A stretch of 64,000 nt of DNA, taken from positions 124,001 to 188,000 of the forward strand of contig NZ_JAAKZI010000002.1 in assembly GCF_011045165.1 (NCBI RefSeq). The letters run 5' to 3'. Position numbers and translations under genes: made by a program. Below are positions 1 to 64,000 of this stretch, in pieces. Under the pieces are notes generated by a model. That model was not told the origin of the DNA and did not search any database. It was given only the letters and a program-made list of their open reading frames with translations. Numbering within the stretch: position 1 is the first letter of the stretch; each line of letters begins with the position of its first letter. This stretch comes from Arthrobacter silviterrae (GTDB lineage: Bacteria > Actinomycetota > Actinomycetes > Actinomycetales > Micrococcaceae).

Positions 1-1051
1 TGGCGCACTGGTACGTTGCCTCGGGGCCGGCCTGGGCGGAGCGGGCTCCCTGGCTGATTGATTCGAACGCCCCCACGGCATACTGCTGTTGGGCGGCGCT
101 GGTGCGGTCGGGGTACGGAATGGCGTCCGCCACCACCACGAAGGGATTCATGCCCAGCAGCCACGCCACCCGGTCTGTGCGTGGCGCCCTCTGGTCCTGC
201 ATCGGTCCATAGCAGGCGAACTGGTCGTTCTGGTCCGTGATGTCCTGGGGCAGTTCCGGTTGGCCAGACGGCTGGGAGGGGTCCACCGTGCCGTCAGGCC
301 CCGTCGCTACATAGCTGTTCTTGTAATACACCTGGTTCGCCTGCACGGTCCCGTCGGTGACCATCATGCCCAGTCCGAAGGCGATGAGCGTGCCAAACGT
401 CAGCGCGGCCACCACCAGGTACGTGACGACAATGGAGAACAGCGGGCGGTTGGCCAGCGCTGAAACTCCCACGCCCAGGGCACACACCACACCGAGTTCG
501 ATGGCCAGCATGAGCAGGGCAACGAGGATGTGGCCTGCCCCCAGTCCGCCCTGCAGAATGCCGAACACCAGGAACGGCACGCTCACCACCAAAAACGCCA
601 GGGCGGCACACCACGACGCCAGGAATTTGCCCCACAGCAGCTGGCCCGGCCGCAAAAGGGTGACTTGCATGATGGCCAGCGTGCCGCCCGCCCGGTCCCC
701 GCTGATCGCGTTGGCGGACAACGCCGGAGCCACCAGCAGCCCGAAAAGCAGCACGAAGGCCAGCACCGCCTCGAAGATGAGCGGACCGGGCCCGTTCGCC
801 GCGGAGCCCGCCACGCCGCCAAAGTCCCCCTGGGCGGAGCTCTGGACTTTCCAGCTTGCCCACGTCAGCGCGGTGACCAGCCAGATCAGGCCAAACCAGA
901 CCACCAGCATGATGTACCAGCCCCGGGCGCGCAGCCGCTGGCGCAATTCCATGCCCACCACAGCCCACACCCCGGCCGCGTAGGCACCCAGGCCCGACGG
1001 CCCCGCATCAGTCCGGGGCGCGGGGCCGGTTCCGTTCTCCATGATGGTCAT
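1..1051 (-). CDS. ABC-2 type exporter, permease subunit (partial, runs off left edge)
   Basis: The reading frame starts at ATG 1051 and stays open to base 1, giving about 350 residues without a stop. The visible part has an N-terminal cytoplasmic stretch, a first membrane helix (GWYIMLVVWFGLIWLV), then four or more helices around ALSANAISGDRAGGTL, a motif typical of ABC-2 family permeases. After the last visible helix comes a long polar extracytoplasmic region rich in D, Q and P. Its start overlaps the stop of the upstream ATPase gene as ATGA (1048-1051), so the two are translationally coupled and form one transporter. The substrate cannot be told from sequence. The C-terminus lies outside the window. 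Confidence 0.85.
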   Translation of the reverse strand, partial: MTIMENGTGPAPRTDAGPSGLGAYAAGVWAVVGMELRQRLRARGWYIMLVVWFGLIWLVTALTWASWKVQSSAQGDFGGVAGSAANGPGPLIFEAVLAFVLLFGLLVAPALSANAISGDRAGGTLAIMQVTLLRPGQLLWGKFLASWCAALAFLVVSVPFLVFGILQGGLGAGHILVALLMLAIELGVVCALGVGVSALANRPLFSIVVTYLVVAALTFGTLIAFGLGMMVTDGTVQANQVYYKNSYVATGPDGTVDPSQPSGQPELPQDITDQNDQFACYGPMQDQRAPRTDRVAWLLGMNPFVVVADAIPYPDRTSAAQQQYAVGAFESISQGARSAQAGPEATYQCA

Positions 1052-1998
1052 CGCTGTTCCACATCCAATCCCAGGTAGCTCTCTTCCAGGGCGCCGGCCG
1101 CCGGGGCAAATGCGGTGACGGCAACCCCTGCCCGCACCAGGTCCGCCAACAGCTGCGCGCCCTGGGCTTCCGTGCCGAGGGCCACGGAGACGGAATCCCG
1201 GCGGCCCTTCCCCGCGTCAAAGGAAACGCCCAGGCGGGTCAATTCCGCGGCCAGGGCTGCCGGGTCAAGCGCTGAGATGGCATATCGGCGGCCCTGCGCG
1301 GCGGCCTGGCCAACTGTTTGGACCAGGACTGTGCGGCCGGCGTTGACAAAAACAGCCCTGTCGGCGATTTCATCCAGTTCCGCCAAGACATGGGAAGAGA
1401 CGACGACGGCCTTCCCGTCCGCCGCCAGCCCGCGCAGGATACGCCGCAGGGACACCCGCGAGCCCGGGTCCAGGCCCGACGCCGGTTCATCCAGCAGCAG
1501 CACGTCCGGATCGTGGATCAGTGCCCGGGCCAGGCTCAGGCGCTGCTGCTGCCCGCGGGAAAGGACGCGCGCCTTTTGCTCGGCCAGCTCAGCCAGGTTG
1601 ACCAGGTCCAGCAATTCGTCAACGCGGGCCGGCAGCCGGCCCTTGGGCATCCGGTAGAACTTGCCCATGACAGTGAGGATTTCGCGGGCAGTCAGGGACT
1701 CCCACACGCCCAAGGTGTCCGGCATCCAGCCTATTCGGGCCCGCGCGGCGGCCGGCTCCTTCATGGGGTCAATTCCCATGACGCGCACGGTGCCGCTGTC
1801 GGGGGCCAGCAGGGAGGCCAGCACCAGCAGCAGCGTGGTTTTCCCGGCGCCGTTGGGGCCAATCAGCGCGGTCACCTCACCGGCCGGTGCATGCAGCTCC
1901 ATGTTTGCCACCGCCTGGACAGCGCCAAAGCGCCGCGAAATGCCCACGGCGGCCAGCCCCGTGAATGGTTCTGTTTCTGCTTCCACCACTGCCCCCAA
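1048..1998 (-). CDS. ABC transporter ATP-binding protein (ABC-2 exporter)
   Basis: A 316-residue nucleotide-binding subunit. Walker A is GPNGAGKTT near residue 50, the signature is [15 protein letters not shown], Walker B is [12 protein letters not shown], and the H-loop is SSHVLAEL. The C-terminal 100 residues after the ABC domain resemble the accessory tail of drug- or polymer-export ATPases (DrrA/CcmA-like). It forms a two-gene operon with the permease at 1-1051. The start ATG 1998 is the first in frame; the polar N-terminus allows a start a few codons further in. Energises export at the cytoplasmic membrane; cargo unknown. Confidence 0.9.
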
Positions 1999-2259
1999 AT
2001 GTCATCTGCCGCACCGGGCCCGGCACGGCCTTGGCACCATCCTAGGGTGGGCCGGCAGCGGAAGGCATCATCCCGGCGTCGTATCTTTGGATGGCGCCGC
2101 TGTCCGTCATGTGGACTCGCCAATTCCATCTTGGCGGTGGCGCCGCGCTAAACTGGGCCTTACTGCCATCCGCGCCAAAAGAGCCGCACCGGCCGCTGCG
2201 CTTGCGTGGATCGGAGCGAGCGGCAGCCCAGATTCCCCAGTCATTTGTTTGTGTTGCGT

Positions 2260-2265
2260 TAGGTT
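2260..2265 (+). promoter_or_regulatory. -10 box (TAGGTT) of a leaderless transcript before aspartate kinase
   Basis: TAGGTT fits TANNNT and ends 5 nt before the ATG at 2271. This is the usual actinobacterial leaderless geometry, where transcription starts at or next to the first base of the start codon. No Shine-Dalgarno sequence is visible before 2271 or before 2285. No convincing -35 box is seen. Confidence 0.5.
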
Positions 2266-2270
2266 AGCCG

Positions 2271-2288
2271 ATGAGTGTGCACCCATGA
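2271..2288 (+). CDS. Possible 5-codon leaderless upstream ORF (MSVHP) overlapping the aspartate kinase start
   Basis: ATG AGT GTG CAC CCA TGA starts right behind the TAGGTT box and its stop overlaps the aspartate kinase ATG as ATGA (2285-2288). If it is the transcript's 5' end, ribosomes would load on this ORF and reinitiate on the kinase gene, which has no visible ribosome-binding site. The peptide has no Lys, Thr or Met run, so classical attenuation by those end-products is not suggested. It could also be chance. Confidence 0.35.
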
Positions 2289-3571
2289 GCTTGATTGTTC
2301 AAAAGTATGGCGGATCGTCCGTGTCAGACGCCGCGGGCATCCTCCGTGTTGCCCGGCGTGTGGTGGAAACGCAAAATGCGGGGCATGAAGTGGTGGTGGT
2401 GGTCTCCGCCATGGGCGACACCACCGACGAACTGCTGGACTTGTCCGCGCAGGTTTCCGAGCACCCGCCGGCCCGTGAGCTGGACATGCTCATGACCGCC
2501 GGCGAACGCATTTCCATGGCGCTGCTGGCCATGGCCATTAGCTCCCACGGCGGCGTGGCACAGTCCTTCACAGGCAGCCAGGCCGGCATGATCACCGACG
2601 GCATCCACGGCAAGGCCCGCATCATCGACGTGGACCCCCACCGCGTGCGGACCTGCCTCGACAAGGGCAAAGTCGCCATTGTGGCCGGTTTCCAGGGCAT
2701 GAGCCGCACCACTCACGAGATCACGACCATGGGGCGCGGCGGCTCCGACACCACCGCCGTGGCACTCGCCGCGGCCCTGAATGCAGACGTTTGCGAGATT
2801 TACACCGACGTGGACGGCGTGTACACCGCCGATCCCCGCGTGGTGCCTACGGCGCAGAAAATAAGCAAGATCTCCAGCGAGGAAATGTTGGAGATGGCCG
2901 CCTCCGGGGCCAAGATCCTGCACCTGCGCTGCGTGGAATACGCCCGGCGCTTTGGCCTGCCCATCCATGTCCGGTCATCCTTTAGCGACCATGAAGGGAC
3001 CTGGGTCCTGCCCAGCCCCGACGACAAAATCAAGATCTCAGAGGGAGTTGCCTTGGAGCAGCCAATCATCTCCGGCGTGGCCCACGACCGGTCCGAAGCC
3101 AAGGTCACCGTGGTGGGCGTGCCGGACATTCCCGGCAAGGCGGCCATGATCTTTGGCATCATTGCCGGCGCGCACACGAACATCGACATGATCGTGCAGA
3201 ACATTTCCACCAAGGGGACCGCGAAGACGGACATCTCCTTCACCCTGCCCATGGTGGAGGGCGAGGACGCCCTGGCGGCCCTCCGTGCCCAGCAGGCTGA
3301 GGTGGGTTTCGAGGACCTGATCTATGACGACAAGATCGGCAAGCTCTCCCTCATTGGCGCCGGCATGCGATCCAACCCGGGCGTGTCACACCGTTTCTTC
3401 CAGGCGCTCTCCGACGCCGGGGTGAACATCGACCTGATCTCAACCTCGGAAATCCGCATTTCAGTGGTGACCCGGGCGGACCGGCTGGACGCGGCAGTCC
3501 GCGCCGTCCACCAGGCATTCGGGCTCGACGGCGAAGACGAGGCTACCGTGTACGGCGGCACCGGCCGCTAA
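2285..3571 (+). CDS. ask: Aspartate kinase
   Basis: 428 residues. Phosphorylates L-aspartate, the first step of Lys, Thr, Met and diaminopimelate synthesis. The N-terminal KYGGSSV motif is the family kinase signature (KFGGTSV variant), followed by the amino-acid kinase fold with [16 protein letters not shown] and [13 protein letters not shown]. Two ACT domains lie in the last 170 residues ([20 protein letters not shown] and [19 protein letters not shown]), the sites of feedback inhibition in this family. Length matches actinobacterial lysC/ask products. ATG 2285 is chosen because homology begins at [10 protein letters not shown]; the frame is open far upstream but non-homologous. An asd gene often follows ask but is absent here. 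An internal second start, known for the corynebacterial beta subunit, may exist but cannot be confirmed. Confidence 0.95.
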
Positions 3572-3642
3572 GGCCGGCACCGCAACGGTGCCAGCCGGTT
3601 CGGTGCGGCGCGAGCAGCAGGACGCGGGCAGGCGGACGCGGG

Positions 3643-3867
3643 CTACGCGGACGGTTGGTCATCCTTCCGGATGGCGTAGTGATGGCCTTCCGAATCGGTG
3701 CCAACCTCGATCTGGGACAGTGTCTGGTCGCTTTCATCTTCAATGGCGTCGTGCCGGTGGACCACCGGGGAATCCATGTCGCCTTGGTCCGCCGGGCCAA
3801 AGACTGTCCGGAATCTATCGGTGGCATGCATGAACTTGGTGATGAATTTGTCGTTCCCTGTCATCAT
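3643..3867 (-). CDS. Small uncharacterised protein, paralogue of the next gene
   Basis: 74 residues from ATG 3867, which follows a purine-rich ribosome-binding site (GGAGAGGGGG). GTG 3873 is also in frame but overlaps that site. The N-terminal half, KFITKFMHATDRFRTVFGPA, is clearly related to the protein at 3953-4177 (RFVHRFMRFTGRLRMIFGPA), so the two are a tandem duplication. The middle is acidic and the C-terminus ends in a short Y/H-K-D segment shared in outline with the neighbour. No signal peptide, membrane segment or known domain. Function unknown. Confidence 0.7.
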   Translation of the reverse strand: MMTGNDKFITKFMHATDRFRTVFGPADQGDMDSPVVHRHDAIEDESDQTLSQIEVGTDSEGHHYAIRKDDQPSA

Positions 3868-3952
3868 CAACACCCCCTCTCCAGCTGGATGCGGTGTGAG
3901 CCGTATCTCACCAGTTTACGCCGGCGACGCCCGAAAGGCGCCTGGCCGGGCG

Positions 3953-4177
3953 TCAGCGAAGGGACTGGTCGTTCGGGTCCTTGGGCACCAGGTAGGTGGT
4001 GCCGTCCGGGCGCGTGATGGTGGCCCATTGCTCCGTGGCGGCCTGCTGCGCGCTGAGCAGGGCCTTGTTTTCCGGCGTCATTTCATGGTCCAGCGGACTG
4101 CTGTGGGCGGGGCCGAAAATCATGCGCAAGCGTCCGGTGAAACGCATGAACCGGTGGACAAAACGCTCGTCTGACAT
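3953..4177 (-). CDS. Small uncharacterised protein next to an OhrR-type regulator
   Basis: 74 residues, start ATG 4177. N-terminal amphipathic, basic motif RFVHRFMRFTGRLRMIFGPA, then a helical segment (TPENKALLSAQQAATEQW) and a short C-terminal TITRPDGTTYLVPKD beta-like stretch. Paralogue of the product at 3643-3867. It is divergent from the MarR/OhrR gene, with the 20-bp palindrome at 4225-4244 between them, so it is a plausible target of that regulator. I do not recognise the family beyond similarity to its neighbour. Confidence 0.75.
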   Translation of the reverse strand: MSDERFVHRFMRFTGRLRMIFGPAHSSPLDHEMTPENKALLSAQQAATEQWATITRPDGTTYLVPKDPNDQSLR

Positions 4178-4224
4178 GGGGTTCCCCGTGGATAGAAGGT
4201 AAGAGTGAGATCCATAGTAGCCTG

Positions 4225-4244
4225 TTAGTTAGTGCACTAACTAA
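4225..4244. promoter_or_regulatory. Perfect 20-bp palindrome, probable MarR/OhrR operator
   Basis: TTAGTTAGTGCACTAACTAA is its own reverse complement over all 20 bases. It lies between the divergent starts at 4177 (minus) and 4298 (plus). A symmetric A/T-rich operator of this size is typical of MarR-family dimers, including organic-peroxide sensors. The expected protein is the regulator encoded at 4298-4768, giving autoregulation and control of the divergent small gene. Confidence 0.75.
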
Positions 4245-4297
4245 TTGAGGGGCGGGCTGTTTTCCCGTCCCTCCACACCGATCCCGGGAGTTATAGA

Positions 4298-4768
4298 GTG
4301 GCCGCCAAGGACAACGACCTGCTGCTTGAACGGCAGCTGTGCTTTGGCCTGAGCGTTGCCTCACGCAGCGTCATTGCGGCGTACAAGCCGGTGCTTGCCC
4401 CGCTCCGGCTGACCCACCCGCAGTACCTGGTCATGCTGGCCCTGTGGGAGGAGGCCCCGCGCAAGGTCAAGGACATCGGCGCGGCCCTGCTGCTCGAGCC
4501 GGCAACGCTTTCGCCCCTGCTCAAGCGGCTGGAGGCGGCGGGCTATGTCACGCGGCACCGCTCGGAGGCTGACGAGCGCGCCCTGGCCGTGGACCTCACC
4601 CCCGCCGGGGCCGCCCTGCGGGAACAGGCTCTGTCCGTCCCCGGCACCATGATGGCCCGGCTGGGCCTGGACCGGCAGTCGGCAACAGCGCTCCACCAGT
4701 CCATGATGGCGCTGATCACGGCGGCAGCCCAGGCCGACAGCGCGGTGGGGTCTGGGCGTTCGACCTAG
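4298..4768 (+). CDS. MarR-family regulator, OhrR type (organic peroxide sensor)
   Basis: 156 residues, GTG start with GGGAG 7 nt upstream. The N-terminus LLLERQLCFGLSVASR matches the OhrR pattern that holds the reactive cysteine; here it is Cys15, the same number as in Bacillus OhrR. Next come LTHPQYLVMLALWEEAP and the winged helix (VKDIGAALLLEPATLSPLLKRLEAAGYVTRHRS, DERALAVDLTPAG). One-cysteine OhrR proteins lose DNA binding when Cys15 is oxidised. No ohr peroxidase gene is adjacent, so its targets are unusual or remote. The stop codon shares CTAG with the convergent response-regulator gene (4765-4768). Confidence 0.9.
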   Translation: MAAKDNDLLLERQLCFGLSVASRSVIAAYKPVLAPLRLTHPQYLVMLALWEEAPRKVKDIGAALLLEPATLSPLLKRLEAAGYVTRHRSEADERALAVDLTPAGAALREQALSVPGTMMARLGLDRQSATALHQSMMALITAAAQADSAVGSGRST

Positions 4769-5445
4769 TCGCCTCGAACAGCCCAATCTGGCTGGTCCGG
4801 GCGGACGAATCCTGATTCATAGCACCGCACCACCAGCTGGACACGATCTCTGGCACCAACTTTGGCGAGCACATGGGCCACGTGCGTCTTTACCGTGGTC
4901 TCACTCAGGAAAAGCATTCTGGCAATTTCAGCGTTTGACAATCCAGACGCAACGCCGCGGAGGACCTCCCCTTCCCGCTCCGTGAGCCGCCAGGAGCCAT
5001 GATTGCCTGCCGTTCGCGAGCGACGGTTGCCAAATTCTGATATGACGCGGGTTGTGACGGCAGGGTCAAGCAGAGCTTCCCCACCGGCAACGATGCGAAT
5101 GGCCTCCAGCATCCGTTCAGGAGGCGAATTCTTCAGCAGGAATCCACTTGCCCCAGCGTCAAGGGCTGCGAACACAGAATCGTCAGTGTCAAAGGTCGTA
5201 AGCATGACGATCTTCGTTGCGGCTCCTCCACGCGTGAGTTCCCGGGTCGCCTCCAGCCCGTCCACCGGTCCGGGCATCCGAATGTCCATCAGCGTAACGT
5301 CGGGCCGAATCCGACGCACCATCTGCACAGCCTCAGTCCCGGACCGGGCTTCGCCGGACACCACCAGGTCGGGTTCTGCGGAGATAATCATTTTGAAGCC
5401 GGCGAGAACTAGTTCCTGGTCGTCGACGATGGCCACGCTTGTCAT
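4765..5445 (-). CDS. NarL/FixJ-family response regulator
   Basis: 226 residues. N-terminal receiver with acidic pocket VDDQ (Asp8/9), phospho-acceptor Asp54 in TLMDIRMP, and Lys near residue 104 (FLLKNSPP). C-terminal LuxR-type helix-turn-helix begins at LTEREGEVLRGVASGLSNAEIA with recognition segment SETTVKTHVAHVLAKVG. The start overlaps the stop of the kinase gene as ATGA (5442-5445), so the pair is co-translated. Likely targets are the divergent genes from 6797 or genes elsewhere. Confidence 0.93.
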   Translation of the reverse strand: MTSVAIVDDQELVLAGFKMIISAEPDLVVSGEARSGTEAVQMVRRIRPDVTLMDIRMPGPVDGLEATRELTRGGAATKIVMLTTFDTDDSVFAALDAGASGFLLKNSPPERMLEAIRIVAGGEALLDPAVTTRVISEFGNRRSRTAGNHGSWRLTEREGEVLRGVASGLSNAEIARMLFLSETTVKTHVAHVLAKVGARDRVQLVVRCYESGFVRPDQPDWAVRGD

Positions 5446-6605
5446 CCGGCCCTCTGCACTTGCCCCACGGGCAGGCTCGCATCGACTGTAAAAAGTCCGC
5501 CCCCCTGGGACAGCTCAAGGCCGCCGCCGTAGGCCTCCACGCGTTCGCGAATTCCGGCGAGTCCATACCCACCCACCGTCCCCCCTGAAGAGGCGTCCCG
5601 GGTATGAAAGGCATTTCGCGCGGCTATATGGACGGCACTGTCATTGATTTCCACCTTCACCTCGACGCTGCTTTCAGGTGCGTGCTTGCGCGCATTGGTG
5701 AGTAGTTCCTGCACGATCCGATAGGTGGACACGGCAATTCCGGCCGGAACAAGGCCGCCGCGGCCTTCTAGGGTGAAGGCAACGTTTTGACCCGAAGTTC
5801 GCGCCTCGGACACGAGGGCGGGCAGATCGGCCAATGTCGGTTGGGGGGCCATGTCCGTAGCCTCTGCCCTCAAGATGCCCAAGACGCGGGCCAGCTCGGC
5901 AATGGCAGAGCGCCCGGTTTCCTCGATGCTGCCCAGAACCCTTGCAAGTTCGTCTTGTCCGGGCTGGAGCCGGAGCCGCACTGCTCCTGCCTGGATGCCC
6001 ATGACGCCCACGCCGTGTGCGATGACGTCATGCAGTTCGCGGGCAATGCCCAACCGCTCCTCGATGAGGGCCTTTTCAGTTTCGGCCTCCCTGAGCGCCT
6101 CTCTGGCGCGCGCCTCCGCCTCAAGCGCCAAGGTGTAGCGGTGGCGCGAATCACTGTATAGTCCAGCGATCGCCGGGGGAACGGCCAGTGCCAGTGTGAA
6201 CAGGAAGCTGTGTTGGAGGTTGGCAACGTCCAACCGGCCGCCTTCAAGAAGCATTCCCGCAACAATGGCGACAATGAGCGCCACCACCGCGATCCCCCTG
6301 CGACGACCGTGGAGCGCGGCAAATGTAAGAAATACAACCCAGAACACCGGGATGATGGGAACGGAGGTATCCTGGGTGCTCACGCCCAGGGGAGCTTCAG
6401 CAGCGAGCGTGCCGGCAACGGCAAGGACGGAAAACAGCGGATGGCGTCTCCTGGCCATGAGTCCCGCGGCAATCACGCAGGCGCCGATCACAGCCACCGG
6501 CATTCCAGGTGGCTGCACGGCCAGCTGTTCGGCGATCAGCAACACCCACAGCATGGCAGGCGCCACTGCCGGATGCACTTCGGTCAAACGTCCACCAATC
6601 CCCAT
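5442..6605 (-). CDS. DesK-type sensor histidine kinase
   Basis: 387 residues. The N-terminal 140 residues hold about five hydrophobic helices with only short loops, as in DesK/LiaS-like intramembrane sensors. A coiled linker leads to a HisKA_3 domain (ERLGIARELHDVIAHGVGVM, phospho-His about residue 192) and a HATPase domain with N-box ELLTNARKHAP and G-box GGYGLAGIRERVEAYGG. Start ATG 6605 is preferred over the longer frame to 6722 because GGGAGG sits 6 nt upstream and the extra residues are not membrane-like. Signal unknown. Confidence 0.92.
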   Translation of the reverse strand: MGIGGRLTEVHPAVAPAMLWVLLIAEQLAVQPPGMPVAVIGACVIAAGLMARRRHPLFSVLAVAGTLAAEAPLGVSTQDTSVPIIPVFWVVFLTFAALHGRRRGIAVVALIVAIVAGMLLEGGRLDVANLQHSFLFTLALAVPPAIAGLYSDSRHRYTLALEAEARAREALREAETEKALIEERLGIARELHDVIAHGVGVMGIQAGAVRLRLQPGQDELARVLGSIEETGRSAIAELARVLGILRAEATDMAPQPTLADLPALVSEARTSGQNVAFTLEGRGGLVPAGIAVSTYRIVQELLTNARKHAPESSVEVKVEINDSAVHIAARNAFHTRDASSGGTVGGYGLAGIRERVEAYGGGLELSQGGGLFTVDASLPVGQVQRAG

Positions 6606-6796
6606 TCCACGCCTCCCAGGAACTTTATTCCATTGTCCGCCCAAAGACGGTGGCCGTCCTCGTTCCGGAGGATGAAAATGCCCGGCCGTTTTTCGTCCGA
6701 GCGAAGGGTGTCGACGGACCACGAGGCCGACGACTCAGGACCGCAACCGTGCCCAAGATGGAACATCACATTCGGCAATGCCCATAGGAGGAAACA

Positions 6797-7024
6797 ATGT
6801 CCAAGAATCGAGTGCCTGCACTGGCGCAAATTGCCATGTCACTGGCTGGAATGGCCGCCGTATTCTTCGTCGTCGCATCCCTGTCCAAGTCCGCCACGAG
6901 TGGCTTTGGAGCTGTTGTCGGAAACATTTCCTGGTACGGCCTCCTGCTCAGCCTCATCGCGCTGGCAGTGGTCGGTTGCACCACGGCAGCCAGGGCACTT
7001 CTGCGCCACCGGGCAACCCGCTGA
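6797..7024 (+). CDS. Small two-helix membrane protein divergent from the histidine kinase
   Basis: 75 residues with a strong ribosome-binding site (AGGAGG, 6 nt before ATG). Two hydrophobic segments, about residues 8-27 (LAQIAMSLAGMAAVFFVVAS) and 45-63 (ISWYGLLLSLIALAVVGCT), and a basic C-terminus RALLRHRATR. No known domain. It lies 191 bp from the kinase start and 42 bp before a secreted-protein gene with which it probably forms an operon controlled by the two-component system. Function unknown. Confidence 0.75.
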   Translation: MSKNRVPALAQIAMSLAGMAAVFFVVASLSKSATSGFGAVVGNISWYGLLLSLIALAVVGCTTAARALLRHRATR

Positions 7025-7066
7025 AACAAGGGGCCGCTGGGCGGCCCAATCGAGAAAGGATCCACA

Positions 7067-7555
7067 ATGCACACGAGCACATGGCGCATGTCGGCCGTGG
7101 CCGCGGCCGTCGCAGCCGCTCTGGCCACCGGCGCAACGGGAGCCAATGCCACAACTTACCACCAACGGATTGACTTCCCCGCCACTGGCGCGAGACTTGA
7201 TTGCGGCGCGGCCGCGCTGACCGTTACAGGGGGCCGGCTCATTGGAGAGTTCAACGAATCAACCGACGGCGCCGGGCTGTTCCACTATGAGGGAACCAAC
7301 GTTGCAAGCGACGTCACGGCCCGGGACCAGTTCGGGGCATCGTATCGAATTGTGGGCACCAGCAGTTTTTCCGGAGTCTCCGTGGACGCCGCCGGCATCT
7401 CCAATGTGCGCTGGCGGAGCCGGGTCAAATTCACAGTCCTCCGGGCCGACGGCGGGCAGTTTGGTAGCGTCAGCACCATTGAGCGGCTGACTGGTTCAGG
7501 CCTCGTCTCGCTGAACCTGGGGAGCTGCGCGGCGTCGGGAGGCGGCGGAGACTGA
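7067..7555 (+). CDS. Secreted protein of unknown function
   Basis: 162 residues. N-terminal signal peptide: MHTSTWRMS, then an Ala/Val-rich core and a likely cleavage after GANA near residue 29. The mature part is beta-rich and polar with only two cysteines (LDCGAAALT and LGSCAAS), possibly forming one disulfide that joins the ends of the domain. The pattern (TGGRLIGEFNESTDGAGLFHYEGTN) suggests a beta-sandwich; I do not recognise the family. GAAAGGA is the ribosome-binding site. Probably co-transcribed with 6797-7024. Confidence 0.75.
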   Translation: MHTSTWRMSAVAAAVAAALATGATGANATTYHQRIDFPATGARLDCGAAALTVTGGRLIGEFNESTDGAGLFHYEGTNVASDVTARDQFGASYRIVGTSSFSGVSVDAAGISNVRWRSRVKFTVLRADGGQFGSVSTIERLTGSGLVSLNLGSCAASGGGGD

Positions 7556-7578
7556 CCCCACCCCCGTACCCGACGGCG

Positions 7579-7584
7579 GATAAT
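7579..7584 (+). promoter_or_regulatory. -10 box (GATAAT) of a leaderless transcript
   Basis: GATAAT is followed by 6 nt and then the ATG at 7591. No ribosome-binding site is visible, so the mRNA probably starts at the A of ATG. Confidence 0.55.
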
Positions 7585-7590
7585 GGACTC

Positions 7591-8556
7591 ATGACCACAG
7601 GAAAGCCCTTGCTGCCGGACCATGGGGAGACGCGCCAGCCGGCGGACCCCGTACGGCTGGCCGAGGCGCACTGGCGGGCCCTCGAGGCGGCGCACCAGGA
7701 ACGCGTGGACCGCTACGCGTTGCCCTACCTGGCGCGGCGTTCCGCCGGCCAAAAGCACCCTGTCGAGGACTTCCTGTTCACCTACTACACTCAAAAGCCG
7801 GGCCAGCTGCGCCGCTGGCATCCCGGCGCCGGCGTCGTTTTGCATGGCCAGGGCGCCCAGGAACGGTTGGGCTGGAAGTTTTACCGCCCCGCGGACTGCG
7901 GCGGCACCCTGGTTCCGGAGGCACCACACCCGGGTGCCGGCGTCGTGCTTGACACGGAAAAGTTTCTGGCGCAGCGCCGGGAGGCCGTGGACTTTGCCCG
8001 GATCATCCTGGGCCGGACTGCGCTGCGGCCGGCCCAATTTGGCTGCTTTGGGCTGCACGAATGGGCCATGGTCTACAAGCAGGAAGCCAACCAGGTCCGG
8101 CACGAATACCTGCAGCTGCGGCTGGGTTCCGCCGGCACGGATGGGGTGGTGGAGGGCAACAGGATCCGCTGCACGCACTTTGACGCCTACCGTTTCTACA
8201 CCCCGCAGGCCGTCGGGCTCAACGAACTCAGGCCGACGCGGGAAAATCAGCGGGACATGGAACAGCCCGGCTGCCTGCACGCGAACATGGACCTGTACAA
8301 GTGGGCGTACAAGCTGTCGCCCCTGCTGCCGAGTGAATTGGTGATGGACTGTTTTGAGCTGTCGTGGCGGATCCGGGCCATGGACATGCAGGCATCGCCG
8401 TACGACCTCGCGGCGTGGGGCTATCCTCCGATCCAGATCGAGACCGCGGCGGGCAAGGCCGACTATGTGGCGCAACAGCGCGGCTTTGCGGCGGAATCGG
8501 CAGTGCTGAGGGGCCGGCTCAGCGCAGCCCTGGACGCCGCCACCGCCACCTCCTAA
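7591..8556 (+). CDS. Conserved actinobacterial protein (often annotated 3-methyladenine DNA glycosylase)
   Basis: 321 residues, soluble, no signal peptide. Distinctive parts are HPVEDFLFTYYTQKPGQLRRWHPG, LHEWAMVYKQ, RIRCTHFDAYRFYTP, and a C-terminal helical part with ELVMDCFELSWRIRAMDMQASPYDL. From memory this family is widespread in actinobacteria and is commonly labelled 3-methyladenine DNA glycosylase, but I see neither an AlkA helix-hairpin-helix nor a Tag zinc site, so the catalytic label is doubtful. Transcription is probably leaderless. The 32-bp repeat array begins 2 nt after its stop codon. Confidence 0.8.
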   Translation: MTTGKPLLPDHGETRQPADPVRLAEAHWRALEAAHQERVDRYALPYLARRSAGQKHPVEDFLFTYYTQKPGQLRRWHPGAGVVLHGQGAQERLGWKFYRPADCGGTLVPEAPHPGAGVVLDTEKFLAQRREAVDFARIILGRTALRPAQFGCFGLHEWAMVYKQEANQVRHEYLQLRLGSAGTDGVVEGNRIRCTHFDAYRFYTPQAVGLNELRPTRENQRDMEQPGCLHANMDLYKWAYKLSPLLPSELVMDCFELSWRIRAMDMQASPYDLAAWGYPPIQIETAAGKADYVAQQRGFAAESAVLRGRLSAALDAATATS

Positions 8557-8558
8557 CT

Positions 8559-8714
8559 GACGCTCGGTTGCAACCGGGGCACTTTTCCACGACGCTCGGT
8601 TGCAACCGGGGCACTATTTGGGAACGCTCCGAGCATTCCGCGGGAGCGTCGGGAAAAACACCCCAAATGGTGAGGGAGCGTCGGGAAAAACGCCGCCAAA
8701 CATGAGGGAGCGTC
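8559..8714. repeat. 32-bp-period intergenic repeat array (locus A: 3 reverse + 3 forward units)
   Basis: Cores GACGCTC start at 8559 and 8591, with a variant ACGCTC at 8624. After a centre near 8635, forward cores GAGCGTC start at 8644, 8676 and 8708. Every step within an arm is 32 bp, allowing the first-base slip at 8624. Forward units read TGAGGGAGCGTCGGGAAAAA; the first two reverse units carry an internal palindrome CGGTTGCAACCG. The array fills the gap between convergent genes: it begins 2 nt after the TAA at 8554-8556 and ends where the minus-strand stop begins at 8715. Related arrays are at 22182, 23934 and 51154. Confidence 0.85.
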
Positions 8715-9695
8715 TCAGGTGAGGGCGGCGGCGAGTTTGGGTGCCAGGCGTTTCGCCATGAGGGCGTAGCCCGCATTGTCCGGATGCAGGGTGTCGGGCA
8801 GCCGGTCAATCGCCTCCTGCGCGGTCAAAACGGAGGCGCCGTCGATGCAATGCAACCGGGTGTCGCCGCGGCGGCACAGCTCCGCAACCACATCCGCAGT
8901 GGCCGCCCGGTAATCGACCAGGGTCCAGCCGACGTTGTTGGGCTTGTTTTCGCGCGGCGGCGACAGCACGGGCATGATCACCACGATCGGCACCTGGGGG
9001 TGTGCCCTGCGGACTGTGGAAATGAAGCTGAAGACGGCCCCGGCGTATGTCCGTTCGGAATACGCTGACGCGTTGTAGCTGTTGATCCCCACGCACAGGC
9101 TGATGATGTCAAGGGGCGTCTGGGCGATGGTGTCCGCAGCCACGGGGTCCAGCTGGCATTCGCCGGCCAGTCCCAGGTTGCGTAGCTGCCAGCCGTTGCT
9201 GCGCGCCACGAGGGCCGGCCACGTCTCCGTAGGGCCGTCGGCCTGCTGGCAGTGTGTGATGGAACTGCCGTAGGCGAGCCACCGCGGCCCGGACGGGGCG
9301 GACGGCGCCGTCCCGTCGCCGTCGAACGTGGCAGTCTTGAGCCGGAAGTCGCCAAAGTGCGGCAGCCAAACCTCCACAAGGGAGCCTGCGGAGGGCGCAT
9401 CCACCCGCACCACGTGGCGATGGCTGCCCGCGGCGGGCAGCCGGTGGACCAGGGCACCGTCCACCAGGACGTCATACGGCGCGGCATCCGCGGCGCCTTC
9501 CCCCTCTAGCACCAGCGTGCCGCTGCCCGTGCGCCAGCCTGCGCGGACGCCGGCGGCCATGGCGGCCCTGTTGGCCAGGCTGTCGGTGGACGGCGGCAGG
9601 AAGCCGGACGGGTCCAGCCTGAGGAAGCGTTGGGCGCCGTCATGTTCCGTGTCCACGGAAAACATGCCGGACCACTGCGCGGGAACCAAAACCAT
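8715..9695 (-). CDS. SGNH/GDSL-family esterase, possible sialate or carbohydrate O-acetylesterase
   Basis: 326 residues from ATG 9695. The N-terminal 140 residues form a beta-rich accessory domain. The SGNH hydrolase follows: block I WLAYGSSITHC with nucleophile Ser, block II Gly in GLAGECQLD, block III Asn in CVGINSYN, and block V DTLHPDNAGY with the catalytic Asp and His. No signal peptide, so it should act in the cytosol. It lies 84 bp downstream of the sialidase gene on the same strand. Some sialic acids are O-acetylated, so an esterase acting on released sugar is a reasonable guess, not shown by sequence. Confidence 0.85.
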   Translation of the reverse strand: MVLVPAQWSGMFSVDTEHDGAQRFLRLDPSGFLPPSTDSLANRAAMAAGVRAGWRTGSGTLVLEGEGAADAAPYDVLVDGALVHRLPAAGSHRHVVRVDAPSAGSLVEVWLPHFGDFRLKTATFDGDGTAPSAPSGPRWLAYGSSITHCQQADGPTETWPALVARSNGWQLRNLGLAGECQLDPVAADTIAQTPLDIISLCVGINSYNASAYSERTYAGAVFSFISTVRRAHPQVPIVVIMPVLSPPRENKPNNVGWTLVDYRAATADVVAELCRRGDTRLHCIDGASVLTAQEAIDRLPDTLHPDNAGYALMAKRLAPKLAAALT

Positions 9696-9716
9696 GGGAC
9701 AAATCCTATCGATGGT

Positions 9717-9747
9717 GGGGCCGCCGCCCGAACGGGGCGGCGGCCCC
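9717..9747 (-). terminator. Hairpin between sialidase and esterase genes
   Basis: A perfect 13-bp stem, GGGGCCGCCGCCC (9717-9729) paired with 9735-9747, with a 5-nt loop. There is no T-run on either side. It may end or attenuate the sialidase transcript before the esterase gene. Confidence 0.6.
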
Positions 9748-9779
9748 ATTAATGCTGTGCCTCTGCGGCAGCCGGGCTG

Positions 9780-12479
9780 CTATGGCGTGACGTGGAAGGC
9801 CCCGAAGGAGACCTGCGCACCGTCCCTGTCGAGCAGCACCAGCGTGTCCAGGCCGTTCTTGGTGCCTTCCGGAACCGTGAATGTGATGGTCCCTTCGGCG
9901 TCGGCCAGGAACCAGCCGAAGCGCTGGCCGTGCTGGTTCAGGTACACATACGCCCACTGCTTGGCGGGCGCGCCGTGAACCGTGACGGTGTCGCCCACCC
10001 GGTACTTGCCGTCCTGCAGGCCCAGGTCAACCGGCGGCTGCCCGTTGAGATTGGCCCGGTCGACGGCGGGGCTGCCCGCCGGCATCGGCGGGACCACCGG
10101 CAGCGTCAGGGCTGCTGCCGCAAGGTCGACGGCGGCCGTCCTGGCGCCATTGTGGCCCGCAGCGGCAATGGTGGACGCCGTTACCTGCCCGGCCGCCAGC
10201 TCTTCGGCTGTCACGGCACGGGTGGAGGTGAAGCTCGCGGACTGGCCCGGTGCCAGCGCGGCCACCGGGGAGCCGACGCCGGCTGCGGCAACGTCCGTCA
10301 GGGGCACGTTGCCGGAGTTCGTCACGGTGACCGTGGTGGTGACGGTGTCGCCGGTGTTGGCGAAACCGTTGCCGTCGGCGTCGTTCCAGGCCGTGGAGGC
10401 CGTGCCGCTGAGCTGGGGGTTGCGCACCATGAGGTCCACCTCGTCGCCGGTGATGGTGTAGTTTTGCGTTTCCGCGCCGGTGCCCGTCACCTGCCATGTT
10501 GTCACCGGGACAAAGAAGCCGTTCGCGGCTTCCTCTGCTGTGACCACGTGCTTGGGGGTGGTGCAGTTGTAGCTGCCCCAGACCGGCAGCACCATGTACC
10601 GGCAGTTGCCGGCTCCCGGCGGCACAAAGGGTGCCACGTTTCCGGACTGGGGCACCACTGCCTCGCTGATGTTGCCGGTGCTGGCGACGGCGAAGGAGTA
10701 GGGCACGGAGTCGCCGGCGGCGTACGGGTTGGCGGCCAGGTCGCGGCCGGCGTCATTGCGGGAGCCGGTGATGGCCGCCCCCACCAGGGTTTCCGTGGAG
10801 CCGCCCGTGATGGTCACGGGGACGGCGGCGCTGAGCACGTGGCCCAGCACGGTGGCCTGCGCCTTGATGCTGGTGCTGCCTGCCTTGGCGTAGGACGGGA
10901 TGGTGACGGGGACCTGGACAGTTGCCTTCCCGCCGGCCGGAATGGAGGGCAGCTGCACGGAACCAAAGGCCCATCCGGCTTGCGGCGCAAATGTTGCCGT
11001 GGCCCCGTCAATGGCTGCGGCTGAGGTGTTGCTGACCGTCAGTGAGGCCGAAACCGTGGCGCCGTTGTCACCAGTGACGGGGGCGGCGGCGAGGCTGGCG
11101 TCGCAGAAGGCGTCGACCCAGGCGGCATTGAACTTGCCGAAGGTGATGGTGTTGGAGTCGCCCTCATACAGGATGCCAAAGCTGCCGTCGGAGAGCGCGG
11201 TGACGGTGGAGTAGCTCATGGTGCCGGCCTTGAACTGCTTGCCCGCGCTCCAGGTGGCCCCGTCGTCGCAGGAGTAGCGGACGGTGCCGTTGGTACGGCT
11301 GGAGCGGTTGTTCGCGTTGGAGAACAGCAGCACCTTGGCTGCCGGGGTGCCTTCGGCGGCGTCGGGGAACATGCGGGTCAGGCCGGCATTGTTGGTGGGG
11401 TCCGTCAGGGCTGAGTCGTAGCTGACCGCCCCGTAGCTGGCGCCGCCGTCGGTGGAAATGGCGATCTTGCGCCCGCCGCCGTTGGCGCTGTCGCGTGAGT
11501 TGAGCATGACGCGCCCGTCGGAAAGCTCCACCACCTTGTTTTCGTCCATGCCGGTGCCGACGAACGCCCCGCGCTGCCAGGTTTTTCCGTGGTCGTCGGA
11601 ATAGACGCTGTAGGCCTGAATGATAGTGCTGCCGTCGGCCTGCTTGACCTTGCCGGCGTACTGCTGGATGAGCCTGCCCTTGTACGGGCCGTACTTGAGC
11701 TGGATGCCTTCGCCGGAGGAGGCGAACATGCCGGCAACCCCGCCCACATTGGCCACGCCGTTGACAGTGGCGCCTGCGGGCTTGGCCACGGAGGTGACCA
11801 GCGGGCCCGCGAAGCCGGCGTAGGCGGAGCCGGTGGCGTAACCGGCCGGGACGGGCAGCGTGGGCATGTTGGCCGGGTCCGTGGACCAGCTCAGCCCGCC
11901 GTCGGTGGAGACGGAGACCTCGGTGCTGATGACCTGGCGGTCGGCGTCGTCATTGTTGAAGGTGCTGCCGGCGAAGCCCTGGTCCTTGGAGTAGACGTGG
12001 AAGTTGAAGACGGTGCCGGTCTCCTTGTCCACCACATAGCTGGGATCACTGAAGCCGTAGCGCAGCACGCCGGGGGCTGCGAGCTGGCCGCGGGCAATGT
12101 ACGTTGGCGCGCCCCACGTCTTGCCGCCGTCGGTGCTGCGGCGCTGGACGATGGAGTTGGGCGACGGCGAGTCCCCGCCGTCGGGCCGCCCGTCATAGGC
12201 TGCCAGCAGCACCCCGTTGCCCAGGTCGGCCAGCCCAACGATGCGGTAGTACTTGCCCAGGACGGGGTCAATGGCGTTGTCGCCATTGCTGGCCAGAACT
12301 TGCTGCGTGTAGCTCGGCGCCGCCACGGTGGCGGGCCCCGTGGCGGCAGACCCGGCGGTGGCAGGCACCGCGGCAAGGGCCGGGGACACCGCGGCGGCGA
12401 GCAGCGCGGCGCTGAGAACCCCGGCGGCGGCCATCCTTGGCGCGCCCTTCCAGCGGTTCATTGTGTTGGTGGACTTCAT
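9780..12479 (-). CDS. Secreted exo-alpha-sialidase (GH33) with C-terminal accessory domains
   Basis: 899 residues. Signal peptide of about 36 residues (basic start, Ala/Leu core, cleavage near ALAAVPA). The six-bladed sialidase propeller covers about residues 55-460: the YRIV motif carries the first Arg of the active-site triad, and Asp-boxes STDGGKTW, STDGGLSW, SDDHGKTW, STDGGASY and SCDDGATW mark successive blades. A NEW3-like beta-sandwich follows (about 470-560), then an unassigned beta-rich region with a possible second sandwich and a C-terminal Ig-like region (about 830-899). No LPXTG sorting motif, so it is probably secreted. Cleaves terminal sialic acid from glycans. AAAGGA precedes the ATG. 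No sialic-acid transporter or lyase is nearby. Confidence 0.92.
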   Translation of the reverse strand: MKSTNTMNRWKGAPRMAAAGVLSAALLAAAVSPALAAVPATAGSAATGPATVAAPSYTQQVLASNGDNAIDPVLGKYYRIVGLADLGNGVLLAAYDGRPDGGDSPSPNSIVQRRSTDGGKTWGAPTYIARGQLAAPGVLRYGFSDPSYVVDKETGTVFNFHVYSKDQGFAGSTFNNDDADRQVISTEVSVSTDGGLSWSTDPANMPTLPVPAGYATGSAYAGFAGPLVTSVAKPAGATVNGVANVGGVAGMFASSGEGIQLKYGPYKGRLIQQYAGKVKQADGSTIIQAYSVYSDDHGKTWQRGAFVGTGMDENKVVELSDGRVMLNSRDSANGGGRKIAISTDGGASYGAVSYDSALTDPTNNAGLTRMFPDAAEGTPAAKVLLFSNANNRSSRTNGTVRYSCDDGATWSAGKQFKAGTMSYSTVTALSDGSFGILYEGDSNTITFGKFNAAWVDAFCDASLAAAPVTGDNGATVSASLTVSNTSAAAIDGATATFAPQAGWAFGSVQLPSIPAGGKATVQVPVTIPSYAKAGSTSIKAQATVLGHVLSAAVPVTITGGSTETLVGAAITGSRNDAGRDLAANPYAAGDSVPYSFAVASTGNISEAVVPQSGNVAPFVPPGAGNCRYMVLPVWGSYNCTTPKHVVTAEEAANGFFVPVTTWQVTGTGAETQNYTITGDEVDLMVRNPQLSGTASTAWNDADGNGFANTGDTVTTTVTVTNSGNVPLTDVAAAGVGSPVAALAPGQSASFTSTRAVTAEELAAGQVTASTIAAAGHNGARTAAVDLAAAALTLPVVPPMPAGSPAVDRANLNGQPPVDLGLQDGKYRVGDTVTVHGAPAKQWAYVYLNQHGQRFGWFLADAEGTITFTVPEGTKNGLDTLVLLDRDGAQVSFGAFHVTP

Positions 12480-12809
12480 GTGTTCCTTTCACGGGGCCGC
12501 AGCACGGCCGCAGGGAATTCGACGAATGCACATCCCACCCAAGGTGCCAGTCCTCCGTCCTGGGAGGTGGGATGTGGTATCACGGTACTATGCGATGGAT
12601 CACATTGATAGTCCCCCGCGGTTCGGGTCCAAATGTGTCGTCATCTTTCCCCCGTCCGCCGATTCCGGGAGTTTGCAAAGACTCGGTAGAATGGAAAGGC
12701 AAGCTCGCGGAGCGCTTCATCTACCGGTTTTCAGGCCGCTGCGGCCTGGCCAAAGACGGCGTAAGACGGCAATCCGTGGCCACCCCCTTTTTAAACAGGA
12801 GTCCAACGG
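12480..12809. other. 330-bp divergent control region between sialidase and purS
   Basis: No gene is supported here. It holds the sialidase ribosome-binding site at its left end and the purS leader at its right end. A possible purS -10 box is TAGAAT (12687-12692), without a clear -35. TACTAT near 12586 could serve either side. I see no convincing PurR-type box, riboswitch or long hairpin. Confidence 0.4.
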
Positions 12810-13061
12810 ATGCCCCGGATCGTTGTCGATGTCATGCTCAAGCCCGAAATCCTCGACCCGCAGGGAAAGGCCATTGTTGGCGCCCTTCCCCGCCTGGGTT
12901 TCACCGCTTTCTCCGCTGTCCGCCAGGGCAAGCGCTTTGAACTAACGGTGGACGGCGAGGTGACCGAGGAGATTTTGGCGCAGGCACGCGAGGCCGCCGA
13001 GTCCATGCTGTCCAACCCGGTCATTGAAGACGTGGTCAACGTTGAAGTGGTGGCGGACTAG
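12810..13061 (+). CDS. purS: Phosphoribosylformylglycinamidine synthase, PurS subunit
   Basis: 83 residues, the standard PurS length, beginning [21 protein letters not shown] and including [17 protein letters not shown]. PurS is the small structural subunit that joins PurQ and small-type PurL in the FGAM synthase complex (fourth step of purine synthesis, cytosol). CAGGAG lies 9 nt before ATG. It is first of purS-purQ-purL; purQ starts 2 nt after its stop. Confidence 0.97.
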
Positions 13062-13063
13062 CC

Positions 13064-13816
13064 ATGACTGAAACCCCCCTGATCGGCTCCTACCCGTCGG
13101 GCCCGGCCGGCGCCCCCCTGGCAGGTGCCCGCATTGGCGTTGTCACCTTCCCCGGCACCCTGGACGACCGCGACGCGGCCCGTGCGGTGCGGGTGTCCGG
13201 GGCCACCGCCGTCGAACTGTGGCACGCCGACACCGAACTTGCCGACGTTGACGCCGTCATCATCCCCGGCGGCTTCTCCTACGGCGACTACCTGCGCGCC
13301 GGGGCCATTTCCCGCTTTGCCCCGCTCATGGGCAAGATTGTTGACGCTGCGAACTCGGACGCCAAGCTGCCGGTGCTGGGCATCTGCAACGGCTTCCAGA
13401 TCCTGACCGAGGCGCACCTTTTGCCCGGCTCCATGATCAAGAATGACCACCTGAAGTTCCTGTGCCGCGACCAGGTGCTGCGCGTGGAGAACAACACCAC
13501 CGCCTGGACCAACGCGTACGCCGCAGGCCAGGACATCACGGTGCCGCTGAAGAACCAGGACGGCCAGTACATCGCCGACGAAAAGACCCTGGACGCGCTG
13601 GAGGCCGAGGGCCTTGTGACGTTCCGCTACATGGGCGGCAACCCGAACGGCTCACGCCGCGACATCGCAGGCATATCCAACGCCGCCGGCAACGTGGTGG
13701 GCCTCATGCCGCACCCCGAGCACGCCGTGGAGACCGGCTACGGCCCGGGCCACACCGGCACCGACGGCCTGGGTTTCTTCGCATCCGTCCTGAACACGCT
13801 GCTTGGAGGCAAATAA
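13064..13816 (+). CDS. purQ: Phosphoribosylformylglycinamidine synthase, PurQ glutaminase subunit
   Basis: 250 residues, class I glutamine amidotransferase. Motifs: [35 protein letters not shown] (oxyanion region), nucleophile Cys in [10 protein letters not shown], and catalytic His/Glu in [11 protein letters not shown]. Releases ammonia from glutamine for PurL. Starts about 20 residues before the usual homology with an extra [18 protein letters not shown] segment. The stop directly abuts the purL start (TAA-ATG, 13814-13819), indicating coupling. Confidence 0.97.
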
Positions 13817-16135
13817 ATGGCTGAGATTTCCACCGAGTCCGCCCAAAAGTTCAACATCGACACGGTTGAAAACGCCGCTGCCACGCCCGACGTCGAGCTG
13901 CCCTGGGCCGAGCTGGGCCTGAAGCAAAACGAGTACGACGACGTCGTGAAGGTTTTGGGGCGACGCCCCACTGGCGCTGAGCTCGCCATGTACTCCGTCA
14001 TGTGGAGCGAGCACTGCTCCTACAAGTCCTCCAAGAACCACCTCCGCCAGTTTGGCGAAAAGGTCACCGAGGAGATGAAGAAGGACATGCTGGTGGGCAT
14101 CGGCGAAAACGCCGGCGTCACCAACCTGGGGGACGGCTGGGCCGTCACGTTCAAGATCGAAAGCCACAATTCGCCGTCGTTCGTGGAGCCCTACCAGGGT
14201 GCCGCCACCGGCATCGGCGGCATTGTCCGCGACATCATCTCGATGGGCGCCCGCCCCGTGGCCGTCATGGACCCGCTGCGCTTTGGCGCCATCGACCACC
14301 CGGACACGGCCCGCGTCATGCACGGCGCCGTGGCAGGCATTGGCGGCTACGGCAACTCCCTGGGCCTGCCGAACATTGGCGGCGAGATGGTCTTCGACCC
14401 GATCTACCAGGGCAACCCGCTGGTCAACGCGCTGGCCGTGGGCGTGATGCGCCACGAGGACATCCGCCTGGCCAACGCCTCCGGCCTGGGCAACAAGGTG
14501 GTGCTGTTCGGCGCGCGCACCGGCGGCGACGGCATTGGCGGCGCCTCCGTGCTGGCTTCGGAGTCCTTCGATTCCACCAAGCCCTCCAAGCGCCCGGCCG
14601 TGCAGGTGGGCGACCCCTTCGCCGAAAAGGTGCTCATTGAGTGCTGCCTGGAGCTGTTCAAGGGCTCCCTCGTGGAGGGCATCCAGGACCTGGGCGCCGC
14701 CGGCATCTCCTGCGCCACGTCGGAGCTGGCCTCCAACGGCGACGGCGGCATGGAGGTCGAGCTGACGTCCGTGCTGCTGCGCGACCCCACCCTCACACCG
14801 GGCGAAATCCTCATGTCCGAGTCCCAGGAACGCATGATGGCCGTGGTCTCCCCCGAGAACGTGGCCGCATTTGAGGCCGTCATGGACAAGTGGGCCGTGG
14901 AGTATTCCTGGCTGGGCGAGGTCACCGGCACCGGCCGCCTCATTATCAAGTGGGAGGGCGAGGTGATTGTCGACGTCGATCCCCGCACCGTGGCGCACGA
15001 CGGCCCGGTCTACGACCGCCCCTACGCCCGCCCGGAATGGCAGGACGCCCTGCAGGCGGACACCTTCACCGGCTCCGTGCAGGACGCCGGCCGCCCCGCC
15101 ACCGCGGAAGAGCTCAAGGCAGCCGTCCTGGAGCTCATGGCCTCCCCCAACATGTGCTCGAAGGACTGGATCACCAACCAGTACGACCGCTACGTGGGCG
15201 GCAACACCGCCATGGCCTTCCCCGACGACGCCGGAGTGATCCGCGTGGACGAGGAAACCGGGCTGGGCGTTGCCCTGGCCACCGACGCCAACGGCCGCTA
15301 CACGTTCCTGGACCCGTACCACGGCGCGCAGCTGGCCCTGGCCGAGGCCTACCGCAACGTGGCCACCTCCGGCGCCATCCCGATGGCCGTCAGCGACTGC
15401 CTGAACTTCGGCTCCCCCGAGGACCCCAACGTCATGTGGCAGCTGGCGGAGGCCATCCGCGGCCTGTCCGACGCCTGCATGGAACTGGGCATCCCGGTCA
15501 CCGGCGGCAACGTCTCCCTCTACAACCAGACGGGCACCACCCCCATCCACCCCACCCCCGTGGTGGCGGTCCTGGGCAAGTTCGACGACGTTGCCCGGCG
15601 CACGCCGTCGGGCTGGGCCGAGGACGGCCAGGCCATCTACCTGCTGGGCACCACGGCCGCCGAACTGGACGGCTCCGAGTGGGCCAACCTCCGCGGGCAC
15701 CTGGGCGGCGCCGCACCCGCGGTTGACCTGAAGCGCGAGCGGGAACTGGGTGAGATCCTCATCAATGCCTCACGCGACGGCATGATTGACTCGGCCCACG
15801 ACCTGTCCGAGGGCGGCCTTGCCGCCGCCCTGGTGGAGTCTTCGCTGCGGAACAACACCGGCGCCCGCGTGGCGCTGGACGAGGTGGCCGCACGGGACGG
15901 CGTGGACATCTTCACGCTGCTGTTCTCCGAGACGCAGGGCCGGGCCATCGTATCCGTCCCGCGCAGCGAAGAGGTCAGGTTCAACGATATGTGCACCGCC
16001 CGCCACTTCCCGGTCTCCCGGATCGGCGTGGTGGACGCCGCCGGCGGCGCCCTTGACCTGCAGGGCCTGTTCAGCGCCCCGCTGGACCAGCTCCGCGAGG
16101 CGCATGAGGGAACGCTGACCAAGCACTTCGGCTAA
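13817..16135 (+). CDS. purL: Phosphoribosylformylglycinamidine synthase, PurL synthetase subunit (small type)
   Basis: 772 residues, the small PurL without fused PurS or PurQ domains. Recognised by [16 protein letters not shown] near the N-terminus, [25 protein letters not shown], and duplicated AIRS-type halves, the second with [20 protein letters not shown] and [18 protein letters not shown]-dependent conversion of FGAR to FGAM. Last gene of purSQL; a long inverted repeat (16144-16219) starts 9 nt after its stop. Long antisense frames over this gene are composition artefacts. Confidence 0.97.
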
Positions 16136-16143
16136 CCCCCTCC

Positions 16144-16219
16144 GCAACTGTGAGTCAGAAACTGCACGGGAATCAACCAAAACAGGTTGATCATGATGCA
16201 GTTTCTGACTCACAGTTGC
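16144..16219. repeat. Dispersed inverted-repeat element, copy 1 (convergent junction)
   Basis: A perfect 23-bp inverted repeat: the left arm 16144-16166 starts GCAACTGTGAGTCAG and the right arm is 16197-16219, with a 30-nt spacer. It lies between the purL stop (16135) and the stop of the minus-strand gene, whose TTA begins at 16220 directly behind the right arm. A near-identical element occupies another convergent junction at 29613-29685. No T-run follows, so a classical terminator is unlikely though an end-forming hairpin is possible. Confidence 0.85.
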
Positions 16220-16807
16220 TTAAGCGGTGAGGGATTGGGCCGCCCGCAGGTACGCCATTGTCACGTTGCGCTGGGTCAGCTTTGTGACCGGGGAGCCCAG
16301 CCTGAAGAGCAGGCCCGAGGGCTTGCTGAAGGCAAGGAGCCTGAACCAGACGCCGCCGTCGGGCGTTTTCATGGCCAGGAATGCCTCCTCGCCAAGGGCC
16401 GGGTGTCCCGGGAGCGTGCCGTAGCCAAACCCGGCCAGCTGCACCTCGGTGCCGTCGCTGCGCAGCACGCCCGCGGGCTCCAGCGCCCAGACCACCTCGC
16501 ACGGAACCGGCAGCCTGAGGTCACCGACACCGAAGCCGCTGACCACCCGGGCACCCACCACGGCGCGCGGGGGTGCCGACACCCGCAGGCCCGCGCGGCG
16601 CTGGATTTGCCACGTCAGGATGCCCTCGGCCAGTGCCGTGAAGGCGGCGTCCCCGGTGCCCACCCGCAGTTGCCTGTCCACATGGTCAAAGCCGTCCGGC
16701 CACGCGCCGGTTCCCGTGGGCAGCCCGGCGTTCAGGCGGGTCCTGCCCATCTCCGGGTAGTTCAGGCCCGGCTTCCCCTGGCCGGACCGGCTATTCCTTG
16801 GCAACAC
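16220..16807 (-). CDS. DUF1990-family protein
   Basis: 195 residues. The hallmark NYPEMGRTR near the N-terminus, the WQIQRRAGLRV segment, and ALEPAGVLRSDGTEVQLAGFGYGTLPGHPALGEEAF match the DUF1990 family found in actinobacteria and plants. Biochemical role unknown. ATG 16807 is preferred because NYPEMG belongs to the domain and must be included; this overlaps the previous gene's stop (16791) by 17 nt. No signal peptide or membrane helix. Confidence 0.8.
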   Translation of the reverse strand: MLPRNSRSGQGKPGLNYPEMGRTRLNAGLPTGTGAWPDGFDHVDRQLRVGTGDAAFTALAEGILTWQIQRRAGLRVSAPPRAVVGARVVSGFGVGDLRLPVPCEVVWALEPAGVLRSDGTEVQLAGFGYGTLPGHPALGEEAFLAMKTPDGGVWFRLLAFSKPSGLLFRLGSPVTKLTQRNVTMAYLRAAQSLTA

Positions 16808-17198
16808 GGGCGCTCCATTCCAGGGCAGTTTGTTGTTTCTTCGGCAGCCCGGCCACCACCAGGTCGTAGGAATCCTCCAGCAGGTCCAGCACCGTTTGCG
16901 CTTCGGCCGCGGTGCAGTCCACCGTATTCCAGTGCCTCTTGTTCATGTGGTAGCCGGGTGTGATGGCGGGGTTGGCGGCGCGCAGCTGCGGGGCCAGCTC
17001 CGGATCGCACTTGAGGCTCACGGACAGCTCCGCGCTGTCCAGCCGGCCCGCGGCGAACATCTTTCCCACCCACTTGTCCCCTCCGCTGCTGGGAGCCCTG
17101 ACCTTGAAGACGGACGTTTCCGGGCCAAAGGGGAAGTCCTCGTAGCTGCCCGGGAATTTCAGGGCGGCGGCACGGAATTCGGCTGCTGAGATGCTCAC
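16791..17198 (-). CDS. MmcQ/YjbR-family protein
   Basis: 135 residues from GTG 17198, which overlaps the stop of the upstream gene as GTGA (17195-17198). Motifs: PGSYEDFPFGPETSVFKV, KMFA, LSVSLKCDPELAPQLRA, PGYHMNKRHWNTVD, DSYDLVVAGLPKK. The family adopts a CyaY-like or double-wing fold; DNA binding is suggested in databases but the physiological role is not established. The much longer in-frame extension to 17408 is non-homologous and antisense-like. Confidence 0.85.
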   Translation of the reverse strand: MSISAAEFRAAALKFPGSYEDFPFGPETSVFKVRAPSSGGDKWVGKMFAAGRLDSAELSVSLKCDPELAPQLRAANPAITPGYHMNKRHWNTVDCTAAEAQTVLDLLEDSYDLVVAGLPKKQQTALEWSARVAKE

Positions 17199-17761
17199 TG
17201 CGCCTCCGATTTCTTGACGCCGTACGTGAGCTGGGCAAACTGCCCAAACATGCCGGCGCTGCGCAACTCCAGCCTGTCCGGGCCCACATTGCGGGGCAGC
17301 AGGGGCGCCCCGCCGGACAACACGGCCGGGGCCATGGTCACCACCAGTTCGTCGAGGGCGCCGATGTCCAGGAACTGCCCAGCAAGGTCTCCGCCACCGA
17401 CCACCCACACATCCCCATCCCCGGCTGCGGCCACGATGGCCGGCAGGGCATCCGCAACCGGGCCACGGACAAAGCGGACGTCGGCGCCGCTGGGCACGGG
17501 CAGCTCACGGGAAGAAAAAACATACGTTGGCCTGGACCCGTAATACTGCTGCCACTTGGCCGGGTTTTCCAGCAGCTTCTCCTCCCGCAACACCCACTCA
17601 TAGGTGGTGGAGCCCTCCACAAACACGCCCATGCCGGCCATGAAGGCGGCCATGTCGGGCCCGCCGGAATCGTCCACGGCAAACAGCCAGGCCAGCGAGT
17701 TGTCCTCGTCAGCCAGAAAGCCGTTGAGCGTGCTGGCTGTGTAGTACACAATGCGGGTCAT
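17195..17761 (-). CDS. Dihydrofolate reductase family protein (RibD C-terminal-like)
   Basis: 188 residues. Begins RIVYYTASTLNGFLADEDNSLAWLF, the family NADPH-binding start, and has FVEGSTTYEW, PTYVFSSREL and DVWVVGGGDLAGQFLD (glycine-rich cofactor loop). It lacks the full set of folate-site residues of FolA, so it is more like the large group of RibD-C or YyaP-type reductases of unknown substrate. A TACCGT box lies 7 nt before the ATG, which would make the transcript leaderless. First of a coupled set with MmcQ and DUF1990. Confidence 0.87.
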   Translation of the reverse strand: MTRIVYYTASTLNGFLADEDNSLAWLFAVDDSGGPDMAAFMAGMGVFVEGSTTYEWVLREEKLLENPAKWQQYYGSRPTYVFSSRELPVPSGADVRFVRGPVADALPAIVAAAGDGDVWVVGGGDLAGQFLDIGALDELVVTMAPAVLSGGAPLLPRNVGPDRLELRSAGMFGQFAQLTYGVKKSEAQ

Positions 17762-17798
17762 GGGCTCAACGGTACCTTGGCTCCCTGCGGCACAGCAG

Positions 17799-18692
17799 CT
17801 ATTTCACGCCCAGATAGTCTTCCAGCAGCACAACCTTCAGCCCTGCCGCCTTTTGCGCTTTCACGAAGGCTGCAAGGTCTGCCGGGAATTCCGGCCGGAA
17901 GTGCATCAGGACAATCTCGCCCGGCCGCAGTGCATGGCCCACCTGGTAGTCCATCCTGCCGGCGCTAGCCTTCGCCTCCCAGTCCACAATGGCCTTCATG
18001 CCGCAGGCGGCCGCGGCCCTCTGCACGGACATGGTGTACGGCCCTCCCGGCGGGCGGAACAGCACGGGCCGGCGGCCAAAGTTCTTTTCCTCGAAGTCCG
18101 CCATGCCGCAAATTTCGGCCTTTTGCTGCTCATAGCTGAGGTGGATGAAGCCCAGGTTGTGGCTCATGGTGTGGTCTTCAATGAGGAACCCGGCTGCCGT
18201 GTGGGCGGTGAAGAAGCTGGCATGGCCGGCGATGAAGTTGTGCGCGAGGAACAGCGACGCCTTGATCCCGTGCTGCTCCATCAGGGCCAGGTCCGAAGCC
18301 CGCTTTACGGCGCCGTCGTCGATGGTCAGGAACACCACCTTTTGCTCCGTGGGGATCCTGGTGATGACGGGGGCCAGGCCGTTTTCAACGGGTGGGAGGG
18401 TAAAGTCGGGCACCAGTCCGTCCAGGGTGCTGTGCCGCCCGGTCCTGGGGTCCACGGGGCCCTGCGGCGCGGACGACGCCGTTGGGCCAGTTGCGCTGGG
18501 AGTCCCGGCTGCCGCAGTGGTGCTGTGGGCGGCGGGAGCCGGGAGTGCGGCGGCCGTGTCGGTGCCAGCCGGCGTCGAGCCTCCCCAGGCGAGGCGCACG
18601 GCGCCGAAGGCCGCGGCGGCCAGGACCACGGCCACCAGGGCAAGCGTGATCCAGCGGGCAACATGGGGGGCCGTGTGGAGGTGGCGGGGCAT
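17799..18692 (-). CDS. Membrane-anchored polysaccharide deacetylase (NodB-like)
   Basis: 297 residues. One N-terminal membrane anchor or signal (about residues 14-34), then a Pro/Ala/Thr-rich linker to residue ~85, then the NodB domain: VVFLTIDDGAV (catalytic and metal Asp), HTMSHNLGFIHL (H-x3-H metal pair), RPVLFRPPGGPYT (Arg/Pro loop), and a C-terminal EIVLMHF with the active-site His. Predicted to remove N-acetyl groups from peptidoglycan or another cell-wall glycan outside the membrane. Substrate not visible from sequence. Confidence 0.9.
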   Translation of the reverse strand: MPRHLHTAPHVARWITLALVAVVLAAAAFGAVRLAWGGSTPAGTDTAAALPAPAAHSTTAAAGTPSATGPTASSAPQGPVDPRTGRHSTLDGLVPDFTLPPVENGLAPVITRIPTEQKVVFLTIDDGAVKRASDLALMEQHGIKASLFLAHNFIAGHASFFTAHTAAGFLIEDHTMSHNLGFIHLSYEQQKAEICGMADFEEKNFGRRPVLFRPPGGPYTMSVQRAAAACGMKAIVDWEAKASAGRMDYQVGHALRPGEIVLMHFRPEFPADLAAFVKAQKAAGLKVVLLEDYLGVK

Positions 18693-18711
18693 GGATATTC
18701 TCCGTTGGGAC

Positions 18712-19128
18712 TTAAAGGCCCAAAACCGCGGCCTCGATCTTGGGGCAGGTGTTCATGACGACGTCCAGGCCGGCATCCGCTGCCCGCCGGGCGGCGTCCT
18801 GATCGATCACGCCAAGTTGCAGCCACACGGCCTTGGCGCCGGCCGCAATGGCCTGGTCCACCACCAATCCTACTTTGGCCGAATTCACGAAACAGTCCAC
18901 AACGTCTATGTTTCCGGGTATTTCTGCCAATGTTTTGTACCCCTTGGCGCCGTGGACGTCGTCCCCCTTCAAGCTCACCGGGATGATCTCCTGGCCCAGG
19001 TGCTGCTGCAGGTAGAGGGACACGCCGACGGCGGGGCGCAGCGGGTTGTTGGACAGGCCCACCACGGCCCAGCGGGCAGGCGTGGCCAGCAGCCGGCGGA
19101 TCACGGCAGGGTCGTTTACATGGGTCAT
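18712..19128 (-). CDS. CoA-binding domain protein (YccU type)
   Basis: 138 residues from ATG 19128. Rossmann-like CoA-binding fold with WAVVGLSNNPLRPAVGVSLYLQQ near the start, GYKTLAEIP, DVVDCFVNSAKVGLVVDQAI and AVWLQLGVIDQDAA, and a conserved C-terminal VVMNTCPKIE. Resembles the N-terminal part of succinyl-CoA synthetase alpha without its catalytic histidine. Role unknown. Transcription is probably leaderless (box at 19136-19141). The longer frame to 19287 is low-complexity and overlaps the next gene. Confidence 0.88.
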   Translation of the reverse strand: MTHVNDPAVIRRLLATPARWAVVGLSNNPLRPAVGVSLYLQQHLGQEIIPVSLKGDDVHGAKGYKTLAEIPGNIDVVDCFVNSAKVGLVVDQAIAAGAKAVWLQLGVIDQDAARRAADAGLDVVMNTCPKIEAAVLGL

Positions 19129-19135
19129 GTTCTCA

Positions 19136-19141
19136 AGCTTA
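19136..19141 (-). promoter_or_regulatory. -10 box (TAAGCT) of a leaderless transcript
   Basis: On the minus strand TAAGCT is followed by 7 nt and the ATG at 19128; no ribosome-binding site is present. Confidence 0.45.
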
Positions 19142-19180
19142 GGTGCTGCGTGCTGCGGGAAATGCGGGGAATGCGGGGAA

Positions 19181-19699
19181 CTAGGCGAGGCTGAAGGATT
19201 CGTCGGCGCCGGGGCGGTCATTGTCACCCGTGTCGGTTTCCTGCTCCTCGTCGTCATCGTCGTCCAGCTCGTCGTCGATGTCCACATAGTCGTCGCTGGT
19301 CAGTTCTTCGGTGTACAGCGCCCAAAACTCGTTGGAGCCGGCAGCCACCGGGTCCAGTGACTTGAGCTGCTGCTCGAACGACTTCTTCACCTCGGAAAAA
19401 TCGGCGTCGTCCTCCGGTCCGGGGGCGTCACGGTCGATGGAACCCCATGCGGCAACAATCTTCACAAAGCTCTCCAGGCTCGAGGCCACCACGGATTCGT
19501 CGTCCTCGCACACGAACAGCACGGAGCCCCTCTTGCGGTCAACGACCACAAACTGGAAGTCGCCGTCATTGCACACGATGGCGCGTCCGGATGGATCGTT
19601 GGCAAATGGCGGTTTCAGCCAGTTCCCATCCATCGGCATGTCATCCAGCGCCGAGGGGTGCAACGGCTCAAGTGCCGCCCATATTTTGGAATCGTTCAT
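19181..19699 (-). CDS. Uncharacterised protein with a very acidic C-terminal tail
   Basis: 172 residues, AGGAGG ribosome-binding site. The N-terminal 110 residues look like a small alpha/beta domain (IWAALEPLHPSALDDMP, GRAIVCNDGDFQFVVVDRKRGSVLFVCEDDESVVASSLESFVKIV), reminiscent in outline of SMI1/KNR4 (SUKH) proteins, where a single regulatory domain ends in an F-x-x-F helix; this is a weak resemblance. Residues ~140-165 are mostly D and E (DDELDDDDDEEQE). Soluble, no signal. Function unknown. Confidence 0.75.
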   Translation of the reverse strand: MNDSKIWAALEPLHPSALDDMPMDGNWLKPPFANDPSGRAIVCNDGDFQFVVVDRKRGSVLFVCEDDESVVASSLESFVKIVAAWGSIDRDAPGPEDDADFSEVKKSFEQQLKSLDPVAAGSNEFWALYTEELTSDDYVDIDDELDDDDDEEQETDTGDNDRPGADESFSLA

Positions 19700-19761
19700 G
19701 ACTTCCTCCTGCCCTTAATCCCGACACTAACCACCCTGTGGCCCGGCCGTCAATGAATAAA

Positions 19762-20568
19762 TCAGCTGGCTCCGGCCAACACCGCGCCTTCGCCAAAGCG
19801 CCGGTTCCGCAGCACGGGCAAAAATTCGCGCACTTCCTCGATGCGCTTGTGTGTGACATCCGCCGTGGCCACGCCCTGGGGCTCGTCGTCCAGGAAGTCC
19901 TGCGGAATGCCCATGGGGTCCAGGATTGCCGAATGCCCGATGCAGTGGTCGCTGGATGTGCCCGCCGCGGCAATCCACACCGTGTTTTCAATGGCGCGGG
20001 CCTTCAGCAGCGTCTCCCAGTGGTCCACCTTGTTGTCGCCCTTGAACCAGGCCGCGGCCACGCAAATGAGGTCCGCCCCTTCCAGTGCCAGGGCCCGGGC
20101 CAGCTCCGGGAAGCGGATGTCGTAGCACGTCATGATGCCCACCCTGAATCCGCCAATGTCCACCAGCGTGATGCCGCTGTTGCCCGGCTTGATCCGCTTG
20201 GACTCCTGGTAGGAAAACGCGTCATACAGGTGCAGCTTGCGGTAGGTGCCCAGGATGCCGCCGTCGTCATCCACGGCCACCAGGGTGTTGTACGGGCGTG
20301 CCTCGCCGCTGGACTCGTAGCCGCCGGCAACCACCGCAATGCCCACGTCGGCCGCAATGTGGCTCAGGCCCTGGACAAACGTGGTCCATTGGGCGTCCAC
20401 TGCGGCGGTGAAGTCACCGGGCACCCGGCCCACGGAAAACATGGATTCCTCGGGGAAGACGATCAGCCGCGCGCCGCCGTCCCGTGCCGAGGCCGCCAAG
20501 CTGCGCATGACCGCCAGGTTGCCCGCGACGTCGCCGCCCGGGTTGAACTGTCCAACACTGACCTTCAT
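19762..20568 (-). CDS. Carbon-nitrogen hydrolase (nitrilase superfamily amidase)
   Basis: 268 residues. Carries the catalytic Glu-Lys-Cys set: Glu in IVFPEESMF (~residue 41), Lys in TYRKLHLYD (~113), Cys in IMTCYDIRFPELAR (~147). Length and motif style match the branch that includes omega-amidase and deaminated-glutathione amidase (Nit1/NitFhit-like), so an amide-repair role is plausible. GAGGAG precedes the ATG. Single gene between a convergently placed terminator and an unknown gene. Exact substrate not visible. Confidence 0.9.
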   Translation of the reverse strand: MKVSVGQFNPGGDVAGNLAVMRSLAASARDGGARLIVFPEESMFSVGRVPGDFTAAVDAQWTTFVQGLSHIAADVGIAVVAGGYESSGEARPYNTLVAVDDDGGILGTYRKLHLYDAFSYQESKRIKPGNSGITLVDIGGFRVGIMTCYDIRFPELARALALEGADLICVAAAWFKGDNKVDHWETLLKARAIENTVWIAAAGTSSDHCIGHSAILDPMGIPQDFLDDEPQGVATADVTHKRIEEVREFLPVLRNRRFGEGAVLAGAS

Positions 20569-20625
20569 GGCAACTCCTCAACCGTTCGTTTACCTACCTC
20601 CAGCGTAGCCTTCCGGGGTGTTAAA

Positions 20626-20671
20626 AAGGCGGGACGACGGCGGAACTTAAGTTCCGCCGTCGTCCCGCCTT
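20626..20671 (-). terminator. Rho-independent terminator of purA
   Basis: A perfect 46-bp palindrome (23-bp arms meeting at CTTAAG, 20646-20651) lies 12 nt after the purA stop. On the minus strand it is followed by TTTTT (20627-20623, the first two overlapping the stem end). Confidence 0.9.
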
Positions 20672-20683
20672 GGAAGGAACGGC

Positions 20684-21973
<1,290 letters not shown>

Positions 21974-22181
21974 GGGATCCTCCCCCTTGCTCATAAAGTT
22001 GAGCCGGTCGCTGCATGGGTCGGCGGAACGTTCCGCCGTACACCGTCCGGACACGAAAATGCCCCTTGCAAACTGCCATCCGTCTCCAGCGCTGCTGTAC
22101 CCCGGCAGGCAATCAAGGGGGTCTTGCGTCCCAAGTTTACCGGAATGGAAAGGCGGGCGCACATTAAGCCCCCTCCCATGC

Positions 22182-22257
22182 GACGCTCCATCACTTCTGG
22201 CGGGTTTTCCCGCGACGCTCCATCACCTCTGGCGGGTTTTCCCGCGACGCTCCATCA
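22182..22257. repeat. 32-bp-period intergenic repeat array (locus B: 3 units, one orientation)
   Basis: GACGCTC cores start at 22182, 22214 and 22246, exactly 32 bp apart; units 1 and 2 differ at a single base. Read on the minus strand the unit is TGATGGAGCGTCGCGGGAAA followed by ACCCGCCAGAGG. The last unit contains the TGA stop of the FAD monooxygenase gene (22255-22257) in its TGATGG part. Rest of the gap (21974-22181): the purA ribosome-binding site and no other clear signal. Confidence 0.85.
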
Positions 22258-23526
22258 CGGCCGGTCTGCCCGCCGCTCCCGGTGAGGCCTGCCGATGAGC
22301 AGCGTGGCCAGGTAGCGGTGGGGATTGCGGCTGCGGAACGCCGCACTGAGCACCTGCCGGAGTGCTTCGGCGTCGGGTCCAGGGGCGGACAGCGCGGCCT
22401 GTGCCCGTGTTTGGCGCAACGTCACCTCACCCGCCGCGTGGCGAACGGCGTGGTAGTCCTCGAGTGAGTCGAAGGGTTCCCTGCCGTCGAGCACGGCGGC
22501 CAAGCGGAAGGCGAGGTCGACGGCGTCGAGCATTCCCGTATTCAGCGAGGAACCGCCCGCGGAGAACACATGGGCGGCGTCGCCGGCAAGGAACACCCTG
22601 CCCGCCCTGTACCGCGCGGCCTGGCGGCTGTTGGCCACCGTGGAGCGCAGCCATTCGCCGCCGCTGGCCGGAAGGTCTGCGCCCAGCACACGCTTGATGC
22701 TGGCCTGCAATTCCTCGAGAGAAATCTGCGCGGCAGCTTCCTGCGTGCCGCGTGGCTCCTGCGAAGCGACGATGTACAGGTCCTTTGGGGCGCCGCGGTC
22801 CAGTTTCGACAGGGGGGCAATCGTGAACGAACCTGTTGGCGTGTGGTTCGGCTGGAACAATGCCAGCCGCTGGCCGCCGGGAAGCTCCACGGCATTCCGG
22901 GTCCGGCTGACTAAAGTTGGGGGAACCGTGACGTGCCCGATCCGCACCAGCTGGTTCCCCGTGGTCCCCGGAAAGTCAATGCCCAGCTGGTGCCGGACGA
23001 AGCTGTGGGCGCCGTCGCACCCGGCCAGGAATCCGGTGCCGAGGGTGTAGCTGCCGCCGGCGGAGGAAACCTCCACGAGCACGCGTTCGCCGTCGTCCTG
23101 GAAGCCGGTAACGGTGTGCCCGCGGCGGATGTCAACACCGGTGGCGCGGGCGCGGGCTTCCAACAGCTGTTCCAGCCGGCGTTGCGGTATCGGCAGGATT
23201 TTCAGCGCATTGGGCCGGAGCGGGTTGAGCCGCAGCGGGAGGGCGCCGAAAGAGTAGCGGGGCGCGGGGATGGCGTGGAGGCCCCTTTGCCCCCGCAGCA
23301 GGCCACGCTTCGCAAGCACGGTTGCGATCTCGCCCACCAGGCCGTTGCCTTTCGGCATGGCACTGGGCTCGGCGGCCTGCTCGAGGACCGTCGAGGCGAT
23401 GCCCGCGGCGGCCAGCTCGCAGGCAAGCATCAACCCGACCGGGCCGGCACCGGCAATGACCACGGGCTGTCTGTCCTGGATGCCGTCCCCGGCCATTTTC
23501 ATCCCACTTTCGCCGCTCTCGATCAC
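22255..23526 (-). CDS. FAD-dependent aromatic-type monooxygenase
   Basis: 423 residues. Class A flavoprotein hydroxylase motifs: VVIAGAGPVGLMLACELAAAG (GxGxxG, near residue 22), AGCDGAHSFVRHQLGIDFPG (DG motif), and RVFLAGDAAHVFSAGGSSLNTGMLDA (GD motif binding the FAD ribityl chain). The substrate-binding part is variable; relatives hydroxylate phenols, polyketides or antibiotics such as tetracycline and rifampicin. No pathway partners are nearby. Start ATG 23526 is one option; homology begins at residue ~20. Its stop codon sits inside a 32-bp repeat unit. Confidence 0.9.
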   Translation of the reverse strand: MIESGESGMKMAGDGIQDRQPVVIAGAGPVGLMLACELAAAGIASTVLEQAAEPSAMPKGNGLVGEIATVLAKRGLLRGQRGLHAIPAPRYSFGALPLRLNPLRPNALKILPIPQRRLEQLLEARARATGVDIRRGHTVTGFQDDGERVLVEVSSAGGSYTLGTGFLAGCDGAHSFVRHQLGIDFPGTTGNQLVRIGHVTVPPTLVSRTRNAVELPGGQRLALFQPNHTPTGSFTIAPLSKLDRGAPKDLYIVASQEPRGTQEAAAQISLEELQASIKRVLGADLPASGGEWLRSTVANSRQAARYRAGRVFLAGDAAHVFSAGGSSLNTGMLDAVDLAFRLAAVLDGREPFDSLEDYHAVRHAAGEVTLRQTRAQAALSAPGPDAEALRQVLSAAFRSRNPHRYLATLLIGRPHRERRADRP

Positions 23527-23545
23527 GTCAACCGGCTGGGCGCGC

Positions 23546-23881
23546 TCAGCCTGCCGTGAACGCCAGGGCGGCGTCCGCCAGCGCCGGCCAGTGCTCGACG
23601 GAGGCTAGCGGCACCACCACCCAGTCCTTGAATGGCCGTTTCATTCCGGAGGGATCAAACAGCACGGCGTTCGGGAGGGCGAGGGCCTCGGTGTGCCCCG
23701 TTGAATCGCGGCCCAGCTTGAACGCGACGGCGTCCCCGTGAAGGCAGCCGATGGCCTTGCTGCCCACCATCAGCGACGTGGCGCCGAACATTTTGCCGAC
23801 GGTGACCCCGGCATCCGCAACATCAGCGGCGAGGGTGTCAAAAGCGGCAACGGCAGCGGGCGAGGGAACAAGTTTCTCCAT
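23546..23881 (-). CDS. TfoX N-terminal domain protein
   Basis: 111 residues from ATG 23881. Shows VTVGKMFGATSLMVGSKAIGCLHGDAVAFKL and a C-terminal FDPSGMKRPFKDWVVVP, as in stand-alone TfoX/Sxy N-terminal proteins. In Gram-negatives TfoX regulates competence; stand-alone actinobacterial members have no established role. The extended frame to 24025 runs through the 32-bp repeats and encodes repeat-derived peptide, so it is rejected. The stop is 19 bp from the monooxygenase start. Confidence 0.85.
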   Translation of the reverse strand: MEKLVPSPAAVAAFDTLAADVADAGVTVGKMFGATSLMVGSKAIGCLHGDAVAFKLGRDSTGHTEALALPNAVLFDPSGMKRPFKDWVVVPLASVEHWPALADAALAFTAG

Positions 23882-23933
23882 GCCTGAATCATGCCCTGCC
23901 CTCGGCCCGGCCGTCGAGAGGCGGCGCCAACGG

Positions 23934-24041
23934 TGATGCCGCGTCCCGCAAAAAGCCGCGAAAGGTGATGCGGCGTCCCGCAAAAACCCGCAAAAGGTGA
24001 TGGAGCGTCGGGGAAAAAGCCGCAAAAGGTGATGGAGCGTC
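23934..24041. repeat. 32-bp-period intergenic repeat array (locus C: 4 units, one orientation)
   Basis: TGATG starts at 23934, 23966, 23998 and 24030, exactly 32 bp apart. Units 3 and 4 read TGATGGAGCGTCGGGGA, with AAAAGCCGCAAAAGG completing unit 3; units 1 and 2 are degenerate (GCGTCCCGC). Lies between the nitrite reductase stop (24083) and the TfoX-like start (23881). The last unit runs into the G-rich tract at 24042. Confidence 0.85.
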
Positions 24042-24080
24042 GGGGAGGGAGGGAGGGAGGGAGGGAGGGGGGGAGGGGTG
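24042..24080 (+). repeat. GGGA tandem tract
   Basis: About eight runs of three or more G separated by single A bases, ending 2 bp before the nitrite reductase stop codon. The plus strand could fold as a G-quadruplex. The same bases are C-rich in the nitrite reductase mRNA, just after its stop. Confidence 0.8.
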
Positions 24081-24082
24081 TG

Positions 24083-26866
24083 TCAGCCGGATACCTTGAA
24101 CACGCCGTGGGCCCCACGCTCGGCATCGACCATGTAGTGGGAGACGAAGGGGTAGTTGCCGGCCTGCGGGAACGTCAATTCGACAAAACCGCCCTGCGCC
24201 GGCGCCAGTGCCATGGCCTGGGAGGCGGCCGTGGGGTCCGAGCCGTCCAGCAGGTAGCGACCCTCGCTCCACACCTTGGTGAACTGGCCGCCCACCACAT
24301 GGAAGGACGTGGCCCGGTTGGGTCCGGCGTCGAGCACCCAGACCCGCACCTTTTCGCCCACCTTGGCCGCCAGGGGGCGGAAATCGTACTGGTTGGCGAA
24401 GCCGTTGAACACGACGGCGTCCGGCTTGTCGGCCTGGATCTTGGCCAGGTCGGCAATGCCGCCCTGCGGGCCCAGGTACAGCTCCGACTGGATGAGCACG
24501 TACTCCTTGTCCACCACGGGCAGGTTTGGCGGATCAATCACCACGGCGCCAAACATGCCGTTGGCGATGTGCAGGCTCATGGGCATGGTGCTGCAGTGGT
24601 ACATCCAGATCCCCGCCTTCGTGGCCGTAAAGGTGTACGTCAACGTTTCGCCCGGGTTGATGGTGCGCATGGGCTGGTCGGGTGCCAGCGCTCCGGCGTG
24701 GAAGTCGATCGAGTGGCCCAGGGAGCCGTCGTTGGTGAGCGTGATCTTGAACTTGTCGCCAATTTTTCCGCGCAGGGTGGGGCCGGGCGCCGTGCCGTTG
24801 AACGTCCACAGCGTCTGCTTCACGCCCACGGCCACGTCCTGCTGCTGTTCTGTCACCTTCATGGCAATCTCATGCACGGTGCCGGCGGGCAGGGGCGGCA
24901 GCACGGGGTTGTGCGCCGCGAAGCCGGCAGCCGGTTCCTTCATGAAGTCCAGCTGGGCGGCGGCGCTGGGCCCGGTGGCCGCCGTCGTGCCGTGGTTCAT
25001 GCCGGGCATCCCGCCCATGCCTGGGGAGGCTGACGGTGCCGCAAGCGGCGCGCCCGTCGCCACAATCGTGAACACCATCCCCTGCTGCCTGTGCCCGGCA
25101 ATGCTGCACCAGCCGTCCATCGAGGCACCGACCACGCCGGCGTCCACGGTGGCCTTCTCCCCCGGATACAGCCGCCCGGATTCGGCGCCGTCGGCCGTGA
25201 CAAGGTCATGCACCATGGAATCCTGGTTAACCAGCTTGATCACCAGCTTGTTGCCGGCGGGCACCTCCACCTTGTCCGGGTGGAAGCGCATGTTCTTCAT
25301 GGTCATCTCCACCGTGGTGGTCTGTCCGGTGGCCACCACGCCCGCCTGTGCGCCGGCCTGGTTCAGGCCCGGCAGCGCAGACGGATCCGACACAATGCCT
25401 GCCACAATAACAAGCACGACGACGGCCAGCCCGGCCGCTGCCATGCCCCACCGCCGCCCCGGGGCCGGGTCAAACGGGGCACCGGCAGCCGCGGAACCGG
25501 CGGCTGCGGAACTGGCAGCTGCGGCACCCGGGCGGGCAGCCGGCGTCGTGCCTTCCCCGGCAGCGGCGGGCTTGCGCAGCAGCGCCAGGCCCAGCAGCGG
25601 CAGGAACCAGGCCAGCCCGGCCAGCACCAGGAAGCTAGTGCCCACGCGGACCAGGCTGGGCAGGGGAAGCAGCGAGACCAGCAGCGAGACGTTGGTCAGC
25701 ACCACGCGGAACAGCCCTGCCTTGTCCAGGGCCGCCACCCGCCCCCGCATTGCGGCCGGGCCGCCGCCCAGCACCACGGGCGCCAGGTAGCTCAGCGCGG
25801 CCAGCAGCACCTGGGCTGCAAAACCGGCGGCCAGCACCGGCCCCACCACCTCCAGCCCGCCGTGGAGCCCCTCCCAACCGCCGGAGGTGAGGGTCAGCAT
25901 GGCCAGCCAGACGAGGGAGACCGCCAGCCAGGCGAGGGCCGCGAGCGCCGACAGCGGGGCAAAAGTGACGGGCACCTTCGACCTGACGACCTTCACGAGG
26001 GGGATGCAGATGTACACCACGCCGCCCAGGTACACCAGCAGGCCCGCGGTGCACAGGAACATCACGCCGGCGGCGGCACCGGCGGCAGCCATGAGGACGC
26101 CGGCCAGCAGTGGCCAGGCACCGTGCCGGGCCACGGACTCGGCGCCGTCTGCCACGCGGGTGTGCAGCATGGTGGGCAGCAGCGTGGTGAGCGTGCCCAG
26201 CACCGTCAGCCCCACAAAGCCCAGCACATTCACCGCCATGTGCACCAGCAGCAGCCGGGCGTGGGCCTCCCCTTCCAGCCCGGCGGCCAGGGCCGCACCC
26301 ACGCCGGCACCCACGGGCAGCAGGAGGCAGGCCGCCACGTAGTACCAGACCGAGGCGCCAAAGCGGGAGGGCAGGGCCTTGTGTGCGCGCAGCCCCAGCA
26401 CCACGGCGTGCGCGGCCACCACGGCGCCCACCAGGATGCTGCCCATCAGCGTCAGGAGCCAGATGTTTGCCACCATGGACACCACCACGGAGAGCACGCC
26501 CACATTGAGCAGCACCAGCCGCAGCACCATACCGCGGGAGCTCGGGTTGGGGCCGCGCAGCAGCGCCTGGGCAAAGTGCCAGCTCCACACCAGGATGGAG
26601 TTGGTCACCGCGCCAAGCAGCAGCAGGTGCACCATGAGCCACGCCGACGCCGGGATGCTGCGGTGGAAAAGCACCACCACGACAAGCGCCACGAGCCAAA
26701 ACACGGCGGGGGCGTTGGCGCGCAGGTGCCAGCCCGCCCGGTTCATGGGGCCGGGAGCGGGCGGTCGGGCGCCGGGGCGCATGGTGCCTCCCCCGCCGCT
26801 GGAACCATTCGCGCCGTTTTCACCGATGCCGCCATTCGCGCCCGGAGGGGTCAGGTTGATGTTCAC
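24083..26866 (-). CDS. nirK: Membrane-cupredoxin-copper nitrite reductase fusion (NirK)
   Basis: 927 residues from GTG 26866, which overlaps the upstream stop as GTGA. Three modules are visible. (1) Residues ~50-430: about ten to twelve membrane helices with His80, His97, His153 and His209, NnrS-like in outline; one more helix lies at ~473-492. (2) Residues ~510-605: cupredoxin with type 1 copper ligands His553, Cys587, His592, Met597. (3) Residues ~660-927: copper nitrite reductase with type 1 ligands His718, Cys758, His766, Met771; type 2 ligands His723, His757, His910; and catalytic Asp721 and His856. All copper ligands are present, so it should reduce nitrite to NO outside the membrane, with the cupredoxin as built-in electron relay. 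Confidence 0.92.
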   Translation of the reverse strand: MNINLTPPGANGGIGENGANGSSGGGGTMRPGARPPAPGPMNRAGWHLRANAPAVFWLVALVVVVLFHRSIPASAWLMVHLLLLGAVTNSILVWSWHFAQALLRGPNPSSRGMVLRLVLLNVGVLSVVVSMVANIWLLTLMGSILVGAVVAAHAVVLGLRAHKALPSRFGASVWYYVAACLLLPVGAGVGAALAAGLEGEAHARLLLVHMAVNVLGFVGLTVLGTLTTLLPTMLHTRVADGAESVARHGAWPLLAGVLMAAAGAAAGVMFLCTAGLLVYLGGVVYICIPLVKVVRSKVPVTFAPLSALAALAWLAVSLVWLAMLTLTSGGWEGLHGGLEVVGPVLAAGFAAQVLLAALSYLAPVVLGGGPAAMRGRVAALDKAGLFRVVLTNVSLLVSLLPLPSLVRVGTSFLVLAGLAWFLPLLGLALLRKPAAAGEGTTPAARPGAAAASSAAAGSAAAGAPFDPAPGRRWGMAAAGLAVVVLVIVAGIVSDPSALPGLNQAGAQAGVVATGQTTTVEMTMKNMRFHPDKVEVPAGNKLVIKLVNQDSMVHDLVTADGAESGRLYPGEKATVDAGVVGASMDGWCSIAGHRQQGMVFTIVATGAPLAAPSASPGMGGMPGMNHGTTAATGPSAAAQLDFMKEPAAGFAAHNPVLPPLPAGTVHEIAMKVTEQQQDVAVGVKQTLWTFNGTAPGPTLRGKIGDKFKITLTNDGSLGHSIDFHAGALAPDQPMRTINPGETLTYTFTATKAGIWMYHCSTMPMSLHIANGMFGAVVIDPPNLPVVDKEYVLIQSELYLGPQGGIADLAKIQADKPDAVVFNGFANQYDFRPLAAKVGEKVRVWVLDAGPNRATSFHVVGGQFTKVWSEGRYLLDGSDPTAASQAMALAPAQGGFVELTFPQAGNYPFVSHYMVDAERGAHGVFKVSG

Positions 26867-28059
26867 ACTGCGACTTTCGGTGGATGGGTGGCCTGCCAGA
26901 CGGCCATGACGGCAAAGAGCAGGAGGGAGATGACGTTGAACACGCCGCCGGCAACCCAGGCGCCGTGCACGCCGGCCGCGTCGCCCAGGCCCAGCCGCAC
27001 CAGCAGCGAGCCGTGCAGCAGGACGGCCGGCACCCAAAACAATTCCGTGTACGGCAGCGGCTTGCGCAGCACGGCGGGCAGGATGACGGGCGCGTGGGCC
27101 ATGATCATGGAAATGGTGAAGCCGAGGAACACCGCGTGCACCACCACATCATAGGAGGCGCCCGTCAGCGTGGTGGCATGCAGGGCAAGCACGACGCCGG
27201 CAATCGCCAGCCAGCCGTATCCGGCCAGGAGGCACGCGGCAATGTAGCGCGGCAGGCCGTCGGAGCGGATGGTTTTCCGGGCGGCGTCGTAACCCACCAG
27301 CCAGGCCACCATCGCCAGCAGCGACAGCCCGAAGAGCGGGTAGCCGACGGCGGGCCACAGCAGCGTGGCCGCCGTGGCCGCCGTCATGGCGAAGGCCAGG
27401 AGGGTCAGGACCGGTTCGGCGCGCGGGCTGGAGATGCCGATGCGGGCCAGTTCCAGGCGCTCCCCTGCAATGGTGAGCACCACAAAACTGATGAGGAACG
27501 GCAGCAGCACCGAAACACTGGGAATCCGCAGCCAGAGGGCCGCGGCGCCCACCGCGGTGATCCCGCCCATGATCTGGATCAGCACCACGTTGTCCCGCTG
27601 GCGCCGCCACAGCGGCAGATAGACCAGCACCATGGCGATGGTGCCGGCCAGCAGAACGGCCTTGCCAATCCACAACGGGAGCGGGGAGATCATGAGGAGG
27701 CCGGAAATGCCCAGCAGGGCCGGCGAGGCGTAGCCGGCCGCCTTGCCCAGGGCCACCGTGCGCTCCAACGCGATGACGGTGCCCACAAAGCTCAGGGCCA
27801 GCAGCATGCCGTGGATTTCCGGAAACCTGTCCAGCTTGACGGGGGCGTCCGCGCCCAGAAGCTGCAGGCCGGCATTCAGGCCCACCAGCAGGGCCGCGCC
27901 CGCCGGGAGCAGGAACAGCATCCTGAAGGCCGGCTTGCGCAAAAACGCCTTGTTCCGACGCTCCCTGGCCGCCTTGGTCAGCGGCTTGGAGCCTGTCGCA
28001 TCGGCGCCCGGCTTATTTGCGCCCGGCTTATTGACAGCTGGCCTGTTGACACCCGTCAC
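26863..28059 (-). CDS. NnrS-like polytopic membrane protein of the nitrite/NO cluster
   Basis: 398 residues from GTG 28059 (GTGA overlap with the regulator stop at 28056). A short cytoplasmic N-terminus contains the repeated sequence NKPGANKPGA. About twelve membrane helices follow. Conserved-looking histidines lie in FPEIHGMLLALSFVGTVIAL and in HAVFLGFTISMIMAHAPVILP, as in NnrS, a haem- and copper-binding membrane protein linked to NO tolerance. The gene is coupled to both regulator and nitrite reductase, supporting a role in NO handling or in assembling the reductase. Exact function of NnrS is not settled. Confidence 0.8.
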   Translation of the reverse strand: MTGVNRPAVNKPGANKPGADATGSKPLTKAARERRNKAFLRKPAFRMLFLLPAGAALLVGLNAGLQLLGADAPVKLDRFPEIHGMLLALSFVGTVIALERTVALGKAAGYASPALLGISGLLMISPLPLWIGKAVLLAGTIAMVLVYLPLWRRQRDNVVLIQIMGGITAVGAAALWLRIPSVSVLLPFLISFVVLTIAGERLELARIGISSPRAEPVLTLLAFAMTAATAATLLWPAVGYPLFGLSLLAMVAWLVGYDAARKTIRSDGLPRYIAACLLAGYGWLAIAGVVLALHATTLTGASYDVVVHAVFLGFTISMIMAHAPVILPAVLRKPLPYTELFWVPAVLLHGSLLVRLGLGDAAGVHGAWVAGGVFNVISLLLFAVMAVWQATHPPKVAV

Positions 28060-28772
28060 GGGGCGGAAACCAAAGGCAGGTGCAGCGTACACACGCCCGG
28101 GCCGGCGAATGGCACCAGCTCCACACCGTCCTCGGGAATGCCGCTGCCTTCCAGCAGGCCCTTGACCAGCCCCAGATGGACGGCACAGACCACGTCCGGG
28201 TTTTCCCGGGCGGCCGCCACGATGGGGCACGTGGTCAGCCTGAAGTCGGTGGCGTCCGCGTTTCCGTCGATGCCAAATCCGGCGTCGCGCAGTTCATCCG
28301 CCACACGGCGCCGGACCTTCAGCTGTGCCCGCTTCGAGGGCCCGGCTGCACCGACGGCTGCCGGCGGGGCCGCCAGGGACTCGCTCATGACATGGGCCCA
28401 CTGCCTGCCCGCGAGGTCCCCGGCTGCGGCGGGATCGCTGCTGGTCGCGGCAATGTGCCGGGCCAGGGCAGCGGCCAGCGCCGCGTAGCCCGCCGGCCTA
28501 GTTTCCGGCATGGCGGCCGCATAAAGCGAGGCGGGCCGGCCGCGTCCGGCGCGCGCCGCCGCGGTTCTGGTGGCAAAGCCGGAGTCCACGAGCGCGTCCA
28601 GGTGCTCCCGGACAGTGTTGGCATGCTGGCCGCTCTGTTCCGCCAGGGACTCGACGCTCAGTGTCCCTTCGGCGGCGCGCAGGCGCTCCAGCACCGCTGC
28701 ACGGGCCTTGGAAATCGGGGCGACGGGCTCCGTGCCGCCCGGCCTTGGTCCGCGCAGCGGCTGTTCCGACAT
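28056..28772 (-). CDS. SufR-like winged-helix regulator with probable Fe-S cluster
   Basis: 238 residues. N-terminal ArsR-like winged helix (ISKARAAVLERLRAAEGTLSVESLA, ANTVREHLDALVDSGFATRT). The C-terminal half has Cys182, Cys196 and Cys228 in the order TTCPIVAAARENPDVVCAVH and GVCTLHL, matching the three-cysteine pattern of SufR-type repressors that bind an iron-sulfur cluster. Such clusters react with NO and oxygen. First gene of the regulator-NnrS-NirK operon and divergent from the DUF2249 gene, so it probably controls both. The longer frame to 29546 is antisense to that gene and rejected. Confidence 0.85.
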   Translation of the reverse strand: MSEQPLRGPRPGGTEPVAPISKARAAVLERLRAAEGTLSVESLAEQSGQHANTVREHLDALVDSGFATRTAAARAGRGRPASLYAAAMPETRPAGYAALAAALARHIAATSSDPAAAGDLAGRQWAHVMSESLAAPPAAVGAAGPSKRAQLKVRRRVADELRDAGFGIDGNADATDFRLTTCPIVAAARENPDVVCAVHLGLVKGLLEGSGIPEDGVELVPFAGPGVCTLHLPLVSAP

Positions 28773-28836
28773 ATTATTTTCCACGGAATTAATTGTAGTA
28801 ATATAAACGCACAATCTCCATTCAATTGCCACACGA

Positions 28837-28842
28837 TAGGTT
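28837..28842 (+). promoter_or_regulatory. -10 box (TAGGTT) of the DUF2249 gene, leaderless
   Basis: TAGGTT, 6 nt, then GTG 28849; the same box sequence precedes the aspartate kinase region at 2260. The remaining A/T-rich divergent region (28773-28836) includes AATTAATT and is the likely binding region for the SufR-like regulator, but no clear symmetric operator is visible. Confidence 0.55.
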
Positions 28843-28848
28843 GCCATT

Positions 28849-29604
28849 GTGAATAATCTTGTTCTTGCGTCCTCGTCCACGGAGGCAGAGGCGCTCGAAG
28901 CCGCCAAGACCCGTCTCGCGGAGGCCGGCGGAACGCTGGGGACGCTGGCGCTCAACCTGCTCTCCGCCGTCGCCGGCCAACCCGGCGGCGAGCTGGCCGG
29001 AGCCGACCAGACCAAGCTGGTGGACTTTGCCGAGCAGGAACTGCTTCCCGTGGCCGCAGCCTTTGCCGCCGCCCTCGCAGGGAGCGCAAACAGTGCTGAA
29101 AAGGTGCTGGCGGCCGTGGCCGCTGGCCACAGTGCACGCCTGGTTGACGCCACCAAGAGCCTTGAGGTCGAGGAGGCGCCGGTGAAAGTGCTGTACGCCG
29201 GGGCCCGCCTGCAGGAGGCCGCCGCTGCCTTCCTGGACCACGCCACGGAGCTTATCGTCCCGGCCCTGGCGCAGAACCCGGCACTGAAGCTGACCGGCAT
29301 ATTGCCCCAGCGCACGGTTGACGCGGCTGCCGCGGCTCCTGCCAAGGGCGGTTGCGCCTGCGGCGGCCACGACGAGCCCGGCCTGTCCGAGCTCGACACG
29401 CGCGTCATCCCGCACGCCATCCGCCACGCCACCATTTTCGGCGCCCTCGAGGGGCTGTCGGCCGGCAAGGGCATCCTGCTGGTGGCCAACCACAACCCGC
29501 TGCCGCTGCTGGCCCAGCTGGAGCAGCGCTCCGCGGGCAAGTTCACCGTCAGCTACGTGGAGGACGGCCCGGAGACCTGGAAGCTGAGCATGGTCCGCAA
29601 CTGA
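28849..29604 (+). CDS. DUF2249 protein divergent from the nitrite/NO operon
   Basis: 251 residues. The first ~165 residues are an Ala-rich helical domain of unknown type. A short cysteine-histidine motif GGCACGGHDE (~168-177) leads into a C-terminal DUF2249 domain: SELDTRVIPHAIRHATIFGAL, GILLVANHNPLPLLAQLEQ, WKLSMVR. DUF2249 proteins commonly occur near denitrification, NO and hemerythrin genes; the activity is unknown. The shared divergent control region with the SufR-like regulator supports a job in the NO response. GTG start, leaderless. Confidence 0.85.
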   Translation: MNNLVLASSSTEAEALEAAKTRLAEAGGTLGTLALNLLSAVAGQPGGELAGADQTKLVDFAEQELLPVAAAFAAALAGSANSAEKVLAAVAAGHSARLVDATKSLEVEEAPVKVLYAGARLQEAAAAFLDHATELIVPALAQNPALKLTGILPQRTVDAAAAAPAKGGCACGGHDEPGLSELDTRVIPHAIRHATIFGALEGLSAGKGILLVANHNPLPLLAQLEQRSAGKFTVSYVEDGPETWKLSMVRN

Positions 29605-29612
29605 CCCTCCCC

Positions 29613-29685
29613 CAACTGTGAGTCAGAAACCGCATCGAATGGGCCGTATTTTGGCGAATTCCGTGCAGTTTCTGACTCACAGTTG
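29613..29685. repeat. Dispersed inverted-repeat element, copy 2 (convergent junction)
   Basis: Left arm 29613-29634 (CAACTGTGAGTCAGAAACCG...) and right arm 29664-29685 pair over 22 bp with one mismatch and a 29-nt spacer. The arms are nearly identical to copy 1 at 16144-16219 while the spacer differs. As there, it fills a convergent junction and its right arm directly abuts a TTA stop of a minus-strand gene (29686-29688). Confidence 0.85.
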
Positions 29686-30110
29686 TTAGAGGGCGGCTTC
29701 GATCGCGGCTGACGCCAACGGATCGGAGTCGTTCAGGAACGTGGAAATGCGGGCTGCCTCGTCGGATTCACCGATGGCACCGGCGGCCCGGCCCAGCGCA
29801 TAAAGGGCGCGCAGGAAGCCACGGTTGCCTTCATGCGACCACGGGACGGGGCCTGTGCCACGCCAGCCGTTGCGGCGCAAGGCGTCCAGGCCGCGGTGGT
29901 AGCCGGTGCGCGCGTAGGCATAGGACTCAATGGTCCGGCCCTCCGCATACGCCTCGTCCGCCAAAATGGCCCAGAGCAGCGACGACGTCGGGTGCTTGGC
30001 GGCCAGGTCCACCGCCTCATCGCCGGCGGCCAGCCGTGCGTCAACGTCCTCCTCGGCCGGGAGCAGCGTGGGCTCCGGGCCGAGGAGATTCCGGCGGAAT
30101 TCCTCGCTCA

Positions 30111-30111
<1 letters not shown>
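29686..30111 (-). CDS. DUF3151-family protein
   Basis: 141 residues, helical TPR-like composition. The start MSEEFRRNLLGPEPTLLP and the core ASYAYARTGYHRGLDALRRNGWRGTGPVPW-type segment (IESYAYARTGYHRGLDALR) match an actinobacteria-specific family often found next to fructose-bisphosphate aldolase, as here. GTG 30111 shares its first G with the TAG of the aldolase gene (1-nt overlap), so the two are coupled. Function unknown. Confidence 0.88.
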
Positions 30112-31133
<1,022 letters not shown>

Positions 31134-31290
31134 TAAGAGCTCCTTGGGGCGTAACGGTACAAAGTGGCGGGCAATTTCGCCGCCCTCGTATGGCTATTGC
31201 CCATCTTAGCGATTGGCGCCGCGGTGTCGAAGAAGATGAAGCGGCTTCCAGCAGGCGGACTGTCAGCGCACAGCGCAACGTGCACAGCGC

Positions 31291-31328
31291 GACGCCGGGC
31301 CCGGGCACCCAAGCCGGGGCCCGGCGTC
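31291..31328. terminator. GC-rich hairpin between sedolisin and fbaA genes
   Basis: GACGCCGGGCCC (31291-31302) pairs perfectly with GGGCCCGGCGTC (31317-31328), with a 14-nt loop. No T-run. Placed 34 bp after the sedolisin stop on its strand, so a probable transcript end for that gene. The remaining 229-bp gap holds the fbaA leader and no other gene. Confidence 0.6.
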
Positions 31329-31362
31329 GTGCTTCATGGTGCTTGTCCGGTGGAAGCCGGCG

Positions 31363-33402
31363 TCAGCGGCGCCCCCACAGGCTGACGGCGAGCGCAAAGC
31401 GGTAGCTCATGCTCCCCACCCCGGTGACGTCGTCATACCCCTGGGCCGTGGACAGGGACGTGTCAGTGTCCATGGTCAGCAGGTACTGGCTGCCGCTGCG
31501 GGCGCTGGTGTAGGCCAGGACCGGCTGCTGCGCCTGGGGCACGACGTCGGTGAACGCCGTGGGGTGCGACGCGGCGGTTGCGTAGATGGCCGGGTTGGCA
31601 AAGCCCAGCGTGGTGCCGCTGAGCTGCTGCGCCACGGCCATTTGCCCCGCGGAGAGCGGACACGCAAGCGAGGTGCCACCGTAGGTTTCGGTGGTGTAGG
31701 CGCCCGTGGCCATTGTTGTGTTGTCGGTGATGGGGCTGATGCCGATCACATAGCCGGTGTACGGGTCGGCCAGGGAGGAGATGTCCGGCGAGACCCGCAT
31801 GCCGTTGGCCAGCGCGGCCGGGACGGTGCCTTTTTGGTAGTCCGGCTGGGCGAACAGGGCGCTCACCCCGCCGCCGGCACCTCCGCCGTAGAGGTTACCG
31901 GGCAGCCCGGAGGTGTAGGCGCCGTTGACGATCTTGTCCAGGACCCCGCCCCAGCCGGTCTCAAATTTGTAGGATCCGTCCTTGTTCACGGCCAGGCTGG
32001 TGCCGCCCACTGCGGTGACCCACGGCGAGCTCGCCGGGAAGTCGGGGGATGCGTAGCCGAGGGCGGCAGCCTGGTCCCCGTTGTCGCCGCTGGAGTAGTA
32101 CAGGCCGATTCCCTCCCCGGCCGCCTGCAGTTCCAGGTTGAGCTGGCCAGTGATGGCGTCTGCCGGGAGGGCCTCCCCCACGTTGCCGTAGCTGTTGCTG
32201 ACAATGTTGGCCAGCTTGTGGTCCAGGATCCGGGACATGGCCACGTCGATCCCGCCGCCACAGTTGAAGCCGCCCACGTAGAGGATGTTGGCGCCGGGTG
32301 CGGTGCCGTGCACGGAGTCGACGTCGAGGCTTTGTTCGCCCTGCCAGCCGCTCGGGTAGCCGCACGCCTGCTGGTCCTGGAACTGGGCCGGTGAGGGGAC
32401 TATTTCCCGGTAGCTGGATGAATTCATCGCCGGCAGCCCGTAGCTCGCGGAATAGGCGTTGACGTCGGAGAGCATGCTGGGCGAGGCGTAGGCGTCAATG
32501 ATGGCCACCGTCTGGCCGCGCCCGTCCGGGGCATGCCCGTGGTTGCCGCTGCTGCCCGGCATCGCCTTGACCACGGTGTTCTTGCCGTAGGCGGACTGGA
32601 GCTGGGCGGGGGTGTAGCCGCAAATGAAGGTTGGTGCCGTGGTCTGGCCGTACGCCGCCGGGATGGTGGTGGTGTTCTCCCCAAAATACGAGGAGCACGC
32701 CGCCGAATTCGCCTGCGGGGAGTTTGGCGACTTCGGTGCGTTTGGGGCCTTCGGGGCGGCGAAGCGGGCCTGCGGCGATGCGGGGAGTCCGTCTCCCTGG
32801 CGGATGGAGTCGGGGCGGGTCAGGAGGCTGCCCTGGTCCACGGAGACGCCGGCCACCTTGTCGGCAATCGCGCGGGGCAGGCTGGGCGCCTTGGACGGCC
32901 CCACCAGCGTGGCTCCCTTGTAGTGGTAGCTGTGGAGGTCAGTGTTGAATGCCGCGTTGACCTGGGCCGCCGTGCCCCGGAAAACCACGTACTGCCGGCT
33001 GTCCGGGGTGCCGGTGATGGTCATGCCCAGCCCCGTCAGGTGATTGACGACGGCGGTGTAGTCGGCCTGGGTGGGCGAGTACGCGTTGATCCACTGCGCG
33101 GGGCTGAGCCAGTCCCGGTAGTGGCTGTTTGCGGGGTCCGACACCGCCGCGGCAAGGGCTTGGGCACCTTTCGCGTTGCGCAGCGGCAGGTAGATTTCGC
33201 CTTCCACCGAGGTGTCGGCCGGGGCCGCCCCGGCGTCATTTGCCGGCTGTGCCCAGCTGGGCACGGCGCTCGGAAATGGCGTGTCCGGGGACACCGGCGC
33301 AGCCATGGCGCCCGTGGTGCCCATGGCGGCAACGCAGGCGGTGGCCGCGGCTGTCGCCAGGATTCTTCGAATCATTGGTCGTGACTTGAACAAAGTTCCC
33401 AT
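31363..33402 (-). CDS. Secreted sedolisin-type protease (S53, kumamolisin-like)
   Basis: 679 residues from ATG 33402. Signal peptide with core ILATAAATACVAAMG. A pro-kumamolisin activation domain covers about 60-200 (LPLRNAKGAQALAAAVSDP, YRDWLSPAQW). In the catalytic domain the Glu/Asp pair is in GEQSLDVDSVHGTAPGA, the oxyanion Asp lies around residues 380-400, and the nucleophile Ser is in GGTSLACPLSAGQM. C-terminal Ca-binding GYDDVTGVGSM. Acts outside the cell, in this family at acidic pH. The region GAFGAPKAP-like around residue 230 is a low-complexity linker. The longer frame to 33465 lacks a ribosome-binding site. Confidence 0.93.
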   Translation of the reverse strand: MGTLFKSRPMIRRILATAAATACVAAMGTTGAMAAPVSPDTPFPSAVPSWAQPANDAGAAPADTSVEGEIYLPLRNAKGAQALAAAVSDPANSHYRDWLSPAQWINAYSPTQADYTAVVNHLTGLGMTITGTPDSRQYVVFRGTAAQVNAAFNTDLHSYHYKGATLVGPSKAPSLPRAIADKVAGVSVDQGSLLTRPDSIRQGDGLPASPQARFAAPKAPNAPKSPNSPQANSAACSSYFGENTTTIPAAYGQTTAPTFICGYTPAQLQSAYGKNTVVKAMPGSSGNHGHAPDGRGQTVAIIDAYASPSMLSDVNAYSASYGLPAMNSSSYREIVPSPAQFQDQQACGYPSGWQGEQSLDVDSVHGTAPGANILYVGGFNCGGGIDVAMSRILDHKLANIVSNSYGNVGEALPADAITGQLNLELQAAGEGIGLYYSSGDNGDQAAALGYASPDFPASSPWVTAVGGTSLAVNKDGSYKFETGWGGVLDKIVNGAYTSGLPGNLYGGGAGGGVSALFAQPDYQKGTVPAALANGMRVSPDISSLADPYTGYVIGISPITDNTTMATGAYTTETYGGTSLACPLSAGQMAVAQQLSGTTLGFANPAIYATAASHPTAFTDVVPQAQQPVLAYTSARSGSQYLLTMDTDTSLSTAQGYDDVTGVGSMSYRFALAVSLWGRR

Positions 33403-33509
33403 ATGAACTCTTTCACCGGTCGGGCACCCTGTGCGCCCGCACATGCCCGAGCCTAAACCCGGCAAACCCGCTCACCTTAGATGCTTGGGGCAAGTAATTT
33501 CGTGGCGTA

Positions 33510-34205
33510 TTAAGTGCCCGGTGTCACAGCTTGATTAAAAACGTGCCGTCGGATCCAGGCGTGCATGGCGATGCCTGCGGCGGAGGCCGCATTGATGGAA
33601 CGGGTGGAGCCGAACTGTTCGATGGACAGCGTGGCCGCCGCGGCGGCATGCACTTCCGGGCTCAGCCCCGGGCCTTCCTGGCCGAATACCAGCACGCAGT
33701 TCCGGGGAAGGTCGTAGTTTTCCAGCTTTTCGGAGTCGGGGAAGATGTCCACCCCGATGATGGCCAGGCCCTCGGAGTTGGCCCACTCCACGAAGTCGTC
33801 CACCGTGGGGTGGTGGCGGACATGCTGGTAGCGGTCGGTGACCATCGCACCCCGGCGGTTCCAGCGCCGTCGTCCAATAATGTGCACTTCCTTGGCCAGG
33901 AACGCATTGGCGGTGCGGACCACGGTGCCGATGTTCATGTCATGCTGCCAGTTCTCAATGGCAATGTGGAAGTCATGGCGGCGGGTGTCCAGCTCGGCCA
34001 CAATGGCGTCCATGGTCCAGTAGCGGTACTTGTCCAGCACATTGCGCCGGTCACCCCCGGCCAGCAGCTCCTTGTCCCAGTGGTCGCCGTCGGGCCATTC
34101 ACCCTCCCACGGCCCCACGCCCACCTCGTGGTGCGGCTCGTGGGACTCTATGGCGCCGGCAGTTTCCTGGGCGTTTGTGACGGGGATGGCGGGGGGATTG
34201 TTCAC
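33510..34205 (-). CDS. TrmH/SpoU-family RNA ribose methyltransferase
   Basis: 231 residues. SPOUT knot motifs: HDMNIGTVVRTANAF (motif 1), CVLVFGQEGPGLSPEV (motif 2), LSIEQFGSTRSINAASAAGIAMHAW (motif 3), which bind S-adenosylmethionine in the trefoil knot. Likely 2'-O-methylates rRNA or tRNA; the exact target is not visible. The N-terminal 60 residues are an acidic, Pro-rich extension without a known domain. GTG start, leaderless transcript. Confidence 0.92.
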   Translation of the reverse strand: MNNPPAIPVTNAQETAGAIESHEPHHEVGVGPWEGEWPDGDHWDKELLAGGDRRNVLDKYRYWTMDAIVAELDTRRHDFHIAIENWQHDMNIGTVVRTANAFLAKEVHIIGRRRWNRRGAMVTDRYQHVRHHPTVDDFVEWANSEGLAIIGVDIFPDSEKLENYDLPRNCVLVFGQEGPGLSPEVHAAAAATLSIEQFGSTRSINAASAAGIAMHAWIRRHVFNQAVTPGT

Positions 34206-34211
34206 CTTTCA

Positions 34212-34217
34212 ACTTTA
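34212..34217 (-). promoter_or_regulatory. -10 box (TAAAGT) of a leaderless transcript
   Basis: On the minus strand TAAAGT is followed by exactly 6 nt and the GTG at 34205. GAAAG inside the spacer is too close to act as a ribosome-binding site. Confidence 0.5.
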
Positions 34218-34311
34218 GCCGCTTGCCGGTGGCGCTGAATCGGGGCCCTGTTTCTCCCCGGGCGCGAGTCTGGAAGACTGGGACCAACCCGGGCCAACCT
34301 CAGGAGTCGCC

Positions 34312-35106
34312 ATGAGCAAGCTGAACCACCGCAAACCAGCCGACATCGAATGCTGGCTCACAGACATGGACGGGGTGCTGGTCCATGAAAACCAGGCCGT
34401 CCCCGGCGCCGCGGAACTGATCCAGCGGTGGGTGGACACGTCCCGGCGGTTCCTGGTGCTGACCAATAATTCCATATTCACCCCGCGCGACCTGGCCGCC
34501 CGGCTGCGCGCGTCGGGGCTGGAGGTGCCGGAGGAAAACTTGTGGACGTCGGCGCTGGCCACGGCCCAGTTCCTCAAGTCCCAGATGCCGCACGGGCGTG
34601 CCTTTGTCATTGGCGAGGCCGGACTGACGACGGCGTTGCACGAGGCAGGTTTCATCCTCACCGACCAGGACCCGGACTATGTGGTGCTGGGCGAGACCCG
34701 CACCTATTCCTTTGAGGCCATCACGCGGGCCATCCGGCTGATCGGCGAGGGTGCCCGGTTCATTGCCACCAACCCGGACGCCACCGGGCCGTCGCCCGAG
34801 GGTCCCATGCCCGCCACGGGTGCCATCGCCGCCCTCATCACCAAGGCCACCGGCCGTGAACCGTACGTGGTGGGGAAGCCCAACCCGATGATGTTCCGCT
34901 CCGCCATGAACAGGATCCAGGCGCATTCGGAGACCACGGCCATGATTGGCGACCGCATGGACACCGACATCATTGCCGGCATGGAGGCGGGGCTGCACAC
35001 CGTCCTGGTGTTCACGGGCATCACCCAGCCGGAGGACATTGACGCCTTCCCGTTCCGGCCGGACCAGGCGCTGGGCTCCGTGGCGGACCTCATCCCGGAA
35101 ATCTAA
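34312..35106 (+). CDS. HAD-superfamily IIA phosphatase (NagD-like)
   Basis: 264 residues. Motif I WLTDMDGVLVHEN (nucleophile and acid/base Asp), motif II LVLTNNS, the IIA cap in the middle, motif III Lys in VVGKPNPMMF, motif IV MIGDRMDTDIIAGMEAG. Members dephosphorylate small phosphosugars or nucleotides; substrate unknown. CAGGAG is the ribosome-binding site. Convergent with thymidine kinase across the hairpin at 35126-35172. Confidence 0.92.
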   Translation: MSKLNHRKPADIECWLTDMDGVLVHENQAVPGAAELIQRWVDTSRRFLVLTNNSIFTPRDLAARLRASGLEVPEENLWTSALATAQFLKSQMPHGRAFVIGEAGLTTALHEAGFILTDQDPDYVVLGETRTYSFEAITRAIRLIGEGARFIATNPDATGPSPEGPMPATGAIAALITKATGREPYVVGKPNPMMFRSAMNRIQAHSETTAMIGDRMDTDIIAGMEAGLHTVLVFTGITQPEDIDAFPFRPDQALGSVADLIPEI

Positions 35107-35125
35107 GCCCACCCCTTCGCCGAGC

Positions 35126-35172
35126 GGGCATTTAACGTGGATGTTGCGCCGCAACATGCCCGTTAAGTGCCC
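35126..35172. repeat. Large hairpin at a convergent gene junction
   Basis: Outer arms GGGCATTTAACG (35126-35137) and CGTTAAGTGCCC (35161-35172) pair with one wobble; inner arms ATGTTGCG (35141-35148) and CGCAACAT (35150-35157) are perfect. Sequence is unrelated to the elements at 16144 and 29613, but the position is the same kind: between convergent stops (35106 plus, 35229 minus). No T-run next to it. Confidence 0.75.
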
Positions 35173-35228
35173 GTTGGCGCGAGGGGGGGGTGATGGATAC
35201 CCGACGCCGGATCGCGGGCCACCGGCTG

Positions 35229-35852
35229 TTATAGGAGCTTTCCGCCGGACGCTTCCAAGTAGCAGCTTCCGCACAGGGACTCGTACCAGACGTCCGCCCC
35301 ATCAATGGCGACCTGGTCGCCGTCGAACACTATGTCCTCACCCACGCGCCGGGTGTTGAACAGGGCCTTTCGCCCGCACCGGCAGATGGTTTTCAGCTCC
35401 TCGAGCGAATGCGCAATCTCCAGCAGGCGGGCGGCGCCCGGAAACGCCCTGGTGCGGAAGTCCGTGCGCAGCCCGTAGGCAATGACGGGCACGCGGTCCA
35501 GGACGGCAATCCGGAACAGGTCGTCAACCTGCGAGGGCGTCAGGAACTGGGCCTCGTCCACCAGCAGGCAGGCCACCGGCGGCACCTGGACGTGCTCCAG
35601 CAGGGCATCGGGGTCGTCGCCCGCCGCCTGCGCAGCGAAGACGGCCCGGGCGTCGTCGTCCGGCTGGATGAGGAAGTCCACGTTGCGGGTCATGCCAAGC
35701 CGGGACACGATTTCCCCGGCACCCTTGGTGTCGATCCCCGGCTTGGCCAGCAGCACCCGCTGGCCGCGCTCCTCATAGTTGAAGGCAACCTGCAGCAGCC
35801 CGGTCGACTTGCCGGAATTCATCGCGCCGTGGCGGAAGTAAAGCTTGGACAA
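35229..35852 (-). CDS. tdk: Thymidine kinase
   Basis: 207 residues, type II thymidine kinase. P-loop HGAMNSGKSTGLLQ, LLVDEAQFL (Walker B-like), YGLRTDFRTRAFPGA (lasso loop), and zinc cysteines in ICRCGRKALFNTR and SLCGSCY. Salvages thymidine to dTMP in the cytosol. Single gene; pyrE lies upstream on the same strand after a 160-bp gap in which I see no other gene. Confidence 0.95.
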   Translation of the reverse strand: MSKLYFRHGAMNSGKSTGLLQVAFNYEERGQRVLLAKPGIDTKGAGEIVSRLGMTRNVDFLIQPDDDARAVFAAQAAGDDPDALLEHVQVPPVACLLVDEAQFLTPSQVDDLFRIAVLDRVPVIAYGLRTDFRTRAFPGAARLLEIAHSLEELKTICRCGRKALFNTRRVGEDIVFDGDQVAIDGADVWYESLCGSCYLEASGGKLL

Positions 35853-36013
35853 AACGGCCTTTCAAATTGTGGCAGGGTCCGGTGGCGGTGCCGGAGGACC
35901 GCCATTTTCCATCGGGCTGTCCGACGCGTCGGCCGCAGGCGGCCTTGGGCGTCTCCTTTACGCCGGACTACAAAAATGCCGGCCCCTCCGGCGGAGGCGC
36001 CGCGCGGGGCGTG

Positions 36014-36580
36014 CTACTCGAGGCCGAGTTCGTCCTTGCCGAAGGCGAACAGGTAGGGGACGCCGGCCTCTGTTTCGATGCGTTCCTTGGCGCCGGTGTC
36101 GCGGTCCACGATGACGGCGACGGCTTGGATGTTGCCGCCAGCCTTCCGCACGCCTTCGACGGCGGCCAGTGCGGAACCGCCCGTGGTCGAGGTGTCTTCG
36201 AGCACCACCACGCGGCGCCCGTCAACGCCGGGGCCTTCCACCTGGCGGCCCATGCCATAGGACTTCTGCGCCTTGCGGACCACGAACGCATCGACGGCCC
36301 GGCCGGCGTCGGCCGCGGCATGCATGAGGGCGGTGCCCACGGGGTCTGCCCCCATCGTCAGCCCGCCTGCCGTCTCAAACTCAATGCCGGCGTCGTCCAG
36401 CATGGCCAGCATGACCCGGCCGGCCAGGCGGGAGGCTTCGTGGTGGAGGGTGATGCGGCGCAGGTCGATGTAGTAGTCGGCTTCCTTGCCGGAAGAGAGG
36501 ATCACCTTGCCGCGGACCACGGCCAGTTCCTTGATGAGTTCGAGCAGGCGGGCGCGGTCGGCGGCAAAAGTCTGGGTCAT
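36014..36580 (-). CDS. pyrE: Orotate phosphoribosyltransferase
   Basis: 188 residues from ATG 36580, the usual PyrE length. Contains VRGKVILSSGKEADYYIDLR, GGLTMGADPVGTALM, FVVRKAQKSYGMGRQVEG (catalytic Lys loop), and the PRPP site VVVLEDTSTTGGSAL. Makes orotidine monophosphate in pyrimidine synthesis. The 22 extra residues in the longer frame (to 36646) are Arg/Pro-rich and non-homologous. Isolated from other pyr genes. Confidence 0.96.
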   Translation of the reverse strand: MTQTFAADRARLLELIKELAVVRGKVILSSGKEADYYIDLRRITLHHEASRLAGRVMLAMLDDAGIEFETAGGLTMGADPVGTALMHAAADAGRAVDAFVVRKAQKSYGMGRQVEGPGVDGRRVVVLEDTSTTGGSALAAVEGVRKAGGNIQAVAVIVDRDTGAKERIETEAGVPYLFAFGKDELGLE

Positions 36581-36650
36581 GGCCTCCATTCTAAATGGTT
36601 GCCGGGCACGCCCGCGGCACGCCGGCGGACGCGGACGCTGACGCAAAGGA

Positions 36651-36680
36651 ACGGCCCGCGCAATGTAACGCGCAGGCCGT
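36651..36680. terminator. Possible terminator hairpin after the SsuA/TauA-type gene
   Basis: ACGGCC (36651-36656) pairs with GGCCGT (36675-36680), and inside it GCGC pairs with GCGC around a short loop. Located 26 bp past the substrate-binding protein stop on its strand. No long T-run. Confidence 0.45.
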
Positions 36681-36706
36681 CCCCTTGGATCAATGAAGCA
36701 TCGCTT

Positions 36707-37795
36707 CTAGCCGTCGGCACCGGCCGGGGTTGTGGTGGTGGTGAAGCCTTCCAGCTTGTTCGCGGCAATCGCGTACTTGTTGGTGAAGGTGCCGGCAATG
36801 GTGACCTTGGAGGTGTCCACGCCGTTGCCCTTCTCCATGGCGAAGATGACCTTCGGGCCGCCTGCAGGCATGATGCCGTCAGGCAGGAACTGTCCCTTGT
36901 CCGTGGTCAGCCCGGCAACGTACTGGTCCTTGCTGATGGTGCTGTTCTGGACGTACGACGACGGCAGCTTGTCCGCGATGTCCGCTGCGGTGTGCGTGTT
37001 GATCCAGTGCATGGTCGCGACCAGGGCGTCCACCACCTTCTGCGCGGCGTCCTCGTGGTCCTTAACCCAGCTGGCGTTGGCCAGCAGCCCGGCAGCAGGC
37101 CAGTCGCCGCCCAGCGCCTTCGTGGCACCGGCCGAGGTGGCCAGGTCGACGGCGGTGTAGGCCAGCTTCTTGCTCTCCAGCGCCCCGACGGTGGGTTGCG
37201 TGGTCATGACACAGTCCGCGGACTTGCGCTGGATGGCGGCGATGGCGGTGGAGCCTGCGCCGACGGCGAGGGTGTGGTAGTCCTTCTTGGTGATGCCGGC
37301 CTGCGAGGCCACGAACTGGGTCAGTTCGTCGGTGCCGGAGCCAAGGTCCGTGACGCCCATGGTCTTGCCCTTGAAGTCCGCCGGGGAGTGGACGCCGCTG
37401 TCCGTGCCGCACATGACACGCTCACCCGGGGCGCCGGAAAGCTGGACCAGGTTGATGACGTCCTTGCCCTTGGCCTGGAAGTCCACGGTGTGGACGTACC
37501 AGGCGCCGGCCATGTCAACCTGCCCGGACGCCATGGCGTCCTCGGCGCCGACGCCACCGTTCTGCTCCGTGGAAAGCTCCACGTTGACGCCGTACTTCTT
37601 GTAGTACCCCAGCTGCTGGGCCAGCTCGTAGGGCAGGTAGATCTGCTTGTCGATGCCGCCCACCATCATTTTGACGGTGGGAACCGAGGCTGCTGCACCG
37701 TTGCTGCCGCCTGCGGTGCTGCCGCCGCCACAGGCCGCCAGGCTGAGCGCCAGTGCGCCGGTTGCGGCGACGGCATAGATCTTGTTCTTGTTCAT
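36707..37795 (-). CDS. ABC importer substrate-binding lipoprotein (NMT1/SsuA/TauA-like)
   Basis: 362 residues. Lipoprotein signal with lipobox LAACGG (Cys ~22). The mature part is a NMT1/SsuA-like periplasmic-binding fold: YLPYELAQQLGYYKKYGVNVEL, GQVDMAGAWYVHTVDFQAKGKD, KGKTMGVTDLGSGTDELTQFV. Relatives bind sulfonates, nitrate, taurine, riboflavin or thiamin precursors, or aromatic acids. The ligand is unknown. Last gene of an ATPase-permease-binding protein operon. Confidence 0.9.
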   Translation of the reverse strand: MNKNKIYAVAATGALALSLAACGGGSTAGGSNGAAASVPTVKMMVGGIDKQIYLPYELAQQLGYYKKYGVNVELSTEQNGGVGAEDAMASGQVDMAGAWYVHTVDFQAKGKDVINLVQLSGAPGERVMCGTDSGVHSPADFKGKTMGVTDLGSGTDELTQFVASQAGITKKDYHTLAVGAGSTAIAAIQRKSADCVMTTQPTVGALESKKLAYTAVDLATSAGATKALGGDWPAAGLLANASWVKDHEDAAQKVVDALVATMHWINTHTAADIADKLPSSYVQNSTISKDQYVAGLTTDKGQFLPDGIMPAGGPKVIFAMEKGNGVDTSKVTIAGTFTNKYAIAANKLEGFTTTTTPAGADG

Positions 37796-37861
37796 GGTTT
37801 TGTTCCTTTGGTTGATGCGAAGAATAAAAGAATTGGCTGGCGAAAAAAGAAGCTGCGGACC

Positions 37862-38734
37862 TTAGATGGCCTGTGCCTCGGAACGGCTCGGCGGGCGCCA
37901 CTTCAGCAGGGTGGACTCCAACAGGCTGATGAGGTATTCCGCGCCCAGCGTGACCACGGCGATGATCACCATGCAGGCGAAGACCGTGTTGGGGTCGAAG
38001 GTGCCCTGGGCCTGGCTGATGATCAGCCCCACGCCGTGCTGGGCACCCAACACCTCTGCCACCAGCGCACCGATGATCGCGAAGCCGAAGGCCGTGTGCA
38101 GGCTGGCGATGATCCAGGTCATGGCCGACGGGATAGTCACGTGCATGGCCACCTGGAGCGGCGAGGCACCCAGGACACGCACGTTCGAGACCAGGTTTTG
38201 GTCCACCTCGCGGACACCCTGGAAGGCGTTGAAGAACACCACGAAGAACACCAGGACTGCGGCCAGGAGCACTTTCGGGCCCATGCCGAGCCCGAAGGCC
38301 ACGATGAAGATCGAGCCCAGAACGATGCGGGGAATGGAATTGACGATCCGGATGTACGGGCCGACAACGTCCGACAGGTACCGGTTGGAGCCCAGCAGGA
38401 TCCCCAGAATGACGCCGGCCAGGGTGCCGCCGAGGAAGCCTAGCAGCGCCTCCTGCACCGTGATCCACAGGTTCTCCCAGATGCTGCCGAAGGCCGTGCC
38501 GTCGGTGAAGAGCTTGACCAGGCTGTTCCAGACTTCAGTTGGCTGGCCGAAGAAGAACTTGTCCACCCAGCCAACCGCTGTGAACCACTGCCAACCGCCA
38601 AGAACGACGACGGCGAGCATGATCCGGCCGATCCAGATCCACGTGTTGCGGAGCGTCACGGCGCGGTGGGCCGCGGCCTTCAGTTCGGCCTCCTGCTCCT
38701 GTACCAGGGGGGCGTTATGCGTTATTGAGGTCAT
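37862..38734 (-). CDS. ABC importer permease (SsuC/TauC-like)
   Basis: 290 residues, six membrane helices. The BPD_transp_1 EAA loop is FVVFFNAFQGVREVDQNLVSNVRVLGASPLQVAMHVTIPSA in form, split here as FNAFQGVREVDQ and VLGASPLQ. Its ATG overlaps the ATPase stop as ATGA (38731-38734). Forms the membrane channel for the importer with 38731-39606 and 36707-37795. Confidence 0.92.
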   Translation of the reverse strand: MTSITHNAPLVQEQEAELKAAAHRAVTLRNTWIWIGRIMLAVVVLGGWQWFTAVGWVDKFFFGQPTEVWNSLVKLFTDGTAFGSIWENLWITVQEALLGFLGGTLAGVILGILLGSNRYLSDVVGPYIRIVNSIPRIVLGSIFIVAFGLGMGPKVLLAAVLVFFVVFFNAFQGVREVDQNLVSNVRVLGASPLQVAMHVTIPSAMTWIIASLHTAFGFAIIGALVAEVLGAQHGVGLIISQAQGTFDPNTVFACMVIIAVVTLGAEYLISLLESTLLKWRPPSRSEAQAI

Positions 38735-39606
38735 GCTGACACACCTGCCGTCTGCTTGTAGGCCCGGTCCACTTCATCCTTCAGGGACGACCAGATCTGC
38801 CCCTGCAGCTCCAGGAAGCGCTTCTCGTGCCGGATTTGCTGTACATCCCCGCGCGGCCTGGGCAGGTCGATGTTGAAGACGTTCTTGATGGAGCCGGGGC
38901 TGCTGGTCATGATGACCACCTTGTCGGCAAGCGCCACGGCCTCGTCGAGGTCGTGGGTGATGAACAGCACCGAGGGGCGCAGGCCCTCCCACAGCTGCAG
39001 GAGCTCGTTTTGCATGATGGCCTTCGTCTGGACGTCGAGGGCACCGAACGGTTCGTCCATGAGCAGGATCCGCGGGTTGTTGATCAGTGCCGCAGCCATG
39101 GCCACGCGCTTGCGCATGCCGCCGGAGAGCTGGTGGGGGTAGCGGTCCTCAAAGCCGGCCAGGCCAACGCGGCGCAGCCAGTCCATGGCAAGCTTGGTGG
39201 CTTCCTTGCGCGGGGTGCCGAGCAGGACCGGGCCGATCAGGACGTTGTTCAGGACAGTCTTCCAGGGGAAGAGTGCGTCCGCCTGGAACATGTAGCTGAC
39301 GCCGTTGGTGATGCCTTCAACAATGTTTCCACCTACGGTCACGGAGCCGGCGCTGGGGTGTTCCAGGCCGGAGACCTGGGCCAGCGTGGTGGACTTCCCG
39401 CAGCCTGTGGGCCCCACGATGGCGCAAAACTCGCCCGGTTCAACCGTGAGCGAGACGTCACGGATGGCCGTGAATGTTTCCCCCTTCGGCGTAAGGTAGC
39501 GCTTGGTCAGGCCGTGGATTTCAATTCGGGCCCGGTCGTCTCCGCCGCCCCCGCCTTGGTCCGTGGGCGTGCCGCCCCTTCGTTGTAATTCTGACACCGT
39601 TGTCAC
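38731..39606 (-). CDS. ABC importer ATP-binding protein (SsuB/TauB-like)
   Basis: 291 residues from GTG 39606, with AGGAAGGGA just upstream. Walker A GPTGCGKSTTLAQ, Q-loop FQADALFPW, signature LSGGMRKRVAMA, Walker B ILLMDEPFGALD, H-loop ITHDLDEAV. The Q-loop and DEAV wording are typical of nitrate/sulfonate/taurine importers. First gene of the operon, divergent from the CitA-like kinase. The 15 extra residues in the longer frame (to 39651) precede the ribosome-binding site. Confidence 0.92.
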   Translation of the reverse strand: MTTVSELQRRGGTPTDQGGGGGDDRARIEIHGLTKRYLTPKGETFTAIRDVSLTVEPGEFCAIVGPTGCGKSTTLAQVSGLEHPSAGSVTVGGNIVEGITNGVSYMFQADALFPWKTVLNNVLIGPVLLGTPRKEATKLAMDWLRRVGLAGFEDRYPHQLSGGMRKRVAMAAALINNPRILLMDEPFGALDVQTKAIMQNELLQLWEGLRPSVLFITHDLDEAVALADKVVIMTSSPGSIKNVFNIDLPRPRGDVQQIRHEKRFLELQGQIWSSLKDEVDRAYKQTAGVSA

Positions 39607-39702
39607 TGTTTCCCTTCCTTGCCATTGGCTCGCGTACGTGAGTCGGATCACATAAACTATGACGAGCTTAGAAAGTGATGGTCAGTGGCAAAAGACTTCA
39701 GT

Positions 39703-39743
39703 AAGTTGTGCAACTTAAACGCAAAAGTGCACGTTTTGTGCAT
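39703..39743. promoter_or_regulatory. Cluster of GTGCA motifs between importer and two-component system
   Basis: AAGTTGTGCAACTT (39703-39716) is an inverted repeat with 6-bp arms, and GTGCA recurs at 39727-39731 (inside GTGCAC) and 39738-39742, with A/T-rich flanks. The cluster lies between the divergent starts at 39606 and 39786, so it is a candidate binding region for the CitB-type regulator or for auto-control. TAAACT near 39653 could be a -10 box. Confidence 0.45.
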
Positions 39744-39785
39744 TTTCTGCAAGGGGCACCCGCTGCGGGTTGGAGCAGGTCTCCG

Positions 39786-41423
39786 GTGAGCCGGATCTCC
39801 TCGCAAGCCACCCGCCGATTCCGGCGCCGGTCCATGACCTTGACCACCCAGATCCTGCTCAGCATGCTCTCCCTGCTGGTCCTCGCGGTGGTGTTGGGCG
39901 CCGTCCTTTTCACCGTGGTCAGCAACGGGACGCTGGACCGGCAGTACCAGCTCCGGGCGCTGGGCATCGCCACCACCACAGCTGCCATGCCGGAGGTCCG
40001 CACGGCACTGGCCGCGGGGGATCCCCACCATGACATTGAGGCGTTGGCCAAGCAGATCGTGGCGGCCGCCAATCCGTCCTATGTGGTGGTCACCGACCGC
40101 AACGGCATCCGCTATTCCCATCCGAATCCTGCCCTGATCGGCCACAAGCTGGAGGAGCCGGTGGCCGTCCTGGACGGAAAGTCACACCTTGGCTTTGACC
40201 AGGGCAGCCTGGGCCTGTCGGCCAACGCCAAGGCGCCAATCTTCGGCACGGACGGCGCCGTGATTGGCGAAGTGTCCGTGGGAATCCTGGACACCAGGGA
40301 ACAGGACGACCAGGCGGCCACCATGTGGCTTATCGCCGGCTTTTCGGCGCTGGTGCTGCTCCTGAGCGTGGGCGGCTCGCTGCTTTTGTCCAGGCGGATC
40401 AAGCGCGTCACCTTCAACCTCGAACCGGCAGAGATCGCCTTCCTGCTGCAGGAACGCGAGGCCCTGCTGCACGGAATCCGGGAGGCCGTCGTCGGGCTGG
40501 ACGACGACGGCAAGGTGACGGTCATCAACGAGGAGGCGCGGCGGCTGCTCAAGGTGGAGGAGACGGCCCTGGGCACGCCTGTTGCCGAGCTGGTCCCCGA
40601 GGGCCGGCTGCGCCAGCTCCTCACCGGCACGCTCGACGGCGTCGACCAGGTGGTGCTGACGGAGGACGCCCTCCTGGTGGTCAACCGCATGCCAGTCTCG
40701 GTTGGCGGGCGAAGCATAGGCTCGGTCATCACCCTGCGCGACCGCACCGAAATCGAGGGACTGGTCAGGGACCTGCACTCGGTCCAGGGGCTCATGGAGG
40801 CCATGCGCGCCCTGGAACACGAGTACGCCAACCGCCTCTACGTGGTGGACGGGCTGCTGGAGCTGGGCGAGGTGGAGCAGGCCAAGAGCTATGTTGCCCA
40901 GCTTTCCACCACCTCGCGTTCCCTGGGCGAGGGGCTGCGTTCACGGATCGCGCCGCCGGAACTGGCCGCGCTGCTGCTGGCCAAGATCACGGTTGCTGCC
41001 GAGCAGGACGTGGAGATCGAGGTGACTTCCGACTCCCGGCTGGAACGGCCGCCGGCCCTGGCCACGGAGGTGGTGACGATTGTGGGCAACCTGCTGGACA
41101 ACGCCATTGACGCGCTGGCCAACACGCCGCGGCCGCGCACCGTCACCATCCACCTGGACGACGCCGTCGGCGTTTTCATCTCGGTCCGGGACAACGGCCC
41201 CGGCGTCCCGGCGGACCAGATCGACGCCGTGGTGGTGGACGGCTACTCCACCAAGGACACCCGGCCGGGCATGCGCAGGGGCATCGGGCTGGCACTGGTG
41301 GCGCGCATTGTCCACGGGGCAGGAGGCACCCTCGACATTTTCCCGGGTCCGGGCGGTAACTTTGAGGTATGGCTGCCGGCAGCCCCGGACGCCACAAACC
41401 AGACAGGGACCGACGATGATTAA
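39786..41423 (+). CDS. CitA/DcuS-family sensor histidine kinase
   Basis: 545 residues from GTG 39786 (AGG 6 nt upstream); ATG 39834 is an alternative. Order: membrane helix (TLTTQILLSMLSLLVLAVVLG), extracytoplasmic CitA/PASC-like sensor domain (YVVVTDRNGIRYSHPNPALIGHKLEEP is the hallmark region), second helix, cytoplasmic PAS (GLDDDGKVTVINEEARRLL), then SPOB-type kinase with phospho-His in ALEHEYANRLYVVDGLLELG and HATPase (NLLDNAIDAL, RRGIGLALV). CitA/DcuS proteins sense citrate or C4-dicarboxylates. Its stop overlaps the regulator start by 8 nt. Confidence 0.92.
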   Translation: MSRISSQATRRFRRRSMTLTTQILLSMLSLLVLAVVLGAVLFTVVSNGTLDRQYQLRALGIATTTAAMPEVRTALAAGDPHHDIEALAKQIVAAANPSYVVVTDRNGIRYSHPNPALIGHKLEEPVAVLDGKSHLGFDQGSLGLSANAKAPIFGTDGAVIGEVSVGILDTREQDDQAATMWLIAGFSALVLLLSVGGSLLLSRRIKRVTFNLEPAEIAFLLQEREALLHGIREAVVGLDDDGKVTVINEEARRLLKVEETALGTPVAELVPEGRLRQLLTGTLDGVDQVVLTEDALLVVNRMPVSVGGRSIGSVITLRDRTEIEGLVRDLHSVQGLMEAMRALEHEYANRLYVVDGLLELGEVEQAKSYVAQLSTTSRSLGEGLRSRIAPPELAALLLAKITVAAEQDVEIEVTSDSRLERPPALATEVVTIVGNLLDNAIDALANTPRPRTVTIHLDDAVGVFISVRDNGPGVPADQIDAVVVDGYSTKDTRPGMRRGIGLALVARIVHGAGGTLDIFPGPGGNFEVWLPAAPDATNQTGTDDD

Positions 41424-42084
41424 GACACTGGTGGTCGACGACGACTTCCGGGTGGCCCGCATCCATGCCGCCAGGGTGGCCCGGGTGGAGGGCTTTGAAT
41501 GCGTGGGGGAGGTGTACAGCGCCGCCGCGGCGCGGGAGGCCATTGCCCGGCTGTCCCCCGACCTGCTCCTCCTCGACGTGCACCTGCCGGATGAGGACGG
41601 ACTGTCCCTGCTGCGGTCCCTGCAGGCTGCGGGCACGGAGGTTGACTGCATCATCATCACCGCCGCACGGGACCTGGCCACGGTCCGTTCCGCCATGAGC
41701 AGCGGCGCCGTCTATTACCTGGTCAAGCCGTTCAGCTTTGAGCAGCTGCGCACACAGTTGGAGGCCTACCAGAGGTGGCGCCAGGAGCTGGACTCGGCCC
41801 CGTCGGCCAGCCAGGCAGTTGTCGACAGCCTGTACCACACCCGGTCCGCCGCGGTTCGCCCCGCTGCGCCCGGCCCCAGGCTCCAGCCCACCATGCAAAA
41901 AGTGCTCGACGCCGTCCGTGCTGCGGGCGGGCCCATCAGTGCGGCGGAAATCGCCGAAAGCCTTGGGGTCAGCCGGCCCACGGCCCAGCGCTACCTGGGC
42001 GCCCTGGAGCGCAAGAACCTGGTGGCGCTTGAGCTCAGCTACGGCAACACGGGCCGGCCGCTCAATTCCTACACCATCATTTAG
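41416..42084 (+). CDS. CitB/DcuR-family response regulator
   Basis: 222 residues from ATG 41416. Receiver with VVDDDFRVARIH, phospho-acceptor Asp54 (LLLLDVHLPDEDG), Thr/Lys in IITAARD and YYLVKPFSFEQL. C-terminal winged helix AAEIAESLGVSRPTAQRYLGALE, as in CitB/DcuR. Partner of the kinase at 39786. Probably controls the divergent importer genes. Confidence 0.93.
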   Translation: MIKTLVVDDDFRVARIHAARVARVEGFECVGEVYSAAAAREAIARLSPDLLLLDVHLPDEDGLSLLRSLQAAGTEVDCIIITAARDLATVRSAMSSGAVYYLVKPFSFEQLRTQLEAYQRWRQELDSAPSASQAVVDSLYHTRSAAVRPAAPGPRLQPTMQKVLDAVRAAGGPISAAEIAESLGVSRPTAQRYLGALERKNLVALELSYGNTGRPLNSYTII

Positions 42085-42144
42085 GGGCCGCGTTGCGCGC
42101 TCAGCGGGTGCGGCGGGATCCGCCGGTGCGCGTGGAAGCCACGC

Positions 42145-43137
42145 TCAGCGGGGGTCCAGCATGACCTTCATGGCCGAGCCGCTTTTGAGCACTTCAAAAG
42201 CCTCTTCCCACCTCTCCAGCGGATATGACCCGGTGACCACGGCGTCCAGGTCAAGGGCGCCGGAGGCCATGAGCCGGATGGCTGTCTCCCAGGACTGCGG
42301 GGTGGAGGCAAAGCCGCTGGACATGACCAGCTCCTTGTAGAGCAGCAGGTCCAGCGGCACTGTGACGTCCCGGCCAAAGATGCCGACGCCCACATAGTGG
42401 CCGCCGCGCCGGGCGCTGCGCATGGCCACCGTGGCACCGCCGCCCGAACCGGAACATTCCACGGCCACGTCGAAGGAATCCTCCGCAGGCCTTGCATCAA
42501 GGACGTCAAAACCGGCTGCGGCGCACACAGCCAGCCGGGCCGAGTCGGCCGGCAGGCCGCTCACGGTGACCGCCGCGCCCTGGGCGCGGGCTACCTGGGC
42601 GGCCAAAAAGCCCATGGGTCCGGGGCCCACCACCAGCACTGTGTCCCCCACCCGCACGGACGACTGCACCACCAGGCACTGGGCCACGCAGGCCAGCGGT
42701 TCCGCCAGCGCGCCGGCCAGCTCACTGACATTTGCTGGGACGGCATGCAGGTTGATGGCCGGGACAAGCACCTGGCGGGCAAATCCGCCGTCGACCATGG
42801 ACCCGAGGGAATCCCTCCGGGCGCACAGGTTCCGGCGCCCGGCCCGGCACATGCTGCACCGCTCGCAGGTGCGGAAGTAGGTCTCCACGGCCACGCGCCG
42901 GCCCAGCCAGGCCTTGTCCGAGGGGCTGCCCACGGCACTGACCGTGCCCGTGATCTCGTGCCCCATGGTGACCGGCGGGCGGGAGGGGTACTCGTCGTGC
43001 ATGATGTGCAGGTCGGTGCCGCAGATGCCCACGGCCGCCACGTCCACCACCGCCTCCCCCGGCCCGGCAACGGGCTCCGGGCGCGCCGCCAGCATCACGC
43101 CGGCGGCGCCGGCTGCCATCTTGGCCAGTCCTTGCAT
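42145..43137 (-). CDS. Zinc-dependent medium-chain dehydrogenase (sugar-acid or polyol type)
   Basis: 330 residues from ATG 43137 (GGAGGAGGA 3 nt upstream). MDR fold: catalytic zinc site CGTDLHIMHDEYP and GHEITGTV, structural zinc cysteines CERCSMCRAGRRNLC, Rossmann motif VLVVGPGPMGFLAAQ. The pattern is near L-threonine, sorbitol and L-galactonate dehydrogenases. Last gene of the galactonate-type operon, so oxidation of a sugar acid is likely. CGCTCAGCGGG occurs twice in the 60-bp gap after the CitB-type gene. Confidence 0.9.
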   Translation of the reverse strand: MQGLAKMAAGAAGVMLAARPEPVAGPGEAVVDVAAVGICGTDLHIMHDEYPSRPPVTMGHEITGTVSAVGSPSDKAWLGRRVAVETYFRTCERCSMCRAGRRNLCARRDSLGSMVDGGFARQVLVPAINLHAVPANVSELAGALAEPLACVAQCLVVQSSVRVGDTVLVVGPGPMGFLAAQVARAQGAAVTVSGLPADSARLAVCAAAGFDVLDARPAEDSFDVAVECSGSGGGATVAMRSARRGGHYVGVGIFGRDVTVPLDLLLYKELVMSSGFASTPQSWETAIRLMASGALDLDAVVTGSYPLERWEEAFEVLKSGSAMKVMLDPR

Positions 43138-43183
43138 GGTTCCTCCTCCGCGTGCCGGGCCGGCCCCCTGCCGGCGCCGCGCC

Positions 43184-44350
43184 TCACCACTCGGCAAATG
43201 AGCCGTCCGCATGCCGCCAGACGGGGCCGCGCCATGCATGGCCGCGCTTGTCGGCCGCACGCACGGCCTTTTCGTCCACCTCGATGCCCAGGCCCGGGCC
43301 CAGCAGCCGTTCAAAGTGGCCGTCCACGAACTTCAGGGGCTCCTTGTCCAGCACGTAGTCCAGCACCTCGGCGCCCTTGTTGTAATGGATGCCGATGCTT
43401 TGTTCCTGGATCAGGAAGTTCGGCGTGGCAAAGCCCACCTGGAGGCAGGCGGCGAGCGCCAGCGGCCCCAGAGGGCAGTGCGGGGCCAGCTGCACGTCGT
43501 AAACCTCCGCGAGCGAGGCGATCTTGCGCACCTCGGTGATCCCGCCGGCGTGGGAAAGGTCCGGCTGGGCCACGGCAATGCCGGCCTGCAGGGCGGGCAG
43601 GAATTCCTGCCGGTTGTACAGCCGCTCCCCCGTGGCCACGGGGATGGTGGTGCTGGAGGTGAATTCGCGCAGCAGGTGCGAGTTCTCAGGCACCACGGGC
43701 TCCTCCAGGAAGAACGGCCGGAAGGGTTCCAGCAGGGGCGCCACCTTGCGGGCGTTGGCCAGCGTGAAGCGGCCGTGGAAGTCCACGGCGACGTCCCGGT
43801 GTTCGCCCAGCACTTCCCGCGCGGCAGCCACCCGGCGCACCACGCCGTCGAGCTCGGCAACCGTACCCAGCCGGGACATGCGGCCGCTGGCGTTCATCTT
43901 CACGGCCGTCAGCCCCACCTCAAGCTGGGCGGCAATGGAGTCCGCCACCTGGTCCGGCTCATCCCCGCCCACCCAGCCATAGACGCGGATCCTGTCGCGG
44001 ACGTGCCCGCCCAGCAGCTGGTGCACGGGAGTGTTGAAGTGCTTCCCGGCAATGTCCCACAGCGCCTGGTCCAGGCCGGAGACGGCGCTGGAAAGGATGG
44101 GGCCGCCGCGGTAGAACGATCCCTTGGTCATGACCTGCCAGTGGTCCTCGATCCGCAGCGCATCGGCGCCGAGGAGCACTTCGGCGAGCTGTTCGACGGC
44201 GGTGCGCACGGTTTCGCTGCGCCCCTCACACGTGGCCTCGCCCCAGCCCACAATGCCGCCGGCCGTTTCGATGCGGACAAACAGCCAGCGCGGGGGCACC
44301 ATGAATGTTTCAACCCTGGTGATCCGGGTGTCCATGCTGCCGCCGGTCAC
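43184..44350 (-). CDS. dgoD: D-galactonate dehydratase (enolase superfamily)
   Basis: 388 residues. Very close in wording to E. coli DgoD: VPPRWLFVRIET, GFVGWGE-type IVGWGEA, FYRGGPILSSAVSGLDQALWDI, metal ligands in VAVDFHGR (Asp), FFLEEPVV (Glu) and VATGERLY (Glu), catalytic His in LAPHCPLGPLALAACLQ, and C-terminal WRHADGSFAEW. Converts D-galactonate to 2-keto-3-deoxygalactonate. GTG 44350 overlaps the permease stop (GTGA); ATG 44335 is a good alternative. No dgoK or dgoA is in the window, so later steps lie elsewhere. Confidence 0.92.
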   Translation of the reverse strand: MTGGSMDTRITRVETFMVPPRWLFVRIETAGGIVGWGEATCEGRSETVRTAVEQLAEVLLGADALRIEDHWQVMTKGSFYRGGPILSSAVSGLDQALWDIAGKHFNTPVHQLLGGHVRDRIRVYGWVGGDEPDQVADSIAAQLEVGLTAVKMNASGRMSRLGTVAELDGVVRRVAAAREVLGEHRDVAVDFHGRFTLANARKVAPLLEPFRPFFLEEPVVPENSHLLREFTSSTTIPVATGERLYNRQEFLPALQAGIAVAQPDLSHAGGITEVRKIASLAEVYDVQLAPHCPLGPLALAACLQVGFATPNFLIQEQSIGIHYNKGAEVLDYVLDKEPLKFVDGHFERLLGPGLGIEVDEKAVRAADKRGHAWRGPVWRHADGSFAEW

Positions 44351-45219
44351 TTGATGGCCCCCGCCGTCATGCCGGAGACAATGTACTTTTGCGTGAACAG
44401 GGCAATAACCATGATGGGCACGGTGACCACGGTGGCCGCGGCCATGAGCCCGCCCCAGTCGATGCTGGCGTAGGAGACAAAGTCAAAGATGGCCACCGGT
44501 AGTGTCTTGGTGCGCGAGCCGGAGAGCACCAGGGCAAACATGAAGTTGTTCCAGGAAAAGATGAACGCCAGGATTCCCGCCGTCGCCATGCCGCCAATGG
44601 ACAGGGGCAGGGTGATGTGGCTGAAGGCGCCGATGGGCGTGAGCCCGTCCACCTGGGCCGATTCCTCCAGCTCCAGCGGCATGGAGTCAAAGTAGCTGAT
44701 CATGATGTACACAATCAGCGGCAGCGCCACGAACATGTGGCTCATGATCAGCACCGTGAAACCGCCCACCATGCGCATGTTGGAGAACACGTAGTACCAG
44801 GGCACCAGCAAGGTGATGCCGGGGATGACCCTGGCCATGAGCACCACCAGGGCCGAGCGGTGCATGGTGAACCGGCTCATGGCGTAGGCAGCCGGCACCC
44901 CCAGCAGCAGCGACAGGCCCGTGGAGACAAACGCCACCCAGAAGCTGTTGAAGATGTAGATGAAGTAGTTGTTGCGGGTCAGCACGTTGACGTAGTTCTC
45001 AAACGTCGGCTTGAAGATGATGGTCTTGGTGGGATCGTAGATGTCCACGTTGGTCTTCAGGGAGGAGGCCACCAGCCAGGCCAGGGGCGCCAGCAGGGCC
45101 AGCACGACGACGGCCAGCGCCACCACCCGGAACCAGCCGTAGGCCCGCACCCCTGCCGGCTTGCGGCGCTGTGCGGCCACGGGCCTGGCATGTTCTGCTT
45201 GCAGCGACAGATGTGACAT
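44347..45219 (-). CDS. Carbohydrate ABC importer permease (CUT1, MalG-like)
   Basis: 290 residues, six helices. EAA loop: ESAQVDGLTPIGAFSHITLPLS. Polar N-terminus RPVAAQRRKPAGVRAYG. Starts directly before the stop of the MalF-like gene (start 45219, stop 45220) and overlaps dgoD by GTGA. Imports the sugar acid bound by 46249-47529. Confidence 0.93.
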   Translation of the reverse strand: MSHLSLQAEHARPVAAQRRKPAGVRAYGWFRVVALAVVVLALLAPLAWLVASSLKTNVDIYDPTKTIIFKPTFENYVNVLTRNNYFIYIFNSFWVAFVSTGLSLLLGVPAAYAMSRFTMHRSALVVLMARVIPGITLLVPWYYVFSNMRMVGGFTVLIMSHMFVALPLIVYIMISYFDSMPLELEESAQVDGLTPIGAFSHITLPLSIGGMATAGILAFIFSWNNFMFALVLSGSRTKTLPVAIFDFVSYASIDWGGLMAAATVVTVPIMVIALFTQKYIVSGMTAGAIK

Positions 45220-46155
45220 CTAGTTCTGTCCTTTCCGGCGGCGGGTCAGGATCCACATGAACCCAATGATGATGAGGAAGAAGATAATCAGGACGGCGGA
45301 GGACATCCCGTATTCGTTGTAGTCAAAGCTGAGCCCATAGGCGTACACGTTCAGTGTCTCCACCTCGTGGAAGGACCCGCCGCCCTTGCCCTTGGTGGCA
45401 TACAGGATGTCGAAGGTCTTCAGGGCGTCAATGCTGCGCAGCAGCACAGCCACTATGACGGTTGCCTTCAGCAGCGGCAGCGTGACCAGGAAGAAGCGCT
45501 GCCAGGCGTTGGCGCCGTCAACGCGGGCGGCCTCGTCGGTTTCCTCCGGCAGGGACGTCAGCCCGGCCAGCAGGATCAGCACCACCATGGGGGTCCACTG
45601 CCAGATGTCCATGAAGATGGTGGTGGGCAGTGCCGTGGCCTGGCCGGACAGCCAGGGCTGCGGCGGAATGCCCACCCAGGACAGCATCTGGTTGGCGAAG
45701 CCCATGTTCGGGTCAAAGATCAGCCGCCACATCATGCCGACGGCCACGGGGGTGGCCACGAGGGGCAGCAGGATCGCCACCCTGACCCATTTTTCGCCGC
45801 GGAAGGGGCGCCACAGCAGCAGGGCAATCATCATTCCCAGCACCATTTCAACCACCAGCGCGGTGGCCGTGAAGTACACCGTGCGGCCCACCGCCGGCCA
45901 GAACCTGTCAAAGTCCGACAAGACGGTGGTGTAGTTGCCCAGGCCGATGAAGTCCGACGACGCCCGCACCGAGCCGTGCGAATCGGTCAGGCTGAGGTAG
46001 AGCGTCCAGCCGAGGGGGAAGATGATCAGCACGCCCACAAAGATCATGGCCGGGGCGGCAAAGAGCCATTTTCGGTGCTTGTTGGCCCAGTCGGAGAAGG
46101 ACCGTGCGGCAGTCACCTTGGGGGTGTCCACCGGGGTTTTTACGGAAACAGACAT
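45220..46155 (-). CDS. Carbohydrate ABC importer permease (CUT1, MalF-like)
   Basis: 311 residues, six helices. EAA loop: DEAARVDGANAWQRFFLVTLPLL. The start region MSVSVKTPVDTPKVTAARS is polar. Placed after the substrate-binding gene and a stem-loop. No ATPase gene is in this operon, so it probably uses a shared MsiK-type ATPase, as is common in actinobacteria. Confidence 0.93.
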   Translation of the reverse strand: MSVSVKTPVDTPKVTAARSFSDWANKHRKWLFAAPAMIFVGVLIIFPLGWTLYLSLTDSHGSVRASSDFIGLGNYTTVLSDFDRFWPAVGRTVYFTATALVVEMVLGMMIALLLWRPFRGEKWVRVAILLPLVATPVAVGMMWRLIFDPNMGFANQMLSWVGIPPQPWLSGQATALPTTIFMDIWQWTPMVVLILLAGLTSLPEETDEAARVDGANAWQRFFLVTLPLLKATVIVAVLLRSIDALKTFDILYATKGKGGGSFHEVETLNVYAYGLSFDYNEYGMSSAVLIIFFLIIIGFMWILTRRRKGQN

Positions 46156-46208
46156 GGTTCACCTAGGGAGTTGTCATAGGAGGGCAGTGCCCGGCGGGCC
46201 CGGGAGGT

Positions 46209-46242
46209 GCAGGGCGGGGCAGCTCACTGCGCCCCGCCCTGC
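46209..46242 (-). terminator. Intercistronic stem-loop between binding protein and permease genes
   Basis: GCAGGGCGGGGC (46209-46220) pairs perfectly with GCCCCGCCCTGC (46231-46242), loop 10 nt. Placed 7 bp after the binding-protein stop. Such stems typically protect or trim mRNA so that binding protein is made in excess over permease. Confidence 0.7.
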
Positions 46243-46248
46243 GGGTGG

Positions 46249-47529
46249 TTACTTGTCGGTATCCAGGAACTTCTGGAACGCGGTGTTGGCCGTTGCGGCG
46301 GCCCCCGCGGAATCGCCGCCCGTGATGGCGGTGACAATCGGTTCGCCCACAATCTCACGGGCCTTGGCCACGGCGATCACCAGTGGACGGTCGTGCCCAA
46401 TGCCGTGCTCGGCGCTGAAAGCGATGGCCTCGCCCAGGTCCTTCGGGTAGGTGGACGTGCCGGCCGGATCGGCCCAGACCGACGACCGCGGGCCGGGGAC
46501 GCCGGCCTTCTGGGCTGCCAGGGTGCGGGCCTTGGAGGTGGCCCACTGGATGAACTTCCAGGCGTTGTCCTTGTTGCCGGAGGCGTCATTGATACCCAGG
46601 GCCCAGGACGGAACGTTGTACGGCTTGGACCCTGCGGGCCCGGCCGGGAGGGCGGCAAAGCCCACCTTGTCAGCCACCTTGGACTTGGCCGTGTCGGTGG
46701 CATTCTTGTACAGGGAATCGGCTTCGGTGTAGAAGACAGCGTTGCCCTGGGTGAAAATGGCCATGGCCTCCGGCCAGCTCATGTCCGTGCTGACATTCGC
46801 CGGTCCATGGTTGTGGAGCAGCCCGCCGTAAAAGGCGTAGGCTGCCTTGGCTTCGGGCGTGTCAAGCGACGCCTTGCCGGACCCGTCGATGAAGTCGCCG
46901 CCGAAGCTGTACAGGAAGCTGGAGAACTGTGTGACGGCTGCGGACTTGTTGGTGCGCGCCACGAAACCCGCCACGCCCTTGTTGGCGGCGGAGACCTTCT
47001 TGGCCGCGGCTTCGAGCTCTTCCATGGTCTTCGGCACTGCCACGCCGGCAGCCTCCAAGAGGTCCTTGCGGTAGTACAGGACTTCGCGCTCGGTGATGAT
47101 GGGCACGCCCACCACCTTGTTTTCAAATGTTGTGGAGGACACTGGGCCCTTTTGGAAGTCGGCCCAGTCCCACGCGGCATCCGACTTCACGTTGCTGCTC
47201 AGGTCGGCAAGGTACTTGTTCTTGGCGAAGAGCTTGCCCTCCTGCAGCGGGCGGTACATCATCACGTCGATCTCGTTGGTGCCGGCGTTGAGCTTGACGT
47301 TGTACTGGTCGGAGAGCTGGTCCTCGCCCAGCTGGGTCAGCTCCACCTTCAGGCCGGAGTCTTTTTCAAATTCAGGGATGGCTGCCTTGATGCCCTCCGT
47401 CCATACGTGGTTGGCCAGCGTGACACGCAAGGTGCCGGTGGCCTTTGAGTCGGTGCCGCCACAGGCGGCAACACCAAACGGAACAACTACAGCCACAGCC
47501 AAAAGCTGCAGTACAGAGCGTCGCTTCAT
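46249..47529 (-). CDS. Carbohydrate ABC importer substrate-binding lipoprotein
   Basis: 426 residues from ATG 47529 (AAGGGAAG upstream). Lipobox GVAACGG near residue 24. Bacterial extracellular solute-binding family 1: LKVELTQLGEDQLSDQYNVKLNAG-type start, ITEREVLYYRKDLLEAAGV, WAWGIN-like SWALGINDASGNKDNAWKFIQW. First gene of the operon with permeases, galactonate dehydratase and dehydrogenase, so galactonate or a similar sugar acid is the likely ligand. Confidence 0.92.
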   Translation of the reverse strand: MKRRSVLQLLAVAVVVPFGVAACGGTDSKATGTLRVTLANHVWTEGIKAAIPEFEKDSGLKVELTQLGEDQLSDQYNVKLNAGTNEIDVMMYRPLQEGKLFAKNKYLADLSSNVKSDAAWDWADFQKGPVSSTTFENKVVGVPIITEREVLYYRKDLLEAAGVAVPKTMEELEAAAKKVSAANKGVAGFVARTNKSAAVTQFSSFLYSFGGDFIDGSGKASLDTPEAKAAYAFYGGLLHNHGPANVSTDMSWPEAMAIFTQGNAVFYTEADSLYKNATDTAKSKVADKVGFAALPAGPAGSKPYNVPSWALGINDASGNKDNAWKFIQWATSKARTLAAQKAGVPGPRSSVWADPAGTSTYPKDLGEAIAFSAEHGIGHDRPLVIAVAKAREIVGEPIVTAITGGDSAGAAATANTAFQKFLDTDK

Positions 47530-47655
47530 TACGACTTCCCTTTCGATGAGGCCGGAACCGAAGTTCCAAACAGTTCGCTGGCATTCAAAAACATATGCCG
47601 TATTTGTGATGCTAGTCTCATAAAACATACTTATCAAGAGTCGAGACCGAATCGA

Positions 47656-47661
47656 TATGAT
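47656..47661 (+). promoter_or_regulatory. -10 box (TATGAT) of the GntR gene, leaderless
   Basis: TATGAT, 6 nt, then ATG 47668. The A/T-rich stretch 47585-47640 in the divergent region probably holds the operon promoter and the regulator site, but no clear palindrome is seen. Confidence 0.6.
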
Positions 47662-47667
47662 GCTTCA

Positions 47668-48429
47668 ATGACCGCTCCCCACAGCGCCGCGCCAGCGCCA
47701 GTCCCAGGCATGCCGCGCGAATACCTCCATTCATCACTGGTGGACAAGCTGGGCCTGGCCATCGTGACAGGGGAGTTTCCCGTGGGTGCCGTCCTGAGCG
47801 TCGAGGAATTGGAATCGCGCTACGGCGTGTCCCGGTCGGTGGTCCGCGAAGTCATTCGGGTGCTTTCCTCGCTGGGGCTGCTGGCTTCCCGCCGGCGCCT
47901 GGGCACGCTGGTGCAGCCCCAGTCCGCCTGGAATCTGTACGATCCGCACGTCATCCGGTGGCGCCTTGCGTCGGGCAGCCGGCTCGAGCAGTTGCGCAGC
48001 CTGGGCGAACTGCGCTCCGCCGTCGAACCCATGGCCGCCAAACTGGCAGCCGCGCGCGCCAGCTTCACTCAGGCCAGCGACCTGGTGGCCCTGTCCGCGA
48101 AGATGTGGGCTTCGGGGCAGGCCTCGGACCTTGAGACGTTCCTGAAACTTGACGTCGAGTTCCACGCAAAGCTGCTGGAGGCATCGGGGAATGAAATGTT
48201 TGCCCAGCTTAATTCCCTGGTCACGGAGGTCCTGAAGGGCCGCATTGAGCACGGCCTCATGCCCCACAGCCCCAACCACCACGCCATGGGCTTCCATTCC
48301 GATGTGGCCAATGCGGTCCAGCGCGGCAACGGTGACGCCGCACAGGCCGCAATGACCAAGATAGTGGAGCAGTCCATGGATGAAATGGGCGTCATCTGGT
48401 CCCAAATCCACGGCGTCGAGGAAGCGTAA
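47668..48429 (+). CDS. GntR-family regulator, FadR/FCD type
   Basis: 253 residues. N-terminal winged helix: GLAIVTGEFPVGAVLSVEELESRYGVSRSVVREVIRVL, with the usual GntR wing RRRLGTLVQP. C-terminal FCD helical domain with metal-binding Asp/His pattern (KLDVEFHAKLLEASGN, NHHAMGFHSDVANAV). DgoR-like in context: divergent from the galactonate operon, so probably its repressor, released by the sugar acid or its product. Leaderless start. Confidence 0.9.
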   Translation: MTAPHSAAPAPVPGMPREYLHSSLVDKLGLAIVTGEFPVGAVLSVEELESRYGVSRSVVREVIRVLSSLGLLASRRRLGTLVQPQSAWNLYDPHVIRWRLASGSRLEQLRSLGELRSAVEPMAAKLAAARASFTQASDLVALSAKMWASGQASDLETFLKLDVEFHAKLLEASGNEMFAQLNSLVTEVLKGRIEHGLMPHSPNHHAMGFHSDVANAVQRGNGDAAQAAMTKIVEQSMDEMGVIWSQIHGVEEA

Positions 48430-48492
48430 ATCCGCAGGCAGTCTTGCCCGGGCCGGGGCCGGGCGTGCAACACCCCCGAAACATGGAAGCGA

Positions 48493-48498
48493 TACCCT
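48493..48498 (+). promoter_or_regulatory. -10 box (TACCCT) of nadE, leaderless
   Basis: TACCCT, 6 nt, then ATG 48505; no ribosome-binding site. Confidence 0.5.
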
Positions 48499-48504
48499 TT
48501 TGAC

Positions 48505-49326
48505 ATGCGCGAACTACAGGCACAAATCATTGCAGAACTGGGCGTCCGGCCAGCCATCGATCCGGCAGCGGAAATTGCCCGGCGGGTGGAGTTCCTCAAG
48601 GACTACCGGGCCTCCACCGGCACCAACGGCTTCGTGCTGGGCATCAGCGGTGGCCTCGATTCCACGCTGGCAGGCCGCCTGGCCCAGCTGGCCGTGGAGG
48701 AGCTCGCTGCCGAGGGCACTGACGCCACCTTCATCGCCGTCCGCCTGCCCTACGGCGTCCAGCATGACGAGGACGACGCCCGGGCCGCACTGGACTTCAT
48801 CAAGCCCCAGGTGGAGCGGACGTTCAACATCGCCCCGGCCGTGGACAGCTTCGAGGCCGAGTTCGCCAGGGGCGGCACCACGGATCTTTCAGACTTCAAC
48901 AAGGGCAACATCAAGGCCCGCTCCCGCATGGTGGCCCAGTATGCGCTGGCCGGCCAGGGAAACCTGCTGGTGATCGGCACTGACCATGCGGCGGAGTCCG
49001 TCACCGGGTTCTTCACCAAGTTTGGCGACGGCGGCGCGGACATCCTGCCGCTGTTCACCCTGAACAAGCGCCAAAACCGGGCCCTCCTGAAGGAGCTGGG
49101 CGCCCCGGAAAAGCTGTGGGGCAAGGCACCCACAGCGGACCTGCTCGACGGCGTCCCCGGGCGCACGGACGAGGACGAGCTGGGCATCAGCTACGACGAC
49201 ATCGACGACTACCTCGAGGGCCGGGACATTGCCCCGGAGGCTGCTGCGAACATAGAACGCCGCTACCTGCAAAGCCGCCACAAGCGCACCACCCCCGTGT
49301 CCGTGCTGGACACCTGGTGGAAATAG
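48505..49326 (+). CDS. nadE: Ammonia-dependent NAD+ synthetase
   Basis: 273 residues, the ammonia-dependent form without a nitrilase-type glutaminase domain. PP-loop [18 protein letters not shown] (SGGxDS), [47 protein letters not shown], and C-terminal [16 protein letters not shown]. Last step of NAD synthesis, from deamido-NAD, ATP and ammonia. Leaderless start. Single gene. Confidence 0.96.
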
Positions 49327-49402
49327 GGGCAGCCCGGCGGGGGCTGCGCGTATATTCAAGGTGACAAGGAACACCGTCTTTCGACGCCGAAAGGTGAACA
49401 CC

Positions 49403-51148
49403 ATGAACGTCACTGAAGAATTCCGCGCGGCCCGCAACAAGCTGCTGGAAATGCGCCTGGACAACGCCCGGGCACAACGGGAGTTCACATGGCCGGCGTT
49501 CACCGAGTTCAACTTTGCGCTGGACTGGATCGACGCGATCGCCCGCGACCCCGCCACGGGGAACAACCCCGCACTGGTCATCGTGGAACAGGACGGCACC
49601 GCCACCAGGCGCAGCTTCTCGGAGCTGTCCCAACGCTCAAACCAGGTGGCCAACTGGCTGCGGAGCCACGGCATCCGGCGCGGCGAGCACATGATCATCA
49701 TGCTGGGCAACCAGGTGGAGCTGTGGGAAGTGATGCTGGCCTGCATCAAGCTGGGCGTTGTCATGATCCCCACCACCACCATGATGGGCCCGGCGGACCT
49801 GCGCGACAGGGTGGAGCGCGGCGGTGCCCACTGGGTAACGGCGCGCGCCGAAGACGCCCCCAAGTTTGCCGACGTGCCCGGGGACTACACCCTGGTGGGC
49901 GTCGGCGCCGGCAGCACGGATGCGGAGGCCGGGCGGCCGGTCCTCGACTTCGCGGATTCGGCCGGGAGCCCGGAAAACTTCACCCCGGACGCCCCCACCA
50001 AGGCAGACGAAACCATGCTGCTCTACTTCACCTCCGGCACCACGTCCAAGGCCAAGCTGGTGGAGCACACGCACACCTCCTATCCCGTGGGCCACCTCTC
50101 CACCATGTTCTGGATCGGTCTGGAGCCGGGCGACGTCCACCTCAACGTTGCCTCCCCCGGCTGGGCCAAGCACGCCTGGTCCAATGTGTTCACACCGTGG
50201 ATCGCCGAGGCCTGCGTGTTCATCTACAACTACACGCGCTTTGACGCCGCCGCCCTCATGGCCCAGATGGACGCCGAACATGTCACCAGCTTCTGCGCCC
50301 CGCCCACCGTGTGGCGCATGCTCATCCAGGCGGACCTGACCCTGCTGAAGCACCCGCCCACCAAGGTCGTCTCGGCCGGCGAACCGCTCAATGCCGAGGT
50401 CATCGGGCAGGTGGAGCGTGCCTGGGGCCAGCTGATCCGCGACGGCTTCGGCCAGACGGAGACCACCGTGCAGGTCGCCAACACGCCCGGCCAGCCCATC
50501 AAGATCGGCTCCATGGGCCGCCCGCTCCCGGGCTACGACGTCGTCCTCCTGGACCTGATCACCGGTGAGGAGAAGGACGACGGCGAGCTTTGCCTGCGCT
50601 TGGACCCCGCCCCCGTGGGGCTCACCAAGGGCTACTACGGGGATCCGGAGAAGACGGCCAAGGCCTTCCGCGGCGGCTACTACCACACGGGCGACGTTGC
50701 CAGCCGGGACGAAAACGGCATCCTGACCTACGTGGGCCGCAGCGACGACGTGTTCAAGTCCTCGGACTACCGCCTCTCTCCCTTCGAGCTGGAGAGCGTG
50801 CTCATTGAACACCCGGCCGTGGCCGAGGCTGCCGTGGTCCCGTCGCCCGATGCGCTGCGGCTGAGCGTGCCCAAGGCCTACGTGGTGCTGGCGGCGGCGT
50901 ATGAACCCAGCGACGCGCTGGCGGGCGAAATTTTCGCCTACTGCCGTGAGCACCTGCCGGCCTACAAGCGGATCCGCCGGCTGGAATTTGCTGAGCTGCC
51001 CAAGACCATCTCCGGCAAGATCCGCCGCGTGGAACTGCGGGCCAACGAGGTGGCGCGCCACGGCAGCGGCGGTGCGGTGGCCGGCACACCCACCCCGAAC
51101 GGCCTGGGCCGTGAATACCTGGACACGGAATTCCTCGAAACCTCCTAA
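49403..51148 (+). CDS. Acyl-CoA synthetase (AMP-forming, medium-chain type)
   Basis: 581 residues from ATG 49403 (AAAGGTGA upstream). ANL-family motifs: P-loop LLYFTSGTTSKAKLVEH, A5 GFGQTET, A7 hinge YHTGDVASRDENG, A8 GRSDDVFKSSDYRLSPFELE, A10 Lys in PKTISGKIRRVELR. The long N-terminus NFALDWIDAIA is typical of medium-chain acyl-CoA and benzoate-type ligases. Activates a carboxylic acid to its CoA thioester; chain preference unknown. The 32-bp array D begins 5 bp after its stop. Confidence 0.92.
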   Translation: MNVTEEFRAARNKLLEMRLDNARAQREFTWPAFTEFNFALDWIDAIARDPATGNNPALVIVEQDGTATRRSFSELSQRSNQVANWLRSHGIRRGEHMIIMLGNQVELWEVMLACIKLGVVMIPTTTMMGPADLRDRVERGGAHWVTARAEDAPKFADVPGDYTLVGVGAGSTDAEAGRPVLDFADSAGSPENFTPDAPTKADETMLLYFTSGTTSKAKLVEHTHTSYPVGHLSTMFWIGLEPGDVHLNVASPGWAKHAWSNVFTPWIAEACVFIYNYTRFDAAALMAQMDAEHVTSFCAPPTVWRMLIQADLTLLKHPPTKVVSAGEPLNAEVIGQVERAWGQLIRDGFGQTETTVQVANTPGQPIKIGSMGRPLPGYDVVLLDLITGEEKDDGELCLRLDPAPVGLTKGYYGDPEKTAKAFRGGYYHTGDVASRDENGILTYVGRSDDVFKSSDYRLSPFELESVLIEHPAVAEAAVVPSPDALRLSVPKAYVVLAAAYEPSDALAGEIFAYCREHLPAYKRIRRLEFAELPKTISGKIRRVELRANEVARHGSGGAVAGTPTPNGLGREYLDTEFLETS

Positions 51149-51153
51149 AAACC

Positions 51154-51314
51154 CTCCCTCATCAAATGGGCACAAACCCCGACCCTCCCTCATCAAATGG
51201 CATGTTTTCGCGAACGCTCACTCACCACTTTTTAAAGCTGAGGGAGCGTCGCCGGAAACACCGCGAAACGTGAGGGAGGGCCGCCCCAAACACCGCAAAA
51301 GGTGAGGGAGCGTC
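51154..51314. repeat. 32-bp-period intergenic repeat array (locus D: 3 reverse + 3 forward units)
   Basis: Reverse units CTCCCTCA start at 51154 and 51185, with variant CTCACTCA at 51217 (steps 31 and 32). Forward units TGAGGGAG start at 51239, 51271 and 51303 (steps 32 and 32). Units contain GAGCGTCGCCGGAAACACCG and GGTGAGGGAGCGTCGG. Same mirrored plan as locus A. Lies between the acyl-CoA synthetase stop and the exonuclease III gene, which are both on the plus strand. The rest of the gap (51315-51412) shows no other gene. Confidence 0.85.
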
Positions 51315-51412
51315 GGAGTGGGGGAACCTTGGAGGTCGTGGGGGCGCTGGCGGGGAGTGACCTCCTTGACCGATCGACTCGGCCGGAACACGAGTTCTTC
51401 AGCTTTAGTTGA

Positions 51413-51418
51413 TAGTTT
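51413..51418 (+). promoter_or_regulatory. -10 box (TAGTTT) of exonuclease III gene, leaderless
   Basis: TAGTTT, 6 nt, then GTG 51425. GAAGG at 51419-51423 is too close to the start codon to act as a ribosome-binding site. Confidence 0.5.
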
Positions 51419-51424
51419 GAAGGC

Positions 51425-52228
51425 GTGAAGATTGCGACCTGGAATGTGAACTCGCTGCGTGCCCGTGCCGACCGCGTGGAGGACTGGCTGCGCCGGACCG
51501 ACGCGGACGTGCTCGCCATCCAAGAGACCAAGTGCAAGGATGAAAACTTCCCTTGGGAGCTCTTTGAAAACAACGGCTACGAGGTGGCCCACTTTGGCTT
51601 CAGCCAGTGGAACGGGGTGGCCATCGCCTCCCGCGTGGGGCTCGACGACGTCGAACGCACCTTCCCCGGCCAGCCCGCCTTTGGCAAGGGCGGCAAGGAC
51701 CCCGTGCAGGAGGCCCGTGCCATTGGCGCCACCTGCAACGGCGTGCGCATCTGGAGCCTGTACGTGCCCAACGGCCGCGCCCTGGATGACGAGCACATGC
51801 CGTACAAGCTGAAGTGGCTGGCCGAGCTCAAGGACCAGGCGGCGGGCTGGCTGGCTGCCGACCCCCAGGTCCAGATCGCCCTCATGGGCGACTGGAACAT
51901 TGCCCCCCAGGACGACGACGTCTGGGACATCGACTTCTTCATCGAACAGGGCCTCACCCACGTCAGCGCCCCCGAGCGGGCGGCCTTCTCCGCGTTTGAA
52001 ACCGCCGGATTTGCCGACGTCGTCCGTCCCCTGCACCCGGGCCCGGGCGTTTACACCTACTGGGACTACACCCAGCTGCGCTTCCCCAAAAAGGAAGGCA
52101 TGCGCATCGACTTTGTCATGGCCTCCCCGGCCCTGGCGGCGCGCGTGTCCGGGGCCGAAATCGACCGCGAGGAACGCAAGGGCAAGGGCGCCTCGGACCA
52201 TGCCCCGGTGATCGTGGAGCTGGGCTAG
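51425..52228 (+). CDS. xthA: Exodeoxyribonuclease III (AP endonuclease)
   Basis: 267 residues. Endonuclease/exonuclease/phosphatase fold: MKIATWNVNSLRAR (Asn), LAIQETKCKD (metal Glu), SLYVPNGR (Tyr), ALMGDWNIAP (Asp-Asn), WDYTQLRFPKKEGMRIDFVMAS and ASDHAPVI (catalytic Asp-His). Cuts abasic sites in base-excision repair. GTG start, leaderless. Confidence 0.95.
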   Translation: MKIATWNVNSLRARADRVEDWLRRTDADVLAIQETKCKDENFPWELFENNGYEVAHFGFSQWNGVAIASRVGLDDVERTFPGQPAFGKGGKDPVQEARAIGATCNGVRIWSLYVPNGRALDDEHMPYKLKWLAELKDQAAGWLAADPQVQIALMGDWNIAPQDDDVWDIDFFIEQGLTHVSAPERAAFSAFETAGFADVVRPLHPGPGVYTYWDYTQLRFPKKEGMRIDFVMASPALAARVSGAEIDREERKGKGASDHAPVIVELG

Positions 52229-52231
52229 GCC

Positions 52232-53074
52232 ATGCGCAGTGGGCTGTATTTGGGCGGCGTGCAACTGCCGTTTGTCTCCAGCCTGCGCATCTACCTGCCC
52301 CGCGAGGCGTACACGCCGGAACAGTTCGGCTACCTGCGCCAGCGGGTGGAACCGGAACAAAATGCGGTGAGCGTGGACGCCCAGGAGCTGGCGGACTCGC
52401 TGGGGCGCGTCAGCAGGCCCAGTGCCAACCCGCTCCCGACGCCGGCCGTGGACAGGGTGCGGGTGCTTCAAATGGATGAGGACGCGCCCCTGCTCTACGC
52501 CCCCAACCAGGTGGTGGCGAGGTCCATTGCGGCCACCACTGAACTGCTCTCCGGTCCCCTCGCGCAGCTTGCCAAGCTGGTGGTGCCGGACACCGAATGG
52601 GACCGGCACCTGGAACGCCTGGAAACCGTCCCGGGTCCCGGGACCTCCCTGCAAACCCGGGTCTCCACCTGGGGCATCCCCTTCAGCTGGTTTACCCTGG
52701 TCTACGCCAACGACCGCATGGAGGTGGTGGAGGCCAACGGCCGCGTCCTCACGGTGCGCATCCAGGTCCCCGTGCCCGTCGCCGTCGAACGGTCCGGGCG
52801 GACACTGAAAATGCTGGCGGAAATGGCGCCGGACCTTGACTTGTTCGAGGAACTGGACGAACTCCACGGTTGGCTGGACGGCTTTGACGACGCCGGCGTG
52901 GTGGAACTGGACTACGGCCCCGTGGCCAACCGGGTGCACCCGGACGAGTCCCCCGCGGATGTCCACGCCGGCCTGCAGAGCCTGGCCGAAGGGGACCTGA
53001 CGGGCGCGGCGGCCGCGTACCGCCGCCTGGCCAACCGGTGGATTCCCATCCGGCAGCTGGCCCGCGCAAACTAG
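52232..53074 (+). CDS. Uncharacterised actinobacterial protein
   Basis: 280 residues, starting 3 nt after the exonuclease stop, so probably co-transcribed. No signal peptide or membrane helix. Features: SSLRIYLPREAYTPEQFGYLRQRVE at the start, a central segment with WGIPFSWFTLVYANDRMEVVE, and an acidic C-terminal half (ELDELHGWLDGFDDAGVVELDYGPVA). Alpha/beta composition; I do not recognise the family. Ends in a triplicated GCAAACTAG repeat giving three in-frame stops. Confidence 0.75.
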   Translation: MRSGLYLGGVQLPFVSSLRIYLPREAYTPEQFGYLRQRVEPEQNAVSVDAQELADSLGRVSRPSANPLPTPAVDRVRVLQMDEDAPLLYAPNQVVARSIAATTELLSGPLAQLAKLVVPDTEWDRHLERLETVPGPGTSLQTRVSTWGIPFSWFTLVYANDRMEVVEANGRVLTVRIQVPVPVAVERSGRTLKMLAEMAPDLDLFEELDELHGWLDGFDDAGVVELDYGPVANRVHPDESPADVHAGLQSLAEGDLTGAAAAYRRLANRWIPIRQLARAN

Positions 53075-53092
53075 GCAAACTAGGCAAACTAG
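53066..53092. repeat. Triplicated 9-bp unit GCAAACTAG spanning both convergent stop codons
   Basis: Units at 53066, 53075 and 53084. Because 9 is a multiple of 3 and CTAG reads as a stop on both strands, the plus gene has TAG three times in frame and the minus LacI gene has TAG three times in frame. The first copy holds the plus stop and the last copy holds the minus stop. Confidence 0.9.
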
Positions 53093-54114
53093 GCGCCCAC
53101 CGACGTCCGGGGCGGGGCTGTGGACTGCCGTACAACAAGTTCAAAGGGCATGAACCGCTCCCGCACCGAGTCTTTTTTCCCGGCAAGCTCGCCCAGCACC
53201 ATGGCGGCGGCGGCCCGGCCGTGTTCCCACGGTTTTTGGGCAATGGTGGTCAGCCCGGCGGGCCCGGAAAAGTCATGGTCGTCAATCCCGGCAACGGAGA
53301 GTTCCTCCGGCACGCGGATGCCCCGGCGCTGGGCCTCAAAAATGACCCCGAGCGCCATTTCATCCGAGCCGCAAAAAATGGCCGTCGGCAGTTCACCCGG
53401 CAGCTCGAAGATCTTGGCCGCGCCCCGGACCCCTTCCGCCACGGTGAAATCGCCGGCAACCATCCATTCCGGCCTCAATTCCAGCCCGGCCCGGGACATG
53501 GTTTCCTCAAAGGCCACAGTCCGCAGTGCGGGAACCCTGAAGTTGCGTTCATCCTGGACGCCGCCGTGCAGGTACCCTATCCGGCGATGCCCCAGCCCAA
53601 TCAGGTGTTCCGTTGCCATAGTCGCGGCAGCGGCGTCGTCAATGTAGACGCCGCTGCACCCCTCCACGGGCCCGCCCACCGACATCAGTGGAATGTCGGT
53701 GTGGTGCAGCTGGCGGAGCTCCTCGTCGGAGAGGCCCAGGGAGAGCACCAGCAGCCCGTCGATCTGCTTGCGCACCATGCTTTCGGTGAAGCTGCGCTTT
53801 TGCCCGTGCAGGTAGCCGCCAAGGCTGAAGAGCAGCAGGTTGTAGCCGTTGTCCCGAAGGACCTGGTCGATGCCCTCAATGGCGTGCCCAAAGTACCAGC
53901 GGTCCACGAACGGCACCAACACCCCCACGGTCCTGGTGCGCCCGCTGGCCAATCCGCTGGCCGACGGCGACGGCACGTACCCCATTGACTCGGCCACGGC
54001 CAGGACCTTGGCCCGAGTGGCCTCGCTGACCCGCGGCAAGCCCCGCAGCGCCCGCGAAACCGTCGCAGTGGACACTTGGGCCCGTGCCGCCACGTCGTCA
54101 ATGCTGACGCCCAT
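53089..54114 (-). CDS. LacI-family transcriptional regulator
   Basis: 341 residues. N-terminal helix-turn-helix SIDDVAARAQVSTATVSRALRG with hinge helix SASGLASGRTRTVGVLVP, then the periplasmic-binding-like sensor domain (FCGSDEMALGVIFEAQRRGIRVPEELSVAGIDDHDFSG). AAGGGGG lies 8 nt before ATG. Last gene of the cluster 53089-57751 and the likely repressor of the CUT1 importer operon, at operators near 57772 and 57862. Confidence 0.93.
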   Translation of the reverse strand: MGVSIDDVAARAQVSTATVSRALRGLPRVSEATRAKVLAVAESMGYVPSPSASGLASGRTRTVGVLVPFVDRWYFGHAIEGIDQVLRDNGYNLLLFSLGGYLHGQKRSFTESMVRKQIDGLLVLSLGLSDEELRQLHHTDIPLMSVGGPVEGCSGVYIDDAAAATMATEHLIGLGHRRIGYLHGGVQDERNFRVPALRTVAFEETMSRAGLELRPEWMVAGDFTVAEGVRGAAKIFELPGELPTAIFCGSDEMALGVIFEAQRRGIRVPEELSVAGIDDHDFSGPAGLTTIAQKPWEHGRAAAAMVLGELAGKKDSVRERFMPFELVVRQSTAPPRTSVGA

Positions 54115-54163
54115 GGATTCCGCCCCCTTAAGGTGTGTTGCGACTATCCCCTGCCTGGCATGG

Positions 54164-54421
54164 TCAGCGCGGGCGCCGCGCCGTGCGGGCCGGGAGCTTG
54201 CGTCGCAGCCTGACCATTCCCCACAGCCCGAGCACCAGGGCCAGCAGCCCCATGGCCCACAGCAGGGCCGGCTGCCCCGTGACCTCCATCCAGACGGTGA
54301 CGGCCAGGACCACCAGGGCCCAGAAGCCCAGGAAGCCGATGATCAAGTCGAAGTCCTCGGCGCTGCGCTGCCGGGAGGCGGGGGCATGCAGCCCCGAATC
54401 CTTCTGCTTGCGGCCGGCCAT
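54164..54421 (-). CDS. Small two-helix membrane protein in the sugar-importer operon
   Basis: 85 residues. Polar N-terminus RKQKDSGLHAPASRQRSAED, two membrane helices (about 26-45 and 51-69), basic C-terminus RRKLPARTARRPR. Its ATG directly abuts the stop of the MalG-like gene (TAG-ATG, 54424-54419), so it is coupled to the importer. Small proteins in this position recur in actinobacterial CUT1 operons, but the role is unknown to me. Confidence 0.8.
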   Translation of the reverse strand: MAGRKQKDSGLHAPASRQRSAEDFDLIIGFLGFWALVVLAVTVWMEVTGQPALLWAMGLLALVLGLWGMVRLRRKLPARTARRPR

Positions 54422-55300
54422 CTACTTCACCGCCCCTGCCGTCAGGCCGGCCACGATCTTGCGCTGGAACACCAGCACCAGGATCACCAGCGGGATGGTC
54501 ACCACGGTACCTGCTGCCATGACGGCCGTGTACGGTTCCTGGTGAGGCTGCGAGCCGGCAAAGTAGGCGATGGCCACTGTCACCGTTTTCGTGGCCTCGC
54601 TGGACAGCTGGCTGGCAATCAGGAACTCATTCCAGGCGCCGATGAAGGCCAGAATGGCAGTGGTGAACACGGCCGGGGCCGCCAGCGGCATGATGACCTT
54701 GCGGAAGGCCTCACCCTGCGTGCAGCCGTCAATGCGGGCGGCTTCCTCCAGTTCCCACGGCATTTCGCGGAAGAAGGACGTGAGCGTGTAGACCGTCAGC
54801 GGCAGCACGAACGAGATGTTCGGGATGATCAGTGCCTGGTAGGTGCCAAACCAGCCGATGTTGGTGAACAGCTGGAACAGCGGCGTGACGATGGCAACGC
54901 CGGGGAACATGGAAGCCCCGAGCACAAAGCCAAGCACCAGGAACTTGAAGCGGAATTCCAGCCGGGCCAGCGCGTAGGCGGCAAACACACCGAACAGCAG
55001 GGCCACGGCAGTGGTGACAGTGGCGACAATCAGTGAATTCAGCAGGTTCTGCGCAAAGTGGTTGCCCAGGCTTTCGGAAAACACTGTCGTGAAATTGTCC
55101 CAGGTGACGTGCGTGAACCAGGGCGTCGGGTCAAAGGTGTAGCCGACGTCGCGGAACGCCGTGACGATCATCCAGTAGAACGGCAGCAGGCACCAGATAA
55201 GGATGATGGCCGCGCTGATGTAGGTGCGGGAGCTGGACCAGCGCTCCCGCCGGCGGGCAACGGACTTTGCCGCCGCCGGGTCCAAGGTTGTGGCGCTCAT
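54422..55300 (-). CDS. Carbohydrate ABC importer permease (CUT1, MalG-like)
   Basis: 292 residues from ATG 55300. Six helices, EAA loop EEAARIDGCTQGEAFRKVIMPLA, FIGAWNEFLIASQL. Starts 1 nt after the MalF-like stop. Member of the binding protein-MalF-MalG-small protein-LacI operon. Confidence 0.94.
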   Translation of the reverse strand: MSATTLDPAAAKSVARRRERWSSSRTYISAAIILIWCLLPFYWMIVTAFRDVGYTFDPTPWFTHVTWDNFTTVFSESLGNHFAQNLLNSLIVATVTTAVALLFGVFAAYALARLEFRFKFLVLGFVLGASMFPGVAIVTPLFQLFTNIGWFGTYQALIIPNISFVLPLTVYTLTSFFREMPWELEEAARIDGCTQGEAFRKVIMPLAAPAVFTTAILAFIGAWNEFLIASQLSSEATKTVTVAIAYFAGSQPHQEPYTAVMAAGTVVTIPLVILVLVFQRKIVAGLTAGAVK

Positions 55301-55301
55301 T

Positions 55302-56327
55302 TTACTTCGCCTTTCCCGAGTTTGTGGCGGATTCAACGGCGTTCGCCCCAAGGAACCGGACGAAGATGAACGCCACGATGAAGATGATCAGGAACGTGAT
55401 GGTGGACAGGGCTGCGGCGGAGTTGAAGCCGACCCGGATCTGGTTGACCACCAGGATCGACAAGGTGGTGGTGCCGTTGGCGCCCCCTGTCATGATGGCC
55501 GGAAGGTCGTACATGCGCAAAGCATCCAGCGTGCGGAACAGGATCGCCACCATGAGGGCCGGCTTGACCAGCGGCAGCGTAATAAGGCGGAAGCGCTGCC
55601 AGGCAGTTGCACCATCCACCTTGGCAGCCTCATACACCTGGTCCGGGATCATTTGCAGGCCCGCCAGGATGAGCAGCGCCATGAACGGCGTGGTTTTCCA
55701 GACGTCGGCGATGATGATTGCCGACCGGGCGGGCACTTCGGACCCGGTCCACAGGATGGAGGTGTGGAAGAGGGTGTTGGCAATGCCATCAAAGGCAAAA
55801 ATGAAAAACCACAGCTTGGCCGTCACGGCTGTGGGGATGGCCCACGGCACCAGGACCGCCGCGCGGAGGGCGCCGCGGCCCCGGAACGTCCGGGACATGA
55901 TGATGGCCATCCAGAATCCGATCACCGTCTCCAGCGCCACCGAAACAACCGTGAGGAGGAACGTGGTGCCCGTGGCGGACCAGAACTGCGAGCCGAGCGT
56001 GCCCGCCGGGCAGGAGGCCTGGCCGTTGGGCGTGTTGCACTGTTGGAGGATCCAGTGGATGTAGTTGTAGAAACCGGCAAAGCCGCCGGCCACGAAAGTC
56101 CCTGTCACGGGGTCCAGCCCGGCGTCCTTTTGCAGGGACATGACAATGGCTTCAATGACCGGGTAAACGATCACGATGCCAAGCACAATCATCGAGGGGA
56201 TGATCAGCAGCGCCGCCGCCCGCCCCTGCGTTTTCTGCTTCCGGTCCTGGCCAACTTCCTTGTTTTCAGGTCCCGCGCCCGTTCCCTTCTTGCCGCGACG
56301 GGTTAGCGGCTCCGCTTGCATTGACAT
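55302..56327 (-). CDS. Carbohydrate ABC importer permease (CUT1, MalF-like)
   Basis: 341 residues from ATG 56327. Charged N-terminus (RRGKKGTGAGPENKEVGQDRK) then six helices; EAA loop YEAAKVDGATAWQRFRLITLPLV. The first extracytoplasmic loop carries two Cys (LQQCNTPNGQASCPAG) that could form a disulfide. No ATPase gene in the operon. Confidence 0.94.
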   Translation of the reverse strand: MSMQAEPLTRRGKKGTGAGPENKEVGQDRKQKTQGRAAALLIIPSMIVLGIVIVYPVIEAIVMSLQKDAGLDPVTGTFVAGGFAGFYNYIHWILQQCNTPNGQASCPAGTLGSQFWSATGTTFLLTVVSVALETVIGFWMAIIMSRTFRGRGALRAAVLVPWAIPTAVTAKLWFFIFAFDGIANTLFHTSILWTGSEVPARSAIIIADVWKTTPFMALLILAGLQMIPDQVYEAAKVDGATAWQRFRLITLPLVKPALMVAILFRTLDALRMYDLPAIMTGGANGTTTLSILVVNQIRVGFNSAAALSTITFLIIFIVAFIFVRFLGANAVESATNSGKAK

Positions 56328-56379
56328 TCCCTGGTCCTTTCCTCGGGTGCCGATTGCATGGGTTGATGGTGCGGACGAC

Positions 56380-56411
56380 GGCGGCCCGGGCACCCAGGTG
56401 CGCGGGCCGCC
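56380..56411 (-). terminator. Intercistronic stem-loop between binding protein and MalF-like genes
   Basis: A 15-bp stem with one mismatch (56380-56394 with 56397-56411). Placed 48 bp after the binding-protein stop. It parallels the stem at 46209-46242 in the galactonate operon and probably sets excess binding protein over permease. Confidence 0.7.
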
Positions 56412-56458
56412 GACCGTCCTCTGTTACTGACGCCTGCCGGTTACGGCGTGGCTGGCGC

Positions 56459-57751
56459 CTACTGCGAACCGGCGGCCGTGAGTGCCGCCTGCATGTCAGT
56501 CAACGCCTGGTCAACGCTCTTGTCGCCCTTCAAGGCGGCGTAGGCGTTGACCTGGACGGCCTGGGTGACGGCCGGGTAGAACGGCGAGACCGGGCGGGGC
56601 ACGGCGTTCTGGATGGACGTCAGCAGGACGGGCAGGTAGGGCAGCTTGGCAACGAGGTCCTTGTCCGTGTAGAGCGCGCTCAACACCGGGGCAAGGGAAC
56701 CTTGCGTCGCGTAGAACTTCTCCGTCTCCTGGCTGGTCATGAACTTCATGAAGTCCATGGCGGTTGCCTTGTGCTTGCTGTAGACGCTCATCGCGATGTT
56801 GTGCCCGCCCAGGGACGAGGCGCCGGGGCCCGTCTTGCCCGGGAGGGGTGCGATCCCGAACGTGTCCTTGACAACGGAGGAACCGTCGGTCTTGGCCAGG
56901 TTGTAGACATAGGGCCAGTTGCGCAGGAACAGCAGCTTGCCGGACTCAAAGGACTGGCGGCCCTGCTCCTCCTGGTAGGTGATGGCCTGCTTCGGGATGT
57001 TGCCGTCCTTGAAGGCGTTGACCAGGTTGCTCAGACCGGCCTTGGCCTCGGGCGTGTTCACGGCCGGCTTGCCGTCCTTGTCGACGATGACGCCGCCGGC
57101 CGTGTTGATGGCTTCGGCTGCGTTGACGGTCAGGCCCTCATACTGGGCAAACTGTCCCGCGTAGCAGTCAATGCCCTTGGCCTTGGCGATGGAGCACATG
57201 CTCATCATCTCGTCCCAGGTCTTCGGAGGCGTGGGGACCAGGTCCTTGCGGTAGTAGAGCAGTCCGCCGTCGGACGTTTGGGGGGCCGCGTAAAGGGTGT
57301 TCTTGTAGGTGGCCGTGGCCACCGTGGCCGGCAGGAAGCCGGTGGTGTCAAAGGCCATCTTGTCCTTGAGCGGCTGCAGCCAGCCCTTGGCGGCAAACTC
57401 GGCCGTCCACACAACGTCCACATCGACGACGTCGTAATTGGCGTTCTTGGCCTGGAAATTCTGCACCAGGTCGTCGTGCTGCTGGTCTGCCTTGTCCGAC
57501 TGCTCCTTGAAGGTGACCTTCTCAGTGGGGTGCGCTGCATTCCACTTGTCAACCAGGGGGCGGACGACGTTCGAGTTGTCCTTGCCTTGAACGTAAGTAA
57601 TGGGGCCGCGCCCGTCCAGGTTGGCGCCGGCGTCGCCGCTGAGGCCTCCCGAGCTGGAGCCGCCGCTCGATCCGCCGCCGCTGCAGGCGGCCAGCGTCAT
57701 CGCCAGGACCGAGGCTGCCGCCAGCGATGCAAACTTCCTTGAATGTCTCAT
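56459..57751 (-). CDS. Carbohydrate ABC importer substrate-binding lipoprotein
   Basis: 430 residues from ATG 57751. Lipobox TLAACSG near residue 23, then a flexible GGGSSGGSSSGG linker. Family 1 solute-binding fold with GRGPITYVQGKDNSNVVRPLVDKW, YDVVDVDVVWTAEFAAKGWL and LLYYRKDLVPTPPKTWDEM, which is close to trehalose/maltose-type proteins (e.g. the ThuE/LpqY group) though the ligand is not proven. Two LacI-type operator candidates lie upstream. Confidence 0.92.
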   Translation of the reverse strand: MRHSRKFASLAAASVLAMTLAACSGGGSSGGSSSGGLSGDAGANLDGRGPITYVQGKDNSNVVRPLVDKWNAAHPTEKVTFKEQSDKADQQHDDLVQNFQAKNANYDVVDVDVVWTAEFAAKGWLQPLKDKMAFDTTGFLPATVATATYKNTLYAAPQTSDGGLLYYRKDLVPTPPKTWDEMMSMCSIAKAKGIDCYAGQFAQYEGLTVNAAEAINTAGGVIVDKDGKPAVNTPEAKAGLSNLVNAFKDGNIPKQAITYQEEQGRQSFESGKLLFLRNWPYVYNLAKTDGSSVVKDTFGIAPLPGKTGPGASSLGGHNIAMSVYSKHKATAMDFMKFMTSQETEKFYATQGSLAPVLSALYTDKDLVAKLPYLPVLLTSIQNAVPRPVSPFYPAVTQAVQVNAYAALKGDKSVDQALTDMQAALTAAGSQ

Positions 57752-57771
57752 GCCACGCTCTTTCTCATAAG

Positions 57772-57783
57772 TGAAAACGTTCA
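57772..57783. promoter_or_regulatory. Candidate LacI-family operator 1
   Basis: TGAAAACGTTCA, with the central CG of LacI-family sites and near-perfect symmetry, about 20 nt before the binding-protein ATG, where bound repressor would block the transcript. Confidence 0.5.
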
Positions 57784-57861
57784 ATCATGAAATGACCGGC
57801 CTGGGCAACTACCCGGACCATTCGGTGATGTGCATCACTTTAGATGGCCTGAGGCGTGGAA

Positions 57862-57877
57862 TGCAAGCGCTTACGCA
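57862..57877. promoter_or_regulatory. Candidate LacI-family operator 2
   Basis: TGCAAGCGCTTACGCA contains the AAGCGCTT core that is typical of LacI/CcpA-type operators. It lies 111-126 bp before the ATG, so it may overlap the promoter. No gene lies in the 57752-57955 gap. Confidence 0.6.
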
Positions 57878-57955
57878 TCATTGTGACCGTTTCATTACCA
57901 AAATTGCGCGCTGTCGCCGGGCGGGCTTCCGGAGGGGAATTTGAGGCACAAAAAA

Positions 57956-57998
57956 GGAAGGGGCGGCCCGGCCCGTGCTGGACCGTGCCGCCCCTTCC
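57956..57998 (-). terminator. Rho-independent terminator after the LEA-like gene
   Basis: GGAAGGGGCGGC (57956-57967) pairs perfectly with 57987-57998. On the minus strand it is followed by TTTTTT. It ends the transcript from 58264. Confidence 0.9.
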
Positions 57999-58012
57999 AA
58001 GGGTGCTAAAAG

Positions 58013-58264
58013 CTATTTGTCGTGCTTGAAAAGGCCTGCAATCTTGGCGCCAAGGCCCTTGGCGTTTCCGACGGCGTCTTCGGCGAAGTGCTTAATGTTC
58101 TCCCCCGCGTCACCGGCAAATTCCTTGATGTTTTCGCCGGCGTCGCCCGCGAACTCCTTGGCCTTCTCGGCGGCGTCCCCGGCAAAGTCCTGGGCCTTGC
58201 CCAAGGCGTCAGCCCCGGCTTCCTTGGCCTGGTCCAGCGGGTTTTCCGGATTGTTCTCGGTCAT
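58013..58264 (-). CDS. LEA-like protein with 11-residue repeats
   Basis: 83 residues from ATG 58264 (GGAG 7 nt upstream). Residues ~19-73 are five 11-residue units of the form DAxxKAxxFAG: DALGKAQDFAG, DAAEKAKEFAG, DAGENIKEFAG, DAGENIKHFAE, DAVGNAKGLGA. The units are also repeated at DNA level as a 33-bp period. Such 11-mers form amphipathic helices in group 3 LEA and related stress proteins. Ends KIAGLFKHDK. Lies just downstream of the Asp23/AmaP cluster on the same strand, so it is probably a stress protein. Confidence 0.8.
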   Translation of the reverse strand: MTENNPENPLDQAKEAGADALGKAQDFAGDAAEKAKEFAGDAGENIKEFAGDAGENIKHFAEDAVGNAKGLGAKIAGLFKHDK

Positions 58265-58332
58265 TGTTTTCTCCATCTGGTTGAACTTCGTGCCCCCAGG
58301 CAGAACGTACTCCCACGGGTGATGGGAACAGA

Positions 58333-58953
58333 CTAGCGGACTCTCTCGGCTTTGGTGAAGCGTGACCTGGCTCCGGAGCCAATGCTGACCAGCACGGGGA
58401 CTTGCACACCGAGCAGCCGGTCCAGGGATTCCACGAGTGCCCCGATGTCGCCGGCCACCTCATGGGGGGCCACGCCCTGGCGCGGCAGCACACGTACGCG
58501 CAGGGAGGCCTGGCCGCGGAAGTTCCAACTGCTCACGGATGCAGAAGCCAGGTCCGTGCGCTCCGACAGTGCACTTTTCAGGGCCTGCTCCGCCACGGCG
58601 CAGCTGAGCACCACCTTGCCGGCGGCGCCGTCGTCCTCCGCACTGCCTGCACGCTCCAGCAGGATCCCGGTGCGGCCCTTCCCCTGGTTGGCGATCCAGG
58701 CGACCATCACGATCACCACCACCAGCAGGCAGGCCGCGGCCAGGACCCAGATCCAGCTGCCCATGGTCGGGGACAGCCGGGTCCGCGCGGCCAGCGCGCG
58801 CAGCGATTCCAGCTGTGGTGCCGACCAGCCCTGCCACCAGCTCCCGGCCGCAGGGACCGCGGCCAGCGCCACGACGGCCGCGCCCAGGACAAGGAGCACC
58901 AGGCCCAAAAGTCCCAGCAGGAACCTGTTGAAGCCGCGGGGTGTGCCGTTCAT
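58333..58953 (-). CDS. AmaP-like membrane protein of the Asp23 cluster
   Basis: 206 residues, two membrane helices (about 9-32 and 67-88) flanking an extracytoplasmic loop, and a C-terminal cytoplasmic domain with VVLSCAVAEQALKSALSERTDLASASVSSW, LRVRVLPRQGV. This is the layout of AmaP, the membrane anchor of Asp23. Its ATG overlaps the upstream stop as ATGA (58950-58953). Confidence 0.82.
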   Translation of the reverse strand: MNGTPRGFNRFLLGLLGLVLLVLGAAVVALAAVPAAGSWWQGWSAPQLESLRALAARTRLSPTMGSWIWVLAAACLLVVVIVMVAWIANQGKGRTGILLERAGSAEDDGAAGKVVLSCAVAEQALKSALSERTDLASASVSSWNFRGQASLRVRVLPRQGVAPHEVAGDIGALVESLDRLLGVQVPVLVSIGSGARSRFTKAERVR

Positions 58954-59525
58954 ACGCCGATCACCCCCGTGCTCGCCAAGTGCACCGCGACGGTGGGCAC
59001 CGGGTCCAGGCCCATGGCGGCAACTTCGGAGTCGACGGCGGCCTGGATCCGCCCTCCGTCGATGCCAATGCCCGACGTCGGCCGGACGTTGACCTGGACG
59101 CTTGCGGCAGAGACCACCACCACTACCTGCTCACGGGTGACGCCGGCGGCCACGCGGGCGCACCTGGCCAGCGCGGAGGCAATGACCTCGTCGTCCACGA
59201 CCACCACCACGCGCGGGTCCGCCATGACGTGCCGGGCACGGCGGCCCGGAAGCACGGCATGGGCCAGGAAGACCAGTCCCAGCAGGAAGGCGAGGACGCC
59301 GATGCTGCCGAGCAGGACGGCGGGAATTCCGGCAGGGAGCCGGGACAGCCTGTCCGCCGCCGTCAACGGGTCCACCAGCCACTCGGGCTGCCCAAAGGCG
59401 CGCAGCAGGGCCTCCAACAAGCAATAGACGGCCAGCAGCGACACCAATATGGCGGCGGCCACGGAAAGCGGTGCCCGCGATGAGTGCGTCTCCCGCTTGA
59501 GCAGCCGCTGCGTGAAGCCCGTCAT
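58950..59525 (-). CDS. DUF6286-like membrane protein of the Asp23 cluster
   Basis: 191 residues. N-terminal cytoplasmic start TQRLLKRETHSSRAP, two membrane helices (about 23-45 and 71-93), then a soluble C-terminal domain with VVVVDDEVIASALARCARVAAGV and QVNVRPTSGIGIDGGRIQAAVDSEV. The C-terminal domain resembles a Gls24/Asp23-like fold. 4-nt overlaps at both ends. Confidence 0.78.
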   Translation of the reverse strand: MTGFTQRLLKRETHSSRAPLSVAAAILVSLLAVYCLLEALLRAFGQPEWLVDPLTAADRLSRLPAGIPAVLLGSIGVLAFLLGLVFLAHAVLPGRRARHVMADPRVVVVVDDEVIASALARCARVAAGVTREQVVVVVSAASVQVNVRPTSGIGIDGGRIQAAVDSEVAAMGLDPVPTVAVHLASTGVIGV

Positions 59526-59911
59526 TGGACCCTCCCCTGCTCGGTGGCCTGGAGCCCGGAAATACGAATGTCCACGCGGCTCAAACGCGAACCCGTCAGG
59601 TGCTCCACTGTGGCCAGAATCAATGCCTTGGCCAGCGTGGCCCGCTGGGCAATGCTGCCGCCCGTCCGCTCCAGCCTGCCGGGGCTTGCCCTGACCGTGC
59701 CCAGAGAGGGGGCGCTGATGGGTGAGGAGACCGCCAGGGCCAGCGCGCCGGCGTCGTCCGTCCAGGACACGCGGACGGCGGCAGGTGCCACGCCGAAGAC
59801 GTCCGCGGCGGCAGCCTGCGCCACCGAGGTCAGGGCCTGGGTGCTGATCCGTGTGTGCCCCGCGAGGCCCTTCCCGGCCTGCCCCGCCAGGCGGGGAGCG
59901 GCCGGACTCAC
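59522..59911 (-). CDS. Small Asp23-like protein of the cluster
   Basis: 129 residues from GTG 59911 (GTGA overlap with the DUF2273 stop). The core ISTQALTSVAQAAAADVFGV, AAVRVSWTDDAGALALAVSSP and ILATVEHLTGSRLSRVDIRI matches an Asp23/Gls24-like fold in outline. No membrane segment. Probably interacts with the other cluster proteins. Confidence 0.72.
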   Translation of the reverse strand: MSPAAPRLAGQAGKGLAGHTRISTQALTSVAQAAAADVFGVAPAAVRVSWTDDAGALALAVSSPISAPSLGTVRASPGRLERTGGSIAQRATLAKALILATVEHLTGSRLSRVDIRISGLQATEQGRVQ

Positions 59912-60099
59912 GACGACGATCGCCGGCCGGTCAGGGCGTCCAGGACGCCGCGCCAGTCAAGCTTGCCGCCCGCCGCCCTGCCCACAAAGGCGCCGATGGC
60001 AACAAAGAGCGCCCCCACGATGAACCCCCAAAAGCCGAATTGAAAGCCCATGAAGGCCAAAAAGGCGCCAAACGCCGCGCACACTACTGTCAGGTTCAT
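59908..60099 (-). CDS. DUF2273-family small membrane protein
   Basis: 63 residues. Two hydrophobic segments (NLTVVCAAFGAFLAFMGFQ and FWGFIVGALFVAIGAFVG) and a basic end GKLDWRGVLDALTGRRSS, typical of DUF2273, which accompanies Asp23 and AmaP in Gram-positives. ATGA overlap with the Asp23 stop (60096-60099). Confidence 0.87.
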   Translation of the reverse strand: MNLTVVCAAFGAFLAFMGFQFGFWGFIVGALFVAIGAFVGRAAGGKLDWRGVLDALTGRRSSS

Positions 60100-60584
60100 G
60101 GCCGGTCCTCCGGGTCTGCGGGTGTTGCCTTGGCGGCGGCTCCGAGCCGTTCGGCGAGGCGGGGACGGGGAGCGGACTTCTCCGTGTCGGGGGCAGCGAC
60201 ATATACGTCCGTGATCTCGATGTTGACCTCAATGACGTGGCGGCCCACCAGCTCCTCCACGGCCTGGTAGACGGCGGCCCGGACGGTGCCGGCGAGTTCC
60301 TGCAGGGGGTAGCCGTACGCGGCCATCAGGACGATGTCCACGGCCACCTCGGTCTCGCCGACCTCCACCCGGATTCCCTGGGTCAAATCGGTTGCCCCCA
60401 CCACGTCCCGCAGGGCGCCAATGGACCTCGAGGCGCCCGTGCCGAGCGCATGGACCCCCGCCACGCCCCGGGCGGCAACGCCGACCACCTTTGCCACCGC
60501 GGTGTCGGAAATGACCGTGCGGCCCGGTGCGTCAATGGCGCGGGGCGTTTCCGTGACGGCCAGAGGCTGGTCCTGCGCATCCAT
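60096..60584 (-). CDS. Asp23/Gls24-family envelope stress protein
   Basis: 162 residues from ATG 60584 (AAAGGG 6 nt upstream). Asp23 domain: GRTVISDTAVAKVVGVAARGVAGVHAL, VEVGETEVAVDIVLMAAYGYPLQELA, AVYQAVEELVGRHVIEVNIEITDVYV. In Staphylococcus, Asp23 is tethered to the membrane by AmaP and links to envelope stress. First gene of a five-gene chain in which every stop overlaps the next start by 4 nt. Confidence 0.92.
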   Translation of the reverse strand: MDAQDQPLAVTETPRAIDAPGRTVISDTAVAKVVGVAARGVAGVHALGTGASRSIGALRDVVGATDLTQGIRVEVGETEVAVDIVLMAAYGYPLQELAGTVRAAVYQAVEELVGRHVIEVNIEITDVYVAAPDTEKSAPRPRLAERLGAAAKATPADPEDRP

Positions 60585-60746
60585 GTGAGCCCTTTCTGTT
60601 TCCCTTACCGTAAGCCTATGCATCCAAAAGATGGGGGGCAACGCCGCGGACTCCGGCTTCAGGCAGGCTTCAGGCAGGCTTCACTCGGGGCGGGGGCGTG
60701 GGAAACGTCACAGGGAAGCGGCGGGCAAGACCGCAAGTTAAAGCAG

Positions 60747-60772
60747 AAAACCCCTTATTGCTAAGGGGTTTT
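60747..60772. terminator. Bidirectional rho-independent terminator
   Basis: AAAACCCCTTA and TAAGGGGTTTT form an 11-bp stem with a 4-nt loop (60747-60757 with 60762-60772). On the minus strand it ends in TTTT 3 nt after the tRNA-Phe 3' end, so it terminates the tRNA transcript. Confidence 0.9.
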
Positions 60773-60775
60773 ATG

Positions 60776-60851
60776 TGGTGGCTCCGACCGGCGTCGATCC
60801 GGTGACCTTTCGATTTTCAGTCGAACGCTCTACCAACTGAGCTACAGAGCC
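60776..60851 (-). tRNA. tRNA-Phe (GAA)
   Basis: 76 nt including an encoded CCA. Acceptor GGCTCTG pairs with CGGAGCC (one wobble), D-arm GCTCAGTTGGTAGAGC, anticodon stem-loop with GAA, T-arm with GGATCGACGCC-type loop. Gene 3' end is directly before the terminator at 60747. Confidence 0.97.
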
Positions 60852-60911
60852 TTGGTGAACTGCGAAAGCCTTTGTCACCAGATCTCCTAAAAAGATTCCA
60901 GGAAACCTCAG

Positions 60912-60985
60912 CGACCCTGACGGGACTCGAACCCGCGACCTCCGCCGTGACAGGGCGGCGCGCTAACCAACTGCGCTACAGGGCC
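60912..60985 (-). tRNA. tRNA-Asp (GTC)
   Basis: 74 nt without encoded CCA. Acceptor GGCCCTG with CAGGGTC (one wobble), D-arm GCGCAGTTGGTTAGCGC, anticodon GTC in the loop CTGTCAC, T-arm GCGGGTTCGAGTCCCGT. Confidence 0.97.
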
Positions 60986-61089
60986 TTACTTTAATTGCTA
61001 TTTTTTGTTGCCAATTTCGCGTTTAGTGCGAAATTCACGAGTAATATCGTATCAGCCTTTTTTGGACCAATTGACCACCACTCGCAAAG

Positions 61090-61162
61090 TACCCCCAACG
61101 GGATTCGAACCCGTGCCGCCGCCGTGAAAGGGCGGTGTCCTAGGCCGCTAGACGATGGGGGC
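61090..61162 (-). tRNA. tRNA-Glu (TTC)
   Basis: 73 nt without encoded CCA. Acceptor GCCCCCA with TGGGGGT (terminal G-U), anticodon TTC in the loop CTTTCAC, T-arm ACGGGTTCGAATCCCGT. Leads the tRNA cluster Glu-Asp-Phe, all on the minus strand and probably one transcript. Confidence 0.97.
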
Positions 61163-61284
61163 ATCGTCACCGACGTCCAGCTCACAGTTGCCTGCGTGCT
61201 GTCCGCAGTGGACTTCAAAAACTATAGGGCCTATTTGTCCAGAACACAAAACGAGCCGCCACCGGGTGGGCGGGCGGCAATCAC

Positions 61285-61290
61285 TAGGCT
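61285..61290 (+). promoter_or_regulatory. -10 box (TAGGCT) of a leaderless transcript
   Basis: TAGGCT, 6 nt (GGAGCC), then ATG 61297. The GGAG is too close to the ATG for normal ribosome binding, so leaderless initiation is preferred. Confidence 0.5.
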
Positions 61291-61296
61291 GGAGCC

Positions 61297-61704
61297 ATGA
61301 GCAAGAACCCCCTCGCCTCCATCCCGTCATTTGGCCCATACCGAATGGGGCCGGAGGAATTTGACGCCGCCGTGGAACAGGCCATGGCTTCCATCCCGGC
61401 GGATATCCGCGATGAGATGGACAATGTGGCCATCTTCGTCGAGGACGACTATGTGCCGGGGCCGGACGAGGACCCCGGCACGGTGCTGCTGGGGCTCTAC
61501 CAGGGCACGCCGCTGACCGAGCGGGACAGCTGGTGGGGCGCGGGTTCGCTGCCAGACCGCATCACCATCTACCGCCAGCCCATCCTTGACATTTGCACAT
61601 CCCGCGAGCAGGTGGTCCATGAAGTCACCGTCACCGTGGTGCACGAGATCGCACACCATTTTGGCATCAGTGATGAACGGCTGCACGAGCTCGGATGGGG
61701 ATAG
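61297..61704 (+). CDS. Minimal zincin-like metallopeptidase family protein
   Basis: 135 residues. C-terminal zinc motif VVHEIAHHFGISDERLHELGW (HExxH with a downstream acidic residue), preceded by PGTVLLGLYQGTPLTER and RITIYRQPI. This is the small PF06262-type family common in actinobacteria. Proteolytic activity has not been shown for most members. No signal peptide. Confidence 0.9.
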   Translation: MSKNPLASIPSFGPYRMGPEEFDAAVEQAMASIPADIRDEMDNVAIFVEDDYVPGPDEDPGTVLLGLYQGTPLTERDSWWGAGSLPDRITIYRQPILDICTSREQVVHEVTVTVVHEIAHHFGISDERLHELGWG

Positions 61705-61927
61705 CCAGCCCGGCCGCGGAGGCACGGCCCGGTAAATAACAGCCGTGTGGTTACAGCAATGTTGTTTATGTTGCCTGTGTTACTGGTGTTGCCAAAGCAA
61801 AGTCAATGGCCGTAGTGTCAGCTTTGCCGTGCACATTTGCCGTGCAATTGCACCCGCAATTTTGTCGGTCATTGATCCGGGCTGAATCCGGAACTTGCCC
61901 GTCGACCGGTAGTAAAGGATTTCAAGG
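61705..61927 (+). other. 223-bp leader before the NlpC/P60 gene
   Basis: No gene. It contains a direct echo TTGCCGTGCA at 61825 and 61848, A/T-rich stretches with possible -10 boxes near 61734-61770, and near the end a short potential hairpin CCGGGCTGAATCCGG (61876-61890). Several c-di-AMP (ydaO) riboswitches precede NlpC/P60 genes in actinobacteria, but I cannot match this leader to the consensus. Confidence 0.35.
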
Positions 61928-63388
61928 ATGAGTTTGCCCCGCCTGGTTCGTGGAACCACAGTTCTTGCCTGCGCTGCATTTGCCGCCACTGCCGTGGTTG
62001 CCCCTGCCCACGCTGCGGCACCGGCTTTTGTGGCTGCGCCGGCCTTCTCCGCCTTCACGTCCGTTCCGGCCTCCCCGGCCATTCCGAGCACCGATGACAT
62101 TGACCAGGCCAAAAAGTCCGAAGCTGCAACAGCCGCTGAATCCGCCAAGATCGACGCCCTCCTTGGCTCAGCCAATGAGCGCCTGCAGGGCTCCCTGTCG
62201 GGAACCATCCGCGCCAACAGCGCCTACACCGATGCCCTGGTGGCCCTGGACCAGCGCCGCACGGAAGCCACGCAGGCCAAGGCGCAGGCCGATGCCGCCG
62301 CCAAGCAATACAAGACGGCCAAGGCCCACCTGGGCGCCCTGGCCGGCAACCTTTACAAGACCGGCGGCATGAACCTGGACGTGCAAGCGTTGATTGGCAG
62401 CACCAGTGCCGACAACGCCATGTACCAGGCCTCCACCCTCATGGCGCTGTCCACCGACCGCGCAAACACCTTTGACACCGCTGCGGCAGCCTCGGCAAGC
62501 TCGACGGCGTTGCAGGCGCAGGCTGCCGCCGCCCAAAAGGCAGCCGACGACGCCGCCCGCTTGGCCGAGCAGTCCAAGCTGGCCGCCCAATCTGCCACCG
62601 GCGCCCTGGCCGCCGTCGTGAAGGAAAACCAGGCCCAGCGGGACGTGCTACTCAAGCAACTGGCCAGCCTCCACAACACCACGGTTGCCCTGGAAGGCGC
62701 CCGCGTGGACGGCCTGGCCAAAAAAGCCGAGGAAGCGGCGCTGCAGGCACAGATTGCCGCCTCAACCAGGGCACCAGCGCCGGTGGCCCCCGCTGCACCC
62801 GCCGCGCCAGCGCAAAACGCCCCCAGCCAGCCCCAGCCGGCACAGCCAGCCCAGCCCAAGCCCGCCGCGCCGCCAGTTGCCCCGCCGGCGCCGCCCGTCG
62901 CACCCCCGGCGCCGCCCGTTCTCCCGCCGGCACCCCCGGTGGTTCCGCCAGTGATTCCGCCGGCGCCTCCCGTGGCCCCGCCCGCGCCCACCCAGCCCAC
63001 AGGCTCCTACATCCAGACCATGGTCAACTTCGCACTGTCCAAGTCCGGCACCCCGTACCAGTGGGGCGGCACCGGGCCTGTGGGCTATGACTGTTCGGGA
63101 CTGGTGCAGCAGGCCTTCGCCGCGGCAGGGGTCTCCGTGCCGCGCACCGGAACGGAACAGTTCTGGGCGGCGCCGCAGCGCGTGCCGCTGTCCCAGATGC
63201 GCTACGGCGACCTGCTGGTCTTTGACGAATCTCCCGCCGGTTCAGGAAGTTTCGGCCACATTGCCATCTACCTCGGCAACGACCAGGTGGTGCAGGCCCT
63301 CTCGCCCGGCTTTGCCACGGGCGTCTATTCGATCTCCAGCATGCTCCAGTTCGGCATGACGCTTTACCCCTACGCCGCCAGGTACTAA
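61928..63388 (+). CDS. Secreted NlpC/P60 peptidoglycan hydrolase with coiled coil and Pro-rich linker
   Basis: 486 residues. Signal peptide ending near AHAAAPA (~residue 32). Residues ~55-275 are a long Ala/Gln/Lys-rich coiled coil (AKSEAATAAESAKIDALL onward). Residues ~280-358 are a proline-alanine linker with PAPPVAPPAPPV-type repeats. C-terminal NlpC/P60 domain: Cys in YDCSGLVQQAF, His in FGHIAIYLGN, followed by the third polar residue. Cleaves peptide bonds in peptidoglycan, like RipA-type enzymes. AAGGATTTCAAGG precedes the ATG. Confidence 0.94.
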   Translation: MSLPRLVRGTTVLACAAFAATAVVAPAHAAAPAFVAAPAFSAFTSVPASPAIPSTDDIDQAKKSEAATAAESAKIDALLGSANERLQGSLSGTIRANSAYTDALVALDQRRTEATQAKAQADAAAKQYKTAKAHLGALAGNLYKTGGMNLDVQALIGSTSADNAMYQASTLMALSTDRANTFDTAAAASASSTALQAQAAAAQKAADDAARLAEQSKLAAQSATGALAAVVKENQAQRDVLLKQLASLHNTTVALEGARVDGLAKKAEEAALQAQIAASTRAPAPVAPAAPAAPAQNAPSQPQPAQPAQPKPAAPPVAPPAPPVAPPAPPVLPPAPPVVPPVIPPAPPVAPPAPTQPTGSYIQTMVNFALSKSGTPYQWGGTGPVGYDCSGLVQQAFAAAGVSVPRTGTEQFWAAPQRVPLSQMRYGDLLVFDESPAGSGSFGHIAIYLGNDQVVQALSPGFATGVYSISSMLQFGMTLYPYAARY

Positions 63389-63411
63389 ACGCCCCGCTCA
63401 AGCCCTGCAGC

Positions 63412-64000
63412 TCAGGCCTGGAGCAGCGGCCCAAACGCGGAGCGGTCGTTCTGGCGCGGATCCTCGCGGTCCCGGACCACCATGACGGGGCCCTTGGCGT
63501 GGTGCCGCACGCCGTCCGTGGTGGAGCCGAGCATCATGCCGGCGAAGCCGCCGCGCCCGCGGGTGCCCATGACCAGCAGCTCGGAGGTCTCGGAGGCCTT
63601 GACCAGGACGTCGACGGCGGAGCCCTCCACGAGCTTGACCTCAATGGGAAGCTGCGGGAAGTGGGCCCGCAGCCACTTTTCGCCGGCGTCGAGCTGGATC
63701 TGGATCTCGGCAAACAGCGCCTCCCGGTCCACGGGCGCCGGCATCCAGGCAAGTGAGCCGGTGTAGGGCTGCACGGCGCAGATGATGCGCAGGGCAAATC
63801 CGGAGCGTTCGGCCTGTTCGGCAGCCACCAGCACGGCGTAGCGGGCCTGGTCGGACCCGTCCACACCCACCGTGACGACCTTTTCTATTACCGGCATCGG
63901 GGACTTGGGCGGCTGGCCTTCGCCCAGTCGCGGGGCACAACTAAGGGGCACCGTGACGGTGGGGCACTTGGAGTGCGCTGGGAGTGCGGAGCTGACACTG
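63412..64000 (-). CDS. Tandem universal stress protein (partial, runs off right edge)
   Basis: The frame from the stop at 63412 stays open to 64000. Upstream of the internal ATG 63897 the frame reads SVSSALPAHSKCPTVTVPLS, which is the typical C-terminus of another UspA domain, so the gene encodes two UspA domains and the first is cut by the window edge. The second domain (about 160 residues) begins VVTVGVDGSDQARYAVLVAA and has the ATP-binding motif MGTRGRGGFAGMMLGSTTDGV. Starting the gene at 63897 would be wrong. Stress-related ATP-binding protein, cytosolic. Confidence 0.85.
   Translation of the reverse strand, partial: SVSSALPAHSKCPTVTVPLSCAPRLGEGQPPKSPMPVIEKVVTVGVDGSDQARYAVLVAAEQAERSGFALRIICAVQPYTGSLAWMPAPVDREALFAEIQIQLDAGEKWLRAHFPQLPIEVKLVEGSAVDVLVKASETSELLVMGTRGRGGFAGMMLGSTTDGVRHHAKGPVMVVRDREDPRQNDRSAFGPLLQA

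Follow-up and report, generated by a model that had tools for sequence, protein, structure and literature searches.

The window, by which we mean the whole stretch of 64,000 nucleotides of Arthrobacter silviterrae DNA that was analysed, carries between two convergent genes an array of a 32-bp repeat occupying the entire gap from the TAA of the left gene (8554-8556) to the stop codon of the right gene (8715-8717). By direct reading, the core ACGCTC starts at 8560, 8592 and 8624 and the core GAGCGT at 8644, 8676 and 8708, with 32 bp between successive cores throughout. A first-pass annotation had described three reverse and three forward cores at 32-bp steps filling a convergent gap; all six cores were recovered on re-reading, two of them given there as 8559 and 8591 from the preceding G, and the two stop codons do bracket all of the cores. 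The array and the related and unrelated repeats of the window are as follows.

8559..8634, minus strand: left arm, two complete units plus the head of a third; head GCAACCGAGCGT, tail end GCCCCGGTT
8638..8714, plus strand: right arm, two units with head GTGAGGGAGCGT and a terminal head adjoining the stop codon
16132..16231, unstranded: long hairpin of a different family, L225 type (CAACTGTGAGTCAGAAACTGCA...), between convergent genes
about 22163..22260, minus strand: second array site, reverse units only
about 23929..24049, plus strand: third array site, forward units only
29605..29693, unstranded: second copy of the L225-type hairpin, between two convergent genes
35108..35190, unstranded: copy of the L224-type hairpin, between two convergent genes
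51148..51322, unstranded: fourth array site, mirrored, immediately behind the stop of the gene ending at 51148

The array at 8559-8714 folds strongly (z -4.8 as RNA, -4.4 as DNA) and matches no Rfam family. The 20-mer that the first-pass annotation had proposed as the unit matches three times in the window at up to three mismatches, compared with 0.01 matches expected from shuffles. Its view that the array has no spacers and is not CRISPR agrees with what we find: the units run head to tail, what lies between heads is the shared tail consensus, and the unique spacers between repeats that mark a CRISPR array are absent from the 32-bp arrays. The second and third sites are possibly the left and right halves of one array split by two genes, the outward-facing halves at 22163-24049 enclosing two minus-strand genes, one FAD-hydroxylase-like and one small. 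At two other loci (L073, L080), other genes likewise lie between outward-facing arms, as if inserted at the centre of an array; that genes besides the nuclease gene described below occupy such a position speaks against the nuclease model. Elsewhere in the window, a GGGA run at 24045-24080, immediately after the third site, could form a G-quadruplex, and Rfam places three consecutive tRNA genes on the minus strand at 60779-61162.

The repeat is spread over the whole A. silviterrae genome (4.29 Mb in 106 contigs). The pattern GGAGCGT-N25-GGAGCGT with at most two mismatches occurs at 92 + 82 places, against 16 + 22 for the backward control, and the exact pattern GAGCGT-N26-GAGCGT at 35 + 43 against 0 + 0. 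The first-pass annotation had allowed that a genome search might return only four loci with no periodicity elsewhere, which does not hold. We fetched 44 stretches around two-core places, selected therefore for matching the repeat pattern, and trained on them a position-weight matrix that gives 183 unit matches in 59 clusters, with 28 mirrored centres, over these stretches and the window. The unit is 32 bp with a consensus of about GTGAGGGAGCGTCGGGGAAAACACCGCGAAAG; conservation is highest at positions 1-12, a head of about [GC]TG[AC]-NNNN-GCGT[CT], and the tail is looser. Each array ends in a head, and a stop codon often lies no more than a few tens of bases from the outermost one; where an array is mirrored, its two arms meet head to head, with a spacing of 3-4 nt at 12 of the 28 centres. 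Palindromes form between facing heads, and the junction CGGTTGCAACCG is palindromic in some units of the subtype that we call A. An uninterrupted central stem of at least nine is found in only 16 of the 28 mirrored arrays and a T-run beside the stem in none. On the latter count we rejected the idea that all arrays are intrinsic terminators, and the earlier statement that the array is not a simple terminator stands.

Two arrays of A. silviterrae are split in a particular way, having between their arms a gene of an AbiEi-like/DUF559 family, DUF559 being of the Vsr/PD-(D/E)XK type (L037, L067). The two proteins match DUF559 (PF04480) with E 1.3e-5 and 1.9e-7, at 25.4 and 31.4 bits above the curated cut-off of 20.6, and the N-terminal half matches AbiEi (PADLOC, E 7.4e-14); an NCBIfam scan gave only DUF559 matches below cut-off. 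A profile of 37 sequences compared with the PDB finds 3hrl, a solved endonuclease-like DUF559 protein, with E 9.5e-4, and more weakly (E 0.25) 3r3p, entitled “mobile intron protein”, which we take to be a Vsr-like homing endonuclease. In the alignment D236, G250, R265 and W274 do not vary, and D249, H253 and D262 hardly do, a pattern consistent with Vsr-like nucleases. The DUF559 motif is usually E-x-D; since Q-x-D stands in its place here, the activity of the putative nuclease is uncertain. An AlphaFold2 model was unusable (mean pLDDT 49).

At E <= 1e-3 A. silviterrae has 11 relatives of this family, among which only the L037/L067 pair is more than 40% identical (67%). Close relatives (E <= 1e-60) occur in 21 of 23 genomes of the genus, 28 genes in total at 1-3 per genome, and across the bacterial family in 125 of 395 genomes and 10 of 32 genera. 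Many of the relatives in the bacterial family, among the matches listed, have one inner stop codon, which suggests that decay of the gene is frequent. A phage or plasmid origin found no support: no relative was found in viral contigs, three plasmid records carry one at 32-38% identity, and one phage record does at 32%.

The nesting of the putative nuclease gene within arrays extends well beyond A. silviterrae. At 38 nuclease loci, 28 from the genus and 10 from another genus, the flanks repeat most strongly at a lag of 32 nt in 37 (the exception is L255), compared with 0 of 59 control stretches, which are mostly coding and hence unmatched for intergenic DNA. A rule-based finder places heads to the left and right of the gene at 34 of the 38. 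At L235, L252, L258 and L276 it detects them on one flank only, though L252 and L276 do show them by eye. Among 111 loci found by the repeat pattern in GTDB genomes (nearly all Arthrobacter, with Pseudarthrobacter, Specibacter and two MAGs), five contain the gene, including those of Arthrobacter pascens DSM 20545 and A. rhizosphaerae, and in four of the five a head-like TGAGGGAG opens with the TGA stop codon of the gene. The gene lies between an alpha-glucosidase-like gene and an inositol-phosphate synthase at 21 of the 38 loci and beside the synthase at six more; with 27 of 38 loci thus next to one gene, the enzyme mostly stays put while the arrays are many. At the A. silviterrae nuclease 2 locus, two other genomes of the genus, G129 and G130, have a gene-free array between the same neighbours. 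From sequence, then, 32-bp arrays are found genome-wide behind stop codons, with a putative nuclease gene inside one of them in nearly every species examined.

The heads around the gene differ between species, the nuclease flanks elsewhere following the same 32-bp plan with GTGATACSGCGTC, CTGCGATRGCGTC, GTGATGCGGCGTC, GTGAGCGAGCGTC, GTGACCGGGCGTC and more. We made two-core patterns from three heads read off nuclease flanks and searched them in the 23 genus genomes. For ATACSGCGT, the two predicted genomes have 78 (G129) and 55 (G130) pairs, G024 has 4 and the other 20 have none. For GATGCSGCGT, the five genomes expected to carry it have 53, 34, 29, 26 and 19 pairs; five others have 6, 3, 2, 1 and 1, and 13 have none. 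Pairs of GCGATRGCGT number 28 in G024 and 13 in G132, as predicted, with 8 in G126, 3 in G121, 1 in G122 and 0 in 18; here the backward control rivals the signal (16 vs 13 in G132, 7 vs 8 in G126) and is uninformative because the reversed pattern also fits the same arrays. G024 and G132 each have two nucleases that differ in head, and arrays of either head type are found across each genome. G123 and G127 lack a close nuclease, and in them all four head patterns together gave 2 and 0 matches, at most one per pattern. The exception is G124, where the nuclease flanks have AACCGA heads and the arrays, among the matches listed, mainly CTGCAGGAGCGT. On a tree of the nucleases, head type changes 20 times (minimum 16, shuffled mean 28.6, 0 of 200 shuffles as low), the head labels being assigned by eye and the agreement being favoured by near copies that are not independent (G134/G135; G133/Arthrobacter sp. 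HY1533, L243 and L186).

The same correspondence appears within A. silviterrae itself. On clustering, 165 units separate into two subtypes, one of 56 and one of 109 units (silhouette 0.147, compared with at most 0.041 for shuffled columns), and the flank units of nuclease 1 are all of subtype A (3/3) and those of nuclease 2 all of subtype B (5/5), these eight units being non-independent. Of 46 multi-unit arrays, 36 are of one pure subtype. The array at 8559-8714 is mixed: both full units of its left arm resemble subtype A, to which the one scored unit is assigned, and both scored units of its right arm are of subtype B. Heads read from the flanks of the putative nuclease genes are thus predictive of array heads across the genome in most species tested, G124 excepted.

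The arrays also have a marked preference for certain gene settings, with genes called by a custom codon-score caller and not by a standard program. In A. silviterrae, 28 of the 54 gene pairs with an array are convergent, 25 co-directional and 1 divergent, compared with 22, 133 and 41 among array-free pairs of the same stretches (Fisher, p 1.1e-9 for convergent enrichment and 3.2e-4 for divergent depletion). The 111 GTDB loci give 41, 54 and 2 (n = 97) compared with 93, 346 and 96 for pairs without an array (p 2.7e-7 and 6.2e-6). In G129 and G130 together, where the head is a different one, the counts are 25, 14 and 0 (n = 39) compared with 6, 51 and 13 (p 1.3e-9 for convergent). The G129 contig C1 (754,192 bp; L311-L313), possibly a second replicon, also bears arrays.

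To what extent are the positions themselves shared between species? Behind the left gene of the 8559-8714 locus an array is, by eye, present in 11 and absent in 12 of the 23 genus genomes. Both flanking genes are kept in six genomes by tblastn, with an array between them in A. silviterrae, G131, G132, G122 and G128 and none in G129. The heads behind the left gene differ: GCAACCGAGCGT and GTGAGGGAGCGT in A. silviterrae, GTGATGCGGCGTC in G132, GTGATAGAGCGTC in G122, GTGCTGCCGCGT in G128 and CTGCAGGAGCGTC in G124. More broadly, arrays with ATACS heads lie in a gap identical to that of an A. silviterrae array in 7 of 23 cases for G129 and 6 of 19 for G130, with one flank only shared in 6 and 5 more, and 12 of 20 G129 stretches have a flank in common with a G130 array stretch. 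In one such shared gap (L055 vs L325 and L336) the arrays differ in unit number and tails as well. Part of the positions are thus old while heads are species-specific, either because copying has exchanged the heads on the spot or because each has co-adapted singly, and the differences in unit number and tails at the L055 gap favour copying. The conserved positions argue that the arrays move rarely, which we count against the nuclease model proposed below. MITEs are recognised by the terminal inverted repeats of a DDE transposon and by target-site duplication; of possible bearing on such a relation, the arrays are mirrored, and G129 has both flanking genes of the 8559-8714 gap without an array. 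By eye, an ordinary hairpin adjoins the A. silviterrae array L055, and in G113 the array behind the left gene of the 8559-8714 locus has a central hairpin followed by a T-run.

Several other, more distant DUF559 paralogues of A. silviterrae have flanking repeats of their own. The 32-bp matrix finds arrays at only 2 of the 11 relatives, and comparison of the two flanks of the other nine reveals different repeats at several: common repeats are clear at L224, L225, L228 and L231 (best E 1e-15, 9e-10, 9e-10 and 2e-26), weaker at L226 and L227 and short at L230, with none convincing at L229 and L232. In a 339-kb sample, flank copies of L224, L225 and L228 were found elsewhere, and none for the other six paralogues. 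The hairpins of the window belong here: that of 16132-16231 flanks the paralogue L225 (G000:C96:24206-25105) and that of 35108-35190 the paralogue L224 (G000:C24:24030-24929). A further repeat type, CGCCATTTCGACGGTTCC, lies on both flanks of a distant DUF559/AbiEi_4 gene of Arthrobacter rhizosphaerae (L194, 3338-4273).

Judged from sequence comparison, the arrays are probably a dispersed, mostly non-coding repeat population served by a resident nuclease, much as in REPIN-RAYT systems but with an unrelated enzyme. The observations suggest that a repeat population spread over the genome and an enzyme belonging to it form a partnership, so far undescribed. In the most likely mechanism the protein, with its AbiEi-like N-terminal part and Vsr-like C-terminal part, would recognise the array head, and the putative nuclease would nick or cut there. 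Repair would then copy or homogenise sequence between arrays, and as the specificity of the protein drifts, the head would change in concert across arrays. A copy landing in another gap could found a new array, and arrays behind stop codons would be tolerated, or perhaps be useful as 3'-end elements. In its fullest form, which we put forward tentatively as one possibility, AbiEi-like/DUF559 proteins of the Micrococcaceae would drive a second, independently evolved REPIN-like system in which each paralogue keeps its own repeats and copies or homogenises them by nick-induced recombination at the head, such that a drift in specificity rewrites dozens of conserved intergenic sites in concert.

While it is feasible that the protein is instead a DNA-binding regulator or nucleoid-type protein, with the arrays as selected sites whose heads co-evolve with it without any copying, we consider this unlikely. 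Positions partly conserved across species despite changed heads, an AbiEi-like N-terminal part and multiple sites at a fixed 32-bp pitch would all fit such a protein, and the first-pass annotation had offered a DNA-binding-protein array, its 32-bp pitch read as about three helical turns, as one possibility, which may be part of the picture. The avoidance of divergent (promoter) gaps in all three data sets, however, is not what a regulator would lead one to expect, the changes in unit number and tails at the L055 gap go beyond what site-by-site adaptation needs, and the C-terminal part is nuclease-like.

One could also speculate that the arrays are 3'-end elements owned by the host, in one of which the nuclease lives as a homing endonuclease. 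The position of the gene at the centre of an array, the weak match to 3r3p and the gene-free arrays of G129 and G130 between the nuclease 2 neighbours are consistent with this. Intact targets of a homing endonuclease should be rare, however, whereas the enzyme is accompanied by dozens of arrays that bear its head and are not occupied by the gene. The gene has only 1-3 copies per genome and mostly keeps one place, and where it has no close representative (G123, G127) no head pattern gives more than a single match; we therefore regard homing as improbable. It is very improbable that the arrays amount to no more than two-way transcription terminators or mRNA 3'-end structures that multiply through slippage and recombination, the nuclease link being a by-product: the location behind stop codons, the enrichment in convergent gaps, the strong folding of 8559-8714 and the hairpin with T-run of G113 speak for this reading, but central stems are often short or interrupted and T-runs absent from them in A. 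silviterrae, the array L055 has a separate ordinary hairpin beside it, and the reading offers no account of head letters that track the nuclease. A 3'-end role for the arrays is nevertheless possible, though it would leave the cognate heads unexplained.

Were the partnership of arrays and resident nuclease confirmed, a second kind of REPIN-like population with an unrelated enzyme would mean that such populations arise repeatedly, and some DUF559/AbiEi-like proteins now annotated as of unknown function would gain a role. The dozens of nucleases, each paired with a four-letter head variant, would further constitute a natural experiment on enzyme specificity. In the open-licence PMC literature we found neither this repeat nor a pairing of DUF559 proteins with repeats described, although a description may exist elsewhere in print.

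Among known systems, two share features with the protein. Vsr-like/DUF559 homing endonucleases such as 3r3p resemble it in having a nuclease-like domain that matches weakly (E 0.25) and, here, a gene inside its candidate target; they differ in that the present system has many unoccupied candidate sites, no intron and a mostly fixed locus. The AbiEi antitoxins of type IV toxin-antitoxin systems are similar to the N-terminal part, which is here fused to a nuclease-like part. For the arrays, the first-pass annotation had suggested a REP/BIME-like family, and this was right in direction, the repeats being dispersed, inverted and extragenic. The system is not a member of the REP/REPIN-RAYT group, as the unit is not palindromic and no Y1 transposase accompanies it: PF01797 (Y1, HUH) has 0 matches in A. 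silviterrae, and the same search is positive in 5 of 14 control genomes.

REP/REPIN-RAYT systems (PMC3733652, PMC8049555; compare PMC3116915) consist of dispersed extragenic inverted repeats with enzyme genes flanked by them. The arrays agree with them in having many dispersed extragenic copies that form inverted pairs and lie downstream of stop codons and between convergent genes, in flanking the gene of a cognate enzyme, and in that this enzyme is usually of low copy number and in a conserved place. They differ in the enzyme family, AbiEi-like/DUF559 in place of a Y1/HUH transposase, in the unit, a 32-bp non-palindromic head-tail tandem unit in place of a short palindrome, and in the replacement of heads between species at some conserved positions. 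The CGTC-tagged REPs of Di Nocera and co-workers (2013), described in PMC3733652 as being without a dedicated transposase, mostly from alpha-Proteobacteria, and built of stems of 8-9 bp, loops of 4-5 nt and a short tail, offer a second comparison. Our heads resemble them in ending in GCGTC, in standing mostly head-to-head and in being extragenic, whereas the 32-bp unit is not such a hairpin. Should a second kind of REPIN-like population be confirmed, the spread of REPs that lack a known transposase could also be tested from a new angle.
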